Source of the DNA: Agrobacterium tumefaciens
GTDB lineage: Bacteria > Pseudomonadota > Alphaproteobacteria > Rhizobiales > Rhizobiaceae
Reading direction: 5' to 3'
Assembly: GCF_017726655.1 (NCBI RefSeq)
Contig: NZ_CP072308.1
Span: 1,860,001 to 1,924,000, forward strand
Length of the DNA: 64,000 nucleotides
This document shows positions 1 to 64,000 of the stretch, piece by piece. A program made the translations under genes and the position numbers. Position 1 is the first letter of the stretch, and each line of letters opens with the position of its first letter. Below the pieces are notes generated by a model. That model did no database searches. It was not told the DNA's origin and worked only from the letters and a program-made list of their open reading frames with translations.

Positions 1-126
1 GACGCGACGCGCAAGCGCAAACTCCTGGACAAGCAGAAGGAAGGCAAAAAGCGCATGCGCCAGTTCGGCAAGGTGGAAATTCCGCAGGAAGCCTTCATCG
101 CTGCGCTAAAGATGAACGACGAATAA
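1..126 (+). CDS. lepA: Elongation factor 4 (LepA), C-terminal end only
   Basis: Only the last 41 codons lie in the window, entering at the left edge and stopping at TAA 124-126. The tail is lysine/arginine rich and ends in [19 protein letters not shown] sequence, here [17 protein letters not shown], which I recognise as the C-terminal domain specific to LepA, the ribosomal back-translocase GTPase. The GTPase domain is outside the window. A strong hairpin with a T tract follows 29 bases after the stop. The family call rests on the tail alone. Confidence 0.85.
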
Positions 127-155
127 GCGGCAACGCATCCGCAAGTGCAATTAGA

Positions 156-178
156 GGGAGGCTCATGGCCTCCCTTTT
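156..178 (+). terminator. Rho-independent terminator of lepA
   Basis: GGGAGGC (156-162) pairs with GCCTCCC (168-174) around a 5-base loop, and four T follow. It lies between the convergent ends of lepA and the DUF2000 gene. Confidence 0.8.
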
Positions 179-189
179 GCGTCTGGCGA

Positions 190-597
190 TCAGGCGTGCA
201 GCTTCGCACCCTTGGTGATCTTGTCGACGATCTTTTTATCCGCGCGTAGCGCCAGGCCGACGACTTTGGCGTTATCGGGAGAAAACTCCGAAAAGACTTG
301 TCGGTTGGCGGCATCGTGGCCGGTGGAAAACATCTCCTCGATGTAGAGCGAAGTCGTGACGTCCCGCTCCAGCGATCGCTGGTGAATTTTGCGCAGCACC
401 TCCTGATCCGTGGCCATAATGACGATTGGCTGGATGGAAAGGGGATTGTAGACGTTGCCGGCTCCGTCGCGGTATGTTTCCCCGATGATCTCTCGGGTCT
501 GGCCGACGATGCCGGACATGAGGAATGCGGTGACGTTCAATTTCTGCCATACGGCAAGGTCATCGCGAAGAATAATGGCGATCTTGGTATCAAACAT
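190..597 (-). CDS. DUF2000 family protein
   Basis: A 135-residue soluble protein. The N-terminus MFDTKIAIILRDDLAVWQKL and the later EEMFSTGHDAANRQ stretch are typical of DUF2000 proteins, whose biochemical role is not known to me. The length fits the family. There is no signal peptide or membrane segment. Its ATG (595-597) interlocks with a candidate ATG (596-598) of the divergent AraC-type regulator, so any promoter must lie inside the neighbouring gene or that regulator must start further in. The divergent pairing suggests, but does not show, that the regulator controls it. Confidence 0.8.
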   Translation of the reverse strand: MFDTKIAIILRDDLAVWQKLNVTAFLMSGIVGQTREIIGETYRDGAGNVYNPLSIQPIVIMATDQEVLRKIHQRSLERDVTTSLYIEEMFSTGHDAANRQVFSEFSPDNAKVVGLALRADKKIVDKITKGAKLHA

Positions 598-1468
598 GCG
601 AACTCAATCTGGCTGTGGTTACGAAAGAGAAGCAACGATAGCGCCTCGGAGCAGCAACGATCTTGAACGTTCGTGCAAATTTGAAGGGATCGTGCAAGCC
701 CGCTCCAGCGAGGGCATGGAGCGTATAGACGCGCGCTTTCACGGCAACGCCTATGCGCCGCATCGGCATGATACCTATGCATTGGGCGTCACGCTTTCCG
801 GCGTCCAGACCTTTACCTATCGCGGTACGTCGCATTTCAGCATGCCCGGAAATGTCATCGTGCTGCATCCAGATGAGGTCCATGACGGCGGCGCAGGCAC
901 AGAGGAAGGGCTTCACTATCGCATGCTTTACCTTCCGCCCGAGAAAACGACGCAGGCGGGGTGTCATACGCTGCCGTTTGCCAAACGTGCGGTCATTGAG
1001 GATGAAGAATTTCGCCAATGCCTGACGGAGGCACTCGGTAATCTCGCCAGCGAACCTGACAGCCTGCTTCTCACTGACTGGCAGTCGCGGCTTTCGGATC
1101 TGCTCTGGAAACATTCGAACGGAAGCCCAAAGCCCATAAAGCGGATCGACCGCGCCGCCGTTCTGCGGTGCCGGGACTATCTGCTGGAGAACAGCGCCGA
1201 GACCGTTGAGTCACAGGAACTAGAACAGGTGAGCGGGATAGACCGCTTCACGCTCTTCCGGCATTTTCGGTGTCTGTTGGGTACAAGCCCGCACCGCTAC
1301 CTCATCATGCGGCGACTGGAAAAGTGCAAGCGAATGATGCGCACGGGTGCAGGGCTTGCAGAAACGGCGTTTGCCTGCGGGTTCGCGGATCAGGCGCATT
1401 TCACCCGGCATTTCAAGAATGCCTTCGGCATGCCGCCCGGCCGCTGGCTAAGCCTTGTCTCACGCTAA
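596..1468 (+). CDS. AraC family transcriptional regulator
   Basis: About 290 residues. The N-terminal half is a cupin-like sensor arm (HRHDTYALGVTLSGVQTF region) and the C-terminus has the two helix-turn-helix units of AraC proteins, the last reading AETAFACGFADQAHFTRHFK followed by GMPPGRW. The start is uncertain. ATG 596 avoids deep overlap with the divergent DUF2000 gene. GTG 692, preceded by GAAGGGA, and ATG 716 are in frame, but homology to the arm seems to begin before 716. The stop overlaps the convergent flavoprotein stop by three bases. The target and inducer are unknown; the divergent DUF2000 gene is the first candidate. Confidence 0.85.
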   Translation: MRTQSGCGYEREATIAPRSSNDLERSCKFEGIVQARSSEGMERIDARFHGNAYAPHRHDTYALGVTLSGVQTFTYRGTSHFSMPGNVIVLHPDEVHDGGAGTEEGLHYRMLYLPPEKTTQAGCHTLPFAKRAVIEDEEFRQCLTEALGNLASEPDSLLLTDWQSRLSDLLWKHSNGSPKPIKRIDRAAVLRCRDYLLENSAETVESQELEQVSGIDRFTLFRHFRCLLGTSPHRYLIMRRLEKCKRMMRTGAGLAETAFACGFADQAHFTRHFKNAFGMPPGRWLSLVSR

Positions 1469-2358
1469 CTCATCTCTGGAAACAGAATGGACCGGTGCGC
1501 CGCAGCGCCCGCCATGGCGCCATCACCGACGGAAAGCGCAACCGAGCCGGCCGCTCTTGCCACATCGCCGCAAGCGAAGACCCCGCGGACGGTGGTCTGT
1601 TTCATCGGGTCGGTGACGATGGTCGATCCCATCGGCCCCTCGTCGATCTTGCAGCCGAGTTTTTCGATCCAGTTGGCGCTGATCCGCAACGTCGGCTGTG
1701 TGAAGAGGCCAGCCAGGGCCATGCTGCGCCCATCCGTCAGAACGACGTCCGCATGCCCCGCAATCTCCCTGATCCGAACCGCCTCCAGGTGGACACCGCG
1801 TGCTGCCAGAAGCGCATGCTGGTCCGCATCCGGCTCGAACATCCCGTTGGTGAAAAAGGTCGTCTCGCCCCAGTCGGGAAGCATCAACGCGTGGTGGATA
1901 GCCATGGGTGAAGCTGCAATGACGCCGATCTTGCCCCGATCGAGTTCATAGCCATGGCAATAGGGGCAATGAAAGACGGAGGAGCCCCACCGCTCCTTTA
2001 GCCCGGGGATGTCGGGAAGCTCATCGGTCACGCCCATGGCGAGGATGAGCCGGTCCGCCTTTTCCTGTCGGTTACCATCGATCATGACAACGAAATCGCC
2101 GAATGACCCACCGGCGTCAGTCACCCTGCCCTCGGCCCATTGTATGGTTTTGTAACGTTCGAGCTGTTGTCGCGCCTCGGCAACGATCTCCCCCGGCGCC
2201 CTGCCATCCTGTCCGAGAAAACCGTGCGAATGGCTGGCGAAACGATTTCTGCGTTCGCCAGCGTCAATAATCAGGATGCTCTTTCTGGCGCGACCAAGCT
2301 GCAAGGCCGCGGAGAGGCCGGCATAGCTGCCACCGATAATGATAACGTCGAATTTCAT
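1465..2358 (-). CDS. Thioredoxin-reductase-like FAD/NAD(P) oxidoreductase
   Basis: A 297-residue flavoprotein. The N-terminal FAD motif is IIIGGSYAGLSAALQLGRA, a redox-active CPYC lies near residues 131-134, and an ACGDVARA FAD-binding motif lies near the C-terminus. These place it in the TrxB-like pyridine nucleotide-disulfide family. Whether the partner is thioredoxin, as in true TrxB, cannot be told. I chose ATG 2358 because GGAGGG sits seven bases upstream; an in-frame GTG at 2364 would be too close to that ribosome site. It is divergent from an Rrf2 regulator, and two 16-bp direct repeats lie in the shared upstream region, so repression by that regulator is likely. Confidence 0.88.
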   Translation of the reverse strand: MKFDVIIIGGSYAGLSAALQLGRARKSILIIDAGERRNRFASHSHGFLGQDGRAPGEIVAEARQQLERYKTIQWAEGRVTDAGGSFGDFVVMIDGNRQEKADRLILAMGVTDELPDIPGLKERWGSSVFHCPYCHGYELDRGKIGVIAASPMAIHHALMLPDWGETTFFTNGMFEPDADQHALLAARGVHLEAVRIREIAGHADVVLTDGRSMALAGLFTQPTLRISANWIEKLGCKIDEGPMGSTIVTDPMKQTTVRGVFACGDVARAAGSVALSVGDGAMAGAAAHRSILFPEMS

Positions 2359-2398
2359 TGGCACACCCTCCGTTCAGGCGGACATACGTGCCGCCATT

Positions 2399-2462
2399 TC
2401 ATGACACTTATATTGTTACATGATTTTAGACGTCAAGGGTCATGCAACTTATATTGTTACAT
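2399..2462. promoter_or_regulatory. Paired direct repeats, likely Rrf2 operator
   Basis: The identical 16-mer ACTTATATTGTTACAT occurs at 2406-2421 and 2447-2462, each preceded by TCATG and two variable bases. The repeats are 41 bp apart, close to four helical turns, so two dimers would bind the same face. They sit in the divergent region between the flavoprotein (start 2358) and the Rrf2 gene (start 2507). The repeats are seen directly; the binding protein is inferred. Confidence 0.7.
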
Positions 2463-2506
2463 CACAGCAAAACTGATAGAATTTGGACGAAATACGGATT
2501 CAACCA

Positions 2507-2965
2507 ATGAGACACGACACGCGCCTCTCGCGGGTGCTGCATATTCTGATCCACATGGAAAAACATGAGGGAGCGGCGACGTCGGAGAGCATCGCAGCGA
2601 TGCTTCAGACCAATCCCGTTGTGGTGCGCAGAACCATGGCCGGTTTGCGCGAGCATGGGTATGTCTCTTCGGAGAAGGGCCATGGCGGCGGATGGGTGTT
2701 GGCACGGCCACTTAGTGAAATAACGCTTCTCGACATCTATAAAGCGCTCGGCGCGCCCGAACTGTTTTCGATCGGACTTGCGGGCGATAATCCCGATTGT
2801 GTCATCGAGCAAGCGGTAAATGCAGCCCTTTTCGATGCCATGCGGGAAGCCGAAACAATCTTATTGTCCCGTTTCGGAAGCATCCCGCTTTCCCAGCTTG
2901 CACAAGAATCCATCAATCGGTGGTCGAGGCTCGCAAACAATCCTTCGGCGATGGAGAAGCTCTAA
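2507..2965 (+). CDS. Rrf2 family transcriptional regulator
   Basis: 152 residues with the Rrf2 winged-helix layout: an N-terminal RLSRVLHILIHME helix, a recognition region ending in NPVVVRRTMAGLREHGYV, and the wing SEKGHGGGWVLARP. It has only one clear cysteine (in NPDCV), not the three-cysteine cluster of iron-sulfur Rrf2 proteins, so it is probably a one-cysteine or ligand-sensing member. ATG 2507 was chosen over an upstream TTG at 2483. It is divergent from the CPYC flavoprotein, with paired direct repeats between them. An inferred role is to repress the flavoprotein and itself until redox or electrophile stress occurs. Confidence 0.85.
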   Translation: MRHDTRLSRVLHILIHMEKHEGAATSESIAAMLQTNPVVVRRTMAGLREHGYVSSEKGHGGGWVLARPLSEITLLDIYKALGAPELFSIGLAGDNPDCVIEQAVNAALFDAMREAETILLSRFGSIPLSQLAQESINRWSRLANNPSAMEKL

Positions 2966-2982
2966 GGGGCTCATGGCCGCAC

Positions 2983-3018
2983 AAAAAAGCCGCCTGCCCC
3001 GGGGCAGACGGCTTTTTT
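2983..3018. terminator. Bidirectional rho-independent terminator
   Basis: AAAAAAGCCG...CTGCCCC pairs with GGGGCAG...CGGCTTTTTT with one C/A mismatch. A tracts on one side and T tracts on the other serve both the Rrf2 gene and the convergent 105-residue gene. Confidence 0.9.
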
Positions 3019-3032
3019 GATTGCCCGACCCT

Positions 3033-3350
3033 TTAGGGCTGGGTCTTCGTGCCACCGGCATCCGGGCTAGCCGGTGCTGCGTTGTTTGCAGGCGGCGTTG
3101 CCGGCGTGGTCGGAGCCATCGGTGCCGGTGCCTGGTCAGTCGCCGCTGGCGGCGTGGTCGAGGACGTCGTTGCCGGGTCGGTGGTCGGGCCGCTCATCTG
3201 CGACCAGGCGAAAACGCCGACCAAGACGACGACGATGATCGCCAGCCACGGCACCCAGGACGACGACGTACGGGCACGCGTGTCATTGCTGATATTCAGT
3301 TCCGGACGAAGATCGCGGTCCGGACGCGGATTGTTGGGATCGAATGTCAT
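3033..3350 (-). CDS. Small single-pass membrane protein, Pro/Ala/Thr-rich tail
   Basis: 105 residues. A charged N-terminal part of about 30 residues leads into one membrane segment (VPWLAIIVVVLVGVFAW), then a low-complexity tail rich in proline, alanine and threonine that would lie in the periplasm. I do not recognise a named family. It lies between a MocR regulator and a shared terminator, with no operon partner. The composition of the tail recalls envelope spacer segments, but no function can be assigned. Confidence 0.6.
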   Translation of the reverse strand: MTFDPNNPRPDRDLRPELNISNDTRARTSSSWVPWLAIIVVVLVGVFAWSQMSGPTTDPATTSSTTPPAATDQAPAPMAPTTPATPPANNAAPASPDAGGTKTQP

Positions 3351-3436
3351 GGTGTTTCCTCCTCTTCATTCTGCGGAGAAAACGACGTTCACGGGATTTT
3401 GTTCCGATTTTCGACAAGCGCATCAAAAACGCGGCA

Positions 3437-4864
3437 TCAAGGCTGCTGTAGGAGTGCCTCTGCCAGCACCGTCATGACATGCGAATCTGCCATTTGTGAT
3501 ACGTTGAACCGCATGAAGCCCGACGCGCTTTGCGACGAGCTGAACACATTGCCCGGGGCCAGCACAATCCGGCGCGCAAGCGCCCGACGCGCGACATCAG
3601 CGGCATCGATCCCATCCGGCAGGCGGCACCATAGGAACATGCCTGCCTGCGGCTCGATCCAAGGCATGCACCCGATTGACCTCAGACGCGCAGACATTTC
3701 CGCCATCTTGTCTGCAAGGCGGTGCCGCAGCGCCTCCACGTGTTTGCGGTAACTGCCGTCGGTCAAAAGAGTGTGGACGAGCGCCGCAGAAAAATGTGTT
3801 CCACCGAAGGTGGTGGCGATCTTGAGATCGGTCAGGGCGTCCACCCATGCGGCGGGGGCGGCGATGAAACCGCACCGCACCGACGCTGATAGCGTTTTGG
3901 AAAAACTGCCGATCTGCACGACACGGTTCAGCCCATCGAAAGCGGCCAGCCGCGGAGATGGCTGCGTTTCAAAATCGGCAAATATATCGTCCTCGACGAT
4001 GGTCAGCCCGGCCTGTTCGGCAAGCATCAGCAGGCGATGGGCGGAGACGGCGGAAAGTCTTGCGCCAGTCGGGTTATGAATGGCGGAATTGGTGATATAA
4101 AGCCGCGGCTGATGGTCTCTCAACGCCTGCTCGAAAAGTGGCAGGTCCGGCCCCGTCGGCGTATAGGGCACCCCTATGATCTTCACACGATGTGCCCGCA
4201 ACAAAGCATGGAAATTGAAGTAACAGGGATCATCGACGATCACCGCATCGCCGGGCTGCAGCAGGAAACGGCAGAGAAGATCGATTGCCTGGGTGCCGGA
4301 CTCCGTGAGCACGATCTGGCTTACATTCGCCTGCACGCCATGTTCGGCCAGCCTGCGCGACAGAAGCTGGCGCAGCGGCAACAGGCCCATCGGGGTGCCA
4401 TAATCCGTCAGCAAGGCGGCGTCCGCGCGGGCAAGACCCCGCATCGCCCGCTTCAATGCCTGCTGCGGCATCCACGAGGCAGGCAACCAGCCACAACCGG
4501 GCTTGGCGAGCGCAGCCCCTTCCTCCAGCGACTGTCGCGACACCCACAAAGGATCGACAGCCCTGTCAAGTTGCGGTTCTATGTTGGCAAGCGAGAGAGG
4601 CGCAAGCGGACCTGACACAAAAAAACCCGAGCCCGGGCGCGAGTTGATCGTACCATCCGCGACGAGCCGGTCGTAAGCCTCAACGACAGTCGAGGTCGAG
4701 ACCTGCATTGTCTTGGCCAATGCCCGTACGGATGGAAGGCGCGCGCCCGGCACAAGGCTGCGCGCAGCGATGCGCTGGCGGATATTGGCCATCACTCTTT
4801 CAATGCGCGTCCCGGCTGCGATCTGATCCACCTTAGTCTCCGACTGTATTGCTCCCATAACCAT
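3437..4864 (-). CDS. MocR-type GntR/aminotransferase-fold regulator
   Basis: About 475 residues. An N-terminal GntR winged helix (RLPSVRALAKTMQVSTSTVV region, then RPGSGFFV) is fused to a fold-type I aminotransferase domain with the PLP lysine in SFSKTLSASVRCGF. MocR proteins, such as PdxR and GabR, use PLP or its adducts as effector and usually control the divergent gene. Here that is an EamA exporter starting at 4948. The start is uncertain. ATG 4864, ATG 4858 and an upstream GTG 4903 are all in frame and none has a good ribosome site. ACAGT (4866-4870) and ACTGT (4889-4893) form a spaced inverted repeat that may be the operator. Confidence 0.85.
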   Translation of the reverse strand: MVMGAIQSETKVDQIAAGTRIERVMANIRQRIAARSLVPGARLPSVRALAKTMQVSTSTVVEAYDRLVADGTINSRPGSGFFVSGPLAPLSLANIEPQLDRAVDPLWVSRQSLEEGAALAKPGCGWLPASWMPQQALKRAMRGLARADAALLTDYGTPMGLLPLRQLLSRRLAEHGVQANVSQIVLTESGTQAIDLLCRFLLQPGDAVIVDDPCYFNFHALLRAHRVKIIGVPYTPTGPDLPLFEQALRDHQPRLYITNSAIHNPTGARLSAVSAHRLLMLAEQAGLTIVEDDIFADFETQPSPRLAAFDGLNRVVQIGSFSKTLSASVRCGFIAAPAAWVDALTDLKIATTFGGTHFSAALVHTLLTDGSYRKHVEALRHRLADKMAEMSARLRSIGCMPWIEPQAGMFLWCRLPDGIDAADVARRALARRIVLAPGNVFSSSQSASGFMRFNVSQMADSHVMTVLAEALLQQP

Positions 4865-4947
4865 AACAGTTTTTTGAAATTGTATATGACTGTCGCTGTT
4901 CACGCCAGCCGTTCGGGATCAAGAAGGGCAAAACGCAGGAGTTGACG

Positions 4948-5823
4948 ATGGACAAGGCGACAAGTGGCTGGTTAAGCGGCCTGACAGGCGTGGTGATATT
5001 CAGCGGCTCGCTCCCCGCAACCCGTCTGGCGGTAACGGGTTTCGACCCCGTTTTCCTGACTGTCGCCCGCGCGAGTATCGCGGGGCTACTGGCCTTGGCA
5101 CTGTTGTTTCTCTTCCGGCAAAAGCGGCCTGCGCGCGATGACCTGACATCGCTGTTCATCGTCTCGCTCGGAGTCGTTGTTGGTTTTCCGCTCTTGACCG
5201 CGCTGGCGTTGCGGCACGTCACCTCCGCGCATTCCATCGTTTTCGTCGGGTTGCTGCCGCTTGCGACGGCCATCTTTGCCGTCTTGCGCGGTGGAGAGCG
5301 CCCGCGCCCCGTTTTCTGGCTGTTTTCCTGTCTTGGCAGCGCCTTGGTCGCTGGATTTTCACTGTCGAACTCATTCGCCAGTGGAATCGAAACGTCGCTG
5401 ACCGGCGATCTTTTGATGCTCGGTGCGGTTATCGTCTGTGGTCTGGGTTATGCGGAAGGGGCGGCCCTTTCCCGCAAACTCGGCGGCTGGCAGGTCATTT
5501 CCTGGGCGCTGGTGCTTTCGCTGCCGGTCATGTTGCCACTTGCCTTCGTCAGCGGGCCAGATACGCTTGCCGGCATCGCTCCGCAGGCATGGGGTGGTCT
5601 TGCCTATGTCTCGCTGTTCAGCATGCTGATCGGCTTCATATTCTGGTATCGCGGGCTGGCCCTTGGCGGTATCGCCGCTGTGGGACAGTTGCAGTTGCTC
5701 CAGCCTTTTTTCGGCCTCGCGCTTGCCGCGTCCCTGCTGCATGAAGATGTGAGCCCGGTGATGATCGCCGTCACGATGGTTGTCGTTCTGTGTGTGGCAG
5801 GCGCGCGGAGATTCGCGCGCTGA
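4948..5823 (+). CDS. EamA/DMT superfamily exporter
   Basis: 291 residues with ten predicted membrane segments in two EamA repeats, as expected for the drug/metabolite transporter family (YdcZ/RhaT-like exporters). ATG 4948 was chosen over an in-frame TTG at 4942; GCAGGA lies seven bases upstream. It is divergent from the MocR regulator, a common arrangement in which the regulator activates the exporter in response to a PLP-related or amino-acid signal. The substrate cannot be told. The gene ends three bases from the convergent GH25 gene. Confidence 0.82.
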   Translation: MDKATSGWLSGLTGVVIFSGSLPATRLAVTGFDPVFLTVARASIAGLLALALLFLFRQKRPARDDLTSLFIVSLGVVVGFPLLTALALRHVTSAHSIVFVGLLPLATAIFAVLRGGERPRPVFWLFSCLGSALVAGFSLSNSFASGIETSLTGDLLMLGAVIVCGLGYAEGAALSRKLGGWQVISWALVLSLPVMLPLAFVSGPDTLAGIAPQAWGGLAYVSLFSMLIGFIFWYRGLALGGIAAVGQLQLLQPFFGLALAASLLHEDVSPVMIAVTMVVVLCVAGARRFAR

Positions 5824-5826
5824 TCC

Positions 5827-6924
5827 TCAGCTCGAACGACGTTCCACCCAGCGATGCCAAGCCTCCTCGCTGCCGTTGAAGACGTTGAGATCGATGCGGC
5901 CATCGACGCCGTGCGACAGGCCGGAGCCGGAATATTGCCAGAACAGCCACTTGCGGCCGGGATAGACCACCGAAGGATGCTGGGCAACGGCGCGAAGCCA
6001 GAAGGGATAGTCCAGGAACTCGCCCTGAAGGTTATCCTTGTAGAAGTCGGGCGCCGTATAGATGATCGGCCGCTGGCCGTAATGGCGTTCGAGCTTGTCC
6101 ATGAAGACGCGCATCTTTTCCAGGACGCGCTCGCGGGAAAGGCGCATCTTGCAGCTGGATTCGCCGTTATATTCGACGTCTATAACCGGCGGCAGCGCGT
6201 CCGGATCACGCGGGACGTTGCGAATGAACCAGTCCGCCTGTTCGCTTGCATTGCGGCACCAGTAAAAGAAATGGTAGGCGCCACGGCGAATACCCGCTTC
6301 TTTCGAGCGTTGCCAGTTGGTCCGGAACATGGGATCGAGATGATCGCCGCCATCCGTCGCCTTGATAAAGGCAAAGTTGGCGCCGCGCGTGCGCAGCTGC
6401 GGCCAGTTGATGTTGGCCTGCCAGCGGGACACATCCACGCCGTGAACCTGGAAATGACGTGGCTGGACACGGCCGAAGTTGATCGGCTTTGCATCGCTGA
6501 AGCTTGAGCGGAAGATGCGAGAGCGTATCTGCGCGCCAGCACTTGCAGCCGGTGCGGCAGCCATTGCCAGCTGGACAGGGCGCTCCATTGGCTGTTCGAC
6601 GGGCCGCGCCATTCCGCTCTGCGACGGCACCGGCAAGCGGATCTCAGGCGCGTTGCCGGGCACGGAAGCTCTGGGCGTGACGGCGGAAAAAGCCTTCGGT
6701 TCGCCCGGCACCGGGCCACCCCATGCAAGGACCTCCTGCCGCGGCTGCGCAGTAATCGGCTGCGTGCCGACGCTTGCTTGCGGCACCGGCGCAGATGGCT
6801 TGACCGAACTCGTGGTTTCCTTGGACGGCAAACCAGCCATCAGGCTTTCCGGGCCGGAACTGGACGTGCAGCCGCCGAGCAAAAGACAACCGAATAGAAG
6901 TGCTGGCACAGCCGATGAACGCAT
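5827..6924 (-). CDS. GH25 family lysozyme-like lipoprotein
   Basis: 365 residues. The start at 6924 gives a lipoprotein signal with lipobox LLGGC. A linker of about 130 residues rich in Pro, Ala and Ser follows, then a C-terminal GH25 (Chalaropsis-type muramidase) domain. Its landmarks are GVDVSRWQ, FIKATDGGDHLDPMF, the catalytic PPVIDVEYNGE pair and WLFWQYSGSG. GH25 enzymes cut the MurNAc-GlcNAc bond of peptidoglycan. The lipobox predicts anchoring to the envelope, probably the inner face of the outer membrane. An upstream in-frame ATG at 6987 would place 21 residues before the signal and is unlikely. Confidence 0.88.
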   Translation of the reverse strand: MRSSAVPALLFGCLLLGGCTSSSGPESLMAGLPSKETTSSVKPSAPVPQASVGTQPITAQPRQEVLAWGGPVPGEPKAFSAVTPRASVPGNAPEIRLPVPSQSGMARPVEQPMERPVQLAMAAAPAASAGAQIRSRIFRSSFSDAKPINFGRVQPRHFQVHGVDVSRWQANINWPQLRTRGANFAFIKATDGGDHLDPMFRTNWQRSKEAGIRRGAYHFFYWCRNASEQADWFIRNVPRDPDALPPVIDVEYNGESSCKMRLSRERVLEKMRVFMDKLERHYGQRPIIYTAPDFYKDNLQGEFLDYPFWLRAVAQHPSVVYPGRKWLFWQYSGSGLSHGVDGRIDLNVFNGSEEAWHRWVERRSS

Positions 6925-7102
6925 GAGAACCCGTACGCAAAACAATTCGGGGACATGGAGATGCCGCCCGGAGACCTCGAAAAACAAATGCTAACGGAAG
7001 ATTATCAAAAAAGACTGAATCTTATCTTTACGCTGGCACCTGCCGATGCGCCCCTCATTTGTCAAGGACGCACCGCTTCGAGGTCTGAGGTGGCATTGGT
7101 GC

Positions 7103-7291
7103 TCAGGCAGTCATTGTCGTCGTGTCGACGGTGTTGGCGCCGGGCGCGTTTTTCTTGATCGATTCGATCGCATGGACAGCCGATGCCTTGGCCTTGTAGC
7201 CTTCAGACGAGAACATGGTTTCGCCGTTGGACGCCTTGAAGCGGAAACGATATTCCCCGGCCTTGTCTTGGTAGATTTCGAATTTGTACAT
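7103..7291 (-). CDS. YegP-like DUF1508 protein
   Basis: 62 residues. The sequence KFEIYQDKAGEYRFRFKASN, a NGE turn and the GYKAKASAVHAIESIKKNAP helix match the DUF1508/YegP unit, a small beta-beta-beta-alpha domain. E. coli YegP has two copies and this protein has one, as many rhizobial members do. The role is not established. ATG 7291 was chosen because the repeat unit begins there; an upstream in-frame ATG adds unrelated sequence. Confidence 0.82.
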   Translation of the reverse strand: MYKFEIYQDKAGEYRFRFKASNGETMFSSEGYKAKASAVHAIESIKKNAPGANTVDTTTMTA

Positions 7292-7377
7292 GTCTTTGCG
7301 CCTCCGGTGCAAATCAGGGGTGAACGAGGCAATTTTGAGCAGCCTTGCGCTCACTTCGCAACGGATAATTGCAGGGA

Positions 7378-8076
7378 CTAAATCAGCCGAACCCAGGCAC
7401 GGGCTATCTCCAGTCCGGCCCCATCTGCCGCATGCGCCCGTCTGCTGCGGTGCGAGTCATAGTTCTCCAGCCAGCCCGGCGACATTTTTTTGATCGACGT
7501 GGGAAAGGTCTTTCTCCACGCATCGACAACCGACGTGGATGCTTCGAAGTGAAATTGTGTGCCATAGGCGGCGCGCCCGACGCGAAAGGCCTGGTTCTTC
7601 GTGACCGCGTTGGTCGCCAGCCGCGTCGCGCCGTCAGGAAGCGTGAACGTATCGCAGTGCCACTGAAAAATCGGGAAACTTTCCCCAAGTCCGGCCATGA
7701 GCGGGTCAGACGCGCCTTCCTCAGTGACGGATACCTCTTCCCACCCAAATTCCGGTGGGCCTGCCAGAATATTTTCGCCGCCATAGGCACGCGCCAGCAA
7801 CTGGCTACCGAGGCAGACGCCCATCACCGCTTTGCCCGCATCTCCAAAAGATTTCATGAGCCGCGTCAAATCCGGGAAATAGGGGCTGAAGGCATCGTCA
7901 AGCGCATTCTGTTCACCGCCAAGAACCACAAGCGCGTGATGATCTCCCGCATGCTGCGGGAGAGGTTCACCCGCATAGGCTTTGATGACATCGACCGTGG
8001 CCTCGGCCTCTGTCAAGGCGACGCCCAGTTGGCCCCATGGCGTGCCCGCCATATTCTCGATGATAGCAACGCGCAT
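7378..8076 (-). CDS. Class I glutamine amidotransferase-like protein
   Basis: 232 residues. The nucleophile elbow GVCLGSQLLARAYGG carries the catalytic cysteine, and TQFHFEAS carries the His-x-Glu pair, so the triad is complete. It resembles stand-alone GATase1 proteins of the GuaA-like/YfeJ group rather than a dedicated synthetase subunit. An amide donor role is known for the family; the acceptor here is unknown. ATG 8076 (MRVAIIENM) fits the family start. It is followed at its 5' side by a DoxX gene on the same strand. Confidence 0.83.
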   Translation of the reverse strand: MRVAIIENMAGTPWGQLGVALTEAEATVDVIKAYAGEPLPQHAGDHHALVVLGGEQNALDDAFSPYFPDLTRLMKSFGDAGKAVMGVCLGSQLLARAYGGENILAGPPEFGWEEVSVTEEGASDPLMAGLGESFPIFQWHCDTFTLPDGATRLATNAVTKNQAFRVGRAAYGTQFHFEASTSVVDAWRKTFPTSIKKMSPGWLENYDSHRSRRAHAADGAGLEIARAWVRLI

Positions 8077-8181
8077 GAAACCTCTTGCCATGTGAAGGAA
8101 CGGATCGAGCGCAGCTTCATCACGGCCAAAGCCGATTTTCAAGAGGCGCGAGGCGGGAGGACGATGGAATGGCGATCTACG

Positions 8182-8631
8182 TCAAAATTCCCGCGCCATC
8201 CGGGCATCCACCGAATGCCTGTTGCCGCCGCGAACGGCAAAGAACAGGAAGATCGCAGCCCAAAGGATCGATTTTTCCGCCCCACCCAAGCCTTCCGCCT
8301 TGACGATTCCATGGAAATAGACGGTTACCAAAAGGACGATCATGGCCGCGAAAGAGGCCGGGCGCGTGAAGAGACCGATCGCAACCAGGATGCCGCCGAA
8401 AAACTCGGTGGCAGCCAGCAATGGCGACCAGAAGACACCAGGGTAAAAGCCAAGGCTCTCTACCATGCCAACGGCACCGAAAGGATTGACGATCTTGCCG
8501 AACCCATGCGTGACGAGCAGAAGTCCTGCCGCGACGCGCAGAATGGTCTCAACCAGGTCATGGGTCGAATTATAAAGCGGCGCAACCGCCGGCACAAAAA
8601 GGCGCTGCCGATTATTCTCATACTGGGCCAT
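8182..8631 (-). CDS. DoxX family membrane protein
   Basis: 149 residues with four membrane segments. The sequences ILRVAAGLLLVTHGFGKI and GFYPGVFWSPLLAATEFFGGILVAIGLFTRPA are the DoxX signature. DoxX proteins are small integral membrane proteins linked to redox and thiol stress in several bacteria. ATG 8631 (MAQYENNRQR) is preferred over the start at 8742, which would add 37 poorly conserved residues. Its upstream region faces the divergent SelW-like gene. Confidence 0.85.
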   Translation of the reverse strand: MAQYENNRQRLFVPAVAPLYNSTHDLVETILRVAAGLLLVTHGFGKIVNPFGAVGMVESLGFYPGVFWSPLLAATEFFGGILVAIGLFTRPASFAAMIVLLVTVYFHGIVKAEGLGGAEKSILWAAIFLFFAVRGGNRHSVDARMAREF

Positions 8632-8765
8632 AGGATCTCCATGTTCAGGCTTCGACAGCTTCTCTGTTCGCAAAGCGACTTGATAAGAACAAGCACATGC
8701 CCGTAAAAACATGAGTAGAAATGTTGACATTATCGTGAGCATTATCGTGCTGAAGGAGACCAGGA

Positions 8766-9071
8766 ATGACCGAGACCAAACCCCGCATAATCATTCGTTA
8801 CTGCACACAGTGTAACTGGCTTCTTCGCGCAGGCTGGATGGCGCAGGAAATCTTGCAAACCTTCGCCTCCGATGTCGGCGAAGTCAGTCTCGTACCCTCG
8901 ACCGGCGGCCTGTTCGAGATCACCGCTGATGGGACGACCATATGGGAACGCAAACGCGATGGCGGTTTTCCCGGCGCGAAAGAACTCAAGCAGAGAATCC
9001 GTGACATCATCGACCCGGAGCGCGATCTCGGTCATGTCGACAGAACGAATCGTGAGGGCCTCGACACCTGA
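8766..9071 (+). CDS. SelT/SelW/SelH family selenoprotein-like (Cys form)
   Basis: 101 residues. The N-terminal RYCTQCNWLLRAGWMAQEIL holds the CxxC redox motif of Rdx-type thioredoxin-fold proteins, with cysteine where vertebrate SelW has selenocysteine. A GLFEITADGTTIWERKRDGGFP hairpin follows, as in bacterial members. A thiol redox role is likely and the partner is unknown. GGAGACC lies just upstream of the ATG. Its divergent partner is a DoxX gene. Confidence 0.85.
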   Translation: MTETKPRIIIRYCTQCNWLLRAGWMAQEILQTFASDVGEVSLVPSTGGLFEITADGTTIWERKRDGGFPGAKELKQRIRDIIDPERDLGHVDRTNREGLDT

Positions 9072-9151
9072 CCCGGCGACATGTTCCAACAGTCTCCGCC
9101 AAGTTTTTTCCCTTTAAAATCAACGATCGTCATAAAAGTTCAAAAAGTCTG

Positions 9152-9180
9152 TTGACACCGAGCGGCTGCCCTCGTACATC
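9152..9180 (+). promoter_or_regulatory. Sigma-70-type promoter of tRNA-Leu
   Basis: A perfect -35 TTGACA (9152-9157) is followed after 17 bases by TACATC (9175-9180). The tRNA begins 11 bases further on, the spacing expected for a stable RNA gene. Confidence 0.75.
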
Positions 9181-9190
9181 GCTCTCCGTC

Positions 9191-9277
9191 GCCCAGATGG
9201 CGGAATTGGTAGACGCGCCAGCTTCAGGTGCTGGTACTCGCAAGGGTGTGGAGGTTCGAGTCCTCTTCTGGGCACCA
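9191..9277 (+). tRNA. tRNA-Leu (anticodon CAG)
   Basis: 87 bases including an encoded CCA. The acceptor stem GCCCAGA pairs with TCTGGGC. The anticodon stem CCAGC/GCTGG encloses TTCAGGT, giving anticodon CAG. There is a long variable arm, and the T arm GAGGTTCGAGTCCTC is standard for a class II leucine tRNA. A run of six T follows shortly after the CCA. Confidence 0.95.
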
Positions 9278-9459
9278 TTCCTTTTTTGATCTTAGCCAGA
9301 TCAAATACTTAGCCGAAAAAAAGCAACATATAGCCGACCGTCATACGCCGGGAAGCATGTTGCTTTTTGGCTTTTCTCTCGTCGCAAAATCGTTACGCAG
9401 ATAGCCTCCTTCGTCGTCGGAAGGCCGTTTGCCGTCAGTGCTCCAGTTGGATGACCGTG

Positions 9460-9870
9460 TTACGGCTGAGCTTCCTTGTCGCCACTGTTTTGAGAGTGTT
9501 GCTCACAGTTTGGCGTGCAGGATAGAACGGTGCGCTCCGTCTGGCGGAAGACGCGAACCGTATTGCCCTCGTCGATGGAGACGAGAATGCGTTCATCAAC
9601 AATCGGATTACCATCGGCATCCAGAAGCACAAGATTGGTCGTGCCGAAACTGCGGCCCGTCAGAACAATCGTGGTGGCATCGGCGACCGTGGCATCAGCG
9701 ACCTTGGAGTTACCAACGATGACCTTGCTGACGGCCCGATCGAGACGAAGAACGCGGGCGTGGTTCATCGAAACCCGCAAAATCTCGTCCTGAGCAAGGG
9801 CAGGCTGCAGTGATGCCGACAGCAAGGCGGACACGCCGACCACGATTTTCGCCAGTTTTCCGTATGACAC
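9460..9870 (-). CDS. Secreted pilus-assembly N-domain protein (CpaC-N-like)
   Basis: 136 residues at most, with a Sec signal peptide ending near SLQPALA-QDE. The mature part matches the N-terminal domain that precedes the secretin in CpaC/RcpA: DRAVSKVIVGNSKVADATV, then TGRSFGTTNLVLLDADG. The same pattern occurs in the full CpaC gene at 12 kb. There is no secretin domain, and a short Cys-containing tail follows. It lies opposite the pilin gene at the head of the pilus locus, so a periplasmic role alongside the CpaC secretin is plausible but unproven. Confidence 0.82.
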   Translation of the reverse strand: MSYGKLAKIVVGVSALLSASLQPALAQDEILRVSMNHARVLRLDRAVSKVIVGNSKVADATVADATTIVLTGRSFGTTNLVLLDADGNPIVDERILVSIDEGNTVRVFRQTERTVLSCTPNCEQHSQNSGDKEAQP

Positions 9871-10283
9871 GCCTTCGGCCCCTGCTTATGCCCCACTTTG
9901 CTACTCCAAGAATGCGTGTTTTTAGTGAATTAAGGGTTAAATGAAGCGTACTTGCCGCTCGCAGTCGGAGGTTGGCGTCATGTATTGACACCTCGCTGAT
10001 CCCGCTACGCCTCAAACTTGTACAGTTGAAGCGTTGCATAAGAGCGGAGGAGCTTCAAGGAACACCCTCAGCATCGCTGCAATATATTCATTTATCAGCA
10101 AAAATAAAAATGCACAGAATACTTTTTGTGTTTATTTACCACGTGAAACTCATCATGGTGTTTACTTTGAATTAAGTGTTTTTTTTAAGCGCTTGGAAAT
10201 CGCTCCGCTGTAGCTTGAGGCCAACCGAACAACGGAAAACAGTTGTCGGCGTGCTGAACCAAACAAGAGTTAGGAGAGACCCC
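9871..10283. other. Divergent regulatory region before the pilin gene
   Basis: 413 bases without a gene. It is clearly richer in A and T than its surroundings (10081-10185) and contains several TTAA tetramers, including TTAA at 10172-10175 and 10185-10188. It must hold the pilin promoter and that of the CpaC-N-like gene. I could not assign a clear -35/-10 pair. The TTAA spacing (nine bases) does not match the seven-base CtrA rule. Confidence 0.5.
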
Positions 10284-10457
10284 ATGACCAAGATTTTCAC
10301 TCGTTTTCTCAAAGACGAATCCGGCGCGACCGCCATCGAATACGGCCTGATCGCAGCGCTTATTTCCGTTGGCATCATTACCGGTGCAGGTGCACTGGGA
10401 AGCAAGCTTAACGGCCTCTTTGATGGACTTTCCAAAAAGATGGTAGCCCCAACCTGA
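10284..10457 (+). CDS. pilA: Flp-type IVb pilin (CtpA/PilA)
   Basis: 57 residues. The sequence MTKIFTRFLKDESGATAIEYGLIAALISVG is a textbook Flp prepilin: a short basic leader, cleavage after the glycine of ESG, then the hydrophobic assembly helix with the Glu-Tyr pair in AIEYGLIAA. The prepilin peptidase gene follows. AGGAG lies before the ATG at 10284. In Agrobacterium this gene is called ctpA and forms the common pili used for reversible surface attachment. A strong hairpin follows directly after the stop. Confidence 0.93.
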   Translation: MTKIFTRFLKDESGATAIEYGLIAALISVGIITGAGALGSKLNGLFDGLSKKMVAPT

Positions 10458-10481
10458 TCGACTTATCGGAAGTTCAACGTA

Positions 10482-10510
10482 ATGCCGCTCCGGCCCAATC
10501 GGAGCGGCAT
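10482..10510 (+). terminator. Strong intercistronic hairpin after the pilin gene
   Basis: ATGCCGCTCC (10482-10491) pairs perfectly with GGAGCGGCAT (10501-10510) around a nine-base loop. No T run follows, so it may act as a processing or stability element, or a leaky terminator, that keeps pilin mRNA above the downstream assembly genes. Confidence 0.65.
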
Positions 10511-10543
10511 CACTTTATAGTCCAAGCGTTGCAGGGCAAGCAC

Positions 10544-11056
10544 ATGATAGTCGCGGCAATCTTCATATTGGTTCCGTTTTCCTTGGCATTCGCTGCCTTG
10601 AGCGATCTGATCAGCATGAAGATACCAAACAGAATTTCGATTATTCTTCTCAGTTCGTTTTTGGTATTGTCACCTTTCATTGGCATGGACTTACGGACAG
10701 TAAGCCTGTGCATTCTGGCAGGTCTACTGGTATTTATGTGCTGCTTCGCCTTTTTCGCCTTCAATTTGATGGGTGGCGGCGACGTCAAGCTGTTGACAGC
10801 GACTTCTGTCTGGTACGGCTTTAATTCTTCACTGATCGAATTTCTGCTTGCTACGACCTTCATCGGGGGGCTTTTGACGCTTACTATCCTAGTTTTACGA
10901 GCGCACTCTCAGGAAATCACATCAATCGGAATTCCGATTCCGGATTCCCTTACCGTAGCCAAAAAAATCCCCTACGGCATTGGTATCGCGGCTGCAGGAT
11001 TATTAACCTACGGCGACTCTCCCGTCGTCAACATGGCGATTGCTAGCCTTAACTGA
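10544..11056 (+). CDS. cpaA: Prepilin peptidase CpaA (A24 family)
   Basis: 170 residues with about six membrane segments. The two aspartates of the type IV prepilin peptidase site are visible in ALSDLISMKIPN and FNLMGGGDVKLL. It lacks the long N-terminal methylase domain of PilD, as is usual for Tad/Cpa peptidases. ATG 10544 is preferred over an in-frame TTG at 10529. It processes the Flp pilin encoded just upstream. Its sequence around 10,560-10,700 is more AT-rich than its neighbours. Confidence 0.9.
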   Translation: MIVAAIFILVPFSLAFAALSDLISMKIPNRISIILLSSFLVLSPFIGMDLRTVSLCILAGLLVFMCCFAFFAFNLMGGGDVKLLTATSVWYGFNSSLIEFLLATTFIGGLLTLTILVLRAHSQEITSIGIPIPDSLTVAKKIPYGIGIAAAGLLTYGDSPVVNMAIASLN

Positions 11057-11079
11057 ATCAATAGTCAGCGATCCACATA

Positions 11080-11122
11080 TTAGTGATCCGTTAACCAAAC
11101 ATCCAAGCACAATATTAACCAT
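11080..11122 (+). promoter_or_regulatory. Candidate CtrA sites upstream of cpaB
   Basis: TTAG-N7-TTAAC (11080-11095) differs from the TTAA-N7-TTAAC CtrA consensus at one base, and a half site TTAACCAT lies at 11115-11122. They sit 60-100 bases before the cpaB ATG. Pilus genes are CtrA targets in Caulobacter, so control by CtrA here is an inference. Confidence 0.45.
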
Positions 11123-11183
11123 AATTATACCAATCACGCGCCATCCTGAGAGCAGAAAAATCTGATTCTCTCAAGGATCGAGC

Positions 11184-11990
11184 ATGAAGCCGTCGCGTAT
11201 TGTCATTCTTTCCGTTGCCTTGGTCGCAGCCGGTCTCGCCGGTGTTGTCGCCATGCAGATAACAGGCACACAGCAGGTTATCGAAAAAGCGGAAACGATC
11301 ATCCAGAAAGAGCCGACGGTCAACGTTCTTGTCTCCTCCGTCAATCTGCCGGTCGGTAGCCGGCTTAACGATAGCTCCGTGCGATGGACACCATGGCCGA
11401 AGGGCAATGTCGTTGACAGTTTCATCACGGACGCGAAGAGGCCCGACGCCATCACCGAGCTTGCTGGCGCGGTCGTGCGGCTGCCTTTGTTTGAAGGTGA
11501 GCCTATCCGACCGGAAAAAGTCGTCGATTCCAGCACGCGCATCATGTCTTCGCTCCTGCCGGCTGGCAAACGCGCGGTGGCCACGGAAATTTCCGTTGCA
11601 ACCGGAGCAGGCGGTTTTGTTCTTCCGAACGATCGTGTCGATGTCATCATGGTCCGCAAGGGCGACAATAACACCTTTCTGACAGAAAACGTCCTGAACA
11701 ACGTCCGTGTCCTCGCGATCGATCAACAGATTAAGGAAGGCGAGGACGGAACATCGGCCGTCGTGGGGGCCACAGCGACGCTGGAGCTGACCCCTGAACA
11801 GGCAAAGATCATAACCGTGGCGCAACAGATGGCGGATCGTCTGACCCTTGCTCTGCGCTCCGTATCGGACGCGCAGGAAAACGACACGCTTTCGGCGGGC
11901 TATCTTCTTAACGGTGGTTCTGGCCGACCGGAGATTCAGGTCATCAAATCTGGCTCGATCATAAAGGGCGGTCAAGGAGCATCACAATGA
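11184..11990 (+). CDS. cpaB: Flp pilus assembly protein CpaB
   Basis: 268 residues. One N-terminal membrane anchor (VILSVALVAAGLAGVVAMQI) is followed by the SAF and RcpC/CpaB region, including VNVLVSSVNLPVGSRLNDSSVRWTPWP and LPLFEGEPIRPEKV. CpaB is a periplasmic protein that helps the CpaC secretin in the outer membrane. The stop overlaps the CpaC start by the ATGA arrangement (11987-11990), so translation is coupled. It corresponds to CtpC in the Agrobacterium locus. Confidence 0.92.
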   Translation: MKPSRIVILSVALVAAGLAGVVAMQITGTQQVIEKAETIIQKEPTVNVLVSSVNLPVGSRLNDSSVRWTPWPKGNVVDSFITDAKRPDAITELAGAVVRLPLFEGEPIRPEKVVDSSTRIMSSLLPAGKRAVATEISVATGAGGFVLPNDRVDVIMVRKGDNNTFLTENVLNNVRVLAIDQQIKEGEDGTSAVVGATATLELTPEQAKIITVAQQMADRLTLALRSVSDAQENDTLSAGYLLNGGSGRPEIQVIKSGSIIKGGQGASQ

Positions 11991-13570
11991 CCGGGGGTAC
12001 CATGTCTAAGCGTCTCACCGAGCACCTGCGGTCATCTTTTATGGGCGGCCTTGCTTTTTGCGTGGCATTTTCGGGCATTCCCGGCCCTCATGTGCCCGAT
12101 GCTCTGCGGTTGGCCGAGGCAAAGGCGCAGAGCGCGAGCATCGTGCGGATAACAGAGAGTGGCAACGGTATTCGTAAACGCCTGAAGCTCGGGCTCAACA
12201 AAGCACTGGTCATCGACCTTCCGGATGACGCGCACGACATTCTTGTTGCCGATCCGACACTCGCGGATGCGGTTACACGTACATCAAGGCGCATCTATCT
12301 GTTTGGCAAGCTGGTCGGCCAGACAAACATTTTTATTTTCGGCGAAGGCGGTCGCGAAATCGTCAGCCTCGATCTTGAGGTTGAACGAGACATCTCTGGT
12401 CTCGAGGCCAATATCAGACGCTTCATCCCAGAATCTGACATCAAGGTCGAGATCGTTTCCGACAACATCGTGCTGAGCGGTAGTGTCAGGACGCCGCAGG
12501 ATTCCGCCCGCGCGGTGCAGCTTGCTGAGGCCTTCCTCAAAGGCGGCGAGGCCACGACCCGCAATATCTCCCTCACCGGTGGCGATAATGGCGGCGACGC
12601 GGCAATATTCGCCGAAGCCCGGCAGAAATCCCAAATTGTCAACATGTTGACGATCGAAGGGGAGGATCAGGTAACCCTAAAGGTTACTGTTGCGGAAGTC
12701 AGCCGGCAGGTTCTGAAGCAGCTCGGTTTTAGCGGATCAGTCGGTAGCTCAACGAGTGGAAACGGTTTCGAGTTCGCAAATCCTTCTAATCTTGGAAACG
12801 CAATTTCCGGTGCTTCACGAATTGCCAGTGGGGCGCTTGGCTCTGGATCGCTCGGCTTCGCAACTTATCTGAACGCAATGGAACAGGCTGGGGTGGTTCG
12901 CACCCTCGCAGAACCAAGCCTGACCGCGATATCAGGTGAACAAGCAAAGTTCTACGTGGGGGGAGACTTCCGTTTACCTGCCGAACAAGAAGTCTCTATC
13001 GATAAGGACACTGGAAGACCCACGATAACACGCACAACCAGTACCGTAGATTATGGTATTGAACTGAACTTTCGACCTGTCGTTCTCTCACCAGGACGCA
13101 TAAGCCTTAAGATCGAAACCAATGTCTCCGAACCGACATACGAAGGTAATGTTGTGACCGGAAATGCAGGCCGTACGATACCAGGCTCGACTTATATGTC
13201 TGTCCGCAAACGTGAAACTTCGACCACGGTAGAATTGCCCTCCGGCGGATCAATCGTGATCGCGGGGCTCGTTCAGGACAATATCCGTCAAGCAATGTCC
13301 GGGCTTCCGGGCATGTCGAAGATTCCGATTTTCGGGACGCTTTTCCGCAGCAAGGACTTCCTACGCAACGAAACGGAGCTCGTGATCATCGCAACGCCCT
13401 ATCTGGTTCGGCCTGTTGCCCGCAACCAGATCGCGCGCCCCGATGACAACTTCAATCCAGAAAACGATGCCGCCATGTATTTCATGAACCGCGTCAACAA
13501 GGTCTATGGCCGCAAGGACCAGGTTCAGGCAGCGCCCTACCAAGGCTCCGTGGGGTTCATCTACAAATGA
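11987..13570 (+). CDS. cpaC: CpaC secretin of the Flp pilus
   Basis: 527 residues. A signal peptide lies near the N-terminus, then the pilus-formation N domain (KALVIDLPDDAHDILVADPT), a BON-like stretch, and a type II/III secretin domain with VPSTG-like core KFYVGGDFRLPAEQE and the closing motif SGLPGMSKIPIFGTLFRS. It forms the outer-membrane channel for the pilus. ATG 12002 is an alternative start. It is coupled by ATGA overlaps both to cpaB and to cpaD. Confidence 0.93.
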   Translation: MTGGTMSKRLTEHLRSSFMGGLAFCVAFSGIPGPHVPDALRLAEAKAQSASIVRITESGNGIRKRLKLGLNKALVIDLPDDAHDILVADPTLADAVTRTSRRIYLFGKLVGQTNIFIFGEGGREIVSLDLEVERDISGLEANIRRFIPESDIKVEIVSDNIVLSGSVRTPQDSARAVQLAEAFLKGGEATTRNISLTGGDNGGDAAIFAEARQKSQIVNMLTIEGEDQVTLKVTVAEVSRQVLKQLGFSGSVGSSTSGNGFEFANPSNLGNAISGASRIASGALGSGSLGFATYLNAMEQAGVVRTLAEPSLTAISGEQAKFYVGGDFRLPAEQEVSIDKDTGRPTITRTTSTVDYGIELNFRPVVLSPGRISLKIETNVSEPTYEGNVVTGNAGRTIPGSTYMSVRKRETSTTVELPSGGSIVIAGLVQDNIRQAMSGLPGMSKIPIFGTLFRSKDFLRNETELVIIATPYLVRPVARNQIARPDDNFNPENDAAMYFMNRVNKVYGRKDQVQAAPYQGSVGFIYK

Positions 13571-14313
13571 AGACGAGCACAACACATTCCCAACCCGATT
13601 TCGCAGCAAATCTGGCCCGCGCAGGTGACATCATGCACGTAAACACTCACCTCCATCTGGCACGGCGGATCGGTCTTGCGGCTGTCGTCGCAGTTGTCGC
13701 AGGGCTGCTGCAGGGCTGCGCGCGCGACCCGATGACGACCAACGCCATTCCCGATGATTATCGCACCCGCCACCCCATTACGCTTTCTGAAGCAGAGCAT
13801 TCGCTTGATATACCCGTTTCTGGCGGTGATAGCCGCTTGACCACAGCGATGGCTGACAATGTGCGCGGCTTTGCGCAGAACTATGCTTCCATGTCGACAG
13901 GCGTCGTCAATATTCAAATACCATCGGGCTCGGCCAATTCCGCCGCGGCATCGCGAATGGCTAAACAGATCCGCTCCACTCTTTCCGGTGCGGGCGTGGC
14001 GCCGGGCAAGATCATGCAAACGCACTACGCCGCGTCTCCCAATGGCGATTCAGCGCCGATCCGCCTGAGCTATGTCGCCGTTACTGCCATGACCGGACAA
14101 TGCGGCCAATGGCCCGAAGATCTTTCGGACAACACCTTTGCCAACAAGAACTGGTACAATTTCGGCTGCGCCTCGCAAAGCAATCTCGCAGCACAAGTTG
14201 CGAACCCGATGGATCTGGTTGGCCCGCGCGGTATGAGCCCGATCGATGCCGAGCGCCGTGCGGTCGTTATCGACACATACCGTCAGGGTAAAAACACGGC
14301 GACGACAAATTGA
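13567..14313 (+). CDS. cpaD: CpaD pilus assembly lipoprotein
   Basis: 248 residues with a lipobox (AGLLQGC) about 50 residues from the first ATG; ATG 13633 (MHVNTHLHLARR) would give a more usual signal length. The rest matches CpaD: SEAEHSLDIPVSGGDSRLT, and near the end NFGCASQSNLAAQVANPMDL with LVGPRGM. CpaD is an outer-membrane lipoprotein of the secretin complex. ATG 13567 overlaps the cpaC stop. Confidence 0.9.
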   Translation: MKTSTTHSQPDFAANLARAGDIMHVNTHLHLARRIGLAAVVAVVAGLLQGCARDPMTTNAIPDDYRTRHPITLSEAEHSLDIPVSGGDSRLTTAMADNVRGFAQNYASMSTGVVNIQIPSGSANSAAASRMAKQIRSTLSGAGVAPGKIMQTHYAASPNGDSAPIRLSYVAVTAMTGQCGQWPEDLSDNTFANKNWYNFGCASQSNLAAQVANPMDLVGPRGMSPIDAERRAVVIDTYRQGKNTATTN

Positions 14314-14347
14314 TGCGGCTCCAGAACTCGCCACGGCAGGAAAGACA

Positions 14348-15631
14348 ATGAGCGCTGTAGAATACGATATCAATCCAAGTGGCGGACAGGAAGCCGAACC
14401 GCCCTTGCGCGGGTCGGACATGGATCGGCTGCGGCCCTTGCCGCGGATTTCCGTTCACGCTTTCTGCGTCAGCAACAATATGCAGGGCGTGATGGATGCC
14501 TTGTCCAGCGACCGGCGCATGAGCAAGGTTACCCTGCGGGTGACGAAGGGCGATATCAACGCGGCGGCGACCATGTTTTCCGCTTCGCCCACGCCCAATC
14601 TCATCGTTCTGGAAACAGCGAGCTCGCCCGCCTCGCTGCTCGATGACCTTGCCCCACTGGCTGAGGTCTGCGATCCATCCACGCGCGTCATCATCATCGG
14701 CCGTCACAACGACATCACACTTTATCGCGACCTCATCCGCAACGGCATTTCGGAATATCTCGTTGCGCCGATCAATATGGCTGACCTGCTTGGGTCGATA
14801 GCCGCGATTTTTGTCGATCCTGAAGCGGAACCGCTCGGGCGCAACATCGCCTTCATCGGCGCCAAGGGCGGCGTTGGTTCATCCACCATCGCGCATAATT
14901 GCGCCTTCGGCATATCGAGCCTTTTTTCGACAGAAACCATTCTGGCGGACATGGATCTGGCCTACGGCACCGCCAATATCGATTTCGATCAAGATCCCGC
15001 CCAGGGGATGGCTGAAGCGGTCTTTTCTCCAGAGCGGCTGGACGAGGTTTTCCTTGATCGCCTACTGACGAAATGTTCCGATCATCTGTCGCTTCTTGCG
15101 GCGCCGTCGCTTCTCGACAGGACCTACGATCTGGATCGCCAGGCGTTCCTGCCGATCCTTGAGGTCCTGCAACGCAGCGCGCCGGTCGCGGTTCTCGATC
15201 TTCCTCACCAATGGTGCGACTGGACGAGAGCCGTTCTTTCAGAAGCTGACGAGGTCGTCATCACGGCGGTTCCGGATCTCGCCAATCTGCGCAACACCAA
15301 GAACCTGTTCGATGCCCTGATCAAGCTGCGGCCGAACGACAAATTACCGCATCTCATCCTCAATCAGGTCGGCATGCCGAAAAGGCCTGAAATCGCACCC
15401 GCGGACTTCCTCGAGCCCCTGGAGATCGAGCCGATCGCGGTCATCCCCTTCGACGCGCAATTGTTCGGGAACGCTGCCAATAGTGGCCGTATGATCAGCG
15501 AGCTGGACGAAAAATCCCAGACGGCAGAGACGTTTTCGCAGATCGCCCACACTATCACTGGCCGCACGGTGCTGCGCAAAAGCAGACGCGGTGGCCTAGA
15601 AAAACTGAAGAATATTCTCAAGCGCAAGTAG
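14348..15631 (+). CDS. cpaE: CpaE/TadZ localization ATPase
   Basis: 427 residues. An N-terminal receiver-like domain without an obvious complete phosphorylation site is followed by a ParA/MinD-type ATPase with the deviant Walker A FIGAKGGVGSSTIAHN and LADMDLAYGTANIDFDQ. TadZ proteins position the pilus machine at the pole. ATG 14348 follows AGGAAAGACA and suits the family better than the earlier ATG. It is part of the co-oriented pilus operon. Confidence 0.91.
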   Translation: MSAVEYDINPSGGQEAEPPLRGSDMDRLRPLPRISVHAFCVSNNMQGVMDALSSDRRMSKVTLRVTKGDINAAATMFSASPTPNLIVLETASSPASLLDDLAPLAEVCDPSTRVIIIGRHNDITLYRDLIRNGISEYLVAPINMADLLGSIAAIFVDPEAEPLGRNIAFIGAKGGVGSSTIAHNCAFGISSLFSTETILADMDLAYGTANIDFDQDPAQGMAEAVFSPERLDEVFLDRLLTKCSDHLSLLAAPSLLDRTYDLDRQAFLPILEVLQRSAPVAVLDLPHQWCDWTRAVLSEADEVVITAVPDLANLRNTKNLFDALIKLRPNDKLPHLILNQVGMPKRPEIAPADFLEPLEIEPIAVIPFDAQLFGNAANSGRMISELDEKSQTAETFSQIAHTITGRTVLRKSRRGGLEKLKNILKRK

Positions 15632-15664
15632 GTCTTTTGCCTGCGTTGTTAGACGGAAACGCCG

Positions 15665-17137
15665 ATGTTCGGAAAACGCGGGCCTGAGGGCCCAGTCAGA
15701 AGCACGAAACCGGATCTTGTTGCGCCTGTCCCCGTGCAGACGGTGATGGCGCCTGAGCCCCGTTCCGCGGCAATCGATACGCTTGAACCCGGCCAAAAAC
15801 CCGTGACGCGTCAAGCCCCGGCAACCGCATCCCCGGCGCAGAGAAAACGCGCCCGGACGGAAGAATATTACAATACCAAGAGCCAGGTGTTTTCGGCTCT
15901 CATCGATACCATCGACCTTTCGCAGCTCGCCAAACTCGACGCGGAAAGCGCGCGTGAGGAAATTCGCGATATCGTCAACGACATCATCACGATCAAAAGT
16001 TTTGCGATGTCGATTGCCGAGCAGGAAGAGTTGCTAGAGGACATCTGCAACGACGTTCTCGGCTATGGTCCGCTGGAGCCGCTTCTCGCACGCGACGACA
16101 TTGCCGATATCATGGTCAACGGTTCCGGCCAGACCTTTATCGAAGTGGGTGGAAAGACCATCGAGTCCGATATCCGCTTTCGTGACAATGCGCAGCTGCT
16201 TTCCATCTGCCAGCGGATCGTCAGTCAGGTCGGCCGCCGTGTCGATGAATCGAGCCCGATCTGCGACGCGCGCCTGCCGGATGGATCGCGCGTCAACGTC
16301 ATTGCTCCGCCCCTTGCCATCGACGGTCCGGCACTGACAATCCGAAAATTCAAGAAAGACAAGCTGACGCTCGATCAACTCGTGCGCTTCGGAGCGATTA
16401 CGCCCGAAGGCGCGACATTGCTGAAGATCATCGGCCGTGTCCGCTGCAATGTCGTCATCTCAGGCGGCACCGGCTCGGGTAAGACAACGCTTCTTAACTG
16501 CCTGACGAGCTTCATCGACAGGGACGAACGTGTCATCACTTGCGAAGACACCGCCGAACTGCAACTGCAACAGCCGCATGTCGTGCGGCTCGAGACACGG
16601 CCGCCCAACATTGAAGGAGAGGGCGAGATCACGATGCGCGATCTCGTCAAGAACTGCCTTCGTATGCGGCCTGAACGCATCATCGTCGGCGAAGTGCGCG
16701 GACCGGAGGTTTTTGACCTGCTGCAGGCCATGAACACCGGTCATGACGGCTCGATGGGAACGCTGCACGCCAATACCCCGCGCGAATGCCTCAGCCGCAT
16801 CGAATCGATGATTGCGATGGGCGGTTTTACGCTGCCGGCAAAGACCGTCCGCGAAATCATTTCGGGATCGATCGATGTCGTCATTCAGGCGGCGCGTCTG
16901 CGAGACGGGTCACGTCGGATCACGCAGATCACCGAGGTGATCGGCATGGAAGGCGATGTTATCGTCACCCAGGACCTGATGCGATACGAGATCGAGGGCG
17001 AAGACGCCAACGGCAAGCTGATCGGCAGGCATGTCTCGACCGGTATCAGCAAGCCCCATTTCTGGGATCGCGCCCGCTATTACGGTGAAGAAAAACGGTT
17101 GGCGGCCGCGCTCGATGAAATGGAAAAGATGTCCTAA
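15665..17137 (+). CDS. cpaF: CpaF/TadA secretion ATPase
   Basis: 490 residues. A variable basic N-terminus leads to the VirB11/TadA ATPase. The Walker [14 protein letters not shown] lies near residue 268, the Asp box is in [10 protein letters not shown], the Walker B region is [11 protein letters not shown], and the His box is [13 protein letters not shown]. It powers pilin extrusion, and possibly retraction, at the inner membrane with TadB and TadC, which are encoded next. Confidence 0.95.
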
Positions 17138-17152
17138 CGGGAAGCGACGGCC

Positions 17153-18157
17153 ATGGACCCGACGATCGTATTACTGGCAATACTCGTCGCCATCTCGGCG
17201 GCGGCCTTTGCTTATGCGTTTCTCTTTCAGCAGATCGAGGTCGAAAAAAAGACGAGCAGCCGCTTCAAGCGCGTGAAGGCCGCCGAGACGGATCACGCCA
17301 ATATCAAGGCGGCGCGCGACCGTGTGCAGGAACTCAGCAAGCGGCGCAAATCCATGCAGGACAGCCTGCGCGATATGGAGAAAAAGCAGAACGAAAAGGC
17401 CAAGAAGGCAAAGAATGTCAGCCTTCGCGACAAGCTGGTACAGGCTGGGTTGCGTATTTCCACCCGAAAATTCCATATGCTGACCATCGGCGCAGCTGTC
17501 TTTTCTGTTCTTATCGCTCTGCTTTATGACCTGTCCCCGCTCATCGCTCTACTCATCGGACTCGTCGCGGCACTGGGACTACCCCGATGGACACTCGCAT
17601 TCATTCTTAAGCGGCGGCAAAAAAAATTCCTCGCGGAATTTCCCAATGCTCTCGATGTCATGTGCCGCTCGATCAAATCGGGGTTGCCGCTAAACGACGC
17701 GGTTCGGCTTATAGCGTCAGATGGCCAGGAACCCGTCAAATCCGAATTCCAGCGTGTCGTCGACGCACAACAGGTCGGCATCGGTATTCCGCAGGGAATA
17801 GAGCGCATGATGCTGACCATGCCGTTGTTTGAAGTCAGCTTCTTCAGCACCGTCATCAATATTCAGGCCCAGGCGGGCGGCAACCTTTCGGAAGCGCTGT
17901 CAAATCTCTCAAAGGTATTGCGTGACCGCAAAAAAATGCGCGCCAAGGTGAACGCCCTTTCGATGGAAGCGAAAGCGTCCGCGGTTATCATCGGCGCCCT
18001 GCCATTCATCGTCATGATGCTCGTGCATTTCACCTCGCCGGACTATCTCTCGATCCTTTTCACCGACTTGCGCGGGCACATCATTCTGGGCGCGTCCGGG
18101 CTTTGGATGCTGATCGGGATATTCATCATGCGCCAGATGATCAATTTCGATATTTGA
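17153..18157 (+). CDS. tadB: TadB inner-membrane platform protein
   Basis: 334 residues. A membrane helix at the N-terminus, a charged coiled stretch rich in Lys and Glu (residues about 40-90), then the T2SSF domain with LDVMCRSIKSGLPLNDAVRL, QAGGNLSEALSNLSKVLRDR and two terminal membrane helices. TadB is one of two platform proteins paired with CpaF. It lies 15 bases after cpaF. Confidence 0.92.
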   Translation: MDPTIVLLAILVAISAAAFAYAFLFQQIEVEKKTSSRFKRVKAAETDHANIKAARDRVQELSKRRKSMQDSLRDMEKKQNEKAKKAKNVSLRDKLVQAGLRISTRKFHMLTIGAAVFSVLIALLYDLSPLIALLIGLVAALGLPRWTLAFILKRRQKKFLAEFPNALDVMCRSIKSGLPLNDAVRLIASDGQEPVKSEFQRVVDAQQVGIGIPQGIERMMLTMPLFEVSFFSTVINIQAQAGGNLSEALSNLSKVLRDRKKMRAKVNALSMEAKASAVIIGALPFIVMMLVHFTSPDYLSILFTDLRGHIILGASGLWMLIGIFIMRQMINFDI

Positions 18158-18166
18158 GGTCGCGGC

Positions 18167-19153
18167 ATGACAGGAAATCTTCTTTCTAGCCTCACCAATC
18201 CCCAGACGATCGTCGCTGCTCTCGTCACTCTGGCTGTCTTTGCGACGCTCTACACGCTGATCATGCCATTTCTGGAGCGAAAAGACCTCGCCAAGCGTAT
18301 GAAAGCGGTCTCGTCGGAACGGGAGTTCATTCGAAGCCGCGAACGCGAGCGGCTTTCGACAGCCACGCGTGACGGCAGGACATCGCTTCGTGGCAACAAC
18401 AACAAGTCCGCCCGGCGCATCGTTGAAAAATTCAATCTTCGCGAAGCGCTTGCCGACCAGAATACGATGAACAAACTGCGCGCGGCCGGCCTGCGCTCGC
18501 AGAATGCCTTCAACACTTTTCTCGCCGCCCGATTCATCCTGCCGTTCATCTTCCTGGCCGTGGCATTCACCTGGGTTTTCGTTCTCGGGAACCTCGCCGA
18601 CAAAGCGTTTGTATTTCGGCTGATGGCGGTGCTGCTGTTCGGATATATCGGCTTTTACGCCCCCAACATCTATGTCTCGAACCGCATGAACAAGCGGCAG
18701 GCGTCGATAAGGCGGGCCTGGCCCGATGCGCTCGATCTGATGCTCATCTGCATCGAATCCGGCGTCTCGATGGAGGCTGCCATGCGACGTGTTGCCGAGG
18801 AAATGGGTGAACAGTCTCCTGAGCTTGCGGAAGAAATGATGCTGACGACGGCGGAACTTTCCTTTTTGCAGGACCGGCGTGTCGCTCTTGAGAATTTTGG
18901 TCAACGCACCCAGCTGGAAGGGGTGAAAAGCGTGGTGCAAGCTCTGATTCAGGCCGAGCGCTACGGTACGCCGCTCGCCCAGGCCCTTCGCGTCCTTGCG
19001 CAGGAAGGGCGCGACGAACGAATGAATGAAGCAGAAAAAAAGGCGGCAGCGCTACCGCCTAAATTGACCGTACCCATGATCATATTTTTCCTGCCGGTAT
19101 TGGTTGCCGTCATTCTTGGCCCGGCGATCATCCGCGTTATGGACACGTTTTGA
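18167..19153 (+). CDS. tadC: TadC inner-membrane platform protein
   Basis: 328 residues. The layout is like TadB, with membrane helices near residues 15-35, 115-165 and at the end, and a T2SSF domain with DALDLMLICIESGVSMEAAM and ERYGTPLAQALRVLAQEGRD. It lies ten bases after tadB and closes the pilus operon. No tadE, tadF or tadG pseudopilin-like gene follows. Confidence 0.92.
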   Translation: MTGNLLSSLTNPQTIVAALVTLAVFATLYTLIMPFLERKDLAKRMKAVSSEREFIRSRERERLSTATRDGRTSLRGNNNKSARRIVEKFNLREALADQNTMNKLRAAGLRSQNAFNTFLAARFILPFIFLAVAFTWVFVLGNLADKAFVFRLMAVLLFGYIGFYAPNIYVSNRMNKRQASIRRAWPDALDLMLICIESGVSMEAAMRRVAEEMGEQSPELAEEMMLTTAELSFLQDRRVALENFGQRTQLEGVKSVVQALIQAERYGTPLAQALRVLAQEGRDERMNEAEKKAAALPPKLTVPMIIFFLPVLVAVILGPAIIRVMDTF

Positions 19154-19227
19154 CATTGATGCCGTTGACGATCACGGCAGCATGCAACGTCCCAACGTAG
19201 CCTTGATTGCTTTAGCAACCCCACGTT

Positions 19228-20052
19228 TCAACCCGCGGTCTTGGGGTCCTTCTTCGCCAGCTGCTGCCAGGAATTCTGCTGTGAGAGCATTGCACGCAGA
19301 TAGCTGAGATTGGCTTGGGCCTGCTGCGCGGAGAGTTCCTGCACCGCGATGCGTTCCGCTTCCGCAAACCTGCCCTGCAGACCGACGACGAGCGCGAGGT
19401 TCTGGCGGACGCGGCTGTCGGCGCCGGGCTGGGCGATGGCCGATTGCAGATAGGTTTCGGCCGTGCGCGGATCGCTCGACAGGACATAGGACATGCCGAG
19501 ATTGGACAGGACGCTTGGGTCGTTGGGCTTGAGGTCCAGCGCCTGGCGATATCTGGAACGAGCATCGTTCGAGCGTCCAAGCTGGTCGAGCACGGCGCCT
19601 TCGGCGGAGTAGAGCCGCCAGTCGGGACGATCGGGGGTCTGCGCCCGCTGGATGGTCGAGAGCGCCTGCTCCAGCTGGCCGGCTGCGGCCTGCGCCTTGC
19701 CGTAGGCGGCAAGAACCTCGCGGTCCGCCGGGTTGGCGATCGCGATCTGCTGCATCACGGCGAGCGCCTGCGTATTCTTGCCCGTCATCATCAGCACGCT
19801 GGCGTAGTTCATGCCGACAGATTTGTCTTTAGGATTGCGTTCATAGGCTTTACCAGCGCTTTCTTCGGCCTGGCGAAGCTGATCCATGTTCATGCGGTCA
19901 TAGGAGCGTGTGGCGGCAGGGATGGAGCCGGTTGACATGCGGTCCGGCTTGTTCGTGCTTGCGCATCCTGAAATCGCGACAGCCAGTGCCGCGAGACATG
20001 CTCCCCGACGTAGTCCTGTTTGAGCTTTGGTCACCAAAGAAAATGCAGTCAC
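19228..20052 (-). CDS. tadD: TadD-like tetratricopeptide lipoprotein
   Basis: About 274 residues. A lipoprotein signal ends in LAVAISGC, followed by several TPR units such as ALAVMQQIAIANPADREVLAAYGKA and ARSRYRQALDLKPNDPSVLSNLGMSYV. TadD is the pilotin-like outer-membrane lipoprotein of Tad systems. I chose GTG 20052, which follows a G-rich stretch and gives a signal of normal length; a GTG at 20097 is the longer option. It is convergent with tadC and divergent from the M17 peptidase gene, so it is transcribed apart from the main operon. Confidence 0.87.
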   Translation of the reverse strand: MTAFSLVTKAQTGLRRGACLAALAVAISGCASTNKPDRMSTGSIPAATRSYDRMNMDQLRQAEESAGKAYERNPKDKSVGMNYASVLMMTGKNTQALAVMQQIAIANPADREVLAAYGKAQAAAGQLEQALSTIQRAQTPDRPDWRLYSAEGAVLDQLGRSNDARSRYRQALDLKPNDPSVLSNLGMSYVLSSDPRTAETYLQSAIAQPGADSRVRQNLALVVGLQGRFAEAERIAVQELSAQQAQANLSYLRAMLSQQNSWQQLAKKDPKTAG

Positions 20053-20194
20053 GGCAGCGCCCCCGCCCAAGAATGATCGATCTTGCGCCCGACACACGAC
20101 AGACTCACATGACGCAACTTTCGCTTAAGCAATAATCTGTTAACCCTAACAGAGCGTTAATCGCACCGATTCACGAGAGTTACGGAAACATCCC

Positions 20195-21589
20195 ATGGCG
20201 CCTTATCAGTTCATCGAACGTGCTACCCCTTTCAGCTCGAAGGCCGGCAGCACGTTGCCCGTTTTTGCCGTGACGCCGGCCCATATCGAACAGGGCGCCA
20301 TCGACCCCGTCGCACTTGACTGGGCCAAAAAGGCTGGCTTCAAGGCCGAGGCCGGCGCTATCCTGCTCGTTCCCTCCGCCGACGGCTCGCTCGGCGGCGC
20401 GCTTCTCGGGTTGGGTGGCAATCCTTCCGAGATACCGTTCATTACCGGCAAGCTCGCGCGCGACCTGCCTGAGGGGGAGTGGCATATCGAAACCGCACCG
20501 CTGACGGCCAATCGCCTCGCGCTCGGCTTCGGCCTCGGCAGCTATCGCTTTGACAAATACAAGACCACCAAGACGAACGGGGCAAAGCTCCTCATTCCGC
20601 AGGACGCTGAAGATGGTGAGATCAAACGCGTGTTAGCCGGTGTCTTCATGGCGCGCGACCTCATCAACGTGCCAGCCAACGACATGGGGCCGGATGAGCT
20701 TGAGATCGCATTCCGCGCGCTTGCCGCCCATTACAAGGCGAAGGTGAAGGTCATCACCGGCGACGATCTGCTCAAGGAAAACTTTCCCCTGATCCATGCC
20801 GTAGGCCGTGCCAGCGAAAGCGCGCCGCGGCTTCTGGAAATGAACTGGGGCAAGAAGGGCAATCCGCGCCTCACTCTGGTAGGCAAGGGCGTGTGCTTCG
20901 ATACGGGCGGTCTCGATATCAAGCCTGCCGCTTCCATGGCGCTGATGAAGAAGGATATGGGTGGCGCTGCCAATGTTCTTGGTCTTGCGTTGATGATCAT
21001 GGATGCGAAACTGCCGGTCGATCTGCGTGTGCTCGTACCCGCGGTTGAAAACTCGATCTCTTCGAATGCTTTTCGTCCCGGCGATATCTATAAGAGCCGC
21101 AAGGGGCTGACCGTGCAGATCGACAATACTGACGCCGAAGGCCGCCTCGTTTTGGCGGATGCTCTGGCCTATGCGGACGAAGATGCGCCTGATCTGATGA
21201 TCGACATGGCGACGCTGACAGGTGCGGCGCGTGTGGCGCTGGGGCCCGATTTGCCACCCTTCTATACGGATGACGAGGATCTGGCGCACGATATCGCGGA
21301 AGCCAGCATCTATACGGATGATCCGCTCTGGCGCATGCCGCTTTACATGGGTTACGACAAGGATATTCGCTCTCGGGCGGCCGATATCACCAACGCGCCG
21401 TCCGGCGGCATGGCCGGATCTATCACCGCCGCCCTGTTCCTGAAGCGCTTCGTGACGAATACAAAGCGCTGGGCCCATTTCGATATTTACGGCTGGTCGC
21501 TCAGCGAGCGGCACCACTCATCGATCGGCGGTGAGGCACAGGGCATTCGAGCGCTCTTCCGATACCTCACGCAACACTTCGCGAAGTAA
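20195..21589 (+). CDS. M17 family leucyl aminopeptidase
   Basis: 464 residues. The C-terminal catalytic domain has the dizinc signature NTDAEGRLVLADALAYA and the lysine/aspartate region GKGVCFDTGGLDIKP followed by LMKKDMGGAAN. The N-terminal domain is shorter than in E. coli PepA, as in the PepB-like rhizobial group. It removes N-terminal residues from peptides in the cytoplasm. The ATG at 20195 opens the conserved APYQFIER start. Confidence 0.92.
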   Translation: MAPYQFIERATPFSSKAGSTLPVFAVTPAHIEQGAIDPVALDWAKKAGFKAEAGAILLVPSADGSLGGALLGLGGNPSEIPFITGKLARDLPEGEWHIETAPLTANRLALGFGLGSYRFDKYKTTKTNGAKLLIPQDAEDGEIKRVLAGVFMARDLINVPANDMGPDELEIAFRALAAHYKAKVKVITGDDLLKENFPLIHAVGRASESAPRLLEMNWGKKGNPRLTLVGKGVCFDTGGLDIKPAASMALMKKDMGGAANVLGLALMIMDAKLPVDLRVLVPAVENSISSNAFRPGDIYKSRKGLTVQIDNTDAEGRLVLADALAYADEDAPDLMIDMATLTGAARVALGPDLPPFYTDDEDLAHDIAEASIYTDDPLWRMPLYMGYDKDIRSRAADITNAPSGGMAGSITAALFLKRFVTNTKRWAHFDIYGWSLSERHHSSIGGEAQGIRALFRYLTQHFAK

Positions 21590-21685
21590 TCCTATCCACG
21601 CTTCGTCGGGCGCTTCCAAATCAGGAGCGTCCGATCGCGACGCGAGGCATCGACTGTCCGCTGCGTTTGCCCTCCAGCGAAAGCG

Positions 21686-22990
21686 TCAAACCAGAACTTT
21701 TTGTTCCTTGTGATCTTCCTGGCCGAAGAACTTGAGATAGCGCTGCACCTCGGCCGGGTCTCCGGTTGCCTTCTGCGGATTGTCCGAGAGCTTCACCGCG
21801 GGGCGGCCGTTGGCGTCGCTGACCTTACAGACGATGGAAATCGGCTTGAGGCTGGCAATGGTTTTGGGCGCACAGCCGGCAAAATCGTTGGTGAGGTTCG
21901 TGCCCCAGCCAAAGCTCATGCGAACCCGGCCTTCGAAGTGCCTGTAGGTGTCGATGATGGCGTCGACATCCAGACCGTCAGAGAAGATCAGCATTTTCTT
22001 GCGCGGGTCGCGGCCCATCTTCTGCCACCACTCGATGATCTTTTCACCGCCCTCGATCGGCGGCGCGCTATCAGGACGGAAACCGGTCCAGTCTGCCACC
22101 CATTCCGGGGCATTGCGCAGAAATGCAGCGGTGCCAAACGCATCCGGCAGCACGATCAACAAGTTGCCGCCATAAAGCCGGTTCCAGTCCTTCAGAACCT
22201 GATAGGGGGCAGCAGCGAGCTCCTCATCCGTCTCGGCGAGTGCCGCAACCACCATCGGCAGCTCATGGGCGTTCGTACCGACGGCTTCCAGATCGGAATC
22301 CATGGCGAGCAGGACGTTGCTCGTACCGGTAAAGGCTGGACCGATGCCTTCTTTCAACGCCTCGACGCACCAGCGCTGCCAAAGAAAGCTGTGGCGGCGA
22401 CGGGTCCCGAAATCGGAGATGCGCAGCCCGGGAAGTTCCCGCAGCCGTTCCACCTTCTCCCACATCTTGGCCTTTGCGCGGGCATAGAGGACATCGAGCG
22501 TGAAATATCCGAGCGAACGCATGGCGCTGCGCGAACGCAGCTCGTTGATGATGGCGAGCGCCGGGATTTCCCACAGCGTCGTATCCATCCAGCGGCCGTG
22601 GAAATTCAGCTCATATTGCCCATCACGCTTGAAAAGCTCGTATTCCGGCAATTGGTAGCTGGACAGCCAGGAGAGGAATTCAGGCTCGAAAATCTGCGAG
22701 CGGCCGTAAAAGGTGTTACCCGCGAGCCAGATATTCTCCTTCTTGGAGAGGCGAAGGGTGCGTGCGTGATCGAGCTGTTCGCGCAATTCCATCTCGTCGA
22801 TCTCTTCCGCCAGTCGCACGGTTTTCGTGCGGTTGATCAGCGAAAAAGTCGCATCGACCTCCGGATAAAGCTTCCAGATCATCTGCAGCATCAGAAGCTT
22901 GTAGAAGTCCGTATCGATCAGGCTGCGGACGATCGGGTCTAGTTTCCAGGTATGATTGTGGACGCGGGTGGCTATATCGGTCTTCGTCAT
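21686..22990 (-). CDS. pncB: Nicotinate phosphoribosyltransferase
   Basis: 434 residues. The N-terminus [19 protein letters not shown], the central [17 protein letters not shown], which carries the family's reactive histidine region, and the phosphoribosyl part [11 protein letters not shown] identify PncB. It makes nicotinate mononucleotide from nicotinate, PRPP and ATP for NAD salvage. ATG 22990 ([13 protein letters not shown]) has GGGGAA seven bases upstream. A perfect 8-bp inverted repeat lies just before that ribosome site and may regulate it. Confidence 0.95.
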
Positions 22991-23006
22991 ACTTGCATTC
23001 CCCAAT

Positions 23007-23032
23007 ATCGGCCACGCACGGAACTGGCCGAT
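23007..23032 (-). promoter_or_regulatory. Inverted repeat in the pncB leader
   Basis: ATCGGCCA (23007-23014) and TGGCCGAT (23025-23032) are perfect inverted copies separated by ten bases, ending 16 bases before the pncB start codon. It could be an operator for an NAD-related repressor or an RNA hairpin next to the ribosome site. Confidence 0.55.
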
Positions 23033-23177
23033 GTCACTCCCACCCGGCAGGCGCGAACCTGTCATGCCAAAGATTTATCTGAAAAAGCAACAACAAGTCC
23101 AGAGCACCGGCAACGGCAATTGATGGCAGCCTGACGGTGACCGGTGTTCTGTGCGGAGGTTTGGGAGTGAAACCGGT

Positions 23178-23537
23178 TCAGAATGTTGGATCAACCGGGT
23201 TTATGCCTGGATACCAGTCCTTGGAGACGGGATTTTTGCCGCCGAAGCTGGAAATGCCGTTCTCGTCGGTGCAGCGATAACCCTGAACGGGAAGCCCGCG
23301 GCTGCCAAAGACAGTGCGATAGGGCCCGCGCGCATATCCCGTTACGCCCAGTTCGCTATGGCACGTATAGCGTACTTTCGGCTGCAGCGTCTTCGGATCC
23401 TTCACACCGGGCAGATTGACATAGGCGTCCGGCGCCGGGGCGAAACCGTTCTGAAACACGGTCTGTGCCTCAGCGGATACGCCCCAGAATGCTACCGAGA
23501 AGATCGCTGCCAATCGTATTGCCGTTCTTGTCTTCAT
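23178..23537 (-). CDS. Small secreted hypothetical protein
   Basis: 119 residues with a clear Sec signal (AAIFSVAFWGVSAEA, cleavage before QTVFQ). The mature protein of about 95 residues has two cysteines (RYTCHSE and GYRCTDENG) that could form a disulfide, and many Gly, Pro and Tyr. I do not recognise a family. It stands alone between pncB and an NlpC/P60 gene, so the neighbours give no function. A periplasmic location is the only firm inference. Confidence 0.65.
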   Translation of the reverse strand: MKTRTAIRLAAIFSVAFWGVSAEAQTVFQNGFAPAPDAYVNLPGVKDPKTLQPKVRYTCHSELGVTGYARGPYRTVFGSRGLPVQGYRCTDENGISSFGGKNPVSKDWYPGINPVDPTF

Positions 23538-23629
23538 CGATACCGGTCCCGTGCCATCACTCTATTGATGTAGGCTGTCGGGAAGGTCCACACAAAGGCG
23601 TTGCGGCCACAATTTCGTGAGGACCACCC

Positions 23630-24481
23630 TCAGCCTTCCAGGCGGCGGAAAGCCGTCGGCCTGTCGTAAAGCCAACCGATGCGCTCAATGGCCGCATCGA
23701 GGTTTTCGCGCGCGACATTCATCGTGTGGCCGTTGGCGTGCAGCAGCGTTTCCTCGTTTTCCATCAGGCCGACATGGCCCTTCCAGAAGACAAGATCGCC
23801 GCGCCGCAATTCGTCGCGCTCGATTTCAACGCCCAGAGACTTCACCTGCATATCGGTGTCGCGCAAAACGCGACGGCCCGTCATCGCCATGGACAACTGC
23901 ACGAGGCCGGAACAATCGATCCCGAAGCCGGAGCGACCGCCCCAGAGATAAGGTGTTTCGATAAAGCGCAACGCCACCGCCACATAGTCGTCGTCAAGCG
24001 CTGCATCCACCGCCCGGCAATGGGCGGCGATGATACCTTCGCCCTTTTCGGTCATGAAGTAACGGGTGCCCCGCGTCTCCGCCTCACCGACGATGCGAAC
24101 GAGGCTACCCATGGAGAGTGCAGCGACGGGCGGCTTGCGCAACTCGGCGGAGGGATAAAGGAAGGTGCGCGGCGCGACGATCTGATGCGTGGCTACAGTA
24201 ACGTCGCCGATAGACGCTTCCGGCACATAACCTGCGTAGCCATCGACATCCGCCTGCACCCAGGCCCAGCCATCAGCCCTGTCGAAAACGCGCACCGTCT
24301 CGCCGCAGAGAAGCTCCGTGTCGATGCCGGTCGCGAGATCGGGATTGGGCCGCAGGCCGATGACCGGTGCGGTGATCTGCGCGGGCGAACCGCTGACGAA
24401 ACGGTCGGCCTTGACGACACCCTGCAATTTTTCATCAGCGAGGTCGGGGCGGAAGACGTTGAGGCGGCGGTCGAGCATCAT
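23630..24481 (-). CDS. NlpC/P60 peptidoglycan peptidase with SH3 domains
   Basis: 283 residues. Two SH3-like segments (around residues 30-150) come before a C40 peptidase domain. Catalytic Cys lies in FGIDCSGLVQLSMAMTG, the His in KGHVGLMENEETLLHANG, and the second polar site is the latter His. Such enzymes cut gamma-D-Glu-meso-DAP bonds in stem peptides. There is no signal peptide, which suggests a cytoplasmic recycling role like YkfC. ATG 24481 was chosen; the longer start would be a TTG. The stop of the upstream MarR gene is 15 bases away, so they are probably co-transcribed. Confidence 0.87.
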   Translation of the reverse strand: MMLDRRLNVFRPDLADEKLQGVVKADRFVSGSPAQITAPVIGLRPNPDLATGIDTELLCGETVRVFDRADGWAWVQADVDGYAGYVPEASIGDVTVATHQIVAPRTFLYPSAELRKPPVAALSMGSLVRIVGEAETRGTRYFMTEKGEGIIAAHCRAVDAALDDDYVAVALRFIETPYLWGGRSGFGIDCSGLVQLSMAMTGRRVLRDTDMQVKSLGVEIERDELRRGDLVFWKGHVGLMENEETLLHANGHTMNVARENLDAAIERIGWLYDRPTAFRRLEG

Positions 24482-24496
24482 GATAGCATCCAAAAG

Positions 24497-24841
24497 TTAG
24501 ATCTTGCGTGCCTGATCAATAATCAGATCGCCGAATTTTTCCAGATAAAGCGCACCGGCAACGGTGCGTTTTATCACGACGTTGCGCCTGTCGCGCTCAT
24601 CGCGAACCCGATCGACCAAACCGAGCGCCCCCAGACTGTCGAGCGCCCGCGTGATGACCGGCTTTGTAACCCCAAAGATCGCGGCAAGCCCTCTGACGGT
24701 GTGTGGCGGCGTGACAAGGTAAATTTGCAGCAGGATGGCGGTCTGACGCAAGGTCAAATCCGGCTGATCGTCAATGACCTGCGCCGTGGAGACGCGGTGC
24801 CAGAGCCCAAGGGCCTCGGTTGGCGACAAATGTGCAGGCAA
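24497..24841 (-). CDS. MarR-like winged-helix regulator with TTG start
   Basis: 114 residues forming little more than a winged helix: DLTLRQTAILLQIYL, then TVRGLAAIFGVTKPVITRALDSLGALGLVDRVRDERDRRN. This fits MarR family proteins, though it lacks some of the usual dimerisation helices. No ATG is available. TTG 24841 has GGAAGGGG six bases upstream and an in-frame stop about 34 bases upstream, so the TTG start is well supported. It precedes the NlpC/P60 gene in an apparent two-gene operon; the ligand is unknown. Confidence 0.8.
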   Translation of the reverse strand: MPAHLSPTEALGLWHRVSTAQVIDDQPDLTLRQTAILLQIYLVTPPHTVRGLAAIFGVTKPVITRALDSLGALGLVDRVRDERDRRNVVIKRTVAGALYLEKFGDLIIDQARKI

Positions 24842-25197
24842 GCCTTGCCCCTTCCAGTCGTTATGCCACCGTTTTCATTCAACCGAACGAAAAACTCAAG
24901 AACCATGCCGTACAAACAGAACCGCCGCACGGCGCAGACCCGAAGATCGCGCGGCGCGGCGGTTTGTTGACCCGTTTTTGAGCCATGTGTCCCCTCTGGA
25001 CTTAACAAGCAAGAAGCAGGAAGCGTGCCAGTTTTATTTTAGGTAGGAACAGCTTGTAAAAACAGTCTGTTAGCCGCATTATCGCTGCGCGGCGAAATTT
25101 TGCACAATATTCAAAATGCGGTGAAAACAGGCAAAAAGAAGCTTGATGCTTAAATACTGCCTTCCGCCGCAACAGCGGAAGGCATTGATGGTGCGGA
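24842..25197. other. Intergenic region with long stem-loop
   Basis: 356 bases without a convincing gene. AACCGCCGC (24920-24928) pairs with GCGGCGGTT (24956-24964), and the stem extends through AACA/TGTT (24915-24918, 24965-24968), enclosing a 27-base loop. It lies about 75 bases before the MarR TTG. From 24970 on, the sequence turns AT-rich and presumably holds the MarR promoter. ORFs across it look like chance frames. Confidence 0.5.
25159..25183 (-). terminator. Hairpin after the DUF475 gene
   Basis: GCCTTCCGC (25159-25167) pairs perfectly with GCGGAAGGC (25175-25183) around seven bases, 15 bases after the DUF475 stop. The T run that should follow on the minus strand is weak, so termination strength is uncertain. 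Confidence 0.6.
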
Positions 25198-26304
25198 TCA
25201 GATTTCCGCGCCGCGTGCCGCATCCGCAGCACCGGCACTCTGTTGCCGGTTATAACGGATGGACGACCACAGCGAGATGCCGATGAGGGTCGCGCCGCCA
25301 AGGCCGGTAATGACCTCAGGGATATGAACCATGGTCTGCACGTACATGATGACGGACAGGATCAGGATCGCATAGAAGGCGCCGTGTTCCAGATAGCGGT
25401 ATTCGGCAAGCGTCCCCTTCTCCACCAGCATGATGGTCATGGAGCGCACATACATGGCGCCGATGCCGAGGCCGATAGCGATGATGAAAAGGTTCTGCGT
25501 CAGTGCGAAAGCGCCGATTACGCCATCGAAGGAGAAGCTGGCATCCAGTACTTCGAGATAAAGAAACGCACCGAAGCCGCCCTTTGCCGCCCCTTCCAGC
25601 ATTTCCTGGCTGCGATCGAGAATGCCGCCGACCACTTCCACCAGAAGGAAGGTCAACAGACCCCAGATCGCGGAATGGAAGAAGGTATTGGCCGCGACCG
25701 GACCAAGTTCAGGATTATCGCTGGCGCCGATGATGCGGGAAAAGATCAGCATCACGACAAGTACGAAAGCGATTTCGATGCCCTTGACGGAAGAATAGGT
25801 CGCAGCTTTTTCCTCGATCCAGCGCACCCAATGCACATCCTTCTCATGGTCGAAGAAGAAGTTGAGACCGACCATCATCAGGAAGGTGCCGCCAAATGCC
25901 GCGATCGGCAAGTGAGCGTCACGCATGATTTCCGCATAACGTTCCGGCTGGGTCGCTGCCATGACGATCGCCGTCCAGGGGCCGACATTCGCGGCGACGA
26001 CAACGATCAGCAGCGGAAAGACGATACGCATGCCAAAAACGGCAATCAAAATACCCCAGGTCAGGAAGCGATGCTGCCAGACCGGCGTCATGTCCTTCAG
26101 CTTGTTGGCATTGACGATGGCATTGTCGAAGGAAAGAGAAATTTCCAGCACCGCCAGAACGACGCAGATGAAGAAGATCGTGGCCGTGCCGCCGACCGTG
26201 CCGGTCATTTCCCAGCCAAGATAGCCGCCGAGGATCAGACCGACGACAGTGACGATAAAAGCCCACTTGAAGTAGGAGAGCGTGGTTTTCTGGGCGGCGC
26301 TCAT
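25198..26304 (-). CDS. TerC-superfamily DUF475 membrane protein
   Basis: 368 residues with about nine membrane segments. Two inverted-repeat halves each carry the TerC acidic motif: LAVLEISLSFDNAIVNA near residue 50 and FLYLEVLDASFSFDGVIGA near residue 245. TerC proteins are linked to metal-ion export, notably manganese, and tellurite resistance; DUF475 is a branch whose substrate I cannot assign. The ATG overlaps the stop of a 33-codon ORF (ATGA, 26301-26304). A folded RNA lies about 170 bases upstream, so expression is probably controlled after transcription starts. Confidence 0.87.
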   Translation of the reverse strand: MSAAQKTTLSYFKWAFIVTVVGLILGGYLGWEMTGTVGGTATIFFICVVLAVLEISLSFDNAIVNANKLKDMTPVWQHRFLTWGILIAVFGMRIVFPLLIVVVAANVGPWTAIVMAATQPERYAEIMRDAHLPIAAFGGTFLMMVGLNFFFDHEKDVHWVRWIEEKAATYSSVKGIEIAFVLVVMLIFSRIIGASDNPELGPVAANTFFHSAIWGLLTFLLVEVVGGILDRSQEMLEGAAKGGFGAFLYLEVLDASFSFDGVIGAFALTQNLFIIAIGLGIGAMYVRSMTIMLVEKGTLAEYRYLEHGAFYAILILSVIMYVQTMVHIPEVITGLGGATLIGISLWSSIRYNRQQSAGAADAARGAEI

Positions 26305-26402
26305 GTCCGGTCACCATTCATGACGAGGACGGTCGCGGGCCGACGCAGGGCGTCCGGCCGCACGCAGAAAGCACGCGCGCGAAGCACATTCAGGTTTTTC
26401 AT
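26301..26402 (-). CDS. 33-residue leader ORF overlapping the DUF475 start
   Basis: The ORF begins MKNLNVLRARAFCVRPDALR and ends MNGDRT, with six or more arginines. GGCGGA lies about nine bases before its ATG. Its TGA overlaps the ATG of the DUF475 gene as ATGA, which would couple their translation. It sits between the folded RNA and the TerC-like gene. No family is known to me. It may be a regulatory leader peptide; a chance frame is possible, since the ORF stays open further upstream (to 26540). Confidence 0.4.
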   Translation of the reverse strand: MKNLNVLRARAFCVRPDALRRPATVLVMNGDRT

Positions 26403-26472
26403 AGTTTTTAATCCGCCGGCCAATTTTGCAGGCGGTACCGACATCACGAGAGCGCCGTAAAACTCTCGCCAG

Positions 26473-26530
26473 AGGGGCCCGGCACCTTTGTTTCCTCTGC
26501 CCATGCGAGACAAATCATCGCAGGGCCCCT
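26473..26530 (-). ncRNA. Three-way-junction leader RNA, candidate terC motif
   Basis: Read on the minus strand, AGGGGCCC (26530-26523) closes on GGGCCCCT (26480-26473). Inside are two hairpins: UGCGA/UCGCA (26522-26518 with 26508-26504) and GGCA/UGCC (26501-26498 with 26484-26481), the latter with a purine-rich GAGGAAACAAAGG loop. CGAGAG/CTCTCG may form a further stem downstream. It precedes a TerC-family gene. The published terC RNA motif is described upstream of such genes in Alphaproteobacteria; I could not compare it with the covariance model. Confidence 0.6.
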
Positions 26531-26595
26531 TCTTACTCACTGAAGATCACGCCGTCGTCAAGTCCCGTGATTGTGCGCTTGGCTGACGGCGAGGA

Positions 26596-27522
26596 TCAAA
26601 CCTGCTCCGCCGCCAGTCCCGCCGCCGTATCACGGCGTCGTTTGAGGGCGTTTTCGCGGAAGAAGATGTAAAGGCCGGAAAGAACAATCAAGCCGGCACC
26701 GATAACGATGCTCGTCTGCGGCACGTCACCGAAAAACAGCCAGCCGAAAATGACAGCCCAAAGCAGCAGCGTATATTGCAGCGGCGCGACCGTCGCGGCG
26801 TCGGCAAGTTTGAGCGCCCGGTTGACGAGCACATGGGCCGCCATGGCCACAACGCCCAGCAGGCCAAGAAATGCCAGATCAAAGCCGGACTGTACCGGCA
26901 ACCATCCGGCCGGTGTTACCAGTACCGCGACGATACCCGCCAGACCCGCGCCAATGATCTGCCAGAATGCCAGTACCGTATCCGGTGTGTTGCGCAATTG
27001 CCGGCCGGACAGCATCATGAAGGCGAAAGCGGCACTGCCGAGAATGGAAAAGAGTGCCGCGGAGGTGAGGCTTGCCGAGCTAGGCTTCAGAGCGATGAGG
27101 ACACCGACGAAACCGATGGCAATAGCCGTCCAGCGACGCCAGCCAACCTTTTCGCCAAGCAGAAATGGCGACAGCGCGGCAACGTAGATCGGCGCGGCTA
27201 GCCAGTAGGTCATGACGTCAGCGAGCGGCAAGGCGGCGACGGCGAAGTAGAAACAGAAAAGCTCGGCGGTGGAGAAGAAAACACGCGCCGCCTGAAGGCC
27301 GGGCCGCTCGATTTTTACGAGTCCGGAAACGCCGCCCCTCCAGACGATCGGAACGAGAATGACAAGCGCGGCAGCGCTTCTGATCAGGATGACCTGACCC
27401 TGGCTGTAAGTCGACACGAGCCATTTCCCCATGGCGTCATTCAACGCAAAAAGCAGCATTCCAAGCAGCATTACGGCCACGCCGAGGCCAGTCGGCGATA
27501 GCTTCTTCATCATAGTCGACAT
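26596..27522 (-). CDS. EamA/DMT superfamily transporter
   Basis: 308 residues with ten membrane segments in two EamA repeats; LFALNDAMGKWLV and the PIYVAALSPFLLGEKVGWRRW turn are characteristic. The substrate is unknown. ATG 27522 (MSTMMKKLSP) replaces a longer start that adds 28 poorly hydrophobic residues. It lies upstream of the TerC leader on the same strand and may be co-transcribed with it unless a terminator intervenes, and is convergent with nothing. A LysR gene lies 100 bases upstream on the same strand. Confidence 0.82.
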   Translation of the reverse strand: MSTMMKKLSPTGLGVAVMLLGMLLFALNDAMGKWLVSTYSQGQVILIRSAAALVILVPIVWRGGVSGLVKIERPGLQAARVFFSTAELFCFYFAVAALPLADVMTYWLAAPIYVAALSPFLLGEKVGWRRWTAIAIGFVGVLIALKPSSASLTSAALFSILGSAAFAFMMLSGRQLRNTPDTVLAFWQIIGAGLAGIVAVLVTPAGWLPVQSGFDLAFLGLLGVVAMAAHVLVNRALKLADAATVAPLQYTLLLWAVIFGWLFFGDVPQTSIVIGAGLIVLSGLYIFFRENALKRRRDTAAGLAAEQV

Positions 27523-27625
27523 GTCAGATTCCGATTTCTCCCAATAGCTGCATTGGTCGTCCACCGGGCGGCCCGTTGTCAAGCCCGGAAACGCCCCTTT
27601 GCGCAAATAATATTACTAATAGGCC

Positions 27626-28507
27626 TCAAGCGAAAATCCGCCGTTCTTCCGCGACGAGTTCCTGAAGAAAATCAACGACCGTGCGGACGCGAACAAGCTG
27701 TCGGGCCGATTCATGATAGGCCGTCCAGTAGGATCGGTTGATGCTGATCTCAGGCAGGATTCGCCGAAGTTCCGGATACTGGCCAGCAATGTAATTGTGC
27801 AGTATGCCGATACCTGCGCCTGAACGTACCGCCTCGGTCTGGCCGGTGGCGCTCGAAATTTCGAAGGCCGCGTCCCAGTCGCGCATGATCTCGCCGGTAA
27901 AGTTCAGTGACGGCGAGAAGATCAGATCCTCGACATAACCGATCCGGCGGTGGCGCTTTAGCGCCTCGACATCATCAGGCGTCCCGTATTCAGCCAGATA
28001 ATCCGCCGAACCATATAGCCCAAGCGAGTAATCCGTGAGCTTCGAAAACATCAGCCTGCCCTGTTCCGGTCGCTCGATGGTGATGGCGATATCGGCCTCG
28101 CGCTGCGACAGGGAGAAAGAGCGTGGCACCGGCACGAGCTGGATTTTGAGCTCGGGATAACGGGCCGTCAGCCTGCCAAGCCTTGGCGCGAGGAAGGATA
28201 CGCCGAGACCGTCAGGCGCGCCGATGCGAACCGTTCCGGCCACGGCAGCATCAACCCGACCCAGATTGGCCTGGGCGCCCAGCATTTCGGTTTCCATGCG
28301 CTCAGCCGCCACAAGCAGCCGCTGCCCTTCCTCCGTCAGTTCGCAGCCATTGGTGCTTCGCAAAAACAGCTGCGTACCGATCGCCGCTTCAAGCGCGGAG
28401 ATACGTCGGCTGAGGGTCGCATGATTGATGCCAAGCTTTCTGGCGGCGGAAAGAAATTGGCCGCTCCGCGCCACGCTTAGAAACAAACGCACATCATCCC
28501 AGTTCAT
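27626..28507 (-). CDS. LysR family regulator
   Basis: 293 residues. The N-terminal helix-turn-helix NWDDVRLFLSVARSGQFLSAARKLGINHATLSRRI is typical, followed by a substrate-binding domain (GTVRIGAPDGLGVSFLAPRL). ATG 28507 gives the standard start. It is divergent from mmsA, and TTGCACAA/TTGTGCAA inverted elements lie in the gap, so mmsA and self-regulation are likely targets. Confidence 0.9.
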   Translation of the reverse strand: MNWDDVRLFLSVARSGQFLSAARKLGINHATLSRRISALEAAIGTQLFLRSTNGCELTEEGQRLLVAAERMETEMLGAQANLGRVDAAVAGTVRIGAPDGLGVSFLAPRLGRLTARYPELKIQLVPVPRSFSLSQREADIAITIERPEQGRLMFSKLTDYSLGLYGSADYLAEYGTPDDVEALKRHRRIGYVEDLIFSPSLNFTGEIMRDWDAAFEISSATGQTEAVRSGAGIGILHNYIAGQYPELRRILPEISINRSYWTAYHESARQLVRVRTVVDFLQELVAEERRIFA

Positions 28508-28529
28508 GAGGAGCCTATTATACCTATTT

Positions 28530-28570
28530 TTGCACAATGGATGCTTATTTGAGGCGATTGATTTGTGCAA
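28530..28570. promoter_or_regulatory. Spaced inverted repeat between lysR and mmsA
   Basis: TTGCACAA (28530-28537) and TTGTGCAA (28563-28570) are perfect inverted copies, 33 bp from start to start (about three helical turns). They lie in the 106-bp divergent gap, a suitable place for a LysR tetramer. Confidence 0.6.
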
Positions 28571-28613
28571 TTCGAAAGGTAATGCTGCGCCATCTTGTTC
28601 TGGAGGAACACCC

Positions 28614-30110
28614 ATGAAGGAAATCGGTCATTTCATAAACGGCAAGCATGTGGCGGGCACCAGCGGCCGCACATCCAATGTCTATAACCCCGCCACCGGC
28701 GAAGTGCAGGCGACCGTTGCGCTTGCGAGCGATGCAGAGCTTCGCGCTGCCGTTGAAAGCGCAAAGGCGGCACAGCCCAAATGGGCCGCCACCAATCCGC
28801 AACGCCGTGCGCGCGTGTTCTTCAAATTTGTCGAACTTCTGAACCGCGACATGAACGAGCTGGCCGTTCTGCTTTCCAGCGAACATGGCAAGACCGTTGA
28901 GGATTCCAAGGGCGACATCGTCCGTGGCCTCGAAGTTTGCGAATTCGTCTGCGGCATTCCGCATCTGCAGAAGGGCGAATTCACCGAAGGCGCCGGCCCT
29001 GCGATTGACATGTATTCGATCCGCCAGCCGGTCGGCATCGGCGCGGGCATCACCCCGTTCAACTTCCCCGGCATGATCCCGATGTGGATGTTTGCGCCGG
29101 CGATCGCCTGCGGCAACGCCTTTATCCTCAAGCCTTCCGAGCGCGATCCGTCGCTGCCGATCCGCCTTGCCGAACTGATGATCGAAGCCGGTCTTCCGGC
29201 TGGCATCCTCAATGTCGTCAACGGCGACAAGGGCGCTGTCGATGCCATCCTAACCGATCCCGATATCGGCGCGGTCTCCTTCGTCGGTTCGACGCCGATC
29301 GCACGCTATGTCTATGGCACGGCCGCCATGAACGGCAAGCGCGCGCAGTGCTTCGGCGGCGCGAAGAACCACATGATCATCATGCCGGATGCCGATCTCG
29401 ATCAGGCTGTAAACGCGCTGATGGGCGCCGGTTACGGTTCGGCCGGCGAGCGCTGCATGGCTGTTTCCGTTGCGGTTCCGGTCGGCGAAGAGACGGCAAA
29501 TCGCCTCGTTGAAAAACTCATTCCGCAGATCGAGGCATTGAAGATCGGTCCCTATACCGACGACAAGGCCGATATGGGGCCGCTCATCACCAAGGAAGCG
29601 CAGACCCGCGTCAAGGGCCTGATCGACAGCGGTGTCGAGCAGGGCGCAAAGCTTCTGGTCGACGGCCGCGACTTCAAGCTGCAGGGCTATGAAGACGGCT
29701 ATTTCGTCGGTGGCTGCCTGTTCGACCACGTCACGCCCGACATGGACATCTACAAGACCGAAATCTTCGGACCGGTTCTGTCGGTCGTTCGCACCAAAAA
29801 CTATGAAGAGGCGCTGGAACTGCCGATGAAGCATGAATATGGCAACGGCGTCGCCATTTTTACCCGTGACGGCGATGCGGCCCGCGATTTCGCAAGCCGC
29901 GTGAATATCGGCATGATCGGCATCAACGTTCCGATCCCGGTTCCGCTTGCCTACCACTCCTTCGGCGGCTGGAAGGCTTCGAGCTTCGGTGATCTCAACC
30001 AGCATGGCACGGATTCGATCAAATTCTGGACGAAGACCAAAACGATCACCTCACGCTGGCCATCCGGCATCAAGTCGGGTGCGGAATTCGTCATGCCGAC
30101 GATGAAGTAA
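28614..30110 (+). CDS. mmsA: CoA-acylating methylmalonate-semialdehyde dehydrogenase
   Basis: 498 residues of the aldehyde dehydrogenase fold. FINGKHVAGTSGRTSNVYNP opens it, ITPFNFPGMIPMWMFAPAIA is the cofactor-binding region typical of MmsA, and the catalytic cysteine is in GSAGERCMAVSVAV. MmsA converts methylmalonate or malonate semialdehyde to propionyl- or acetyl-CoA in valine, inositol and beta-alanine breakdown. GGAGG lies nine bases before the ATG. It is divergent from a LysR regulator and ends in a terminator. Confidence 0.93.
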   Translation: MKEIGHFINGKHVAGTSGRTSNVYNPATGEVQATVALASDAELRAAVESAKAAQPKWAATNPQRRARVFFKFVELLNRDMNELAVLLSSEHGKTVEDSKGDIVRGLEVCEFVCGIPHLQKGEFTEGAGPAIDMYSIRQPVGIGAGITPFNFPGMIPMWMFAPAIACGNAFILKPSERDPSLPIRLAELMIEAGLPAGILNVVNGDKGAVDAILTDPDIGAVSFVGSTPIARYVYGTAAMNGKRAQCFGGAKNHMIIMPDADLDQAVNALMGAGYGSAGERCMAVSVAVPVGEETANRLVEKLIPQIEALKIGPYTDDKADMGPLITKEAQTRVKGLIDSGVEQGAKLLVDGRDFKLQGYEDGYFVGGCLFDHVTPDMDIYKTEIFGPVLSVVRTKNYEEALELPMKHEYGNGVAIFTRDGDAARDFASRVNIGMIGINVPIPVPLAYHSFGGWKASSFGDLNQHGTDSIKFWTKTKTITSRWPSGIKSGAEFVMPTMK

Positions 30111-30136
30111 GCCACCAGACGGTAGACAAAATAAAA

Positions 30137-30166
30137 GCCCCGATGTTGTTGCAGCGGGGCTTTTTT
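30137..30166 (+). terminator. Rho-independent terminator of mmsA
   Basis: GCCCCG (30137-30142) pairs with CGGGGC (30155-30160); an A run precedes and six T follow. Confidence 0.88.
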
Positions 30167-30205
30167 CTGGCGTTCGGATGAGCGATTGAGAAGAACGCGT
30201 GGCGG

Positions 30206-31255
30206 TCAGTTCGTCGGGCCGTCGTTGAAACCCACTTCATCCACCAGCTCCGACGCCTCCTTGCGGTGGGCGGCTATGTCCGTCAGCGGCAGCTTGTCCG
30301 GGTTGATTGGGCCGAAGCCTTTCACCACGTCTGAAGGCTCTGCGCCGGGCAGCACTGGGTATTCGAAGACCTGCTTGGCGTAAATTTCCTGCGCTTGCCT
30401 GGAGGCCAGAAATTCCATCAGCTTCAGCGCATTGTCCTTATTGGGCGCATATTTCGTCAGCGACATGCCCGAGATATTCACATGCGTTCCGCGATCGCCC
30501 GCATTGGGGAAGATCACGCGCACGGAGCGAGCCCATTCCTGCTCTTCCGGCTCGCGATCATTGGTCAGCATCAGGCCGACATAATAGGTATTGCCGAGCG
30601 CAATATCACATTCGCCGGAAAAGATCGATTTCGCCTGGCTGCGGTCGGTTCCATCAGGCTTGCGGGCGAGATTGTTCTTCAGGCCGGTCAGCCATGTGCG
30701 GGTGTAATCGACGCCGTGATGGGCGATCATGGAGGCGATCAGAGCAATATTATAGGAATGCTGGCCGTCGCGAATGCAGATCTTGCCTTTCCACTTCGGA
30801 TCGGCAAGCTCCTCATAGGTGATCTCCTTCTGGGTCACCCGTTCCCTCGAAGCGTAGACAACCCGGCCACGCGTCGTCAGACCAAACCATTCGCCGTCGG
30901 GGTCGCGCAGATTCGCTGGAATGTCCTTTTCGATCACGGGATCATTGAGGACAGGCTGGGTGACCTTGCCTTCTTTCGCCTCAACAAGGCGAGCGATATC
31001 GACCGTCAGAAGCACATCCGCGGGAGAGTTGACACCCTCTGCCTGAATACGCTCCACCAGACCTTTGTCGAGAAACAGGACGTTTGTCTCGATCCCCGTT
31101 TCCGTCGTAAAGGCATCGAGAAGCGGCTGGATCAATTCAGGTTGGCGATAGGAATAGACGTTAACTTCACCCTCTGCCCAGGCGGCAGGCGCGCAGGAAA
31201 ACAGTGTCATCCCTGAGAAAACGGCAGCGGAAAAGTAGGATTTCAGGCTTGCCAT
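30206..31255 (-). CDS. Periplasmic ferric-iron binding protein (FbpA-like)
   Basis: 349 residues with a signal peptide ending near PAAWA. The mature protein reads EGEVNVYSYRQPELIQPLLDAF, and GNTYYVGLM holds the paired tyrosines that bind ferric iron in FbpA/FutA proteins. It should deliver iron to an ABC permease, but no permease gene is adjacent. ATG 31255 has GGAGG eight bases upstream and beats the earlier ATG at 31300. A TGA-N9-TCA site upstream and the adjacent rirA indicate iron control. Confidence 0.9.
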   Translation of the reverse strand: MASLKSYFSAAVFSGMTLFSCAPAAWAEGEVNVYSYRQPELIQPLLDAFTTETGIETNVLFLDKGLVERIQAEGVNSPADVLLTVDIARLVEAKEGKVTQPVLNDPVIEKDIPANLRDPDGEWFGLTTRGRVVYASRERVTQKEITYEELADPKWKGKICIRDGQHSYNIALIASMIAHHGVDYTRTWLTGLKNNLARKPDGTDRSQAKSIFSGECDIALGNTYYVGLMLTNDREPEEQEWARSVRVIFPNAGDRGTHVNISGMSLTKYAPNKDNALKLMEFLASRQAQEIYAKQVFEYPVLPGAEPSDVVKGFGPINPDKLPLTDIAAHRKEASELVDEVGFNDGPTN

Positions 31256-31284
31256 TGTGAATGCCTCCATTACATTCCGATTCT

Positions 31285-31299
31285 TGACTTGTTTGTTCA
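31285..31299 (-). promoter_or_regulatory. Candidate RirA site (IRO box)
   Basis: TGACTTGTTTGTTCA on the plus strand fits TGA-N9-TCA, the iron-responsive operator bound by RirA in rhizobia. It is 30 bases before the iron-binding protein start, in the right place to repress it when iron is plentiful. The motif is short, so chance is possible, but the gene context is strong. Confidence 0.6.
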
Positions 31300-31364
31300 T
31301 GAATCATGCGGGCGGTCAACAAGGCTGTTTGAGAAATCTCGAATGGAAGCCAGTTTTTTCGGTT

Positions 31365-31381
31365 TCTGGAATTGTTCTAAA
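31365..31381 (+). promoter_or_regulatory. Candidate Irr site (ICE-like) upstream of rirA
   Basis: TCTGGAA-TTG-TTCTAAA resembles the inverted TTTAGAA-N3-TTCTAAA pattern described for Irr boxes; the right half is exact and the left half matches 5 of 7. Irr control of rirA is known in Agrobacterium, and the site is about 50 bases before the rirA ATG. Confidence 0.5.
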
Positions 31382-31428
31382 CTGAAAAAGAGACTATATA
31401 ACTCCACATTGAGAGTTAGGAGACCAGC

Positions 31429-31899
31429 ATGCGTTTGACCAAACAGACCAACTATGCCGTTCGCATGTTGATGTATTGCGCCGCAAATGAAGGCAAGCTC
31501 AGCCGAATTCCAGAGATCGCAAGAGCCTACGGCGTGTCGGAGCTGTTCCTGTTCAAAATCCTGCAGCCGCTGAACAAGGCTGGCCTGGTTGAAACCGTGC
31601 GTGGCCGCAATGGCGGTGTCCGCCTTGGCAAACCGGCCGAGAAGATCAGCCTGTTCGACGTCGTGAAGGTCACCGAAGACAGCTTCGCCATGGCCGAGTG
31701 TTTCGAGGACGGTGCCGTTGAATGTCCGCTCGTGGATAGCTGCGGCCTGAACTCGGCATTGCGCAAGGCGCTGAATGCATTCTTTGACGTTCTGACGGAA
31801 TATTCGATCGACGATCTCGTCAAGGCCCGCCCGCAGATCAACTTCCTGCTTGGTCTCGATACGGAAATGCCAAAGGTTGCCGCGCTTCCGGCTGCCTGA
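31429..31899 (+). CDS. rirA: Rhizobial iron regulator RirA
   Basis: 156 residues of the Rrf2 family. MRLTKQTNYAVRMLMYCAAN and the recognition helix SELFLFKILQPLNKAGLV are RirA signatures. Cys91, Cys99 and Cys105 (in AECFEDGAVECPLVDSCG) are the known ligands of its iron-sulfur cluster. RirA represses iron uptake genes when iron is replete. It is divergent from an iron-binding protein gene carrying an IRO-like site. GGAG precedes the ATG, and an efficient terminator follows. Confidence 0.97.
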   Translation: MRLTKQTNYAVRMLMYCAANEGKLSRIPEIARAYGVSELFLFKILQPLNKAGLVETVRGRNGGVRLGKPAEKISLFDVVKVTEDSFAMAECFEDGAVECPLVDSCGLNSALRKALNAFFDVLTEYSIDDLVKARPQINFLLGLDTEMPKVAALPAA

Positions 31900-31928
31900 T
31901 CATAAAGACACCATTCGAATACAAAAAT

Positions 31929-31955
31929 GCCCGCGCCGGAAACGCGGGCTTTTTT
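31929..31955 (+). terminator. Rho-independent terminator of rirA
   Basis: GCCCGCG (31929-31935) pairs with CGCGGGC (31943-31949), followed by six T. Confidence 0.9.
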
Positions 31956-31977
31956 GTCAGATCGGTTTCCTCCGTGA

Positions 31978-32592
31978 TCAGCGCAACGCGCCGACCAGAA
32001 CGTCGCGACCGTCTTCGATGGAGACCCAGCGGCCGGTATTGAAGGATGCCTGTCGCTTCAGATAAGTGTAGTTGGTATCGGTCCAGAGCTTCACGTCGTT
32101 GGTAAGATTATCGAGAATGTAATCGCCATCCGTCGTGCGAAGCGTCAGTACGGCGTGCCCCTCACCGTCAGGCTTGCGCACCACCGTTATCAGCAGATCG
32201 GCGACGGAAAAGCCGCGTTCGACCAGCTTCTTGCGCTTCAGCAGTACGAAATCTTCGCAGTCGCCGGCCGTCGTCGGATATTCCCAGACTTCGTCCTTGC
32301 CGTAGATTTCCATGTCGGTCATCGCCACGATGGTGGTATTGACCGTCGTATTGACCTCGCGAATGACATTCCAGCCATAGTCGGTGACGCGCGGTGGCGG
32401 CGTCACCTTGCTGCGAATATTGCACTCGTCGGCATATTTCTGACAGAACTCGTAATGGCCGATCGGCTGGGACGTAATCCCGCCCGTCACCATGGAGGGG
32501 CTTCCCTTGGTTTCCGCGGTGGCGGAGGCAGCAGTCATTAGCCCGGCGGCAACTGCAAACAGCAGCGCACGCGCCAGCGGTGCGTTCATCAT
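31978..32592 (-). CDS. Transglutaminase-like cysteine peptidase (BTLCP)
   Basis: 204 residues with a signal peptide (ATAETKGSP cleavage region). The BTLCP triad is visible: Cys in TTAGDCEDFVLLKRKKL, His in GEGHAVLTLRTTDG and Asp in YILDNLTN. Members such as LapG cleave surface adhesins under c-di-GMP control; many rhizobial paralogues have no known target. No lapD-like partner is adjacent. A TTAA-N7-TTAA box 20 bases upstream of the ATG suggests CtrA control. Confidence 0.9.
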   Translation of the reverse strand: MMNAPLARALLFAVAAGLMTAASATAETKGSPSMVTGGITSQPIGHYEFCQKYADECNIRSKVTPPPRVTDYGWNVIREVNTTVNTTIVAMTDMEIYGKDEVWEYPTTAGDCEDFVLLKRKKLVERGFSVADLLITVVRKPDGEGHAVLTLRTTDGDYILDNLTNDVKLWTDTNYTYLKRQASFNTGRWVSIEDGRDVLVGALR

Positions 32593-32612
32593 GAAACCCG
32601 TCCCTTAAATTC

Positions 32613-32627
32613 TTAATGAAAAGTTAA
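32613..32627 (-). promoter_or_regulatory. CtrA-like box at the BTLCP gene
   Basis: TTAA-TGAAAAG-TTAA matches the full TTAA-N7-TTAA CtrA consensus and lies 20 bases before the peptidase ATG. Binding itself is not shown. Confidence 0.55.
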
Positions 32628-32711
32628 GAGGGATCGGGGGTGCGAGTCAATCATTAGCAAACGGCCGCGCTCAAGACTCGCTGAATATGGTTAAGACCGT
32701 TGCGGAAATGC

Positions 32712-33500
32712 CTATATTGCAAGGGATTTCACCGCCGCGAGCATTCGCTCTATATCCTGTGGACGCGACAGCCGGTGGTCGCCGTCGCGGATGAGCGTCA
32801 GGACGACGTCGTCGGATGGAAGGTGTTCCAGCAATTTTAGCGCGTGCTGATACGGCACATCGGGATCCCGCATGCCCTGCAGAATGTGAACCGGGCACCC
32901 CGTGGTGATGATCCCCCGTAAGACGCGGTTCTGCTTTCCATCCTCCATCAGCGCGCGGGTGAAGATGTTCGGTTCGGGGCTATATTCCGAATGCTCCTCA
33001 AAATACCCCTTTTCCGAGAGAGAAAGCCGCTCGGCCTCCGAAAGGCTGGGCTCGATCAGTTCCTGTGTGAAATCGGGAGCCGGCGCGATCAGGACAAGAC
33101 CCGCCACGGTAGGCGCGCCACCCGCCTTGCGCAACTCTTCAACCATGCGCAAGGCAATCCATCCTCCCATGGATGAGCCGACGAGCACGACACGGGACGG
33201 GGCCTTCGCCCGAACGACAGCAAGTGCCTCGTCCAGCCACCGCGAGATCGTGCCCTTCCTGAAGTCGCCGCCGGAGGCGCCGTGACCGGAATAGTCCAGC
33301 CGCAGGCAGGCAAGCCCGTTCTCAGCCGCGAAGCGATCGAGCTCGACCGCCTTGGTTCCCGTCATGTCGGAGCGGTAGCCACCCAGCCAGACTATTGTCG
33401 GCGCGGTCCCGACTGACGTCGCCTGCCGATGGAGGAAAGCGATGTCGCGGCAGTCATTGTCGGGGCCTACGGACAGGAATTCAACGGCTTGATCGGTCAT
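32712..33500 (-). CDS. Alpha/beta hydrolase
   Basis: 262 residues of the alpha/beta hydrolase fold. PTIVWLGGYRSDMTGTKA is the oxyanion region, the nucleophile elbow is VLVGSSMGGWIALRM, and the late acid and histidine are in GMRDPDVPYQHAL and RDGDHRLSRPQD. It resembles the BEM46/ABHD17-like carboxylesterase group; the substrate is unknown. The ATG at 33500 faces the divergent infC region. Confidence 0.85.
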   Translation of the reverse strand: MTDQAVEFLSVGPDNDCRDIAFLHRQATSVGTAPTIVWLGGYRSDMTGTKAVELDRFAAENGLACLRLDYSGHGASGGDFRKGTISRWLDEALAVVRAKAPSRVVLVGSSMGGWIALRMVEELRKAGGAPTVAGLVLIAPAPDFTQELIEPSLSEAERLSLSEKGYFEEHSEYSPEPNIFTRALMEDGKQNRVLRGIITTGCPVHILQGMRDPDVPYQHALKLLEHLPSDDVVLTLIRDGDHRLSRPQDIERMLAAVKSLAI

Positions 33501-33673
33501 GTATATGCAATTCTCCTGATTTTTGGTGCCATAACGGCGGTATTTTGCAAAAACCGTGACAACAGGTGATCTTTTCGGCCAGATATGCTATTGACTTCGC
33601 CACAGCAATAACGACATTTCCGCCGCTTGTACTAAACAAGCTGTTTTTTGCTGACGTGATCCAGAAACAGATC

Positions 33674-33690
33674 AGGAGAATACGACCATT
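33674..33690 (+). promoter_or_regulatory. Ribosome site and AUU start codon of infC
   Basis: AGGAGA (33674-33679) lies eight bases before ATT 33688-33690, the first codon of the conserved RRPFKAD reading frame. The next ATG in frame is 38 codons in, after conserved IF-3 sequence. An AUU start is the known basis of infC autoregulation in E. coli. Confidence 0.85.
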
Positions 33691-34224
33691 CGCAGACCTT
33701 TCAAAGCCGATGCCCCCGTCAAGGAGGGGCCGCGCTCCAACCGGGAAATTCGGGTTCCCAGAGTTCAGCTTATCGATGAAGAGGGCCAGAACCTCGGTAG
33801 CATGCCGACGGATCAGGCTTTGAAAATGGCGGAAGAGGCCGGTCTCGATCTCGTCGAGATTTCGCCGAACGCAGAGCCGCCGGTATGCAAGATCCTCGAT
33901 CTCGGCAAGCTTAAATACTCGACCCAGAAAAAGGCCGCTGAGGCGCGCAAGAAACAGAAGATCGTCGAAGTCAAAGAAATCAAGATGCGCCCCAACATCG
34001 ACACGCATGACTATGACGTGAAGATGAAGGCGATGAACCGTTTCTTTGACGAAGGTGACAAGGTGAAGGTAACGCTGAAGTTCCGCGGCCGCGAAATGGC
34101 CCACCAGGAACTCGGCATGAAACTTCTCCTTCAGGTGAAGGAAGACACCCAGGCGATTGCCAAGGTGGAGGCCGAGCCGAAGCTGGAAGGCCGTCAGATG
34201 ATGATGGTTCTTGCCCCGAAATAA
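33688..34224 (+). CDS. infC: Translation initiation factor IF-3, AUU start
   Basis: 178 residues beginning at ATT 33688. The N domain includes [19 protein letters not shown], and the C domain has [19 protein letters not shown] and the closing [11 protein letters not shown], all standard for IF-3. IF-3 keeps subunits apart and checks the start codon, so an AUU start lets it repress its own synthesis. An ATG-only prediction would begin at 33802 and lose 38 conserved residues. It heads the infC-rpmI-rplT block. Confidence 0.95.
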
Positions 34225-34285
34225 GTCTGACGTGCCCCGATCACAGGCGCATATCTGATCCGCGAGGGGAAATTTTCATTCCCCG

Positions 34286-34314
34286 TTGCGCTTTTGGCCG
34301 ACTGCGGTTATAAG
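34286..34314 (+). promoter_or_regulatory. Possible internal promoter before rpmI
   Basis: TTGCGC (34286-34291), 17 bases, then TATAAG (34309-34314). A GGGGAA/TTCCCC hairpin (34266-34271 with 34279-34284) lies just upstream. Together they could end infC transcripts and restart rpmI-rplT. The -35 is weak. Confidence 0.35.
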
Positions 34315-34413
34315 CGCGCGTCCGAACGGTCCGGCAGGGCATGCCGTGGCCGTTCCTGAATAGCTTGAAATAGGCCTCGTCTGCCTTTTTCGATACAAAA
34401 ACGGAGTAGCAAA

Positions 34414-34617
34414 ATGCCCAAGATGAAGACGAAGTCCGCTGCAAAGAAGCGGTTCAAGATCACCGCGACCGGCAAGGTCGTTGCAGCCGCCGCCGGCAAG
34501 CGCCACGGCATGATCAAGCGTACCAACAAGTTCATTCGCGACGCGCGTGGAACCATGGTTCTCGCCGAAGCTGACGGCAAGAAGGTCGTCAAGAACTACC
34601 TGCCGAACGGTCTCTGA
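34414..34617 (+). CDS. rpmI: 50S ribosomal protein L35
   Basis: 67 residues, very basic. The sequence [20 protein letters not shown] followed by [19 protein letters not shown] is diagnostic of bL35. It lies between infC and rplT, the conserved bacterial order, with GGAGTAG before the ATG. Confidence 0.97.
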
Positions 34618-34657
34618 GACTTTTCCGCACTTTTGGACACTTTAAGGAGATCATGAC

Positions 34658-35062
34658 ATGGCACGCGTAAAACGTGGCGTAACTTCCCGCGCCAAGCACA
34701 CCAAGACACTCAAGGCAGCCAAGGGCTTCTACGGCCGCCGCAAGAACACCATCCGCGCAGCAAAGGCTGCCGTGGATCGTTCCAAGCAGTACGCTTACCG
34801 CGACCGCAAGGTCAACAAGCGCAACTTCCGCGCTCTGTGGATCCAGCGTATCAACGCTGCTGTTCGCGAATTCGGCCTGACCTACGGCCGCTTCATCGAC
34901 GGCCTGAACAAGGCTGGCATCGAAGTCGACCGCAAGGTTCTGTCCGACATGGCCATCCATGAGCCGGCAGCATTCGGCGCGCTCGTTGAAGCAGCGAAGA
35001 AGGCGCTTGAGTACCTCAAGGATGCTGGTACCACCAACGAGTTTGAAACCGCCGTTAAGTAA
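34658..35062 (+). CDS. rplT: 50S ribosomal protein L20
   Basis: 134 residues: [20 protein letters not shown], then the [17 protein letters not shown] helix and [20 protein letters not shown], all standard for bL20. The C-terminus is about 15 residues longer than E. coli L20, as in rhizobia. L20 can act as an autorepressor in other bacteria. AAGGAG precedes the ATG, and a terminator follows. Confidence 0.97.
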
Positions 35063-35091
35063 TTACGGCGCGGACAATCTGTTGTCATTCG

Positions 35092-35122
35092 AACCCGCGT
35101 TGGGAAACCGGCGCGGGTTTTT
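35092..35122 (+). terminator. Rho-independent terminator after rplT
   Basis: AACCCGCG (35092-35099) pairs with CGCGGGTT (35112-35119), and a T run follows to 35122. Confidence 0.85.
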
Positions 35123-35230
35123 CGTTTTTCAACTCTCGCGGTCCCCTATCCATTCAATCCGTAGTTTTTAATTTAGGAAATTAGAAAAAATGGAGTATCC
35201 AGCCCGTCTGCCCCGAAAATCGTCTGGTGG

Positions 35231-36115
35231 ATGGAAATGCTGGTTACTGCAAATGAGGCTGAAAAGGCCGAGGGTTTTTACGTTCACCTTGACGATGCCG
35301 ATATCGCGGCGCTGATGCGCGTTTTGCTGAACAGTGACCGCCGCATCCAGAAGCTCGAACTCTCGCAGCTGACAGTCTGGATAAAACGGCAGGGCACGGA
35401 GCGGGTGACCTGGTGGATGAAGATGCAGAAGCTGCTGTCGAAGCTACTGCCCTATGCTTTTCTTCGCCCGTCGGAGCCGCTTGACGGCGCAGGCCTCATG
35501 CAGCGGGAACTGGAAACCTTGCAGCAGTTCCAACAATGCGGCTTCCCCGTTCCGCCGCTGATCTACTCATCCCGCACGGCCGTGGTGCTGGGCGACGTGG
35601 GGCCGACGCTGATGGAGCGAATGGATGCGCTGAAGGCGTCCGATCCCCATGAGCATGACGCCCTTTTGGTCAAATCTGCGGAAGCGCTCGGGGAGTTGCA
35701 TGCTGCAGGCCTCTGCCACGGCCGCCCGCATGTCCGCGACTTCTTTCTGGCCGATGGCCGGGTTGGCTTCATGGATTTCGAGGAGCGCCCCCAGGATGTG
35801 ATGCCGCTCGCGACAGCGCAGGCCCGCGATATCTGGCTGCTGTTTTTGCAGGTCGCCACTCGTGCCTGTGAAGCCGACGGAACCCGTAACGCCGCCTTTT
35901 CGCGGTGGCTCGAAAACGCCCCGCCGCGGGCAGTCGACGAATTAAGCCGCCTGACCCGCATTCTCGGGCGTTTTTTACCGCTTGCCCGGTTGATCGGGCG
36001 CGTGCGGATGGGTAGTGATCTGCGACGCTTTATCATGGCGACCGACTATCTGATGAATGCTGTGAACACCGACGCCGCTGTTAGAAAAACCGGCAAGGCA
36101 GGAAAAGATGACTGA
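35231..36115 (+). CDS. Kinase-fold protein (Kdo/WaaP-like) before pheS
   Basis: 294 residues. A central stretch looks like a reduced protein-kinase catalytic region: [19 protein letters not shown] recalls the catalytic loop and [12 protein letters not shown] the metal-binding DFE motif, as in lipopolysaccharide-kinase/BUD32-like families. No glycine-rich loop is clear. The substrate is unknown; a lipid A or core sugar kinase role is one option. It overlaps the pheS start by eight bases (36108-36115), so the two are likely coupled despite unrelated roles. Confidence 0.7.
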
Positions 36116-37190
36116 ACTTGATACCTTGAAATCGCAACTGGTGTCGGAAATCGCCGCCGCTGCCGATGAGCCGGCCATCGAGGCCGTCCGTGTTTCCGCG
36201 CTCGGCAAGAAGGGCTCGGTTTCGGAGCTTCTGAAGACGCTTGGCAGCATGAGCCCGGAAGAGCGCCAGACCCGTGGTGCCGCCATCAATCAACTGAAGA
36301 CCGAGATTACCGATCTGATCGGCGAGCGCAAGAATGCGCTGAAGGATGCTGCCATCGCTGCGCGCCTGAAGGCGGAAACCGTCGATGTCAGCCTGCCGGT
36401 CCGTCAGTCACCGACGGAGCGCGGCCGCATTCATCCGATCAGCCAGATCGTTGATGAAATCACCGCGATCTTTGCGGATATGGGTTTTTCGATTGCGGAA
36501 GGCCCCGATATCGAGACCGATTATTACAACTTCACGGCTCTGAACTTCCCGGAAGGCCATCCGGCCCGCGAAATGCACGACACCTTCTTCTTGCCACCGG
36601 ATGAAAAGGGTGAGCGCAAGGTGCTGCGCACGCACACCTCGCCGGTACAGGTCCGCACCATGGAGAGCCAGAAGCCGCCGATCCGCATCGTCATTCCCGG
36701 CAAGACCTATCGCCAGGATTCCGACGCCACCCATTCGCCCATGTTCCATCAGGTCGAGGGGCTTGTCATCGACAAGAAGGCGCATGTGGGCAATCTGCGC
36801 TGGATTCTCGAGGAGTTCTGCAAGACCTTCTTCGAGGTCGACAGCGTCGTCATGCGCTTCCGCCCGTCCTTCTTTCCCTTCACGGAGCCAAGCTTCGAAG
36901 TGGACATCCAGTGCGATCGTTCCGGCCCTATCGTCAAGTTCGGCGAAGGCAAGGACTGGATGGAAATCCTCGGCTGCGGCATGGTGCACCCGAACGTCCT
37001 GCGCGCCGGCGGGCTGGACCCGGACGAGTATCAGGGCTTTGCCTGGGGCATGGGCCTCGACCGCATCGCCATGCTGAAATACGGCATGCCTGACCTGCGT
37101 GACTTCTTCAACGCCGATGTCCGCTGGATGACCCATTACGGCTTCCGGCCGCTCGACATGCCGACGCTGTTCGGCGGTCTGAGCGTTTAA
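36108..37190 (+). CDS. pheS: Phenylalanine-tRNA ligase alpha subunit
   Basis: 360 residues. An N-terminal coiled-coil arm binds tRNA, then the class II core has motif 2 ([12 protein letters not shown]), [21 protein letters not shown] and motif 3 ([13 protein letters not shown]). With pheT it charges tRNA-Phe as a heterotetramer. pheT follows 24 bases later. Confidence 0.97.
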
Positions 37191-37214
37191 TCCGGTTAGC
37201 CAAGGAGCAAAGAC

Positions 37215-39638
37215 ATGAAATTCACTCTTTCCTGGCTCAAAGACCATCTCGATACGGATGCGACGCTGGACGAGATTTGCGAGCGGTTGACGGCGATTGG
37301 CCTTGAGGTCGAAGACGTTGACGACAAGGCGGCCTACAAGCCCTTCGTCATTGCCAAGGTGGTTTCCGCTGAAAAGCACCCCGAGGCAGACCGCCTGAAG
37401 GTGCTGATGGTGGATGCCGGTGACGGCAAGCCGGTGCAGATCGTCTGCGGTGCACCGAATGCGCGCGCGGGCCTCGTCGGTGCGCTGGCACGTCCCGGCA
37501 CCTATGTTCCGGGCATCGATGTGACGCTCGCTGTCGGGAAGATTCGCGGCGTCGAAAGCCATGGCATGATGTGCTCCGAAAAGGAGCTGAACATATCCGA
37601 TGATCACGACGGCATCATCGATCTGCCTGACGATGCACCTGTCGGTACGTCCTTTGCCAGCTATGCCGGCTTGGACGATCCGGTCATCGAGATCAACCTG
37701 ACGCCGAACCGTCCGGACTGCACCTCCATCTACGGCATTGCGCGCGATCTCGCGGCATCCGGTCTCGGCAAGCTGAAGACGAAGCCTGCACCCTCCTTCA
37801 AGGTGGAAGGCGCAACGCCCGTCGACGTGAAGCTGGATCTGGACGATCCCGCGCTCTGCCCCGGCTTCTCACTCCGCATCGTGCGCGGCGTGAAGAATGG
37901 CCCCAGCCCCAAGTGGATGCAGCAGCGGCTTCTGGCGATCGGCCTGCGCCCAATCAATGCGCTTGTTGATATCACCAACTACATGACCTTCGATCAGGGC
38001 CGGCCGATGCACGTCTTCGACGCCGCGAAGGTCAAAGGCGATCTCACCGTGCGCCGTGCGGTAGAGGGCGAGACCATACTCGCGCTCGACCAGCGTGAAT
38101 ATAAGCTCGGCCCGAACAATGTCGTCATCGCCGACGAAAACGGCCTCGAATCCATCGGCGGCGTTATGGGTGGCGAACATTCCGGCTGCGATGAAAACAC
38201 CGTCGACGTGCTGATTGAATCCGCACTCTGGGATCCCATCAATATCGCCAAGACCGGACGCTCCCTCGGCATCATCACCGATGCGCGTTATCGTTTCGAG
38301 CGGGGCGTCGATCCGGAATATATGGTTCCGGGCCTGGAGCGCACCACCGAACTGGTTCTCGAGCTCTGCGGCGGCGTTCCCGGCGAAGCCAGGATCGTTG
38401 GTTACAAGGGCTACGAACCCAAAGTCGTCGACTTCCCGCTTGCGGAAGTGAAGCGCCTGACAGGCCTCGAAGTCTCGGCTGAAGAGAGTCTCGCCATTCT
38501 AAAGGGTCTGGGTTTTGGTGTCGAGGGAACCGGCGAGCGCGTCTCCGTTACCGTGCCCTCCTGGCGGCCGGATGTCGATGGCAAGGCCGATCTGGTCGAA
38601 GAAGTCATGCGCATCCATGGCGTCGACAATATCAAGCCGGAGCCGCTGGAAAGCCTCGGCGCCGTCAATGGTCGTATCCTGACCACGCTGCAGATCCGCA
38701 CCCGCACCGCGCGCCGGGCGCTGGCAAGCCGCGGCATGCTTGAGGCTGTTACCTGGTCCTTCATTCCAGAAGCGCAGGCAAAGCTGTTCGGCGGCGGTTC
38801 ACCGGCGCTCAAACTCGCAAACCCCATCGCGGCCGATATGTCTGACATGCGGCCCTCGCTTCTGCCCGGTCTTCTCACCGCTGCCCAGCGCAATGCCGAC
38901 AAGGGTTATGGTGACGTCGCGATCTTCGAGGTCTCCGGCACCTATGAGGGCGATACGCCCGATACGCAGCGCCGTGTTGCCGGTGGTGTTCGCCGCGGCA
39001 CGGCTTCGCTCGCGGGCAGCGGCCGCATGTGGTCGAATGCGGCCAAGGGCGGTGGCAAGCCGGTTGACGTCTATGACGCCAAGGCCGATGCACTGGCTGT
39101 GCTTGAGGCCTGCGGTCTGCCCATGGCCAATGTCCAGATCGAAGCAGGGGCGCCCGCCTGGTATCACCCAGGCCGCTCCGGCACCATCAAGATGGGTCCG
39201 AAAGTTGTGCTCGGCTATTTCGGTGAGTTCCATCCGAAAACGCTGTCCGAGCTGGATATATCCGGCGCCTATTGCGGTTTTGAGATCTATATCGACGCTA
39301 TGCAGGAGCCGAAAAAGAAGGCGACCCGCACCAAGCCGGCGCTCGAGCTTTCGCCGTTCCAGGCGGTGAAGCGCGACTTCGCTTTCGTGGTTGAGAAATC
39401 GGTCGAGGCGGCTGCCATCATCAAAGCGGCAACCAGCGCGGATCGCAAGCTGATCACGGGTGTCAACGTCTTCGATATTTTCGAGGGAGCATCGCTCGGA
39501 GAAAATCGCAAGTCGGTCGCCATCGAAGTCCAGATTCAGCCGATCGATAAAACGCTGACGGATGAGGATTTCGAAGCGCTCACGGCAAAGATCGTCGGCA
39601 ATGTCGAAAAATCGACAGGCGGCGTTCTGCGCGCCTGA
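37215..39638 (+). CDS. pheT: Phenylalanine-tRNA ligase beta subunit
   Basis: 807 residues, the full length for a bacterial PheT. The order is an N-terminal EMAP-like tRNA-binding domain ([21 protein letters not shown]), B3/B4 editing domain, B5, the inactive class II-like core and the C-terminal FDX-ACB anticodon domain ([13 protein letters not shown]). AAGGAG precedes the ATG. A strong terminator follows. Confidence 0.97.
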
Positions 39639-39653
39639 CATCCGAAACAGATT

Positions 39654-39688
39654 GAAAAAAGCCGCGGCAACCACCGCGGCTTTTTTTT
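39654..39688. terminator. Bidirectional terminator between pheT and an aldo/keto reductase
   Basis: GCCGCGG (39661-39667) pairs with CCGCGGC (39674-39680). Seven A precede and eight T follow, so it can work for both converging genes; the T run touches the stop of the reductase. Confidence 0.92.
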
Positions 39689-40688
39689 AACGGTTGGCCA
39701 TCTGTGACATGCGCTCAGGGTATCGTTTGCCCGCTACCTTCGAAGGAGCCAGCAACGAGCCGAGGTTTTCGACTTCTTGCCGTGTCAGGGATACGTCCGC
39801 CGCCGCGACGTTTTTCTCAAGATTGGCAATCTTCGTGGTGCCGGGGATCGGCACGATGAAATCGCCCTGCGCCAACACCCAGGCCAATGCCAGTTGCCCG
39901 GCAGTCACGCCTTTTTCTGCCGCCATGTCTTCCAGAAGCTTGACCAGCGCTAGATTGGCGTCGAAGTTTTCGCCTTGGAAACGCGGCAAGCCGCGCCGGA
40001 AATCATCGGCTGCGAGTCCATCCAGCGATTTCAGCGCTCCGGTCAGCGCACCGCGCCCAAGAGGGCTGAAGGGGACGAAACCGATGCCGAGCTCACGGCA
40101 GGTATCCAGCACGCCATTTTCTTCCGGGTCGCGGGTCCACAGCGAATATTCGCTCTGAATCGCGGCAATCGGGTGGGTGGCATGGGCCTTGCGAAGCGTT
40201 TCTGCACTGGCTTCGGAGAGGCCGAGATGCTTTACCTTGCCTTGTTTCACCAGTTCGGCCATCGCTCCGACCGTTTCTTCGATCGGCACATCGGGATCGA
40301 CGCGGTGCTGATAAAAGAGATTGATGGCGTCAACGTCGAGACGCTTGAGAGACGCTTCGGCGACAGCGCGGACATTTTCCGGCCGACCGTCGGTTCCTAC
40401 CATCATCTGCCCGGCCGGTTTGCTACCATCGATCTTGAAACCGAACTTGGTGGCAATCACCACCTTGTCGCGATAGGGCTTCAGCCCCTTGCCGACGAGA
40501 ACTTCATTCGTGTAAGGCCCATAAACCTCCGCCGTATCGAAAAAAGTAACGCCAAGATCAACGGCGCGATGAAGCGTCGCGATCGCGCTGTTTTCATCAC
40601 CTGTCGGGCTGTAGGCATGGGTCATTCCCATGCACCCAAGACCAAGTGCCGAAACGGTCAGATTGTTTCCAAGGGTTCTGCTTCTCAT
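39687..40688 (-). CDS. Aldo/keto reductase
   Basis: 333 residues. [16 protein letters not shown] and [21 protein letters not shown] carry the active-site Asp-Tyr pair, [11 protein letters not shown] the lysine, and [12 protein letters not shown] the NADPH-binding end. It is closest to the AKR13/YakC-like oxidoreductases. A divergent LysR begins 116 bases upstream and is the likely regulator. The substrate is unknown. Confidence 0.9.
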
Positions 40689-40784
40689 CAGTTCGTCCTT
40701 CCATCAGGAATCGCCCGTCATCAGGGCGTGATCGAAACATAGCGAATGACGGCGGTGAAAATAATCGCTGCAAATCCGTGCGGG

Positions 40785-40805
40785 TTGTTCTATAATTTAG
40801 AACAA
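40785..40805. promoter_or_regulatory. Perfect inverted repeat with TATAAT at a LysR start
   Basis: TTGTTCTA (40785-40792) and TAGAACAA (40798-40805) flank five bases and contain TATAAT (40791-40796). The LysR ATG begins at 40805. No ribosome site is present, so the transcript may be leaderless and self-repressed by LysR binding over the -10. Confidence 0.65.
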
Positions 40806-41695
40806 TGAATCGCGTACAACTCTCCCAATTGGCCGTTCTTTCCGCCGTTGCGGAAGGCCGCAGCTTTCGCAAGGCCGCGGCCGAACTCGGTATCGCCCCC
40901 TCCGCCGTCAGCCACGCGGTTTCCTCACTGGAGACCAGCCTCGGCTTGCGGCTGCTGCACCGTACCACCCGCAGCGTTTCTCCGACAGAGGAGGGAAAGC
41001 GCCTTCTTGAAACCTTAGGCCCCGCTCTTGCCGACATTGACGCGGTCATCGATACCTTGGCCGAACAGGTCGGCAGACCGGCTGGCCCCTTGCGTATTAC
41101 GTTACCGAGGCTTGCCGCCGAAGACCTTATCGTACCCAGACTGGGGGAGTTCCTGCGGCTCTATCCCGAAATCTCTCTCGAGATTTCGACCGACGATCGT
41201 TTCGAAGATATCGTTGCGAAGGGTTTCGATGCCGGTCTTCGTCTCGGGGAGCATCTCGATGCAGACATGATCGCGGTGAAAGCGAGCGGTGAATGGCGCG
41301 GGGCTATCGTCGGTTCCCCTTCTTATTTCGCTGATAACCCGCCACCGCATGATCCGAGGGACCTCATCCGGCATCGCTGCATACGCCGGCGGTTTGCAAG
41401 CGGCCTCATCTATCGCTGGGAGCTGGAAAAAGACGGCAAGCCGCTCGTTGTGGATGTGCAGGGGCCGCTTATTTTGTCGGACCAGAGCCTTATCCGAAGG
41501 GCGGCAATCGATGGAGCAGGACTTGCCTTCGTTTTCGAGCAGCGCGTCGAAGACGATATCAGGCAAGGCCGGCTCACCCGCGTGCTCGACGAATGGTGTG
41601 CGCCCTTTGACGGATTTTATATCTACTACCCTTCTCGCCGGCAGATGCGTCCGGCGCTGAGGGCTTTCGTGGATTTCTTCCGTTTCCGGAGTTGA
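40805..41695 (+). CDS. LysR family regulator
   Basis: 296 residues. The helix-turn-helix region QLAVLSAVAEGRSFRKAAAE then GIAPSAVSHAVSSLE is followed by an effector domain (PAGPLRITLPRLAAEDLIVP). It is divergent from an aldo/keto reductase. Its ATG is part of a perfect inverted repeat that also contains a TATAAT, so it probably controls itself and the reductase. Confidence 0.9.
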   Translation: MNRVQLSQLAVLSAVAEGRSFRKAAAELGIAPSAVSHAVSSLETSLGLRLLHRTTRSVSPTEEGKRLLETLGPALADIDAVIDTLAEQVGRPAGPLRITLPRLAAEDLIVPRLGEFLRLYPEISLEISTDDRFEDIVAKGFDAGLRLGEHLDADMIAVKASGEWRGAIVGSPSYFADNPPPHDPRDLIRHRCIRRRFASGLIYRWELEKDGKPLVVDVQGPLILSDQSLIRRAAIDGAGLAFVFEQRVEDDIRQGRLTRVLDEWCAPFDGFYIYYPSRRQMRPALRAFVDFFRFRS

Positions 41696-42139
41696 TCAGA
41701 AGGTGATGCGGTAGCGGATGTGACCGTCGCTTTTCACGTAACTGTCATAGAGCTTCTGGGCCCGGTGATTGTCCTCGCCGGTGTTCCAGTAAAGACGCGA
41801 CCAGCCCTTTTTCTTGCAGATAGTGATCAGATCATCCATCAATGCCCGCCCCGCGCCCTTGCCGCGGATGTCGCCATCGACATACAAATCCTCAAGATAG
41901 CAGTCAGGTGTCTTCACCCAAGTGGAATCGTGGAAGTGGTAAATGGCAAAGCCCGCCATGCGCTCACCCAGCATCGCCACGCGCATGGAGACGCGGGACG
42001 CGGGATCGAGGATGCGTTCCCAGGTATATTTGGTCACGTCGGCGGCGAGATCGACCTCATAAAAGGCGAGATAGTCATTCCACAGCCGCAGCCACTCCGC
42101 CCGATCCGACGGTGCGGCATCACGAATTCCAAGATCCAT
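41696..42139 (-). CDS. GNAT family N-acetyltransferase
   Basis: 147 residues. IRDAAPSDRAEWLRLWNDYL opens it, and the acetyl-CoA site lies in LEDLYVDGDIRGKGAGRALM. The end KKGWSRLYWNTGEDNHRAQKLYD is typical of GNAT enzymes. The substrate is unknown. Its stop is back to back with the LysR stop, and it is one base from the start side of the next aldo/keto reductase. Confidence 0.88.
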   Translation of the reverse strand: MDLGIRDAAPSDRAEWLRLWNDYLAFYEVDLAADVTKYTWERILDPASRVSMRVAMLGERMAGFAIYHFHDSTWVKTPDCYLEDLYVDGDIRGKGAGRALMDDLITICKKKGWSRLYWNTGEDNHRAQKLYDSYVKSDGHIRYRITF

Positions 42140-42140
42140 C

Positions 42141-43091
42141 TTATGCCCCCGCCTTGTCGAGAAGCGCCATCATCTCGTCGGTCAGTTTCAGCTCGACGGC
42201 GCGTTTGAAGCTTTCAAGCTGCGACAGGCTGGTGGCGCTGGCGATCGGCGCTGTTACGGCCTTCTTGCGCAGCAGCCAGGCTAGCGCGATGTCGGCGAGC
42301 TTTGCCCCGGTCTGCACCGCGACGGCGTCCAGTGCGCCAAGAACGGCGAGGCCGCGGGCATTGACGTAGTCAGCCACGCGATAGCTGCGGGCAACGCCTT
42401 CCGTATCTGCCTTGGCACGGTATTTTCCGGTGAGGAACCCGGCGGCGAGGCTATAATAATTGATGACGCCGATCTCTTGTTTCACACAAAGATCTGCTAA
42501 TGGGCCTTCGAAATCTGCCCGGTTGTAGAGATTATATTCCGGCTGCAGCACATCGTAACGCGGCAGATTGTTCCTGGCAGCCACATCAAGAGCCTCCTGG
42601 AGCTGGCTTGCGGAATAGTTGGAGCAGCCGATGGCGCGGATTTTCCCCTGCTCTTTCAACTTGGCGAAGGCGGCAAGCGTTTCCTCCAGCGGCACGTCGG
42701 CGTCAGGCTTATGGGCAAGGTAAAGGTCGATGTAATCGGTCTGAAGCCGCTTCAGCGAAGCATCGACGGCCTCTGCGATCCATTTGGCGCTCAGCCCGGT
42801 CTTCTGACCGCGATTGTCAAAACCGACCTTGGTGACGATCACTGCATCCTCCCGCTTAACGGAGGACTGCTTCAGCCACTTGCCGATAATCGCCTCCGAC
42901 TCGCCACCCACATGCCCGTCCACCCAGGCGGAGTAGACATCCGCCGTATCGATGGCGTTGAACCCGGCATCGAAAAAGGCATCGAGCAGGGCAAAGGAGG
43001 TCTTCTCATCCGCTGTCCAGCCGAACACGTTACCGCCAAAGACGATCGGGGCGATGGAGAGGCCTGTGCGGCCAAGGCTTCGTTTTTCCAC
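42141..43091 (-). CDS. Aldo/keto reductase, GTG start
   Basis: 316 residues: KRSLGRTGLSIAPIVFGGNV, FNAIDTADVYSAWVDGHVGGE, VTKVGFDNRGQ and the C-terminal NADPH site (TAPIASATSLSQLESFK). It groups with YajO/YghZ-like enzymes. GTG 43091 has AGGAG seven bases upstream; the longer ATG start at 43169 adds a non-conserved leader. It is followed closely by the GNAT gene on the same strand, so they may form an operon. Confidence 0.88.
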   Translation of the reverse strand: MEKRSLGRTGLSIAPIVFGGNVFGWTADEKTSFALLDAFFDAGFNAIDTADVYSAWVDGHVGGESEAIIGKWLKQSSVKREDAVIVTKVGFDNRGQKTGLSAKWIAEAVDASLKRLQTDYIDLYLAHKPDADVPLEETLAAFAKLKEQGKIRAIGCSNYSASQLQEALDVAARNNLPRYDVLQPEYNLYNRADFEGPLADLCVKQEIGVINYYSLAAGFLTGKYRAKADTEGVARSYRVADYVNARGLAVLGALDAVAVQTGAKLADIALAWLLRKKAVTAPIASATSLSQLESFKRAVELKLTDEMMALLDKAGA

Positions 43092-43196
43092 GGGAATACT
43101 CCTGTTGCTATCCTGGCGACAGGGTACCAACTGGCCGCCGGCATAACCATTGAATTCATTTGATGGCATTCATCAGGCAGCCGTGAGGTTGGAAAC

Positions 43197-44180
43197 TCAC
43201 CTTTGGAGACCGCGATAATGGCTGGGAGGTAAATGATTGTGCTGCTGCCACACGCGGCGCAAATGCCGTGCAGATGCAAAGCCTGCCCGTTCTGCGACGG
43301 TCTCCATGTCCAGACGACTATTGGCGAGAATATCTCGGGCCAGATTGACCCTCATCAGGTTGACGTAGTCGATCACGCTGAGACCGGTATGGTCGCGAAA
43401 GAGACGAGAGAGGTGCCTTTCGCTCAGTGCAGCAATATCGGCCAGCCCTTCAAGCGACCAGTCCTTCGCCGGCTCGGCCATGACACGGTCCTGGACCCGG
43501 TGAATGGCGGGATGGATGTGGTTGCGGCCCGTCAGCCAGGGGGAGATTTGCGCGTCGTTGCCGCTGCGCCTGAGATAAACCACCATGGTCTTGGCAATGC
43601 GCGCCGCGACGGCAGGCGATGTCATCCCGGAGATTACATGCAGCATCAGGTCGATACCGGTGGAAATGCCGGCGCTCGAGAAACGCCTGCCATCCTCCAC
43701 AAAAAGACGATTTTCCGCCACCTGCGCCAAGGGCGCGATGCGTCGCAGGCTTTCGATACAATCGGCATGGGTCGTGCAGGTTCGCCCGTCGAAAAGCCCC
43801 GCCTCACCCGCCAGCAGGGCACCGGAGCAGATGGAGATAACGGTCGTGTCGGAACGCACCGCCGCATGAAGCCAGGCTGCCAGGGCCCGCCGCTCCCGTC
43901 GCGTCTGCGGATCATCGTCGAAGCCGGATGTGCTGCCGGAGATCAGAAGGAAAGCGTTTTCCGGCAGCGCCGCCGGCAGGGTCTCCAGTGCGGAAAGCTG
44001 AAGGCCGATGGAGGATTGTTGTTCGTTCCTTGCGGCGATGTACCGACACTCAAAGTGGATATCCTGCTGGTCTGCATTGGCGTAACGAACCACCTCCAGT
44101 GGACCGGCAATGTCCAGCAGAAGCGCATGCGGCGGCACGAGCGTAAAAAAAGGAACAACGCGCGTGTCGCCCTTATTCAT
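43197..44180 (-). CDS. GlxA family regulator (DJ-1 plus AraC domains)
   Basis: 327 residues. An N-terminal DJ-1/PfpI-like domain (PPHALLLDIAGPLEVVRYANA; SICSGALLAGEAGLFDGRTC at the nucleophile elbow) is joined to a C-terminal AraC helix-turn-helix pair (ALSERHLSRLFRDHTGLSVIDY and FASARHLRRVWQQH). Such regulators often control amine or amide breakdown. Its ATG overlaps the stop of the isochorismatase-like gene, so they form one operon. Confidence 0.9.
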   Translation of the reverse strand: MNKGDTRVVPFFTLVPPHALLLDIAGPLEVVRYANADQQDIHFECRYIAARNEQQSSIGLQLSALETLPAALPENAFLLISGSTSGFDDDPQTRRERRALAAWLHAAVRSDTTVISICSGALLAGEAGLFDGRTCTTHADCIESLRRIAPLAQVAENRLFVEDGRRFSSAGISTGIDLMLHVISGMTSPAVAARIAKTMVVYLRRSGNDAQISPWLTGRNHIHPAIHRVQDRVMAEPAKDWSLEGLADIAALSERHLSRLFRDHTGLSVIDYVNLMRVNLARDILANSRLDMETVAERAGFASARHLRRVWQQHNHLPPSHYRGLQR

Positions 44181-44740
44181 CAGGCCGCCTCTTTCATCGT
44201 CGCCAGCACGTCATCGACGCCAACGATCCGTGCGAAGCGACCGGCCAGTACCAGCTCGGTGCGCTGACGGATGTCATCCGGGCTGAAAACAGTGCCTGAT
44301 GCATGTGTCATCGGGAAAGTCAGCGTTGCTTCGGTGACGTAATCGACGGCGTAACCGAGATCGGACGCATGTCGGGTGGTGGTCTCGCAGCATTGTTCGG
44401 TACGGATACCGGAGATAATCAGCCGGTTGATTCCCCTCTGCGTCAGCCAGATTTGGAGACCGGTTCCCGCAAAGGCAGAATGCCGGTTTTTGCGGAAGGT
44501 CACGTCAGGGGAAATCCGCACACCTTCCAGCGGACGAATAAAGCCGCTGTCGCTCGAAAATGCTCTGTCGCCATCAACATGAAATATCTGGACGATGGGA
44601 ATGCCAGCGGCTTTGGCGCCGTCAATCAGCGCCTGTTGTTTCTCGAGATAGGCGGCCAATTCGCTATCCTCGAAATACGGAGCGTGCCGAAAGGATTCCT
44701 GCACATCGATGACCATTAGGGCTGTATGGGAAGAGGACAT
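44180..44740 (-). CDS. Isochorismatase-like cysteine hydrolase
   Basis: 186 residues. The family triad is visible: Asp in ALMVIDVQESF, Lys in DVTFRKNRHSAF, and Cys in ISGIRTEQCCETTTRHA. It likely hydrolyses an amide or related bond in a small molecule. ATG 44740 (MSSSHTALMV) is preferred over 44773. It overlaps the GlxA-type regulator start by ATGA, so the regulator may act on this gene. Confidence 0.88.
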   Translation of the reverse strand: MSSSHTALMVIDVQESFRHAPYFEDSELAAYLEKQQALIDGAKAAGIPIVQIFHVDGDRAFSSDSGFIRPLEGVRISPDVTFRKNRHSAFAGTGLQIWLTQRGINRLIISGIRTEQCCETTTRHASDLGYAVDYVTEATLTFPMTHASGTVFSPDDIRQRTELVLAGRFARIVGVDDVLATMKEAA

Positions 44741-44920
44741 TTCATGTTTCTCCGTTACCTTGATGCATAGCATAATTCGTCATGAAAACCCGGAAAAAAA
44801 GAAACCTTCCTGACAAAGAGCGGACACATCCAGCCATCACTTCTCTAATCTTGAAGCAACGGGTTGCCACCCGGCATGACAATGATAAGTTTCCGGCATA
44901 TGTCAGATCGGGAGGACTAA

Positions 44921-45904
44921 ATGCTGCGCTTCGGAATCATCTCAACGGCGAAGATCGCTCAGGACCACGTCATTCCCGCGATACAGGATGCTGAGAACTG
45001 TGTGGTCAGCGCCATCGCCAGTCGTGATCTTTCGAGGGCCCGCGCGGTCGCAGATCGGTTCTCCGCGCCCCACGCTTTCGGCTCCTACGACGAAATGCTG
45101 GCGTCCGATGTCATCGACGCGGTTTACATTCCACTTCCAACGTCGCAGCACGTCGAATGGACGATCAAGGCCGCCGATGCGGGCAAACATGTTCTCTGCG
45201 AAAAGCCGATTGCTTTGAAAGCACAGGAAATCGACACGCTTATCGCTGCGCGGGACCGCAACGGTGTCATCATCTCGGAAGCCTTCATGGTGACCTATGC
45301 GCCGGTCTGGGCCAAGGTGAAAGCATTGCTTTCTTCGGGCGCGATCGGAACGCTGAAACATGTGCAGGGCGCTTTCAGCTACTTCAACCGCGATCCTCAG
45401 AATATGCGCAACATTCCCGAACTCGGCGGCGGCGCCTTGCCGGATATCGGTGTTTATCCGACGATCGTGACCCGCTTCGTCACCGGTGAAGAACCAAAGC
45501 GCGTGCAGGCCACCGTGGAGCGTGACAGAGAGTTCGGCACCGATATTTATTCCAGCGTGCGGGCGGATTTCGGCCGCTTCGAACTCAGTTTTTATCTTGC
45601 AACGCAGCTTGCCGCCCGCCAGCTGATGGTTTTCCACGGCACGGACGGTTACATCGAGGTCAAATCGCCGTTTAATGCAAACCGCTGGGGTGCGGAAGAA
45701 GTCGAGCTAACCAATCAGGCCCACAACCAGTCGCAAATCTTCAGGTTTCAGGATAGCCGCCAGTACAAGCTGGAAGCAGAGGCCTTTGCCCGCGCAGTCA
45801 GGGGTGAGGGAGAGGTTGTCACGCTGGAAAGCTCCAAAAACAACCAGCTTTTCATCGATGCGATTTATCGCGCTGCGGATAAGGAGGGCTGGGAAACGGT
45901 TTAG
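44921..45904 (+). CDS. Gfo/Idh/MocA family oxidoreductase
   Basis: 327 residues. The Rossmann start [20 protein letters not shown] and the dehydrogenase motif [13 protein letters not shown] identify the family, with a C-terminal alpha/beta domain ([13 protein letters not shown]). It oxidises or reduces a sugar or polyol with NAD(P); the substrate is unknown. GGGAGGA lies seven bases before the ATG. Its 3' end meets the membrane ORF at 45901 head-on. Confidence 0.87.
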
Positions 45905-46263
45905 CCCTTGGCCCGACGCAGTTTCTGAAGGCGCCAATGGCCGCAGCATGCGAGGACCAGAGCTGCGAGCGCAGAAAAGGCAAGTGGCACGACCGGCTGG
46001 ATCAGCGGGTTGCGCGATTGCAGCAGCGAGAAAAGTCCGACGCTCACAATGCGGGAAATGAGGGTGACGGCATCGGCCGGAAAGGGGCCTGGCGCGCCAC
46101 TCATTGAGCGGTTCAGCCGCCGGCTTGTTGCGAGCCCGGTCACCGCCCCCGGCAAACGCGCAGCGATCGGGTCGACCGTGAGAAAGAAAATGAGCAGACA
46201 GGTGATGGCTATATCGGCCGCCAGACCGCAAATCTCGCTGAGTGCAACGGAACGAAGCCTCAA
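45901..46263 (-). CDS. Membrane ORF in frame with the upstream small membrane gene
   Basis: Up to 120 residues with two or three hydrophobic segments ([34 protein letters not shown]). The only start near the front is TTG 46263, which has no ribosome site. The reading frame is the same as that of the 80-residue gene upstream, with one TAA (46276-46278) between them. I do not recognise a family. It could be a separate gene, the second half of a gene cut by a nonsense change, or a readthrough product. Confidence 0.5.
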
Positions 46264-46275
46264 GGCCGCGGTCTT

Positions 46276-46518
46276 TTAGAGAGTTGGCGGGGTGGACCGC
46301 GGGCGCTGCAGTACCAGAAGGCTGATGACGACGCCAACGACGCCGAAATTATAACCCGCGAGCGCCTGAAGCAGAGACGTCAGCGGAACAGCACCGGACG
46401 AAAGCGCCATCGCAACGCCATAGGCTCCGATAATCATCATGCAGATGAACACGATGCTGAAGACCGAACGTAATGCAACGGCAGCGATGCCGAGCACTGT
46501 GGCGGTGAGAAAAATCAT
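46276..46518 (-). CDS. Small membrane protein, 80 residues
   Basis: Two membrane segments (FLTATVLGIAAVALRSVFSI, then FNFGVVGVVISLLVLQ-like stretch) and a short polar end. It resembles short rhizobial envelope proteins of unknown function; I cannot name it. GGAGG lies before the ATG at 46518. Its stop codon is in frame with the next ORF downstream. Confidence 0.6.
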   Translation of the reverse strand: MIFLTATVLGIAAVALRSVFSIVFICMMIIGAYGVAMALSSGAVPLTSLLQALAGYNFGVVGVVISLLVLQRPRSTPPTL

Positions 46519-46707
46519 GGTGCCGCCTCCTCTTTGGTTGCCGGGCCGGGAACAGACGTAACGCTGTCTTCCCTAACGAACCCTTGTTTTTACCTCCAAC
46601 TCCCGTTTTCCTAACTCTGTAGTTGAGGATATGGTTTCACCGCCGTTAAAATCGTTGCGAGCTTTCCCCGGCATATCCGAATCGAGCCATTTTCGATAAA
46701 AGCAGGC

Positions 46708-48306
46708 ATGAGTGATATTTTCTCCCACGCCGTATTGAGCAACCTTGCCGAGTTTTCGGTGTCCGAACTGTCGGGTTCCATCAAGCGAACGGTGGAAACG
46801 GCCTTCGATCAGGTGCGTGTGCGAGGCGAGATTTCTGGTTATCGCGGGCCACATTCGTCCGGCCACGCCTATTTCTCGCTGAAGGACGATCGCGCCCGCA
46901 TCGATGCCGTGATCTGGAAAGGAACCTTCTCTCGGCTGAAGTTCCGCCCGGAAGAGGGCATGGAAGTGATCGCGACGGGCAAGGTCACGACCTTCCCAGG
47001 CTCCTCGAAATATCAGATCGTTATCGAAAGCCTTGAACCGGCCGGTGCCGGCGCTTTGATGGCGCTTCTCGAAGACCGGCGCCGTCGACTGGCGGCCGAG
47101 GGACTGTTCGACCCGGCCCGCAAGCGCCGGCTGCCGTTCATGCCACACGTCATTGGCGTCGTCACCTCGCCGACGGGCGCGGTGATCCGCGATATTCTCC
47201 ATCGCATTTCGGATCGCTTTCCCGTTCATGTGCTTGTCTGGCCGGTCAAGGTGCAGGGAGAAGGTTCGGGCGAGGAGGTGGCGAACGCCATTCGCGGTTT
47301 CAATGCGCTTCAGCCCGGTGGCGAGATCGCACGGCCTGATGTGCTGATCGTTGCGCGTGGTGGCGGCAGTCTGGAAGACCTCTGGAGCTTCAACGATGAG
47401 ATCGTCGTGCGCGCCGCAGCGGAAAGCGAAATTCCGCTGATTTCCGCCGTCGGACATGAGACAGATACCACCCTGATCGATTACGCCGCCGATGTCCGTG
47501 CGCCGACGCCGACGGGAGCCGCCGAAATGGCGGTGCCTGTGCGGGCGGAACTCGAGGCGCAGCTTTCCGGCATCGCTGCCCGCCTTTCCGGCTCTGTCTC
47601 GCGGCAGATGGACAATCGCCGGCAAGGCGTGCGCGCCCTGGTGCGGGCGTTGCCGTCGCTCGATCAGCTTCTCGCCTTGCCGCGTCGCCGGTTCGACGAG
47701 GCTGCGAGTGGTCTTGGGCGTGGACTGGAGTTGACGACGCTGAACAAGCGGCGGACATTCGAGCGTTCCGCCTCGGGACTGAGACCGGAAACCCTGTTGA
47801 ATGGCCTCAAGCACCACAGGCAGAGGATCACCGAGCGCATGCACAGGGCGGAGACGCTGGTGGAACGCCGGCTGCTGCAGGGAAAAGGGCGTGTCGATTC
47901 CTTCGACTCATCTCTGCGCTCGCTACCCGCCCGGCTGCTTGGCCAAGTTGAGCGGCAAAAGGAGCGCCTTGCCACTGCCTCACGCCGGGCCGATACTGCC
48001 GTGTTGCATCGGATGGCGCAAAACCGGTCCGGCCTTGCCGCCCATGACCGTATCCTGCAATCGCTCTCGTATAAAAACGTGCTCAAGCGCGGCTATGCTG
48101 TCATCCGCGATGAGGAGAACCGCCCTTTGACCCGCGCTGCGGCCATTGCTTCCGGTGCCGTGGTATCGATGGAATTTGCCGATGGCCGCGTCTCGGCGAT
48201 CACAACCGGAGAAGGCACATCTTCCCCGGATGCCACCGCTGCGCCGAAAAAGAAGCCGGTCAAGCCAGCTTCTTCGGACCCGGGCAACCAGGGCAGCCTG
48301 TTCTGA
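46708..48306 (+). CDS. xseA: Exodeoxyribonuclease VII large subunit
   Basis: 532 residues. An N-terminal OB fold ([39 protein letters not shown]) is followed by the catalytic core with [19 protein letters not shown] and [20 protein letters not shown], then a long coiled region and a C-terminal [13 protein letters not shown] repeat. With XseB it degrades single-stranded DNA from both ends. xseB is not adjacent. It ends back to back with the enolase-superfamily gene. Confidence 0.95.
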
Positions 48307-49509
48307 TCAGATCGAAGCCGCATCCGAAAAACGGCGGCTGACGGTGAAGCTCTTCTCGATGTCGGGATGCAGTTCCATGCCGAGCCCGGCGCCCGGGGGC
48401 ACCGTTATCATGCCGTTTTTCACTTCCGGCAAGGCCGTGACGAGATCACGATACCAGGTCTTGTAGAAGGCGCGCACGCTTTCCTGCACCAGCGCATTCG
48501 GCGCGTTGAGCGACAGGTGGGTGGAGGCACAGAGCACCACCGGCCCGGTGCAATCATGCGGGGCGACCGGCAGATGCCAGGCTTCCGCCATGGAGGCGAT
48601 CTTGCGTGCTTCCGAAAGCCCGCCGCACCAGCTGATGTCAAGCATGACAACACCGGCAGCGCCCGTTTCCAGGAGATCACGGAAGGCCCAGCGGGAGCCG
48701 AGCGTTTCCGATGCCGAAATCGGTGCGGGCGAAACGGCGGCATATCGCGTCAGGCTGGAAAGGCTGTCCATCTTGATCGGGTCTTCGTGCCAGAAGGTCT
48801 GGTAGGGGGTCAGCGCCTTGGCGATCTGCATGGCGGGCAGAAGCTGCCACATGGAGTGAAACTCCACCATGATATCCATCTTATCGCCCACCGCCTTGCG
48901 GATTTTTTCGAAAGGCTCCAGCGCGCTTTTCAGGTCCGGCATCGAGATATATTGCCCGCGTGTCTTTTCCGCCGCCGCATCGAAGGGCCAGATCTTCATG
49001 GCCGTGATGCCATCCTCAAGTAGCGAGTGCGCAAGTTCGTCCGCGCGGTGCAGAAAGCCATTCAGGTCATCATAGTCCTTGCCACCGGAAAGGCCGTAAT
49101 TGGCCGTCTGCTGCCCGGTCGCCTTCTTGATATATTCGGTGCCCGCACAGGTATTGTAAGTCCGGATTTCCCTGCGGCTGAAACCACCGAGCAGCTGGGC
49201 TATGGGCTGGTTGGTGGCCTTGCCGAAAATATCCCAGAGGGCGATGTCAAAGGCGGAGTTGCCGCGCACTTCTGCGCCGGATGAGCGAAAACCGAGATAG
49301 CCCACAAGGTCTTGCGCCAGAAGGTCGATCTGCAGCGGGTCGCGGCCGATCACGCGCGGCGCGATGTATTCGTGCACATAGGCCTCGACGGTCTCCGCGC
49401 CATAGAAGGTTTCGCCTAATCCGGTGATCCCCTCATCCGTGTGGACCAGAACCCAAAGCAGGTTGGCCCGTTCCGCCACACGAACGGTCTCAAGTTTGGT
49501 GATTTTCAT
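48307..49509 (-). CDS. Enolase-superfamily (mandelate racemase type) enzyme
   Basis: 400 residues with the N-terminal capping domain (ITKLETVRVAERANLLWVLV) and a barrel. Likely metal ligands are the Glu in IMVEFHSMW, the Glu in FWHEDPIKM and the Glu in SASETLGSRW; the general acid/base is the His in VAPHDCTGPV. The E-x-H on the third strand is less common than the D-x-N of mandelate racemase and recalls sugar-acid dehydratases. It is probably a sugar-acid dehydratase or cycloisomerase, substrate unknown. A GntR regulator precedes it in an operon. Confidence 0.87.
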   Translation of the reverse strand: MKITKLETVRVAERANLLWVLVHTDEGITGLGETFYGAETVEAYVHEYIAPRVIGRDPLQIDLLAQDLVGYLGFRSSGAEVRGNSAFDIALWDIFGKATNQPIAQLLGGFSRREIRTYNTCAGTEYIKKATGQQTANYGLSGGKDYDDLNGFLHRADELAHSLLEDGITAMKIWPFDAAAEKTRGQYISMPDLKSALEPFEKIRKAVGDKMDIMVEFHSMWQLLPAMQIAKALTPYQTFWHEDPIKMDSLSSLTRYAAVSPAPISASETLGSRWAFRDLLETGAAGVVMLDISWCGGLSEARKIASMAEAWHLPVAPHDCTGPVVLCASTHLSLNAPNALVQESVRAFYKTWYRDLVTALPEVKNGMITVPPGAGLGMELHPDIEKSFTVSRRFSDAASI

Positions 49510-49563
49510 GAAGTGTCTCCTCCAGAGGCAGGTCGTGTTCCGTCTGGAACTGGGTTTGAGAAA

Positions 49564-50271
49564 TCAGGCGATGCCAGCCGCCAGAAGCGCGTGCACGCTT
49601 TCATCGAAATGCCGCGCCATCAGCGTCGAGGCCGTTTGCGGATCGCCCGCGGCAATGGCCTGTCCGATGGCGATGTGTAGCTCACCGGCGGCGTGGCGCT
49701 GCGCGTCGGATGTGCGGCTTTTCCAGCCGATCGGCCAGGTCTGACGCGTCACGTTCTGGAACGCGCCAAGAATGAGTTCGAAAACAGGGTTCTTGGAAGC
49801 CTTGGCGATTGCCAGATGGAACGCCAGATCATGCTCCATGACCTTGTCGTTCTTCCCAAAATCACTCTCCATGGCCCTGGCATGTTCCAGAATGATGAGC
49901 GCTTCTGCATCCGTGCGTCGCAGCGCCGCAAGCGTCACGGTGCGAACTTCGATCGTGCGGCGTACGTCATAGATCTGCTGGATGTTGATCTGCTCGGTGT
50001 GAATGCCATGTTCGAACATCAACGACATCGCGCCATGATCCAGCGTGGCCACTGTGGCGCGCTTGCCGGCGCTGACATCGATGAGCCGCATCGCCGAAAG
50101 CGATCGGAAAGCCTCGCGGACGACAGTGCGCGAGACGCCAAGCTGTTGCGAGAGCGAAAGTTCACTCGGCAGCTTTGCGCCGGGCGCCAGTTCGTTCTCT
50201 CTGATGTGGCGGGTGATCGCGCCGATCGTGCTGCTGACAAGACCGGCCTCATGCGCAATTGGACTTAACAT
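49564..50271 (-). CDS. FadR-type (FCD) GntR regulator
   Basis: 235 residues. The winged helix LAPGAKLPSELSLSQQLGVS then RTVVREAFRSLSAMRLIDV is followed by an all-helical FCD domain with ligand/metal residues in DLAFHLAIAKASKNP and the H-x3-H near GELHIAI. FCD regulators bind small acids such as sugar acids. GGAGGA precedes the ATG. A perfect palindrome lies ten bases upstream, so it is likely self-regulated together with the enolase-superfamily gene. Confidence 0.9.
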   Translation of the reverse strand: MLSPIAHEAGLVSSTIGAITRHIRENELAPGAKLPSELSLSQQLGVSRTVVREAFRSLSAMRLIDVSAGKRATVATLDHGAMSLMFEHGIHTEQINIQQIYDVRRTIEVRTVTLAALRRTDAEALIILEHARAMESDFGKNDKVMEHDLAFHLAIAKASKNPVFELILGAFQNVTRQTWPIGWKSRTSDAQRHAAGELHIAIGQAIAAGDPQTASTLMARHFDESVHALLAAGIA

Positions 50272-50280
50272 TCTTCCTCC

Positions 50281-50297
50281 AACCTGTCGTACAGGTT
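50281..50297 (-). promoter_or_regulatory. Palindromic GntR operator
   Basis: AACCTGT-CGT-ACAGGTT is a perfect 7-3-7 inverted repeat with the GT-N3-AC core of FadR-type operators. It lies ten bases before the GntR start codon. Confidence 0.7.
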
Positions 50298-50380
50298 TCT
50301 GGAAAAATGCTTACAGGATTATTCTTCAGGAAACAAGCGCCGCAGACCCCTTGCCGCAGGGCCGGCGGTGACGCTTCATA

Positions 50381-50881
50381 TTACTCCTCAAACCCCTGCA
50401 GAAACCGCTTCAACAGCCCGTCTAAAGTCGTTCGCTCTTCTTCGGTGAGACCGGCGACAAGCCGATGCTGGTTTTCGACATGCGCCGAGACCGCCGCCTC
50501 CACCACGCAAAAGCCCCGTTCCGTCAGCGATATCAAGACGCTGCGCCGGTCCTGTGGATTGTGGATACGCTCCACCATCCCTGCTTTCTCAAGCTGGTCA
50601 ATCCGGTTTGTCATGGTGCCGGAACTGACCATGGTCATGGACAGCAGATCGCCGGGAGAGAGCCGATAGGGTGAGCCCGCGCGCCGTAAGGTCGCCAGCA
50701 CGTCGAAGGCGGAGGAGGAGAGGCCGTGCTTCAAGAGCACCGCCTCAACCTCGCGGCCGAGGTGCGTGGTCAGCCGGTGTAGACGGCCAAGCAAGCCCAT
50801 GGGCCCGACATCGAGATCGGGTCGCTCCCTGCGCCATTGTGCGAGAATATGGTCGACGTGATCAGGAGGATTCTTGCTCAT
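50381..50881 (-). CDS. MarR family regulator
   Basis: 166 residues with the full MarR fold: GLSSSAFDVLATLRRAGSPY, SPGDLLSMTMVSSGTMTNRI, DQLEKAGMVERIHNPQDRRS and the wing SLTERG. It is divergent from an EamA exporter, and a perfect 14-bp palindrome TCTTGACGTCAAGA lies between them. It probably represses itself and the exporter until a ligand binds. Confidence 0.92.
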   Translation of the reverse strand: MSKNPPDHVDHILAQWRRERPDLDVGPMGLLGRLHRLTTHLGREVEAVLLKHGLSSSAFDVLATLRRAGSPYRLSPGDLLSMTMVSSGTMTNRIDQLEKAGMVERIHNPQDRRSVLISLTERGFCVVEAAVSAHVENQHRLVAGLTEEERTTLDGLLKRFLQGFEE

Positions 50882-50903
50882 CGCCTATGCATAGCGAGAG
50901 GTA

Positions 50904-50961
50904 TCTTGACGTCAAGACAAATTCCATTAAACTCAATTTATCTTGATATAGAGATTCTTGA
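50904..50961. promoter_or_regulatory. MarR operator region with three TCTTGA motifs
   Basis: TCTTGAC-GTCAAGA (50904-50917) is a perfect palindrome. Two more TCTTGA half-sites lie at 50941-50946 and 50956-50961, just before the EamA ATG. The set is suited to cooperative MarR binding over both promoters. Confidence 0.7.
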
Positions 50962-50962
50962 G

Positions 50963-51826
50963 ATGAAGAAAAATTCGACTTTTGCAGCCGACGTGCTGGT
51001 TACCGCGCTTGCCCCCGTCATATGGGGCACCACCTACTTCGTCACGACGGAATTCCTGCCGCAGGGATATCCACTGCATGTCGCCATGCTGCGCGCTTTG
51101 CCGGCCGGCATCCTGCTGCTGCTGATCGTCCACAGGCTGCCGCAGGGTATCTGGTGGCACCGCAGCTTTATCCTCGGCGCGCTGAATTTCGCGTTTTTCT
51201 GGGCGATGCTGTTCGTTTCGGCCTATCGATTGCCCGGCGGCGTTGCGGCAACCGTGGGCGCGGTCCAGCCTCTCATTGTGATCGGCCTTTCGCGACTGTT
51301 TCTCGCAACCCAAATTCGACCGCTGGCCATCGCCGCCGGTTTTCTCGGTATCGCCGGTGTCGCGCTACTCGTCTTGACGCCGGGCGCGGTGCTCGATGGC
51401 ATCGGCATTGCCGCAGGCCTTGCGGGTGCCGTCTCCATGGCCTTCGGAACAGTACTGACCCGCAAATGGCGCCCGCCGGTCTCGAACCTCACCTTCACCG
51501 CATGGCAACTGACCGCGGGCGGCATTCTTCTTTTACCGCTCGCCTATCTTCTGGAGCCGGCACTGCCGACGCCATCAGCGACTAATATTCTCGGAATCGC
51601 CTATCTTGGGCTCATCGGTGCGGCACTCACCTATGTTCTTTGGTTTCGTGGGCTAGCCCGCATCGAACCTTCAGCGGCAGCCTCGCTCGGATTCTTGAGT
51701 CCTGTTGTGGCAACGCTGCTGGGCTGGCTGGCGCTCGGTCAAAGCCTCACGCCAGCGCAGATCGCCGGCTTCATGGCGGTGCTTTTCAGCATCTGGCTCA
51801 GCCAGCGCAGCCAGTTGCCGAAATAG
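50963..51826 (+). CDS. EamA/DMT superfamily exporter
   Basis: 287 residues, ten membrane segments in two EamA repeats; VTALAPVIWGTTYFVTTEFL and TYVLWFRGLARIEPSAAASL are typical of the YdcZ/RarD-like group. ATG 50963 starts just after the MarR half-sites. It probably exports a drug or metabolite under control of the divergent MarR. It ends three bases from the convergent M29 gene. Confidence 0.87.
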   Translation: MKKNSTFAADVLVTALAPVIWGTTYFVTTEFLPQGYPLHVAMLRALPAGILLLLIVHRLPQGIWWHRSFILGALNFAFFWAMLFVSAYRLPGGVAATVGAVQPLIVIGLSRLFLATQIRPLAIAAGFLGIAGVALLVLTPGAVLDGIGIAAGLAGAVSMAFGTVLTRKWRPPVSNLTFTAWQLTAGGILLLPLAYLLEPALPTPSATNILGIAYLGLIGAALTYVLWFRGLARIEPSAAASLGFLSPVVATLLGWLALGQSLTPAQIAGFMAVLFSIWLSQRSQLPK

Positions 51827-51829
51827 CCG

Positions 51830-53068
51830 TCAGGCCCATTCGCCGTTGCGCATGACAGGAACCGTGGAGCCATCCGGCTTCACGCCGTCAATGTCCACCT
51901 TGTCGGAACCGATCATCCAGTCGATATGGATCAAGCTGGAATTGCCGCCCTGTGCCTTGATCTGCTCTTGCGACAGCGAAGCACCGTCAAGGAAGCATTT
52001 CGAGTAGCACTGGCCAAGCGCGATGTGACATGAGGCATTTTCATCGAACAGCGTGTTGTAGAAAAGGATGCCGCTTGCCGAAATCGGCGAGGAATGCGGC
52101 ACCAGCGCCACTTCACCAAGGCGCCGCGCGCCTTCGTCAGTGTCGAGTACCTTGTTCAATACGGCTTCGCCCTTCGAAGCCTTGGCTTCGACGATGCGGC
52201 CAGCTTCGAACTTTACCTGGATATCGTCGATCAGCGTACCCTGATGCGAAAGGGGTTTCGTGCTGGAAACATAACCATCCACGCGCAACGCGTGCGGCGT
52301 CGTGAAGACCTCTTCAGTGGGAATATTCGGGTTGCAGGTTACGCCGTTTTTGGCGACCGAAGCGCCGCCGTGCCATTCATGCCCGTCCGCAAGCCCGATC
52401 GTGACATCCGTGCCCGGACCGGTGAAACGCAGTGCCGAAAAACGCTCGCCATTGAGCCACGCCGACCGCTTGGCAAGATTGGCGTTATGCTGCGCCCAGG
52501 CGGCAACCGGATCGGCCACATCCACGCGCGATGCGGCGAAAATGGCATCCGCGAGCCTGCGGACAGCGTCGTCTTCCGACACATCGGGGAAGACCTGCTT
52601 TGCCCAGGACGGGTTTGGATAAGAGATGATGTTCCAGTTGATGTCGAAGTTGGAAATCTTCTCCAGCGCCGGCTTGTAGGCGGTGGAATTGGCCTTGTTG
52701 GCGCGCGCCACCTTGGCTGGATCCTGTTCGGCCAGCAGCATCGGGTTGTCGCCGGCAATCGCCAGCCGCGCTGCGCCATTGGCATAGGCTTTTGCCATGC
52801 CTTCATAGAGCCAGCCGGAAGCCCGGTCAAAATTGGCGTCGCTCGCGTGGCGATAGCGGGCAAGCGTGGTTTCTTCATCGGAATAGAAGGTGGTGACCAG
52901 CCCGCCACCGGCCATATAGGCGTGTTTGGTCAGAAAACGCACCAGCGGCAGGGCTGCCAGCGGCGCGGTGATCACCAGATCCTGATCCTTCTGCAATTGC
53001 AGGCCGACCTTGATGGCGACTTCGGCCAGTTTTTCGAGTTTGACGGAATCGATGGGAGAAACAGTCAT
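51830..53068 (-). CDS. M29 family aminopeptidase
   Basis: 412 residues. DSVKLEKLAEVAIKVGLQLQ and LVITAPLAALPLVRFL open it; the metal site region includes NIPTEEVFTTP, ARRLGEVALVPHSSPIS and the terminal HIDWMIGSDKVDIDG. These fit the thermophilic-type aminopeptidases of family M29, a dimetal cytoplasmic enzyme. The peptide substrate is unknown. The stop abuts the EamA stop. Confidence 0.92.
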   Translation of the reverse strand: MTVSPIDSVKLEKLAEVAIKVGLQLQKDQDLVITAPLAALPLVRFLTKHAYMAGGGLVTTFYSDEETTLARYRHASDANFDRASGWLYEGMAKAYANGAARLAIAGDNPMLLAEQDPAKVARANKANSTAYKPALEKISNFDINWNIISYPNPSWAKQVFPDVSEDDAVRRLADAIFAASRVDVADPVAAWAQHNANLAKRSAWLNGERFSALRFTGPGTDVTIGLADGHEWHGGASVAKNGVTCNPNIPTEEVFTTPHALRVDGYVSSTKPLSHQGTLIDDIQVKFEAGRIVEAKASKGEAVLNKVLDTDEGARRLGEVALVPHSSPISASGILFYNTLFDENASCHIALGQCYSKCFLDGASLSQEQIKAQGGNSSLIHIDWMIGSDKVDIDGVKPDGSTVPVMRNGEWA

Positions 53069-53156
53069 GATCTGCCTTCGTCTATTTCATTCGGAGGCGC
53101 CGACCATAGCCCATTCCAACTGAAAGCCAAATGCTTTCAACGCTGCCTCTCGCGCT

Positions 53157-53633
53157 TCAATCGGCGACCAGCGGCGCGGCGATCGCGTTCAATGCCGTCT
53201 GCGCGTCGCGCGGGGAAAGCCGCAGTTGCAAGCCGCGCTGCCCACCATTCATGTAGACGTAATCATGGCCCATGGCAGTGGATTCGATGGCTGTCGGCAC
53301 CTGCTTCTTCTGCCCGAAAGGGCTGATACCGCCGACGTGGTAGCCGGTTGCCCGTTCCGCTTCGGCGGGCTTCATCATGCTGGCCGATTTGCCTCCGAAG
53401 GCGGTCGCGAGCTTCTTCATGCTCACTTCCCGATCCGAAGGAACGACAACGCAGACCGGCTTGCCATCGAGCTCAGCCATCAGCGTCTTCAGCACCAGAT
53501 GGGGCGGCTCGCCAATCGCTGCCGCCGCCTGCAAACCGATGCGATCGGCAGTCGGGTCGTAGTCATAGGTGACAGTGGTGAAGGCGATGCCGGCCTTCGT
53601 CAACACTTGCGTTGCGCGGGTTGTTTTCGACAT
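53157..53633 (-). CDS. ybaK: Cys-tRNA(Pro)/Cys-tRNA(Cys) deacylase YbaK
   Basis: 158 residues. RATQVLTKAGIAFTTVTYDYD and the ALE-family core GEPPHLVLKTLMAELDGKPV then the glycine motif HVGGISPFGQKK identify the YbaK editing enzyme. It hydrolyses Cys mischarged on tRNA-Pro. The next gene on the same strand, ArsC-like, starts 360 bases away and ends 13 bases upstream, so they may be co-transcribed. Confidence 0.93.
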   Translation of the reverse strand: MSKTTRATQVLTKAGIAFTTVTYDYDPTADRIGLQAAAAIGEPPHLVLKTLMAELDGKPVCVVVPSDREVSMKKLATAFGGKSASMMKPAEAERATGYHVGGISPFGQKKQVPTAIESTAMGHDYVYMNGGQRGLQLRLSPRDAQTALNAIAAPLVAD

Positions 53634-53645
53634 GGCTAAATCTGC

Positions 53646-53993
53646 TTACGCAAAAAGGGCCTGATAAGTGTCCGGCTTGAAGCCGACCGTGATCTTGCCC
53701 CGCGTCTCCAGCACCGGTCGCTTGATCATGGAGGGCTGCTCCACCATCAATGCGATGGCTTTCTCCCGCGAAAGATCGGCCTTCTTCGCGTCGTCCAGTT
53801 TTTTGAACGTCGTGCCAGCCCGGTTCAGGACGGTTTCCCAGCCTGCGGCATCGCACCATGCCTCAAGATGAGCGCGGTCGATGCCGGCGGCCTTGTAGTC
53901 GTGAAAGGAATAGTCGACGCCATTGGCCTCAAGCCAGCTTCTGGCCTTTTTCATCGTGTCGCAGTTCTTGATACCGTAAATCGTGACCGTCAT
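53646..53993 (-). CDS. ArsC-like reductase family protein (Spx/YffB)
   Basis: 115 residues. TVTIYGIKNCDTMKKARSWL has the single redox Cys of the ArsC/Spx/YffB fold, and QPSMIKRPVLE carries the conserved Arg-Pro. It lacks the extra cysteines of true arsenate reductases and no ars genes are near, so a YffB-like role is more likely than arsenate reduction. ATG 53993 was chosen; the upstream ATG at 54053 adds a non-homologous leader. Confidence 0.87.
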   Translation of the reverse strand: MTVTIYGIKNCDTMKKARSWLEANGVDYSFHDYKAAGIDRAHLEAWCDAAGWETVLNRAGTTFKKLDDAKKADLSREKAIALMVEQPSMIKRPVLETRGKITVGFKPDTYQALFA

Positions 53994-54230
53994 TCCATCC
54001 ACCTCTACATCGCGCTCAGCATCCCGGCATAACAAATTATCCGGCTCGTTCAACCCGCCCGGCTCGACGCCCTGCGCAAATATGCCGCTCAGGCTCTCGA
54101 GCCATGCAAAAATGAATTGACTGATATCGAAACGAGCGCGAGCAAAGCTGCATGGCTTCCCTGCTGCATCAGGCGTTGTAGAGCGGCGACGGAATGCCCA
54201 TTATCTGGGCATCAAAGATGGAGAGAAAAA

Positions 54231-54398
54231 ATGCGTCAGGTTGCTAAGACATCGCGTCACTTCTTCGGTGAAACTTTCGCCGTTCTCGGTGCAGCACTTT
54301 CGGTTTCGGCCGCAGTTCGCGCACATCGCAAGCCCGCCCGCGCCGACCTCGAAGCCCTCGGCATCGACGGCAAGGCATTTGACAAGGTCCAGCTCTAA
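54231..54398 (+). CDS. Small conserved-looking protein, 55 residues
   Basis: The sequence RQVAKTSRHFFGETFAVLGA, then AVRAHRKPARADLEALGIDG, gives a basic front, a hydrophobic stretch of about 16 residues and a charged end. GGAGAG lies eight bases before the ATG, and an efficient-looking hairpin follows the stop. I recall similar short rhizobial proteins but cannot name a family. It may be a small membrane-associated protein. Confidence 0.6.
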   Translation: MRQVAKTSRHFFGETFAVLGAALSVSAAVRAHRKPARADLEALGIDGKAFDKVQL

Positions 54399-54414
54399 GC
54401 TGCACATTGCTTCC

Positions 54415-54436
54415 AGCGAGGCGAAATCGCCTCGCT
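54415..54436 (+). terminator. Hairpin after the 55-residue gene
   Basis: AGCGAGGCG (54415-54423) pairs with CGCCTCGCT (54428-54436) around AAAT, 16 bases after the stop. There is no T run, so its strength as a terminator is uncertain. Confidence 0.55.
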
Positions 54437-54594
54437 TGCGCGATCGACGCCTTTTGGTGTTGATGCGCGCAGTGTGGACCAGTGGACAAGAAGGCTGTGC
54501 CGTTGTTGCAAGGTCCCATCAATTGAAACTAATCATCGGACCAACCGAAGTGAACGTAGCCTGGCATACCCCTGGCTCGTAAGCCTTTAACCCG

Positions 54595-55311
54595 TCATTG
54601 CGCCGATGCCCTCTGCATCGACCGTTTAGAGTGTCCGATTATTTTTCCTGGTAAGTGCAGTTGGCTTTCAGGCCGCTCGTAACACTCTGCTTTCGGGGTA
54701 AGCGCGAAGCGTGCGAGTAACTCAAGCTGCGGTTCGCCCACGTGGCTGCAAACAAGCTCGAAGCTTCCGGCAAGCCAACTATAGGGTTTCTCGACGGGCA
54801 TCGGCTCAATTCTTCCACAGCCGGTAATCAGCGCGAGATGGGGCGCAAAAGACGAAGGCGTAACAAAGGGCAGGTTGGCCCGCCAAAGGGCACGTTGGAG
54901 CATCGTCGATAAAGACTGCATTTCCAGCATCTCATGGCTGCTGTGCAAAGCGAGGCTGCCGCGATTGCCAAACAGCGAGGTCCTATCAAACGTTATCGGA
55001 ACGGGACGGGCCTTGATCTCGCCAAGCGTATTCTTCAGCCGATGAACGAGCCCATCCGGCACAGCCTCAAAGCATCCAACACAAAGCAATGTTATATGCA
55101 GAACGGCTGCTGGATGAGCCTCGCGCTTCGTTTGCTTCGCCGCGTGGTGCGAGGAATCGGCAAAAATCCGTGCTGCCAAGGCTGCCGGCGGTCTCACGGT
55201 GATCAAGAGCTTGGTGGTATATTGAGCATTAAAACGCCGTACCTTCCCCGGCTCCCATCCCTCGAAGGATAGCTGCTCCAAATTCCTCGCGTCTGCCAAA
55301 TCGAACCCCAC
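54595..55311 (-). CDS. 2'-5' RNA ligase/LigT-like protein
   Basis: Up to 238 residues. The two H-x-T/H-x-A motifs of the 2H phosphoesterase family are visible as VLHITLLC and APHLALITG, about 90 residues apart, as in LigT/YjhR proteins. The first part (about 30 residues) before LLITVRPPAALAARIF looks unlike the family. The first usable codon is GTG 55311, so the true start is uncertain. Role in RNA 2',3'-cyclic phosphate chemistry is inferred from the family. Confidence 0.75.
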   Translation of the reverse strand: MGFDLADARNLEQLSFEGWEPGKVRRFNAQYTTKLLITVRPPAALAARIFADSSHHAAKQTKREAHPAAVLHITLLCVGCFEAVPDGLVHRLKNTLGEIKARPVPITFDRTSLFGNRGSLALHSSHEMLEMQSLSTMLQRALWRANLPFVTPSSFAPHLALITGCGRIEPMPVEKPYSWLAGSFELVCSHVGEPQLELLARFALTPKAECYERPESQLHLPGKIIGHSKRSMQRASAQ

Positions 55312-55512
55312 CGCGGTACTCCAAGGCGTTTTGCCCAGGTTTCGATGTTATCATCATCACCGGAAAATTTAAAGAACAAAAGCGGAACGAACTTGATGCC
55401 CCGGAGCAGTATTTGGGAGGAGGCTGCAGGAAATCTCCCTCATTTTTGTATTCACGAGACCTGCCGCACATGTTAGGGGCTCACTGTCGAAACAGAAATA
55501 TCAGAGGTTGGC

Positions 55513-56022
55513 GTGACGCAGGCAATCGTCGTGATGGGAGTGAGCGGGTCGGGCAAGTCCACGGTCGCGGAAGCGCTGGCAGACAAGCTGGGCATTGCCT
55601 TCATTGAAGGCGACAAGCTGCACCCCAAATCCAATGTCGAGAAAATGTCCGAAGGCATTCCCCTGACGGACGACGACCGCTGGCCCTGGCTCGATCTGAT
55701 CGGTGCAGAGTTGCAAAAGGGGAACGCGAGCGGTGGGGTCGTTGTATCCTGCTCGGCGCTCAAGAAAATCTACCGCGACTACCTGCGCAAGGCCACGGGC
55801 GGTCCGCTTGCTTTCGTTTATCTGGACGGCAGCCTGGAGCTGCTCAGCCGGCGCATGGGTGAACGCAAGGGCCATTTCATGCCACTCTCGCTGCTTCAAA
55901 CACAGCTTGCCACGCTGGAAGTGCCAACCGGCGAACCGGGTGTCGTCACCGTCAGCATCGACACCACACCTGAAGAGATCACCAAAAATGCTCTTGCCGG
56001 ACTGAAGGCGGTGACCTTCTAG
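55513..56022 (+). CDS. gntK: Gluconokinase, GTG start
   Basis: 169 residues. The Walker A IVVMGVSGSGKSTVAEAL and the sugar region FIEGDKLHPKSNVEKMSEGI then PLTDDDRWPWL are the GntK signature. It phosphorylates gluconate to 6-phosphogluconate for the pentose-phosphate and Entner-Doudoroff routes. The start is GTG 55513 with AGAGG five bases upstream; no ATG fits. No gluconate transporter or regulator is adjacent. Confidence 0.93.
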   Translation: MTQAIVVMGVSGSGKSTVAEALADKLGIAFIEGDKLHPKSNVEKMSEGIPLTDDDRWPWLDLIGAELQKGNASGGVVVSCSALKKIYRDYLRKATGGPLAFVYLDGSLELLSRRMGERKGHFMPLSLLQTQLATLEVPTGEPGVVTVSIDTTPEEITKNALAGLKAVTF

Positions 56023-56090
56023 GACTGTCGGTCTGCGGAAGCAGCAGACATGGCGTGAGGTAAACGACGCCGCGTCGTCACTGGAATGCG

Positions 56091-57392
56091 CTAGAGGCCG
56101 AGCTTGTCCCTTAAGCCGTACCACCAGGCTCCGATCACGGTGAGCGGCACACGGAAGGTCTTTCCACCCGGGAATGGGTAATTCGGCAGCGAACTCCAGA
56201 TATCGAACCGCTCGGCGTGGCCGGCAACGGCTTCCCCCAATATCTTGCCCAGAAGATGGGTCGTGGTGACGCCGTGACCGCTGTCGCCGTGCGAGAAGTA
56301 GATATTGTCCGAAAGCCTGCCCATATGCGGAATGCGTGTCAGGGTCAGCGCGAAGTTCCCGCTCCAGGCGAAGTCGATCTTTGCCTTTTCCAGCTGCGGA
56401 AATGTCTTCAGCATATTCGGCCGGATCACACCCGTCAGGTCGGCCGGGTCGCTGCCGCCATAACCGATGCCGCCACCGTAAAGCAGACGATTGTCAGACG
56501 TGCGGCGGTAATAATCGAGAATGTAATTAGCGTCCTCGACGCAATAATTGGCAGGAAGAAGGGCTTCGATCAGATCGGCATCGAGCGGCTCCGTCGCCAT
56601 GACCTGGCTCGAGACCGGCATCATTCGCTCGCCGATTTCTGGCAGTAATGTGCCGAGATAGGCATTGCCGCAGACGAGGACATATTTTGCCTTCACGCTG
56701 CCCGTTGCCGTGCGCACGATGGGATTGACGCCCTGCTCCACCGCAATGACACGCGAGTTTTCGAATATGCGCGCACCGAGGCTTTCGGCTGCCGCCGCTT
56801 CCCCCTGAACAAGATTAAGAGGGTGGATGTGGCCACCGAAGCGGTCGATCATGCCGCCTGCATAACGATCGGTCTTCACATATTTCCCGACATCCGCCTT
56901 TGAGACCATTTCGAGCCCGCCATGGCCGTGTTTTTCCCAGTGGGCCTTATGGGCTTCCATTTCGCGGATCTGCTTCGGCGTGAAGGCGGCGAAAAAACCG
57001 CCGTCGACGAGATCGCAGTCGATCCCGTATTTGGCGACGCGGCTGCGGATGATGGCGCCGCCTTCCAGTGACATTTCGCCGAGCTTTACTGCCTTGTCAT
57101 GCCCGTAGCGGCCGGCGATGGTTTCGAGATCGCGGCTGTAACCATTGACGATCTGCCCGCCATTGCGGCCCGACGCGCCGAAGCCAACCCGCACACCTTC
57201 CAGCACGATGACCGCGTAACCGCGTTCGCTCAGTTCCAGCGCCGCTGAAATGCCGGTGAAGCCGCCACCGATGATGCAGACATCCGCATCCAGCGCGCCT
57301 TCGAGCGTCGGTCGCACGGTTTTGACATTGGCGGAGGCCGCATACCATGACGATGTATGGCCCGGATTGGGAATGTTCGTTACCTCAGCCAT
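56091..57392 (-). CDS. FAD-dependent amine oxidoreductase (PuuB-like)
   Basis: 433 residues of the DAO family. The FAD motif is VCIIGGGFTGISAALELSER, followed by GFGASGRNGGQIVNGYSRDL. It resembles gamma-glutamylputrescine oxidase. With the PuuA-like gene just upstream on the same strand (its TGA ends one base beyond this ATG) it forms a two-gene unit. ATG 57392 (MAEVTNIPNPG) has AGGA upstream. Putrescine or a related amine is the likely substrate, by context. Confidence 0.88.
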   Translation of the reverse strand: MAEVTNIPNPGHTSSWYAASANVKTVRPTLEGALDADVCIIGGGFTGISAALELSERGYAVIVLEGVRVGFGASGRNGGQIVNGYSRDLETIAGRYGHDKAVKLGEMSLEGGAIIRSRVAKYGIDCDLVDGGFFAAFTPKQIREMEAHKAHWEKHGHGGLEMVSKADVGKYVKTDRYAGGMIDRFGGHIHPLNLVQGEAAAAESLGARIFENSRVIAVEQGVNPIVRTATGSVKAKYVLVCGNAYLGTLLPEIGERMMPVSSQVMATEPLDADLIEALLPANYCVEDANYILDYYRRTSDNRLLYGGGIGYGGSDPADLTGVIRPNMLKTFPQLEKAKIDFAWSGNFALTLTRIPHMGRLSDNIYFSHGDSGHGVTTTHLLGKILGEAVAGHAERFDIWSSLPNYPFPGGKTFRVPLTVIGAWWYGLRDKLGL

Positions 57393-57393
57393 T

Positions 57394-58785
57394 TCACACC
57401 GTCCTGATATAGGCGTCATATTCGACGTCGGTTACACGCAGAGAAAATTCGGAAAGCTCCTGCTGCTTGCAGGCGGAAAACAGCGTCCGGTACTTCTGGC
57501 CAAGCGTTGCATAGGCGAAGCTGGACCGTGTGAAGCGCTGCAACGCATAGTCCCAGTTGGTGGGAAGCGGTTCGTGATTGATGGCGTGGCTGTCACCTGC
57601 GATCGCGCCGCCCGGCTGGCGCTTCTCCTTCATGCCGGCAAGTGCGGCGCTGAGGATCATCGCAAGAACCAGATAGGGATTGGTATCGGCGCCGGCCACC
57701 CGATGTTCGATACGTGTCGCGACCTTGCTGGCAACGATGACGCGCACGGCCGCCGAGCGATTATCGATGCCCCAGGAGGCGTAGGTCGGCGCATGTTCGC
57801 TCGGTGTGAGGCGGCGATAGGAATTGGCATGGGGAGCAAAGATCGCCATGCTTTCCCCCATGTTTTCCAGGAGACCGCCGACCGAATGCATCAGCGCGTC
57901 CGATGGCCCCTCTTCCCCGGCGTAGATATTCCTGCCGCTCTTGTCGAGAACGGAGAAATGCACATGCATTCCATTGCCAGCCTGGAGCCCATAGGGCTTC
58001 GCCATGAAAGTTGCGTCGAGATCGTGCCGTCGTGCGACGCCCTTGACGATGCGTTTGAGAAAGACGGCGAAATCTGCGGCCTGCAGGGCATCCGGCACAT
58101 GGTTGAGGTTGATCTCATATTGCCCGGGACCATTTTCCCGCAGCGTGGTATCAGCAAGCACACCCTGTGCGCGGCAGGCGGTGGCGATGTCATGAAAGAC
58201 ATCCTCGAAATCCTGTAATTCGGAAATCGACAGAACCTGTGTCTGACCGGTGTGCCAGCGTCCCTCACGGCTGTGCGGTGGGCGCACCGGATCAAGCGCC
58301 GAACGAACGGGATCGATCAGGTAAAATTCGAGTTCTGTCGCCACAACGGGCGTTAGACCGGCCTTGTTATAGGCATTCAGAACCTGCGACAGAACATGGC
58401 GCGGATCGCCATAAAAACCGGTTCCATCGGGGTTTTTCATGGCTAGAAGAACCTGTGCGGTCGGCCTGCCAAGCCATGTCACCCGCGACAGTGTGCCGGG
58501 CACCGGAAAACAGAACCCATCCGGATCCCCGGTGCCCTCGGCCAGACCGGCCGCGTGCACATCCCTGCCCCAGATATCCAGCGCGTAGACGGAGCGCGGG
58601 ATGGCCATTCCCTTTTCGAGCACGTCGATTGCCCTTTCGCGCGGAATCCATTTGCCGCGCGGAACGCCATTCGCATCTATGACGAAAGCTTCGAGAATTT
58701 CGATATCGGGATTATCGGCGAAAAATTTCTTTGCGTTTTCAATATCATCCATCATGCACCAGCAAGCCGTTTCCATCTCGTTCAT
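57394..58785 (-). CDS. Glutamine-synthetase-family ligase (PuuA-like)
   Basis: 463 residues. After a variable front, FVIDANGVPRGKWIPRERA and DLDATFMAKPYGLQAGNGMH carry the glutamine-synthetase fold, including the metal/ammonia histidine GNGMHVHFSV and the ATP-site APTYASWGIDNRSAAVRV. It lacks the adenylylation-loop context of GlnA, and resembles gamma-glutamylputrescine synthetase PuuA. Either ATG 58785 or 58752 is possible. An inverted repeat lies upstream, and a PuuB-like oxidase follows. Confidence 0.88.
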   Translation of the reverse strand: MNEMETACWCMMDDIENAKKFFADNPDIEILEAFVIDANGVPRGKWIPRERAIDVLEKGMAIPRSVYALDIWGRDVHAAGLAEGTGDPDGFCFPVPGTLSRVTWLGRPTAQVLLAMKNPDGTGFYGDPRHVLSQVLNAYNKAGLTPVVATELEFYLIDPVRSALDPVRPPHSREGRWHTGQTQVLSISELQDFEDVFHDIATACRAQGVLADTTLRENGPGQYEINLNHVPDALQAADFAVFLKRIVKGVARRHDLDATFMAKPYGLQAGNGMHVHFSVLDKSGRNIYAGEEGPSDALMHSVGGLLENMGESMAIFAPHANSYRRLTPSEHAPTYASWGIDNRSAAVRVIVASKVATRIEHRVAGADTNPYLVLAMILSAALAGMKEKRQPGGAIAGDSHAINHEPLPTNWDYALQRFTRSSFAYATLGQKYRTLFSACKQQELSEFSLRVTDVEYDAYIRTV

Positions 58786-58795
58786 GCGCAGCGAG

Positions 58796-58809
58796 TTTCG
58801 CTAACGAAA
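58796..58809 (-). promoter_or_regulatory. Short inverted repeat before the PuuA-like gene
   Basis: TTTCG-CTAA-CGAAA lies 11 bases before the ligase ATG. It may be an operator for a local regulator, none of which is encoded adjacently. Confidence 0.35.
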
Positions 58810-58928
58810 ATCGTCCTGCTGCTGATAGATGAGAAACCTCGCCACCATGATGACGTTCGCCCTTTTTCCCCTTTTGTATATGAACATGTTACGTGGCCTG
58901 TTGCAGGAAGGCCAGCAGTTTCCTCTTC

Positions 58929-60176
58929 TTACGGATTGAACCTCTCCGGGCGATAGGCATCGATCGCGATAACCGGCTTCTCTCCCAGCATGGCTTCGGC
59001 TATGACCCGGCCCGTAATCGGCCCGAGGGTAAGACCATGATGGGCGTGCCCGAATGCGAACCACAATGTTTTGTGACGCGGCGCCTTGCCAATGATCGGC
59101 ATCATGTCCGGTGTGCATGGCCGCGCACCCATCCATGGCTCAGCATCGAGCCTTCCGCCGAGTGGGAAAATGCTGCGCGCCACACGCTCCGCGCGGTCGA
59201 TCTGCACGGGGGATTTCGGTGCGTCGCGCTCGGCAAACTCTGCTCCGGTCGTCAGCCGGATGCCCTTCCGCATGGGCGCAAGAAAATAACCGCGCTCGGG
59301 ATCGATCAGCCAGTTATTGAGCCTGGCGCCCTCCTGCAGCGCATAATGCATGTGATAACCGCGCTTCACCCCGAGCGGGAAGCGATAACCCAGTCGTTGC
59401 GTCACGATATCGGCCCAGGGGCCCAGCGCCGCGACCGCCTGCTCGCCCTCAACCGCACCTGTCGCCGTGCGCACCGTCCAGCCGCTTGTGGTCTGGCTCA
59501 GTGTCGAGGCATCGCCCCGCACGACGCTGCCGCCGAGGCTTTCGAACAGCTTTACATAAGCAAGCGTCAGCCCGTGCGGATCAAGTACGGACCACGGGTC
59601 ATTCCATTTCAGTCCACCAACAAAATCCCGGGAGAGGTGCGGTTCGGATGCCGCAAGCTCTTTGGCATCCAGTTTGGTGTGGGAAATGCCGTTTTCGCGG
59701 GAAAGACGCTCGGCGAAAGCATAATCGGCATCTCGCCTCTCTGCGGTTCGATAGGCTTCCATCCAGCCATTTTTGACAATCAGTTCACCCGCCCCGGCCT
59801 CATCGATCAAGATGTTATGCTCGGACACCGAATGTTCGATCAAAGGCGTATAGGCGCGGGCGATTGCGGCGTGCCTGGCGGCGGCTGAATTATACCAGTA
59901 GCGCCCGAGAAACGGCGCGATTTTGGGAAGCGCGGAGAGGCGATAACGGACATCGATCCTGTTGTTCAGCGAGTAGCGCAGCAAGAGCGCAAGGTCCTGC
60001 GGAAAACCGTAGGGCACCACGCCCTCTCTCTGGATCAGGCCGGCATTGCCAAAGGATGTTTCTTCCCCCGGCCCGCGCCGGTCCACCAGCACCACCGACT
60101 TGCCCCGTCGGGCGAGTTGCAGGGCCACCGAAACTCCGATGATGCCCGCTCCTAAAACGATCACATCCGCTGCCAT
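58929..60176 (-). CDS. FAD-dependent D-amino-acid dehydrogenase-like protein
   Basis: 415 residues. DVIVLGAGIIGVSVALQLAR and VVLVDRRGPGEETSFGNAGL are the DadA-type FAD front; the C-terminus WMGARPCTPDMMPIIGKAP and FGHAHHGLTLGPITGRVIA are typical of DadA/D-amino-acid dehydrogenases. It should oxidise D-amino acids to keto acids and ammonia. It lies between the PuuA/B pair and the Yej transporter, all on the minus strand. Confidence 0.9.
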   Translation of the reverse strand: MAADVIVLGAGIIGVSVALQLARRGKSVVLVDRRGPGEETSFGNAGLIQREGVVPYGFPQDLALLLRYSLNNRIDVRYRLSALPKIAPFLGRYWYNSAAARHAAIARAYTPLIEHSVSEHNILIDEAGAGELIVKNGWMEAYRTAERRDADYAFAERLSRENGISHTKLDAKELAASEPHLSRDFVGGLKWNDPWSVLDPHGLTLAYVKLFESLGGSVVRGDASTLSQTTSGWTVRTATGAVEGEQAVAALGPWADIVTQRLGYRFPLGVKRGYHMHYALQEGARLNNWLIDPERGYFLAPMRKGIRLTTGAEFAERDAPKSPVQIDRAERVARSIFPLGGRLDAEPWMGARPCTPDMMPIIGKAPRHKTLWFAFGHAHHGLTLGPITGRVIAEAMLGEKPVIAIDAYRPERFNP

Positions 60177-60276
60177 CGCAATCCATCCAATTCCATGTCA
60201 CCTTTATCGCAACATGGGTCGGCCTGCTGCGCAAAGCAACAGGAAGTCATCGCCTTGAACGAAATACCGATGCGGC

Positions 60277-61917
60277 TTACTGGCTCACCGCTTTCGTTTC
60301 CACGGCCTCGATATTGAAGGCGGCGGCGAGCAATGCCTTGGTGTAGTCCTGCTGCGGATTGGCAAAAACCTCAGCCGCAGGGCCACTTTCAACCACCTTG
60401 CCGTGACGCATGACGATGAGATCGTTGGCGAGCGCCTTCACCACCTTCAGATCGTGGCTGATGAAGAGATAGGCCAATTCGTGTTTTGCCTGCAGATCCC
60501 GCAGCAGATCAACCACCTGCGCCTGCACGCTCATGTCAAGCGCGGATGTCGGCTCGTCAAGCATGACGAAACGGGGCTTCAGCACCATGGCGCGGGCAAT
60601 GGCGATGCGCTGGCGCTGGCCGCCGGAAAATTCGTGCGGATACCGCCAGCGGGTGGCCGGATCAAGGCCCACCTCCTCCAGTGCCGTGGCGACACGCGTA
60701 TCGCGCTCGACGGCCGATAGCGACCGCTCATGCACCTTCAGGCCTTCGGCAATGATTTCGCCAACGGACATGCGCGGGCTGAGAGAGCCGTAAGGGTCCT
60801 GAAATACCACCTGAAGCCGATTTCTCAACGGCTTCATCATCTCATACGAATAATGGTCGATCGACTGACCAACGAAGCTGATACGCCCCTCAGACGCGAT
60901 CAGCCGCGAGAGCGCAAGGCCAAGCGTGGTCTTGCCGGAGCCGGACTCGCCCACCACGCCAACGGTCTGGCCGGCGCGCAGGGTAATATCAATGCCGTCA
61001 ACCGCCTTCACATGGTCGACAACGCGACGCATCAACCCGGATTTGATCGGAAACCAGACCTTGATGTCTTCACCCTGCATGACCACTGGCTTGCTGGCAT
61101 CGGAGTGCGGCGGCTCGCCCTTCGGCTCGGCAGCCAGAAGATGGCGGGTATAGGCGTGCTGCGGATCGGTAAACACCTGCTCTACCGTGCCGGTCTCGAC
61201 AATCTTGCCCTTGGTCATGACGCAGACACGGTCGGCAAACTTTCGGACGATACCGAGGTCGTGGGTGATGAACAGCATGGACATGCCATGTTTCGCCTTC
61301 AGATCGCTCAAGAGTTCGAGGATCTGCGCCTGGACCGTGACGTCGAGTGCGGTGGTCGGCTCGTCGGCGATCAGCAGTTTCGGCCGGTTGGCGAGCGCCA
61401 TGGCGATCATCACGCGTTGCCGCTGGCCTCCAGACAATTCGTGCGGATAGGCCTTCAGGCGCTTTTCCGGCTCGCGGATGCCGACCTGCAACAACAATTC
61501 GAGTGTGCGTTGACGCGCCTCCGCGCCGGTAATTGCCTGATGCAGCTCCAAGATTTCGCCGATCTGCCGCTCGATGGTGTGGAGCGGGTTGAGCGAGGTC
61601 ATCGGCTCCTGGAAGATCATGGTGATATCGTTGCCGCGCACCGCACGCAGGGAGCGCTCCGGCAATGTCAGCATATCCTTGCCATCGAACAGGATTTTGC
61701 CGGAGGGGTGGCTGGCCGCCGGATAGGGCAGGAGTTTGAGAATGGAATTTGCGGTGACCGACTTGCCGGAGCCGGATTCCCCGACGAGGGCAACGACTTC
61801 GCCCGGCATCAGGTCAAAGGAGACGTGATCGACAGCGATACTGGTCGCGCCGCCCTGATGGAAGGCGACGGAGAGATCACGGACGGAGAGAAGCGGCTGA
61901 ATAGTTGTTTCCATCAT
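60277..61917 (-). CDS. yejF: Dual ATP-binding protein of a Yej-type peptide transporter
   Basis: 546 residues with two ABC domains. NBD1 has Walker [18 protein letters not shown] and signature [17 protein letters not shown]2 has [19 protein letters not shown] and [12 protein letters not shown]. Both carry an oligopeptide-type C-terminal tail. This fused form is YejF. It powers the permeases encoded next. The double ATG at 61914-61917 is the start; the upstream TGA of the permease is six bases away. Confidence 0.92.
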
Positions 61918-61922
61918 GGCGA

Positions 61923-63068
61923 TCACCGGAACGTCTTGCGTGGATCGAAGGCGTCGCGAACGGCCTCGCCGATGAAGATCAGGAGCGACAGCATGATGGA
62001 CATCGTAAAGAATGCCGTCAGGCCCAGCCAGGGAGCCTGGAGGTTGTTCTTTCCCTGCGCAATCATCTCGCCCAGCGACGGCGATCCCGGCGGCATTCCA
62101 AAACCGAGGAAGTCGAGCGAGGTGAGTGTCGTGATCGAGCCTGAGAGAATGAAGGGCAGGAAGGTCAGCGTTGCCACCATGGCGTTGGGCAGAAGGTGGC
62201 GGAACATGATCGTCCAGTTTCCGACCCCGAGTGCGCGGGCAGCCCGGACATATTCGAAGTTTCGGGCGCGCAGGAATTCGGCGCGGACAATGCCCACAAA
62301 GCCGACCCATGAAAACAGCAGCATGATGCCGAGCAGCACGAAGAAGCCCGGCGGCAGGATGGCCGCGATGATCAGCAGGATGTAAAGCACCGGCATCGAC
62401 GACCAGATTTCGATGAAACGCTGCAGAAGCAGGTCCGTCCAGCCACCGAAATAGCCCTGAATGGCGCCGGCGGTGACGCCGACAATGGCAGAAGCAATGG
62501 TCAGCGTCAGACCGAACAGCACGGAGATGCGAAAGCCGTAGATCATTCGCGCCGTGACGTCGCGGGCCTGATTGTCGGTGCCGAGCCAATTAAGATTGCC
62601 AAGCGTGCAGCCGGGATCGGCATCGCCCTGCGGGTAGGCCGAGCAGCGCTCCTTTTTATCCATCAGCCAGAAAGGTGCCGTGGGCGCGGAATGCGGAATA
62701 TTGGAATTGACCGTCTGGTAGGAGTAACGGATCGGTGGCCAGATCATCCAGCCATTGGCGTTGATCTCGTCCTGAATGAAGGAGGATTTGTAATCGGTCT
62801 GGGCGAGAAAACCGCCAAATTTTTCCTCCGGATAATCGACCATGACCGGCACGAGAATCTCGCCCTTGTAGGAGGCGAGGATGGGTTTGTCATTGGCGAT
62901 GAATTCCGCCATGAGGCTCAGGAAGAACAGGATCAGGAAAAGCCAGAAGGACCAGTATCCACGGCGATTAGCCTTGAAATTCTGCCAACGGCGCTTTGTG
63001 GTTGGCGAGAACCACGGGCGCTTGGGCTTGACCAGCATCTCTGTTCCGGCGGGATGAGCAAGCGACAT
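61923..63068 (-). CDS. yejE: Yej-type ABC permease (YejE-like)
   Basis: 381 residues. A long N-terminal non-membrane insert, with GTDNQARDVTARMIYGFRIS at its end, leads into the permease core (RAARALGVGNWTIMFRHLLP; the EAA loop). It resembles YejE, the second permease of the oligopeptide/microcin C-type transporter. ATG 63068 overlaps the stop of the first permease gene as ATGA. Confidence 0.9.
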   Translation of the reverse strand: MSLAHPAGTEMLVKPKRPWFSPTTKRRWQNFKANRRGYWSFWLFLILFFLSLMAEFIANDKPILASYKGEILVPVMVDYPEEKFGGFLAQTDYKSSFIQDEINANGWMIWPPIRYSYQTVNSNIPHSAPTAPFWLMDKKERCSAYPQGDADPGCTLGNLNWLGTDNQARDVTARMIYGFRISVLFGLTLTIASAIVGVTAGAIQGYFGGWTDLLLQRFIEIWSSMPVLYILLIIAAILPPGFFVLLGIMLLFSWVGFVGIVRAEFLRARNFEYVRAARALGVGNWTIMFRHLLPNAMVATLTFLPFILSGSITTLTSLDFLGFGMPPGSPSLGEMIAQGKNNLQAPWLGLTAFFTMSIMLSLLIFIGEAVRDAFDPRKTFR

Positions 63069-64000
63069 CACACGTCCCTCCGCTCGAAGTCGATGCGCGG
63101 ATCGATCCATGTGTAGATGAGGTCAGAGAGCAGGCCGACGACGAGGCCCATCAGCGAAAAGATGAACAGCGTGCCGAAGACAATCGGGTAATCACGGTTG
63201 ACGACCGAGAGATAACCGAGCCGGCCGAGGCCATCCAGCGAGAAGATATTCTCGATCAGCAGCGAGCCGGTGAAGAAGGCCGAGATAAAGGCGCCCGGAA
63301 AGCCGGCGATCACGATCAGCATCGCGTTGCGGAAGACATGGCCGTAGAGAACCTTGCGTTCCGTAAGACCCTTGGCTCGGGCGGTGATGACATATTGCTT
63401 CTTGATCTCGTCGATGAAGGAATTTTTGGTCAAAAGCGTCGTCGTCGCGAAGGCAGAGAGCGAGAGCGCGATGAGCGGCAATGTGAGGTGCCAGAAATAG
63501 TCGATGATCTTCTGCCACCAGTTCAGCTGGTCGAAATTATCCGACACCAGGCCGCGGAGCGGAAACCAGTCGAAGAACGATCCGCCGGCGAAAAGCACGA
63601 TGAGCAGGATGCCGAACAGGAAGCTCGGCACCGCATACCCGATGATGATGATGCCTGAGGTCCAGACATCGAAGGTCGAGCCGTCGGAAACGGCCTTCTT
63701 GATGCCGAGCGGAATGGAAATCACATAAGAAATGATCAAAATCCAGAAGCCGAGCGAGGCCGAGACCGGCAGCTTGTCGATGATGAGATCGATGACCGAC
63801 GAATTGCGGAAGAAGCTGTCGCCGAAGTCGAAGCGGATGTAATTCCACATCATTTCAAGGAACCGGGTGAGCGGCGGTTTGTCAAAACCGAATTGCTTTT
63901 CGAGCTTCTTGATCAGCTCCGGATCGAGCCCCTGCGCGCCGCGATATTTCGACCCGCTTTCATCGAAGCCGCCCCCCTGCCCCGTGAGGTCGCCGCCGCC
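63068..64000 (-). CDS. yejB: Yej-type ABC permease (YejB-like), 5' end off the window
   Basis: The C-terminal 310 codons are present; the start lies beyond 64000. [22 protein letters not shown] and the EAA loop [21 protein letters not shown] identify an oligopeptide permease, and GPGGG-like front [19 protein letters not shown] matches YejB. The binding protein YejA should lie just outside the window. It overlaps the YejE start by ATGA. Confidence 0.9.

Follow-up and report, generated by a model that had tools for sequence, protein, structure and literature searches.

A terC RNA ahead of a DUF475/TerC gene of Agrobacterium tumefaciens and a short reading frame that may relay its control

The RNA that lies upstream of, and on the same strand as, the DUF475/TerC gene in the window (by which we mean the whole 64,000-nucleotide stretch of A. 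tumefaciens DNA that was analysed) is a true member of the terC RNA family, a catalogued and already known family of regulatory RNAs. We propose, at a probability of about 0.55, that this cis-regulatory RNA controls the first start codon downstream of it and that DUF475 would follow by termination-reinitiation, with a short upstream open reading frame (uORF) as the relay. The proposal draws on sequence comparison and on analogy with a known system. The terC motif was reportedly described in a 2017 paper. In the open-licence literature, which excludes that paper, we found no earlier description of a conserved uORF relay after a terC RNA and no paper on the ligand or the uORF of this RNA, and the riboswitch reviews examined do not mention "terC". 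A study of the S. meliloti small proteome, a source available in part, discusses uORFs in 5' UTRs and TerC is absent from its main text, and in the available part of a Bartonella paper DUF475 appears as a predicted sRNA target only.

The terC RNA and its conserved helices

A cmscan of the whole window with Rfam 15 assigned the element to RF03067 with 63.1 bits, compared to a gathering score of 39.9. The match covers the full model (positions 1-59) and is not truncated. At the gathering score the window contains two matches, one tRNA and the terC RNA. In a permissive scan of 26280-26640, the terC RNA was the sole family above its gathering score, and the two further matches were both far under their cut-offs. 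The yybP-ykoY Mn2+ riboswitch, which is found upstream of alx/TerC genes and resembles the terC RNA in that it controls TerC-family genes, gave no match in the window at the gathering threshold, nor up to E = 1 in 26280-26640.

An earlier note on this DNA, made from the letters alone, had placed a structured RNA at 26465-26535, pointed to a published terC RNA upstream of such genes and proposed a comparison with the Rfam model. This identification was borne out: the match is well above the gathering score, and the gene downstream has matches to PF04332 and PF03741. The placement was right in part, since the terC RNA overlaps the reported span and only partially falls inside it; its centre lies approximately 40 nt downstream of the midpoint of that span. 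The locus shares with RF03067 the sequence, both helices and the position upstream of TerC-family genes. The Rfam model has 59 positions and ends 6 positions past P1, and it does not include the hairpins P0 and P3 or the uORF (Table 1).

Table 1. Features of the terC RNA leader and the DUF475 gene, in positions of the window.
Feature	Coordinates	Strand	Description
CTTGAC, candidate -35 element	26557..26562	-	82 nt before core
Clamp 5' arm AGGGGCCC	26523..26530	-	possible lineage-specific competitor of P1; not conserved
P0, local 5' hairpin	26499..26526	-	26526-26518 with 26508-26499
terC RNA RF03067	26429..26490	-	full model 1-59; Rfam
P1	26434..26486	-	26486-26479 with 26441-26434, 8 pairs, two of them G-U; fold of element
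Core strand GGGCCCCTCTG	26470..26480	-	columns invariant in 65 class-wide sequences; includes clamp 3' arm 26473-26480
P2 hairpin	26446..26469	-	26469-26462 with 26453-26446; fold of element
Core GATGTC	26440..26445	-	columns invariant in 65 class-wide sequences
P3, hairpin before uORF start	26413..26435	-	CCGCC 26435-26431 with GGCGG 26417-26413; predicted fold
uORF	26301..26402	-	ATG at 26402, 33 codons, TGA 26303-26301
ATGA overlap of uORF stop and DUF475 start	26301..26304	-	sequence
DUF475/TerC-family membrane protein gene	25198..26304	-	368 codons; PF04332 350 bits, PF03741 75 bits

The fold of the element, P1 enclosing P2, is supported by compensatory changes in 65 aligned class-wide cores. 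These were hand-picked for diversity out of 109 distinct cores, a list that took only 12 of the nearly identical DUF475 cores. In P1 five of the eight pairs change on both sides and the other three are invariant; in P2 this applies to all seven pairs counted. Together, 91.1% of the cells in the two helices are paired, 12 of 15 pairs show two-sided changes, and the covariation score is 0.547, compared to 0.196 for shuffled and 0.087-0.165 for slid alignments. All spacings quoted here are counted from the end of the core GATGTC.

The local 5' hairpin P0 was compared in 13 rows comprising the window and 12 close Agrobacterium leaders. In these rows, 95.7% of its cells are paired, a percentage reached by none of 500 shuffles, and three of its nine pairs show two-sided changes. 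The hairpin P3, just ahead of the uORF start, shares positions 26434-26435 with the outer end of P1, so that the two would partially compete. The sequence of P3 is nearly invariant in 39 Rhizobiaceae-type rows, which precludes a covariation test.

The uORF and the proposed relay

The region between the RNA and DUF475 was compared in 96 DUF475 loci (75 of 80 loci, which had a recognisable core, 20 of 30 family-sample loci, which had DUF475, and the window), corresponding to 93 distinct leaders including that of the window. Five loci without a recognisable core or an RF03067 match at the gathering score (L067, L069, L070, L072 and L116) are outside the 93, and the duplicate loci L123 and L153 were dropped from the comparisons of the P2 loop, the core list, CTTGA and clamp complementarity. 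In all 93 leaders an ATG is found 36-41 nt past the core. In 81 of them, including the window with an offset of 37 nt, it opens a uORF of 22-39 codons at an offset of 36-40 nt; in the other 12, termed direct leaders, which belong to Rhodobacterales genera, it is in the DUF475 frame at an offset of 36-41 nt. In all 81 the uORF stop is placed between -2 and +8 nt relative to an in-frame DUF475 ATG. Measured to the nearest such ATG, which is somewhat generous, and in related leaders, whose counts are not independent, the overlap is 4 nt in 64 and 1 nt in 14 of the 81 (78 together); of the remaining three leaders, L196 and L197 have the stop 8 nt past the DUF475 start, and L051 has it 2 nt short of that start. 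In the two alternative frames, the same stretch is free of stops in 37 of 162 cases. The length of the uORF differs between genera, and those that have it include Agrobacterium, Rhizobium, Ensifer, Mesorhizobium, Haematobacter and Frigidibacter. Outside the 93, the same layout is present on pSymB of S. meliloti 1021, with a uORF of 38 codons and the same ATGA, and in L232, with one of 22 codons. A longer frame that runs back through the RNA to a GTG at 26540 was rejected, since the start offset varies between 36 and 40 nt and the longer frame is thus not conserved.

The spacing between the core and the first start is the same in uORF-type and direct leaders, which is most simply read as control of initiation at this start by the terC RNA. 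In the proposed relay, a signal would decide between the formation of P1, together with P2, and its replacement by competing pairings. These would be P3, a putative expression platform, and in this lineage perhaps also the 5' clamp discussed below. The balance between P1 and its competitors would set initiation on the uORF, and ribosomes ending at the ATGA would reinitiate on DUF475, so that the uORF would serve mainly as a relay and less as a conserved peptide. That the signal is cation- or pH-related is a guess, based on the neighbouring genes and on the E. coli alx riboswitch, which is of the Mn2+/alkaline kind.

The closest analogy is the B12 riboswitch of M. tuberculosis ppe2, for which the available part of the source reports, by experiment, that PPE2 depends on the translation of a uORF (uPPE2) with an AUGA overlap (PMC11260477). 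In both systems a leader RNA is followed by an out-of-frame uORF whose stop overlaps the next start, and the conserved uORF after the terC RNA has an overlap of this type in nearly all non-direct leaders. The ppe2 RNA, however, is unrelated and has a known ligand, and PPE2 is described there as lacking a Shine-Dalgarno sequence, whereas many DUF475 leaders carry a GAGG. Moreover, coupling through the uORF is shown for ppe2, whereas for DUF475 we infer it. The SAM-II riboswitch of S. meliloti metA is also rhizobial, and its Shine-Dalgarno sequence acts on translation that starts further downstream; in contrast to the layout described here, its AUG2 shares the frame of AUG1 and follows the Shine-Dalgarno sequence by 74 nt, and there is no stop/start overlap (PMC9373788, in the part available). 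If the relay is real, it would add to the M. tuberculosis case a second setting where a uORF mediates the action of a regulatory RNA, one that is conserved over many species. The probable transcript start, the probable controlled start codon and the need for the uORF can guide the design of constructs; too short or too long constructs are a named cause of failed work on orphan riboswitches (PMC10043782, Box 3, the source being available in part).

The terC RNA could also control DUF475 with the uORF being an accident or a spacer, in which case DUF475 would use its own Shine-Dalgarno sequence and the nucleotides after the first ATG would be part of an RNA structure. We consider this unlikely. 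It would fit the variation of the uORF in four clades (44 sequences), where the variable columns in codons 2-13 number 1, 0, 1; 2, 2, 4; 4, 4, 5; and 4, 1, 2 of 12 each at the first, second and third codon positions. There is thus little third-position excess, and the region looks conserved as nucleic acid. It would also fit a GAGG found shortly before the DUF475 ATG, inside the tail of the uORF, in 58 of 81 leaders, in which DUF475 might start on its own. The window, however, is among the 23 of 81 without GAGG, and the Shine-Dalgarno sequence of its DUF475 is GGTGA (within 26304-26321). The frame moreover is open up to the DUF475 start in every non-direct leader despite the varying length of the uORF, and the other frames, as given above, mostly are not; the proposed relay would account for this. 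The Shine-Dalgarno sequence of the window's uORF itself, GGCGGA, is weak as judged by eye. At some uORF starts (e.g., L078 and L085), a few codons past the ATG, a short loop lies between CATGC and GCATG; the two could form a hairpin that might explain the conservation at the nucleotide level there.

It is improbable, in our view, that the terC RNA acts mainly on transcription, by termination or through Rho, with the uORF protecting the transcript. A weak terminator-like site of 5 pairs is found inside the uORF (26388-26376), and loss of Rho protection was also weighed by the authors of the ppe2 study, in the part of it available (PMC11260477). However, two terminator-like sites are present in 401 bases, compared to 0.4 expected, the second of them is inside the DUF475 gene, and no terminator directly follows P1 or P3.

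Just as improbable is a functional leader peptide that senses a signal of its own, by attenuation or ribosome arrest, with the terC RNA as a second control. The N-termini are alike within genera (MKKLTMPHAHA-like), and past codon 13 synonymous changes make up 51, 63, 28 and 54% of the single-base differences between codons in the four clades, in pairwise counts that are not independent, compared to 29, 27, 23 and 25% expected. This synonymous excess in three of the four clades gives a role of the peptide a small chance. The clade with 28% compared to 23% speaks against it, as does the little similarity in amino acids between genera past the first residues. The frame and the site of the stop are kept while most of the peptide drifts, which suggests that the peptide is constrained at most weakly; as a conserved peptide the uORF has little support.

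The 5' side of the leader and competing pairings

The earlier note had described a three-way junction in which an 8-bp GC clamp encloses two hairpins, about 170 nt before the TerC/DUF475 gene. All its parts can be drawn on the minus strand: 26530-26523 (AGGGGCCC) and 26480-26473 (GGGCCCCU) are complementary at every position, the first hairpin (26522-26504) pairs as UGCGA/UCGCA, and the second (26501-26481) as GGCA/UGCC around a purine-rich loop. The distance is also correct, with 169 nt from 26473 to 26304. That the arrangement was too ordered for chance holds for the clamp. Of 500 dinucleotide shuffles of these 71 nt, 4 contain a Watson-Crick helix of 8 bp, and such a helix around 40 nt or more is present in a single one of 901 consecutive 71-nt windows along the minus strand. 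As a whole the segment has only modest stability: 7 of 200 shuffles fold equally well (z -1.97), and within the same 71 nt the junction as drawn has -26.2 kcal/mol compared to -29.5 kcal/mol for the best fold.

The conserved fold of the terC RNA is not this junction, which would compete with P1. In the 13 close rows, 88.5% of the clamp cells are paired, all eight pairs (allowing G-U) are kept in 7 rows, and no pair shows a two-sided change. A partner for GGGCCCCU with seven or more Watson-Crick pairs is present in 2 of 9 distinct close upstreams, in 0 of 78 other DUF475 upstreams and in 0 of 90 other upstreams of terC RNAs. The 3' arm of the clamp is the invariant GGGCCCC of the terC core, which explains its conservation; the 5' arm is not conserved. 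The earlier note had named the lack of a model match and the lack of compensatory changes in related leaders as grounds for giving up its reading: the terC RNA has the match and, in P1 and P2, the changes, and it is the clamp that lacks such changes. The first hairpin of the junction is the inner part of P0, which covaries. We thus reject the junction as a conserved fold: the clamp is incomplete in close rows, lacks two-sided changes and is absent from distant upstreams. That the junction is the functional RNA, with the terC match being secondary, is very improbable despite the rarity of the clamp and its place in the energy minimum of transcripts that start at 26529 or further upstream.

The clamp is possibly a lineage-specific competitor of P1. 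For a window transcript from 26531, energy folding gives -52.2 kcal/mol with clamp and P3, compared to -45.2 kcal/mol when P1 is forced; for one from 26526 the P1 fold is taken, at -45.5 kcal/mol. No clamp is predicted for starts at 26526 or further downstream. The inner pairs of P1 reach a probability of 0.5 in only 8 of 36 chosen DUF475 leaders. Folding of single sequences alone thus does not favour P1, the support for which rests on covariation.

The position of the transcript start bears on these folds. In 73 of 81 uORF-type leaders a CTTGA box precedes the core by 76-104 nt, and for the window it suggests a start near 26530; a strict sigma-70 scan detects no promoter here. Among 65 distinct uORF-type upstreams that do not belong to the close Agrobacterium clade, 46 contain GACATC, which is complementary to the core GATGTC, compared to 1.54 in shuffles, a count that is inflated by shared ancestry. 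It is usually found in the loop of P0 (e.g., L049:1269-1416 and L085:1243-1391), and the stems around this loop have diverged. GACATC is present in 0 of 9 upstreams of the close Agrobacterium clade and in 0 of 12 direct leaders. As the core GATGTC never varies, the two motifs cannot covary. Judged by these complementarities, both lineages could have a 5' segment that is able to hold the core in another fold. A wider reading, which we hold to be possible though rather unlikely, is that the terC RNA senses cation or pH stress in the manner of a riboswitch, that its direct output in Rhizobiaceae is translation of the uORF, which has a nearly free sequence and is solely a relay to DUF475, and that before the signal is present the core is kept in an alternative fold by a fast-evolving 5' arm (the clamp in this Agrobacterium lineage, the GACAUC loop in the majority of other Rhizobiaceae leaders).

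Two other pairings were tried and found to be weak as general rules. The core strand CCCCUCUGG as an anti-Shine-Dalgarno sequence gives a mean z of -0.30 over 44 distinct TerC loci; 7 of the 44 are in the best 5 and 11 in the best 20 of 100 shuffles, and the pairing is striking in a few loci (L132, L013 and L135). In the TerC loci L022, L014, L145 and L146, the loop of P2 could pair without a mismatch, over 7-9 nt, with the sequence just ahead of the start codon. Four downstream regions were tried, and in the best of them, 8-50 nt after the core, pairing with this loop gives z 2.0 for 62 non-DUF475 loci (29 of 1000 permutations as good), z 2.4 for 9 direct DUF475 loci (17 of 1000) and z -0.4 for 12 loci of the uORF type, the window's group (665 of 1000). 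The pooled z of 4.4 may reflect differences between the groups; with all 139 loci mixed, 4 of 200 permutations are as good.

Distribution of terC RNAs and their neighbours

RF03067 has 76 matches in 52 of 385 class-sampled genomes and is present in 114 of 199 family-sampled and 45 of 299 phylum-sampled genomes. Six of the latter belong to a single family outside the class (G624, G627, G631, G702, G743 and G811), with TerC downstream in three typed loci (L219, L224 and L231). The genome of the window contains a second terC RNA (L002, G000:C1:237478-237536, minus strand, 47.6 bits) ahead of a gene for a 327-aa TerC protein, and downstream in this locus GGATGGGG...CCCCATCC is able to form a long hairpin. 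Two of the four TerC genes over the cut-off in this genome thus have a terC RNA.

By phmmer, TerC homologues lie downstream of at least 47 of the 76 matches in the class sample; those left untyped are L028, L129, L148, L152, L222, L223 and the second match of L124. Other downstream genes encode DUF4112, TerB, DUF533, carbonic anhydrase, diacylglycerol kinase, CitMHS and ATPase inhibitor zeta, as well as YdjM at a distance of 446 nt. NhaA (L004) and Bax1-I (L208, from the phylum sample) are second after a small ORF. Three loci (L014, L023 and L124) contain divergent pairs of terC RNAs slightly more than 100 nt apart, and in L014 and L023 the gene ahead of one RNA encodes TerC and that ahead of its partner DUF4112. 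Finally, in 9 of 15 long-gap loci inspected (L004, L024, L208, L213, L214, L216, L233, L234 and L235) a small basic ORF of about 57-93 codons lies between the terC RNA and the next gene, which is TerC, NhaA or Bax1-I where typed. By eye, this intervening ORF resembles YdcH/DUF465.
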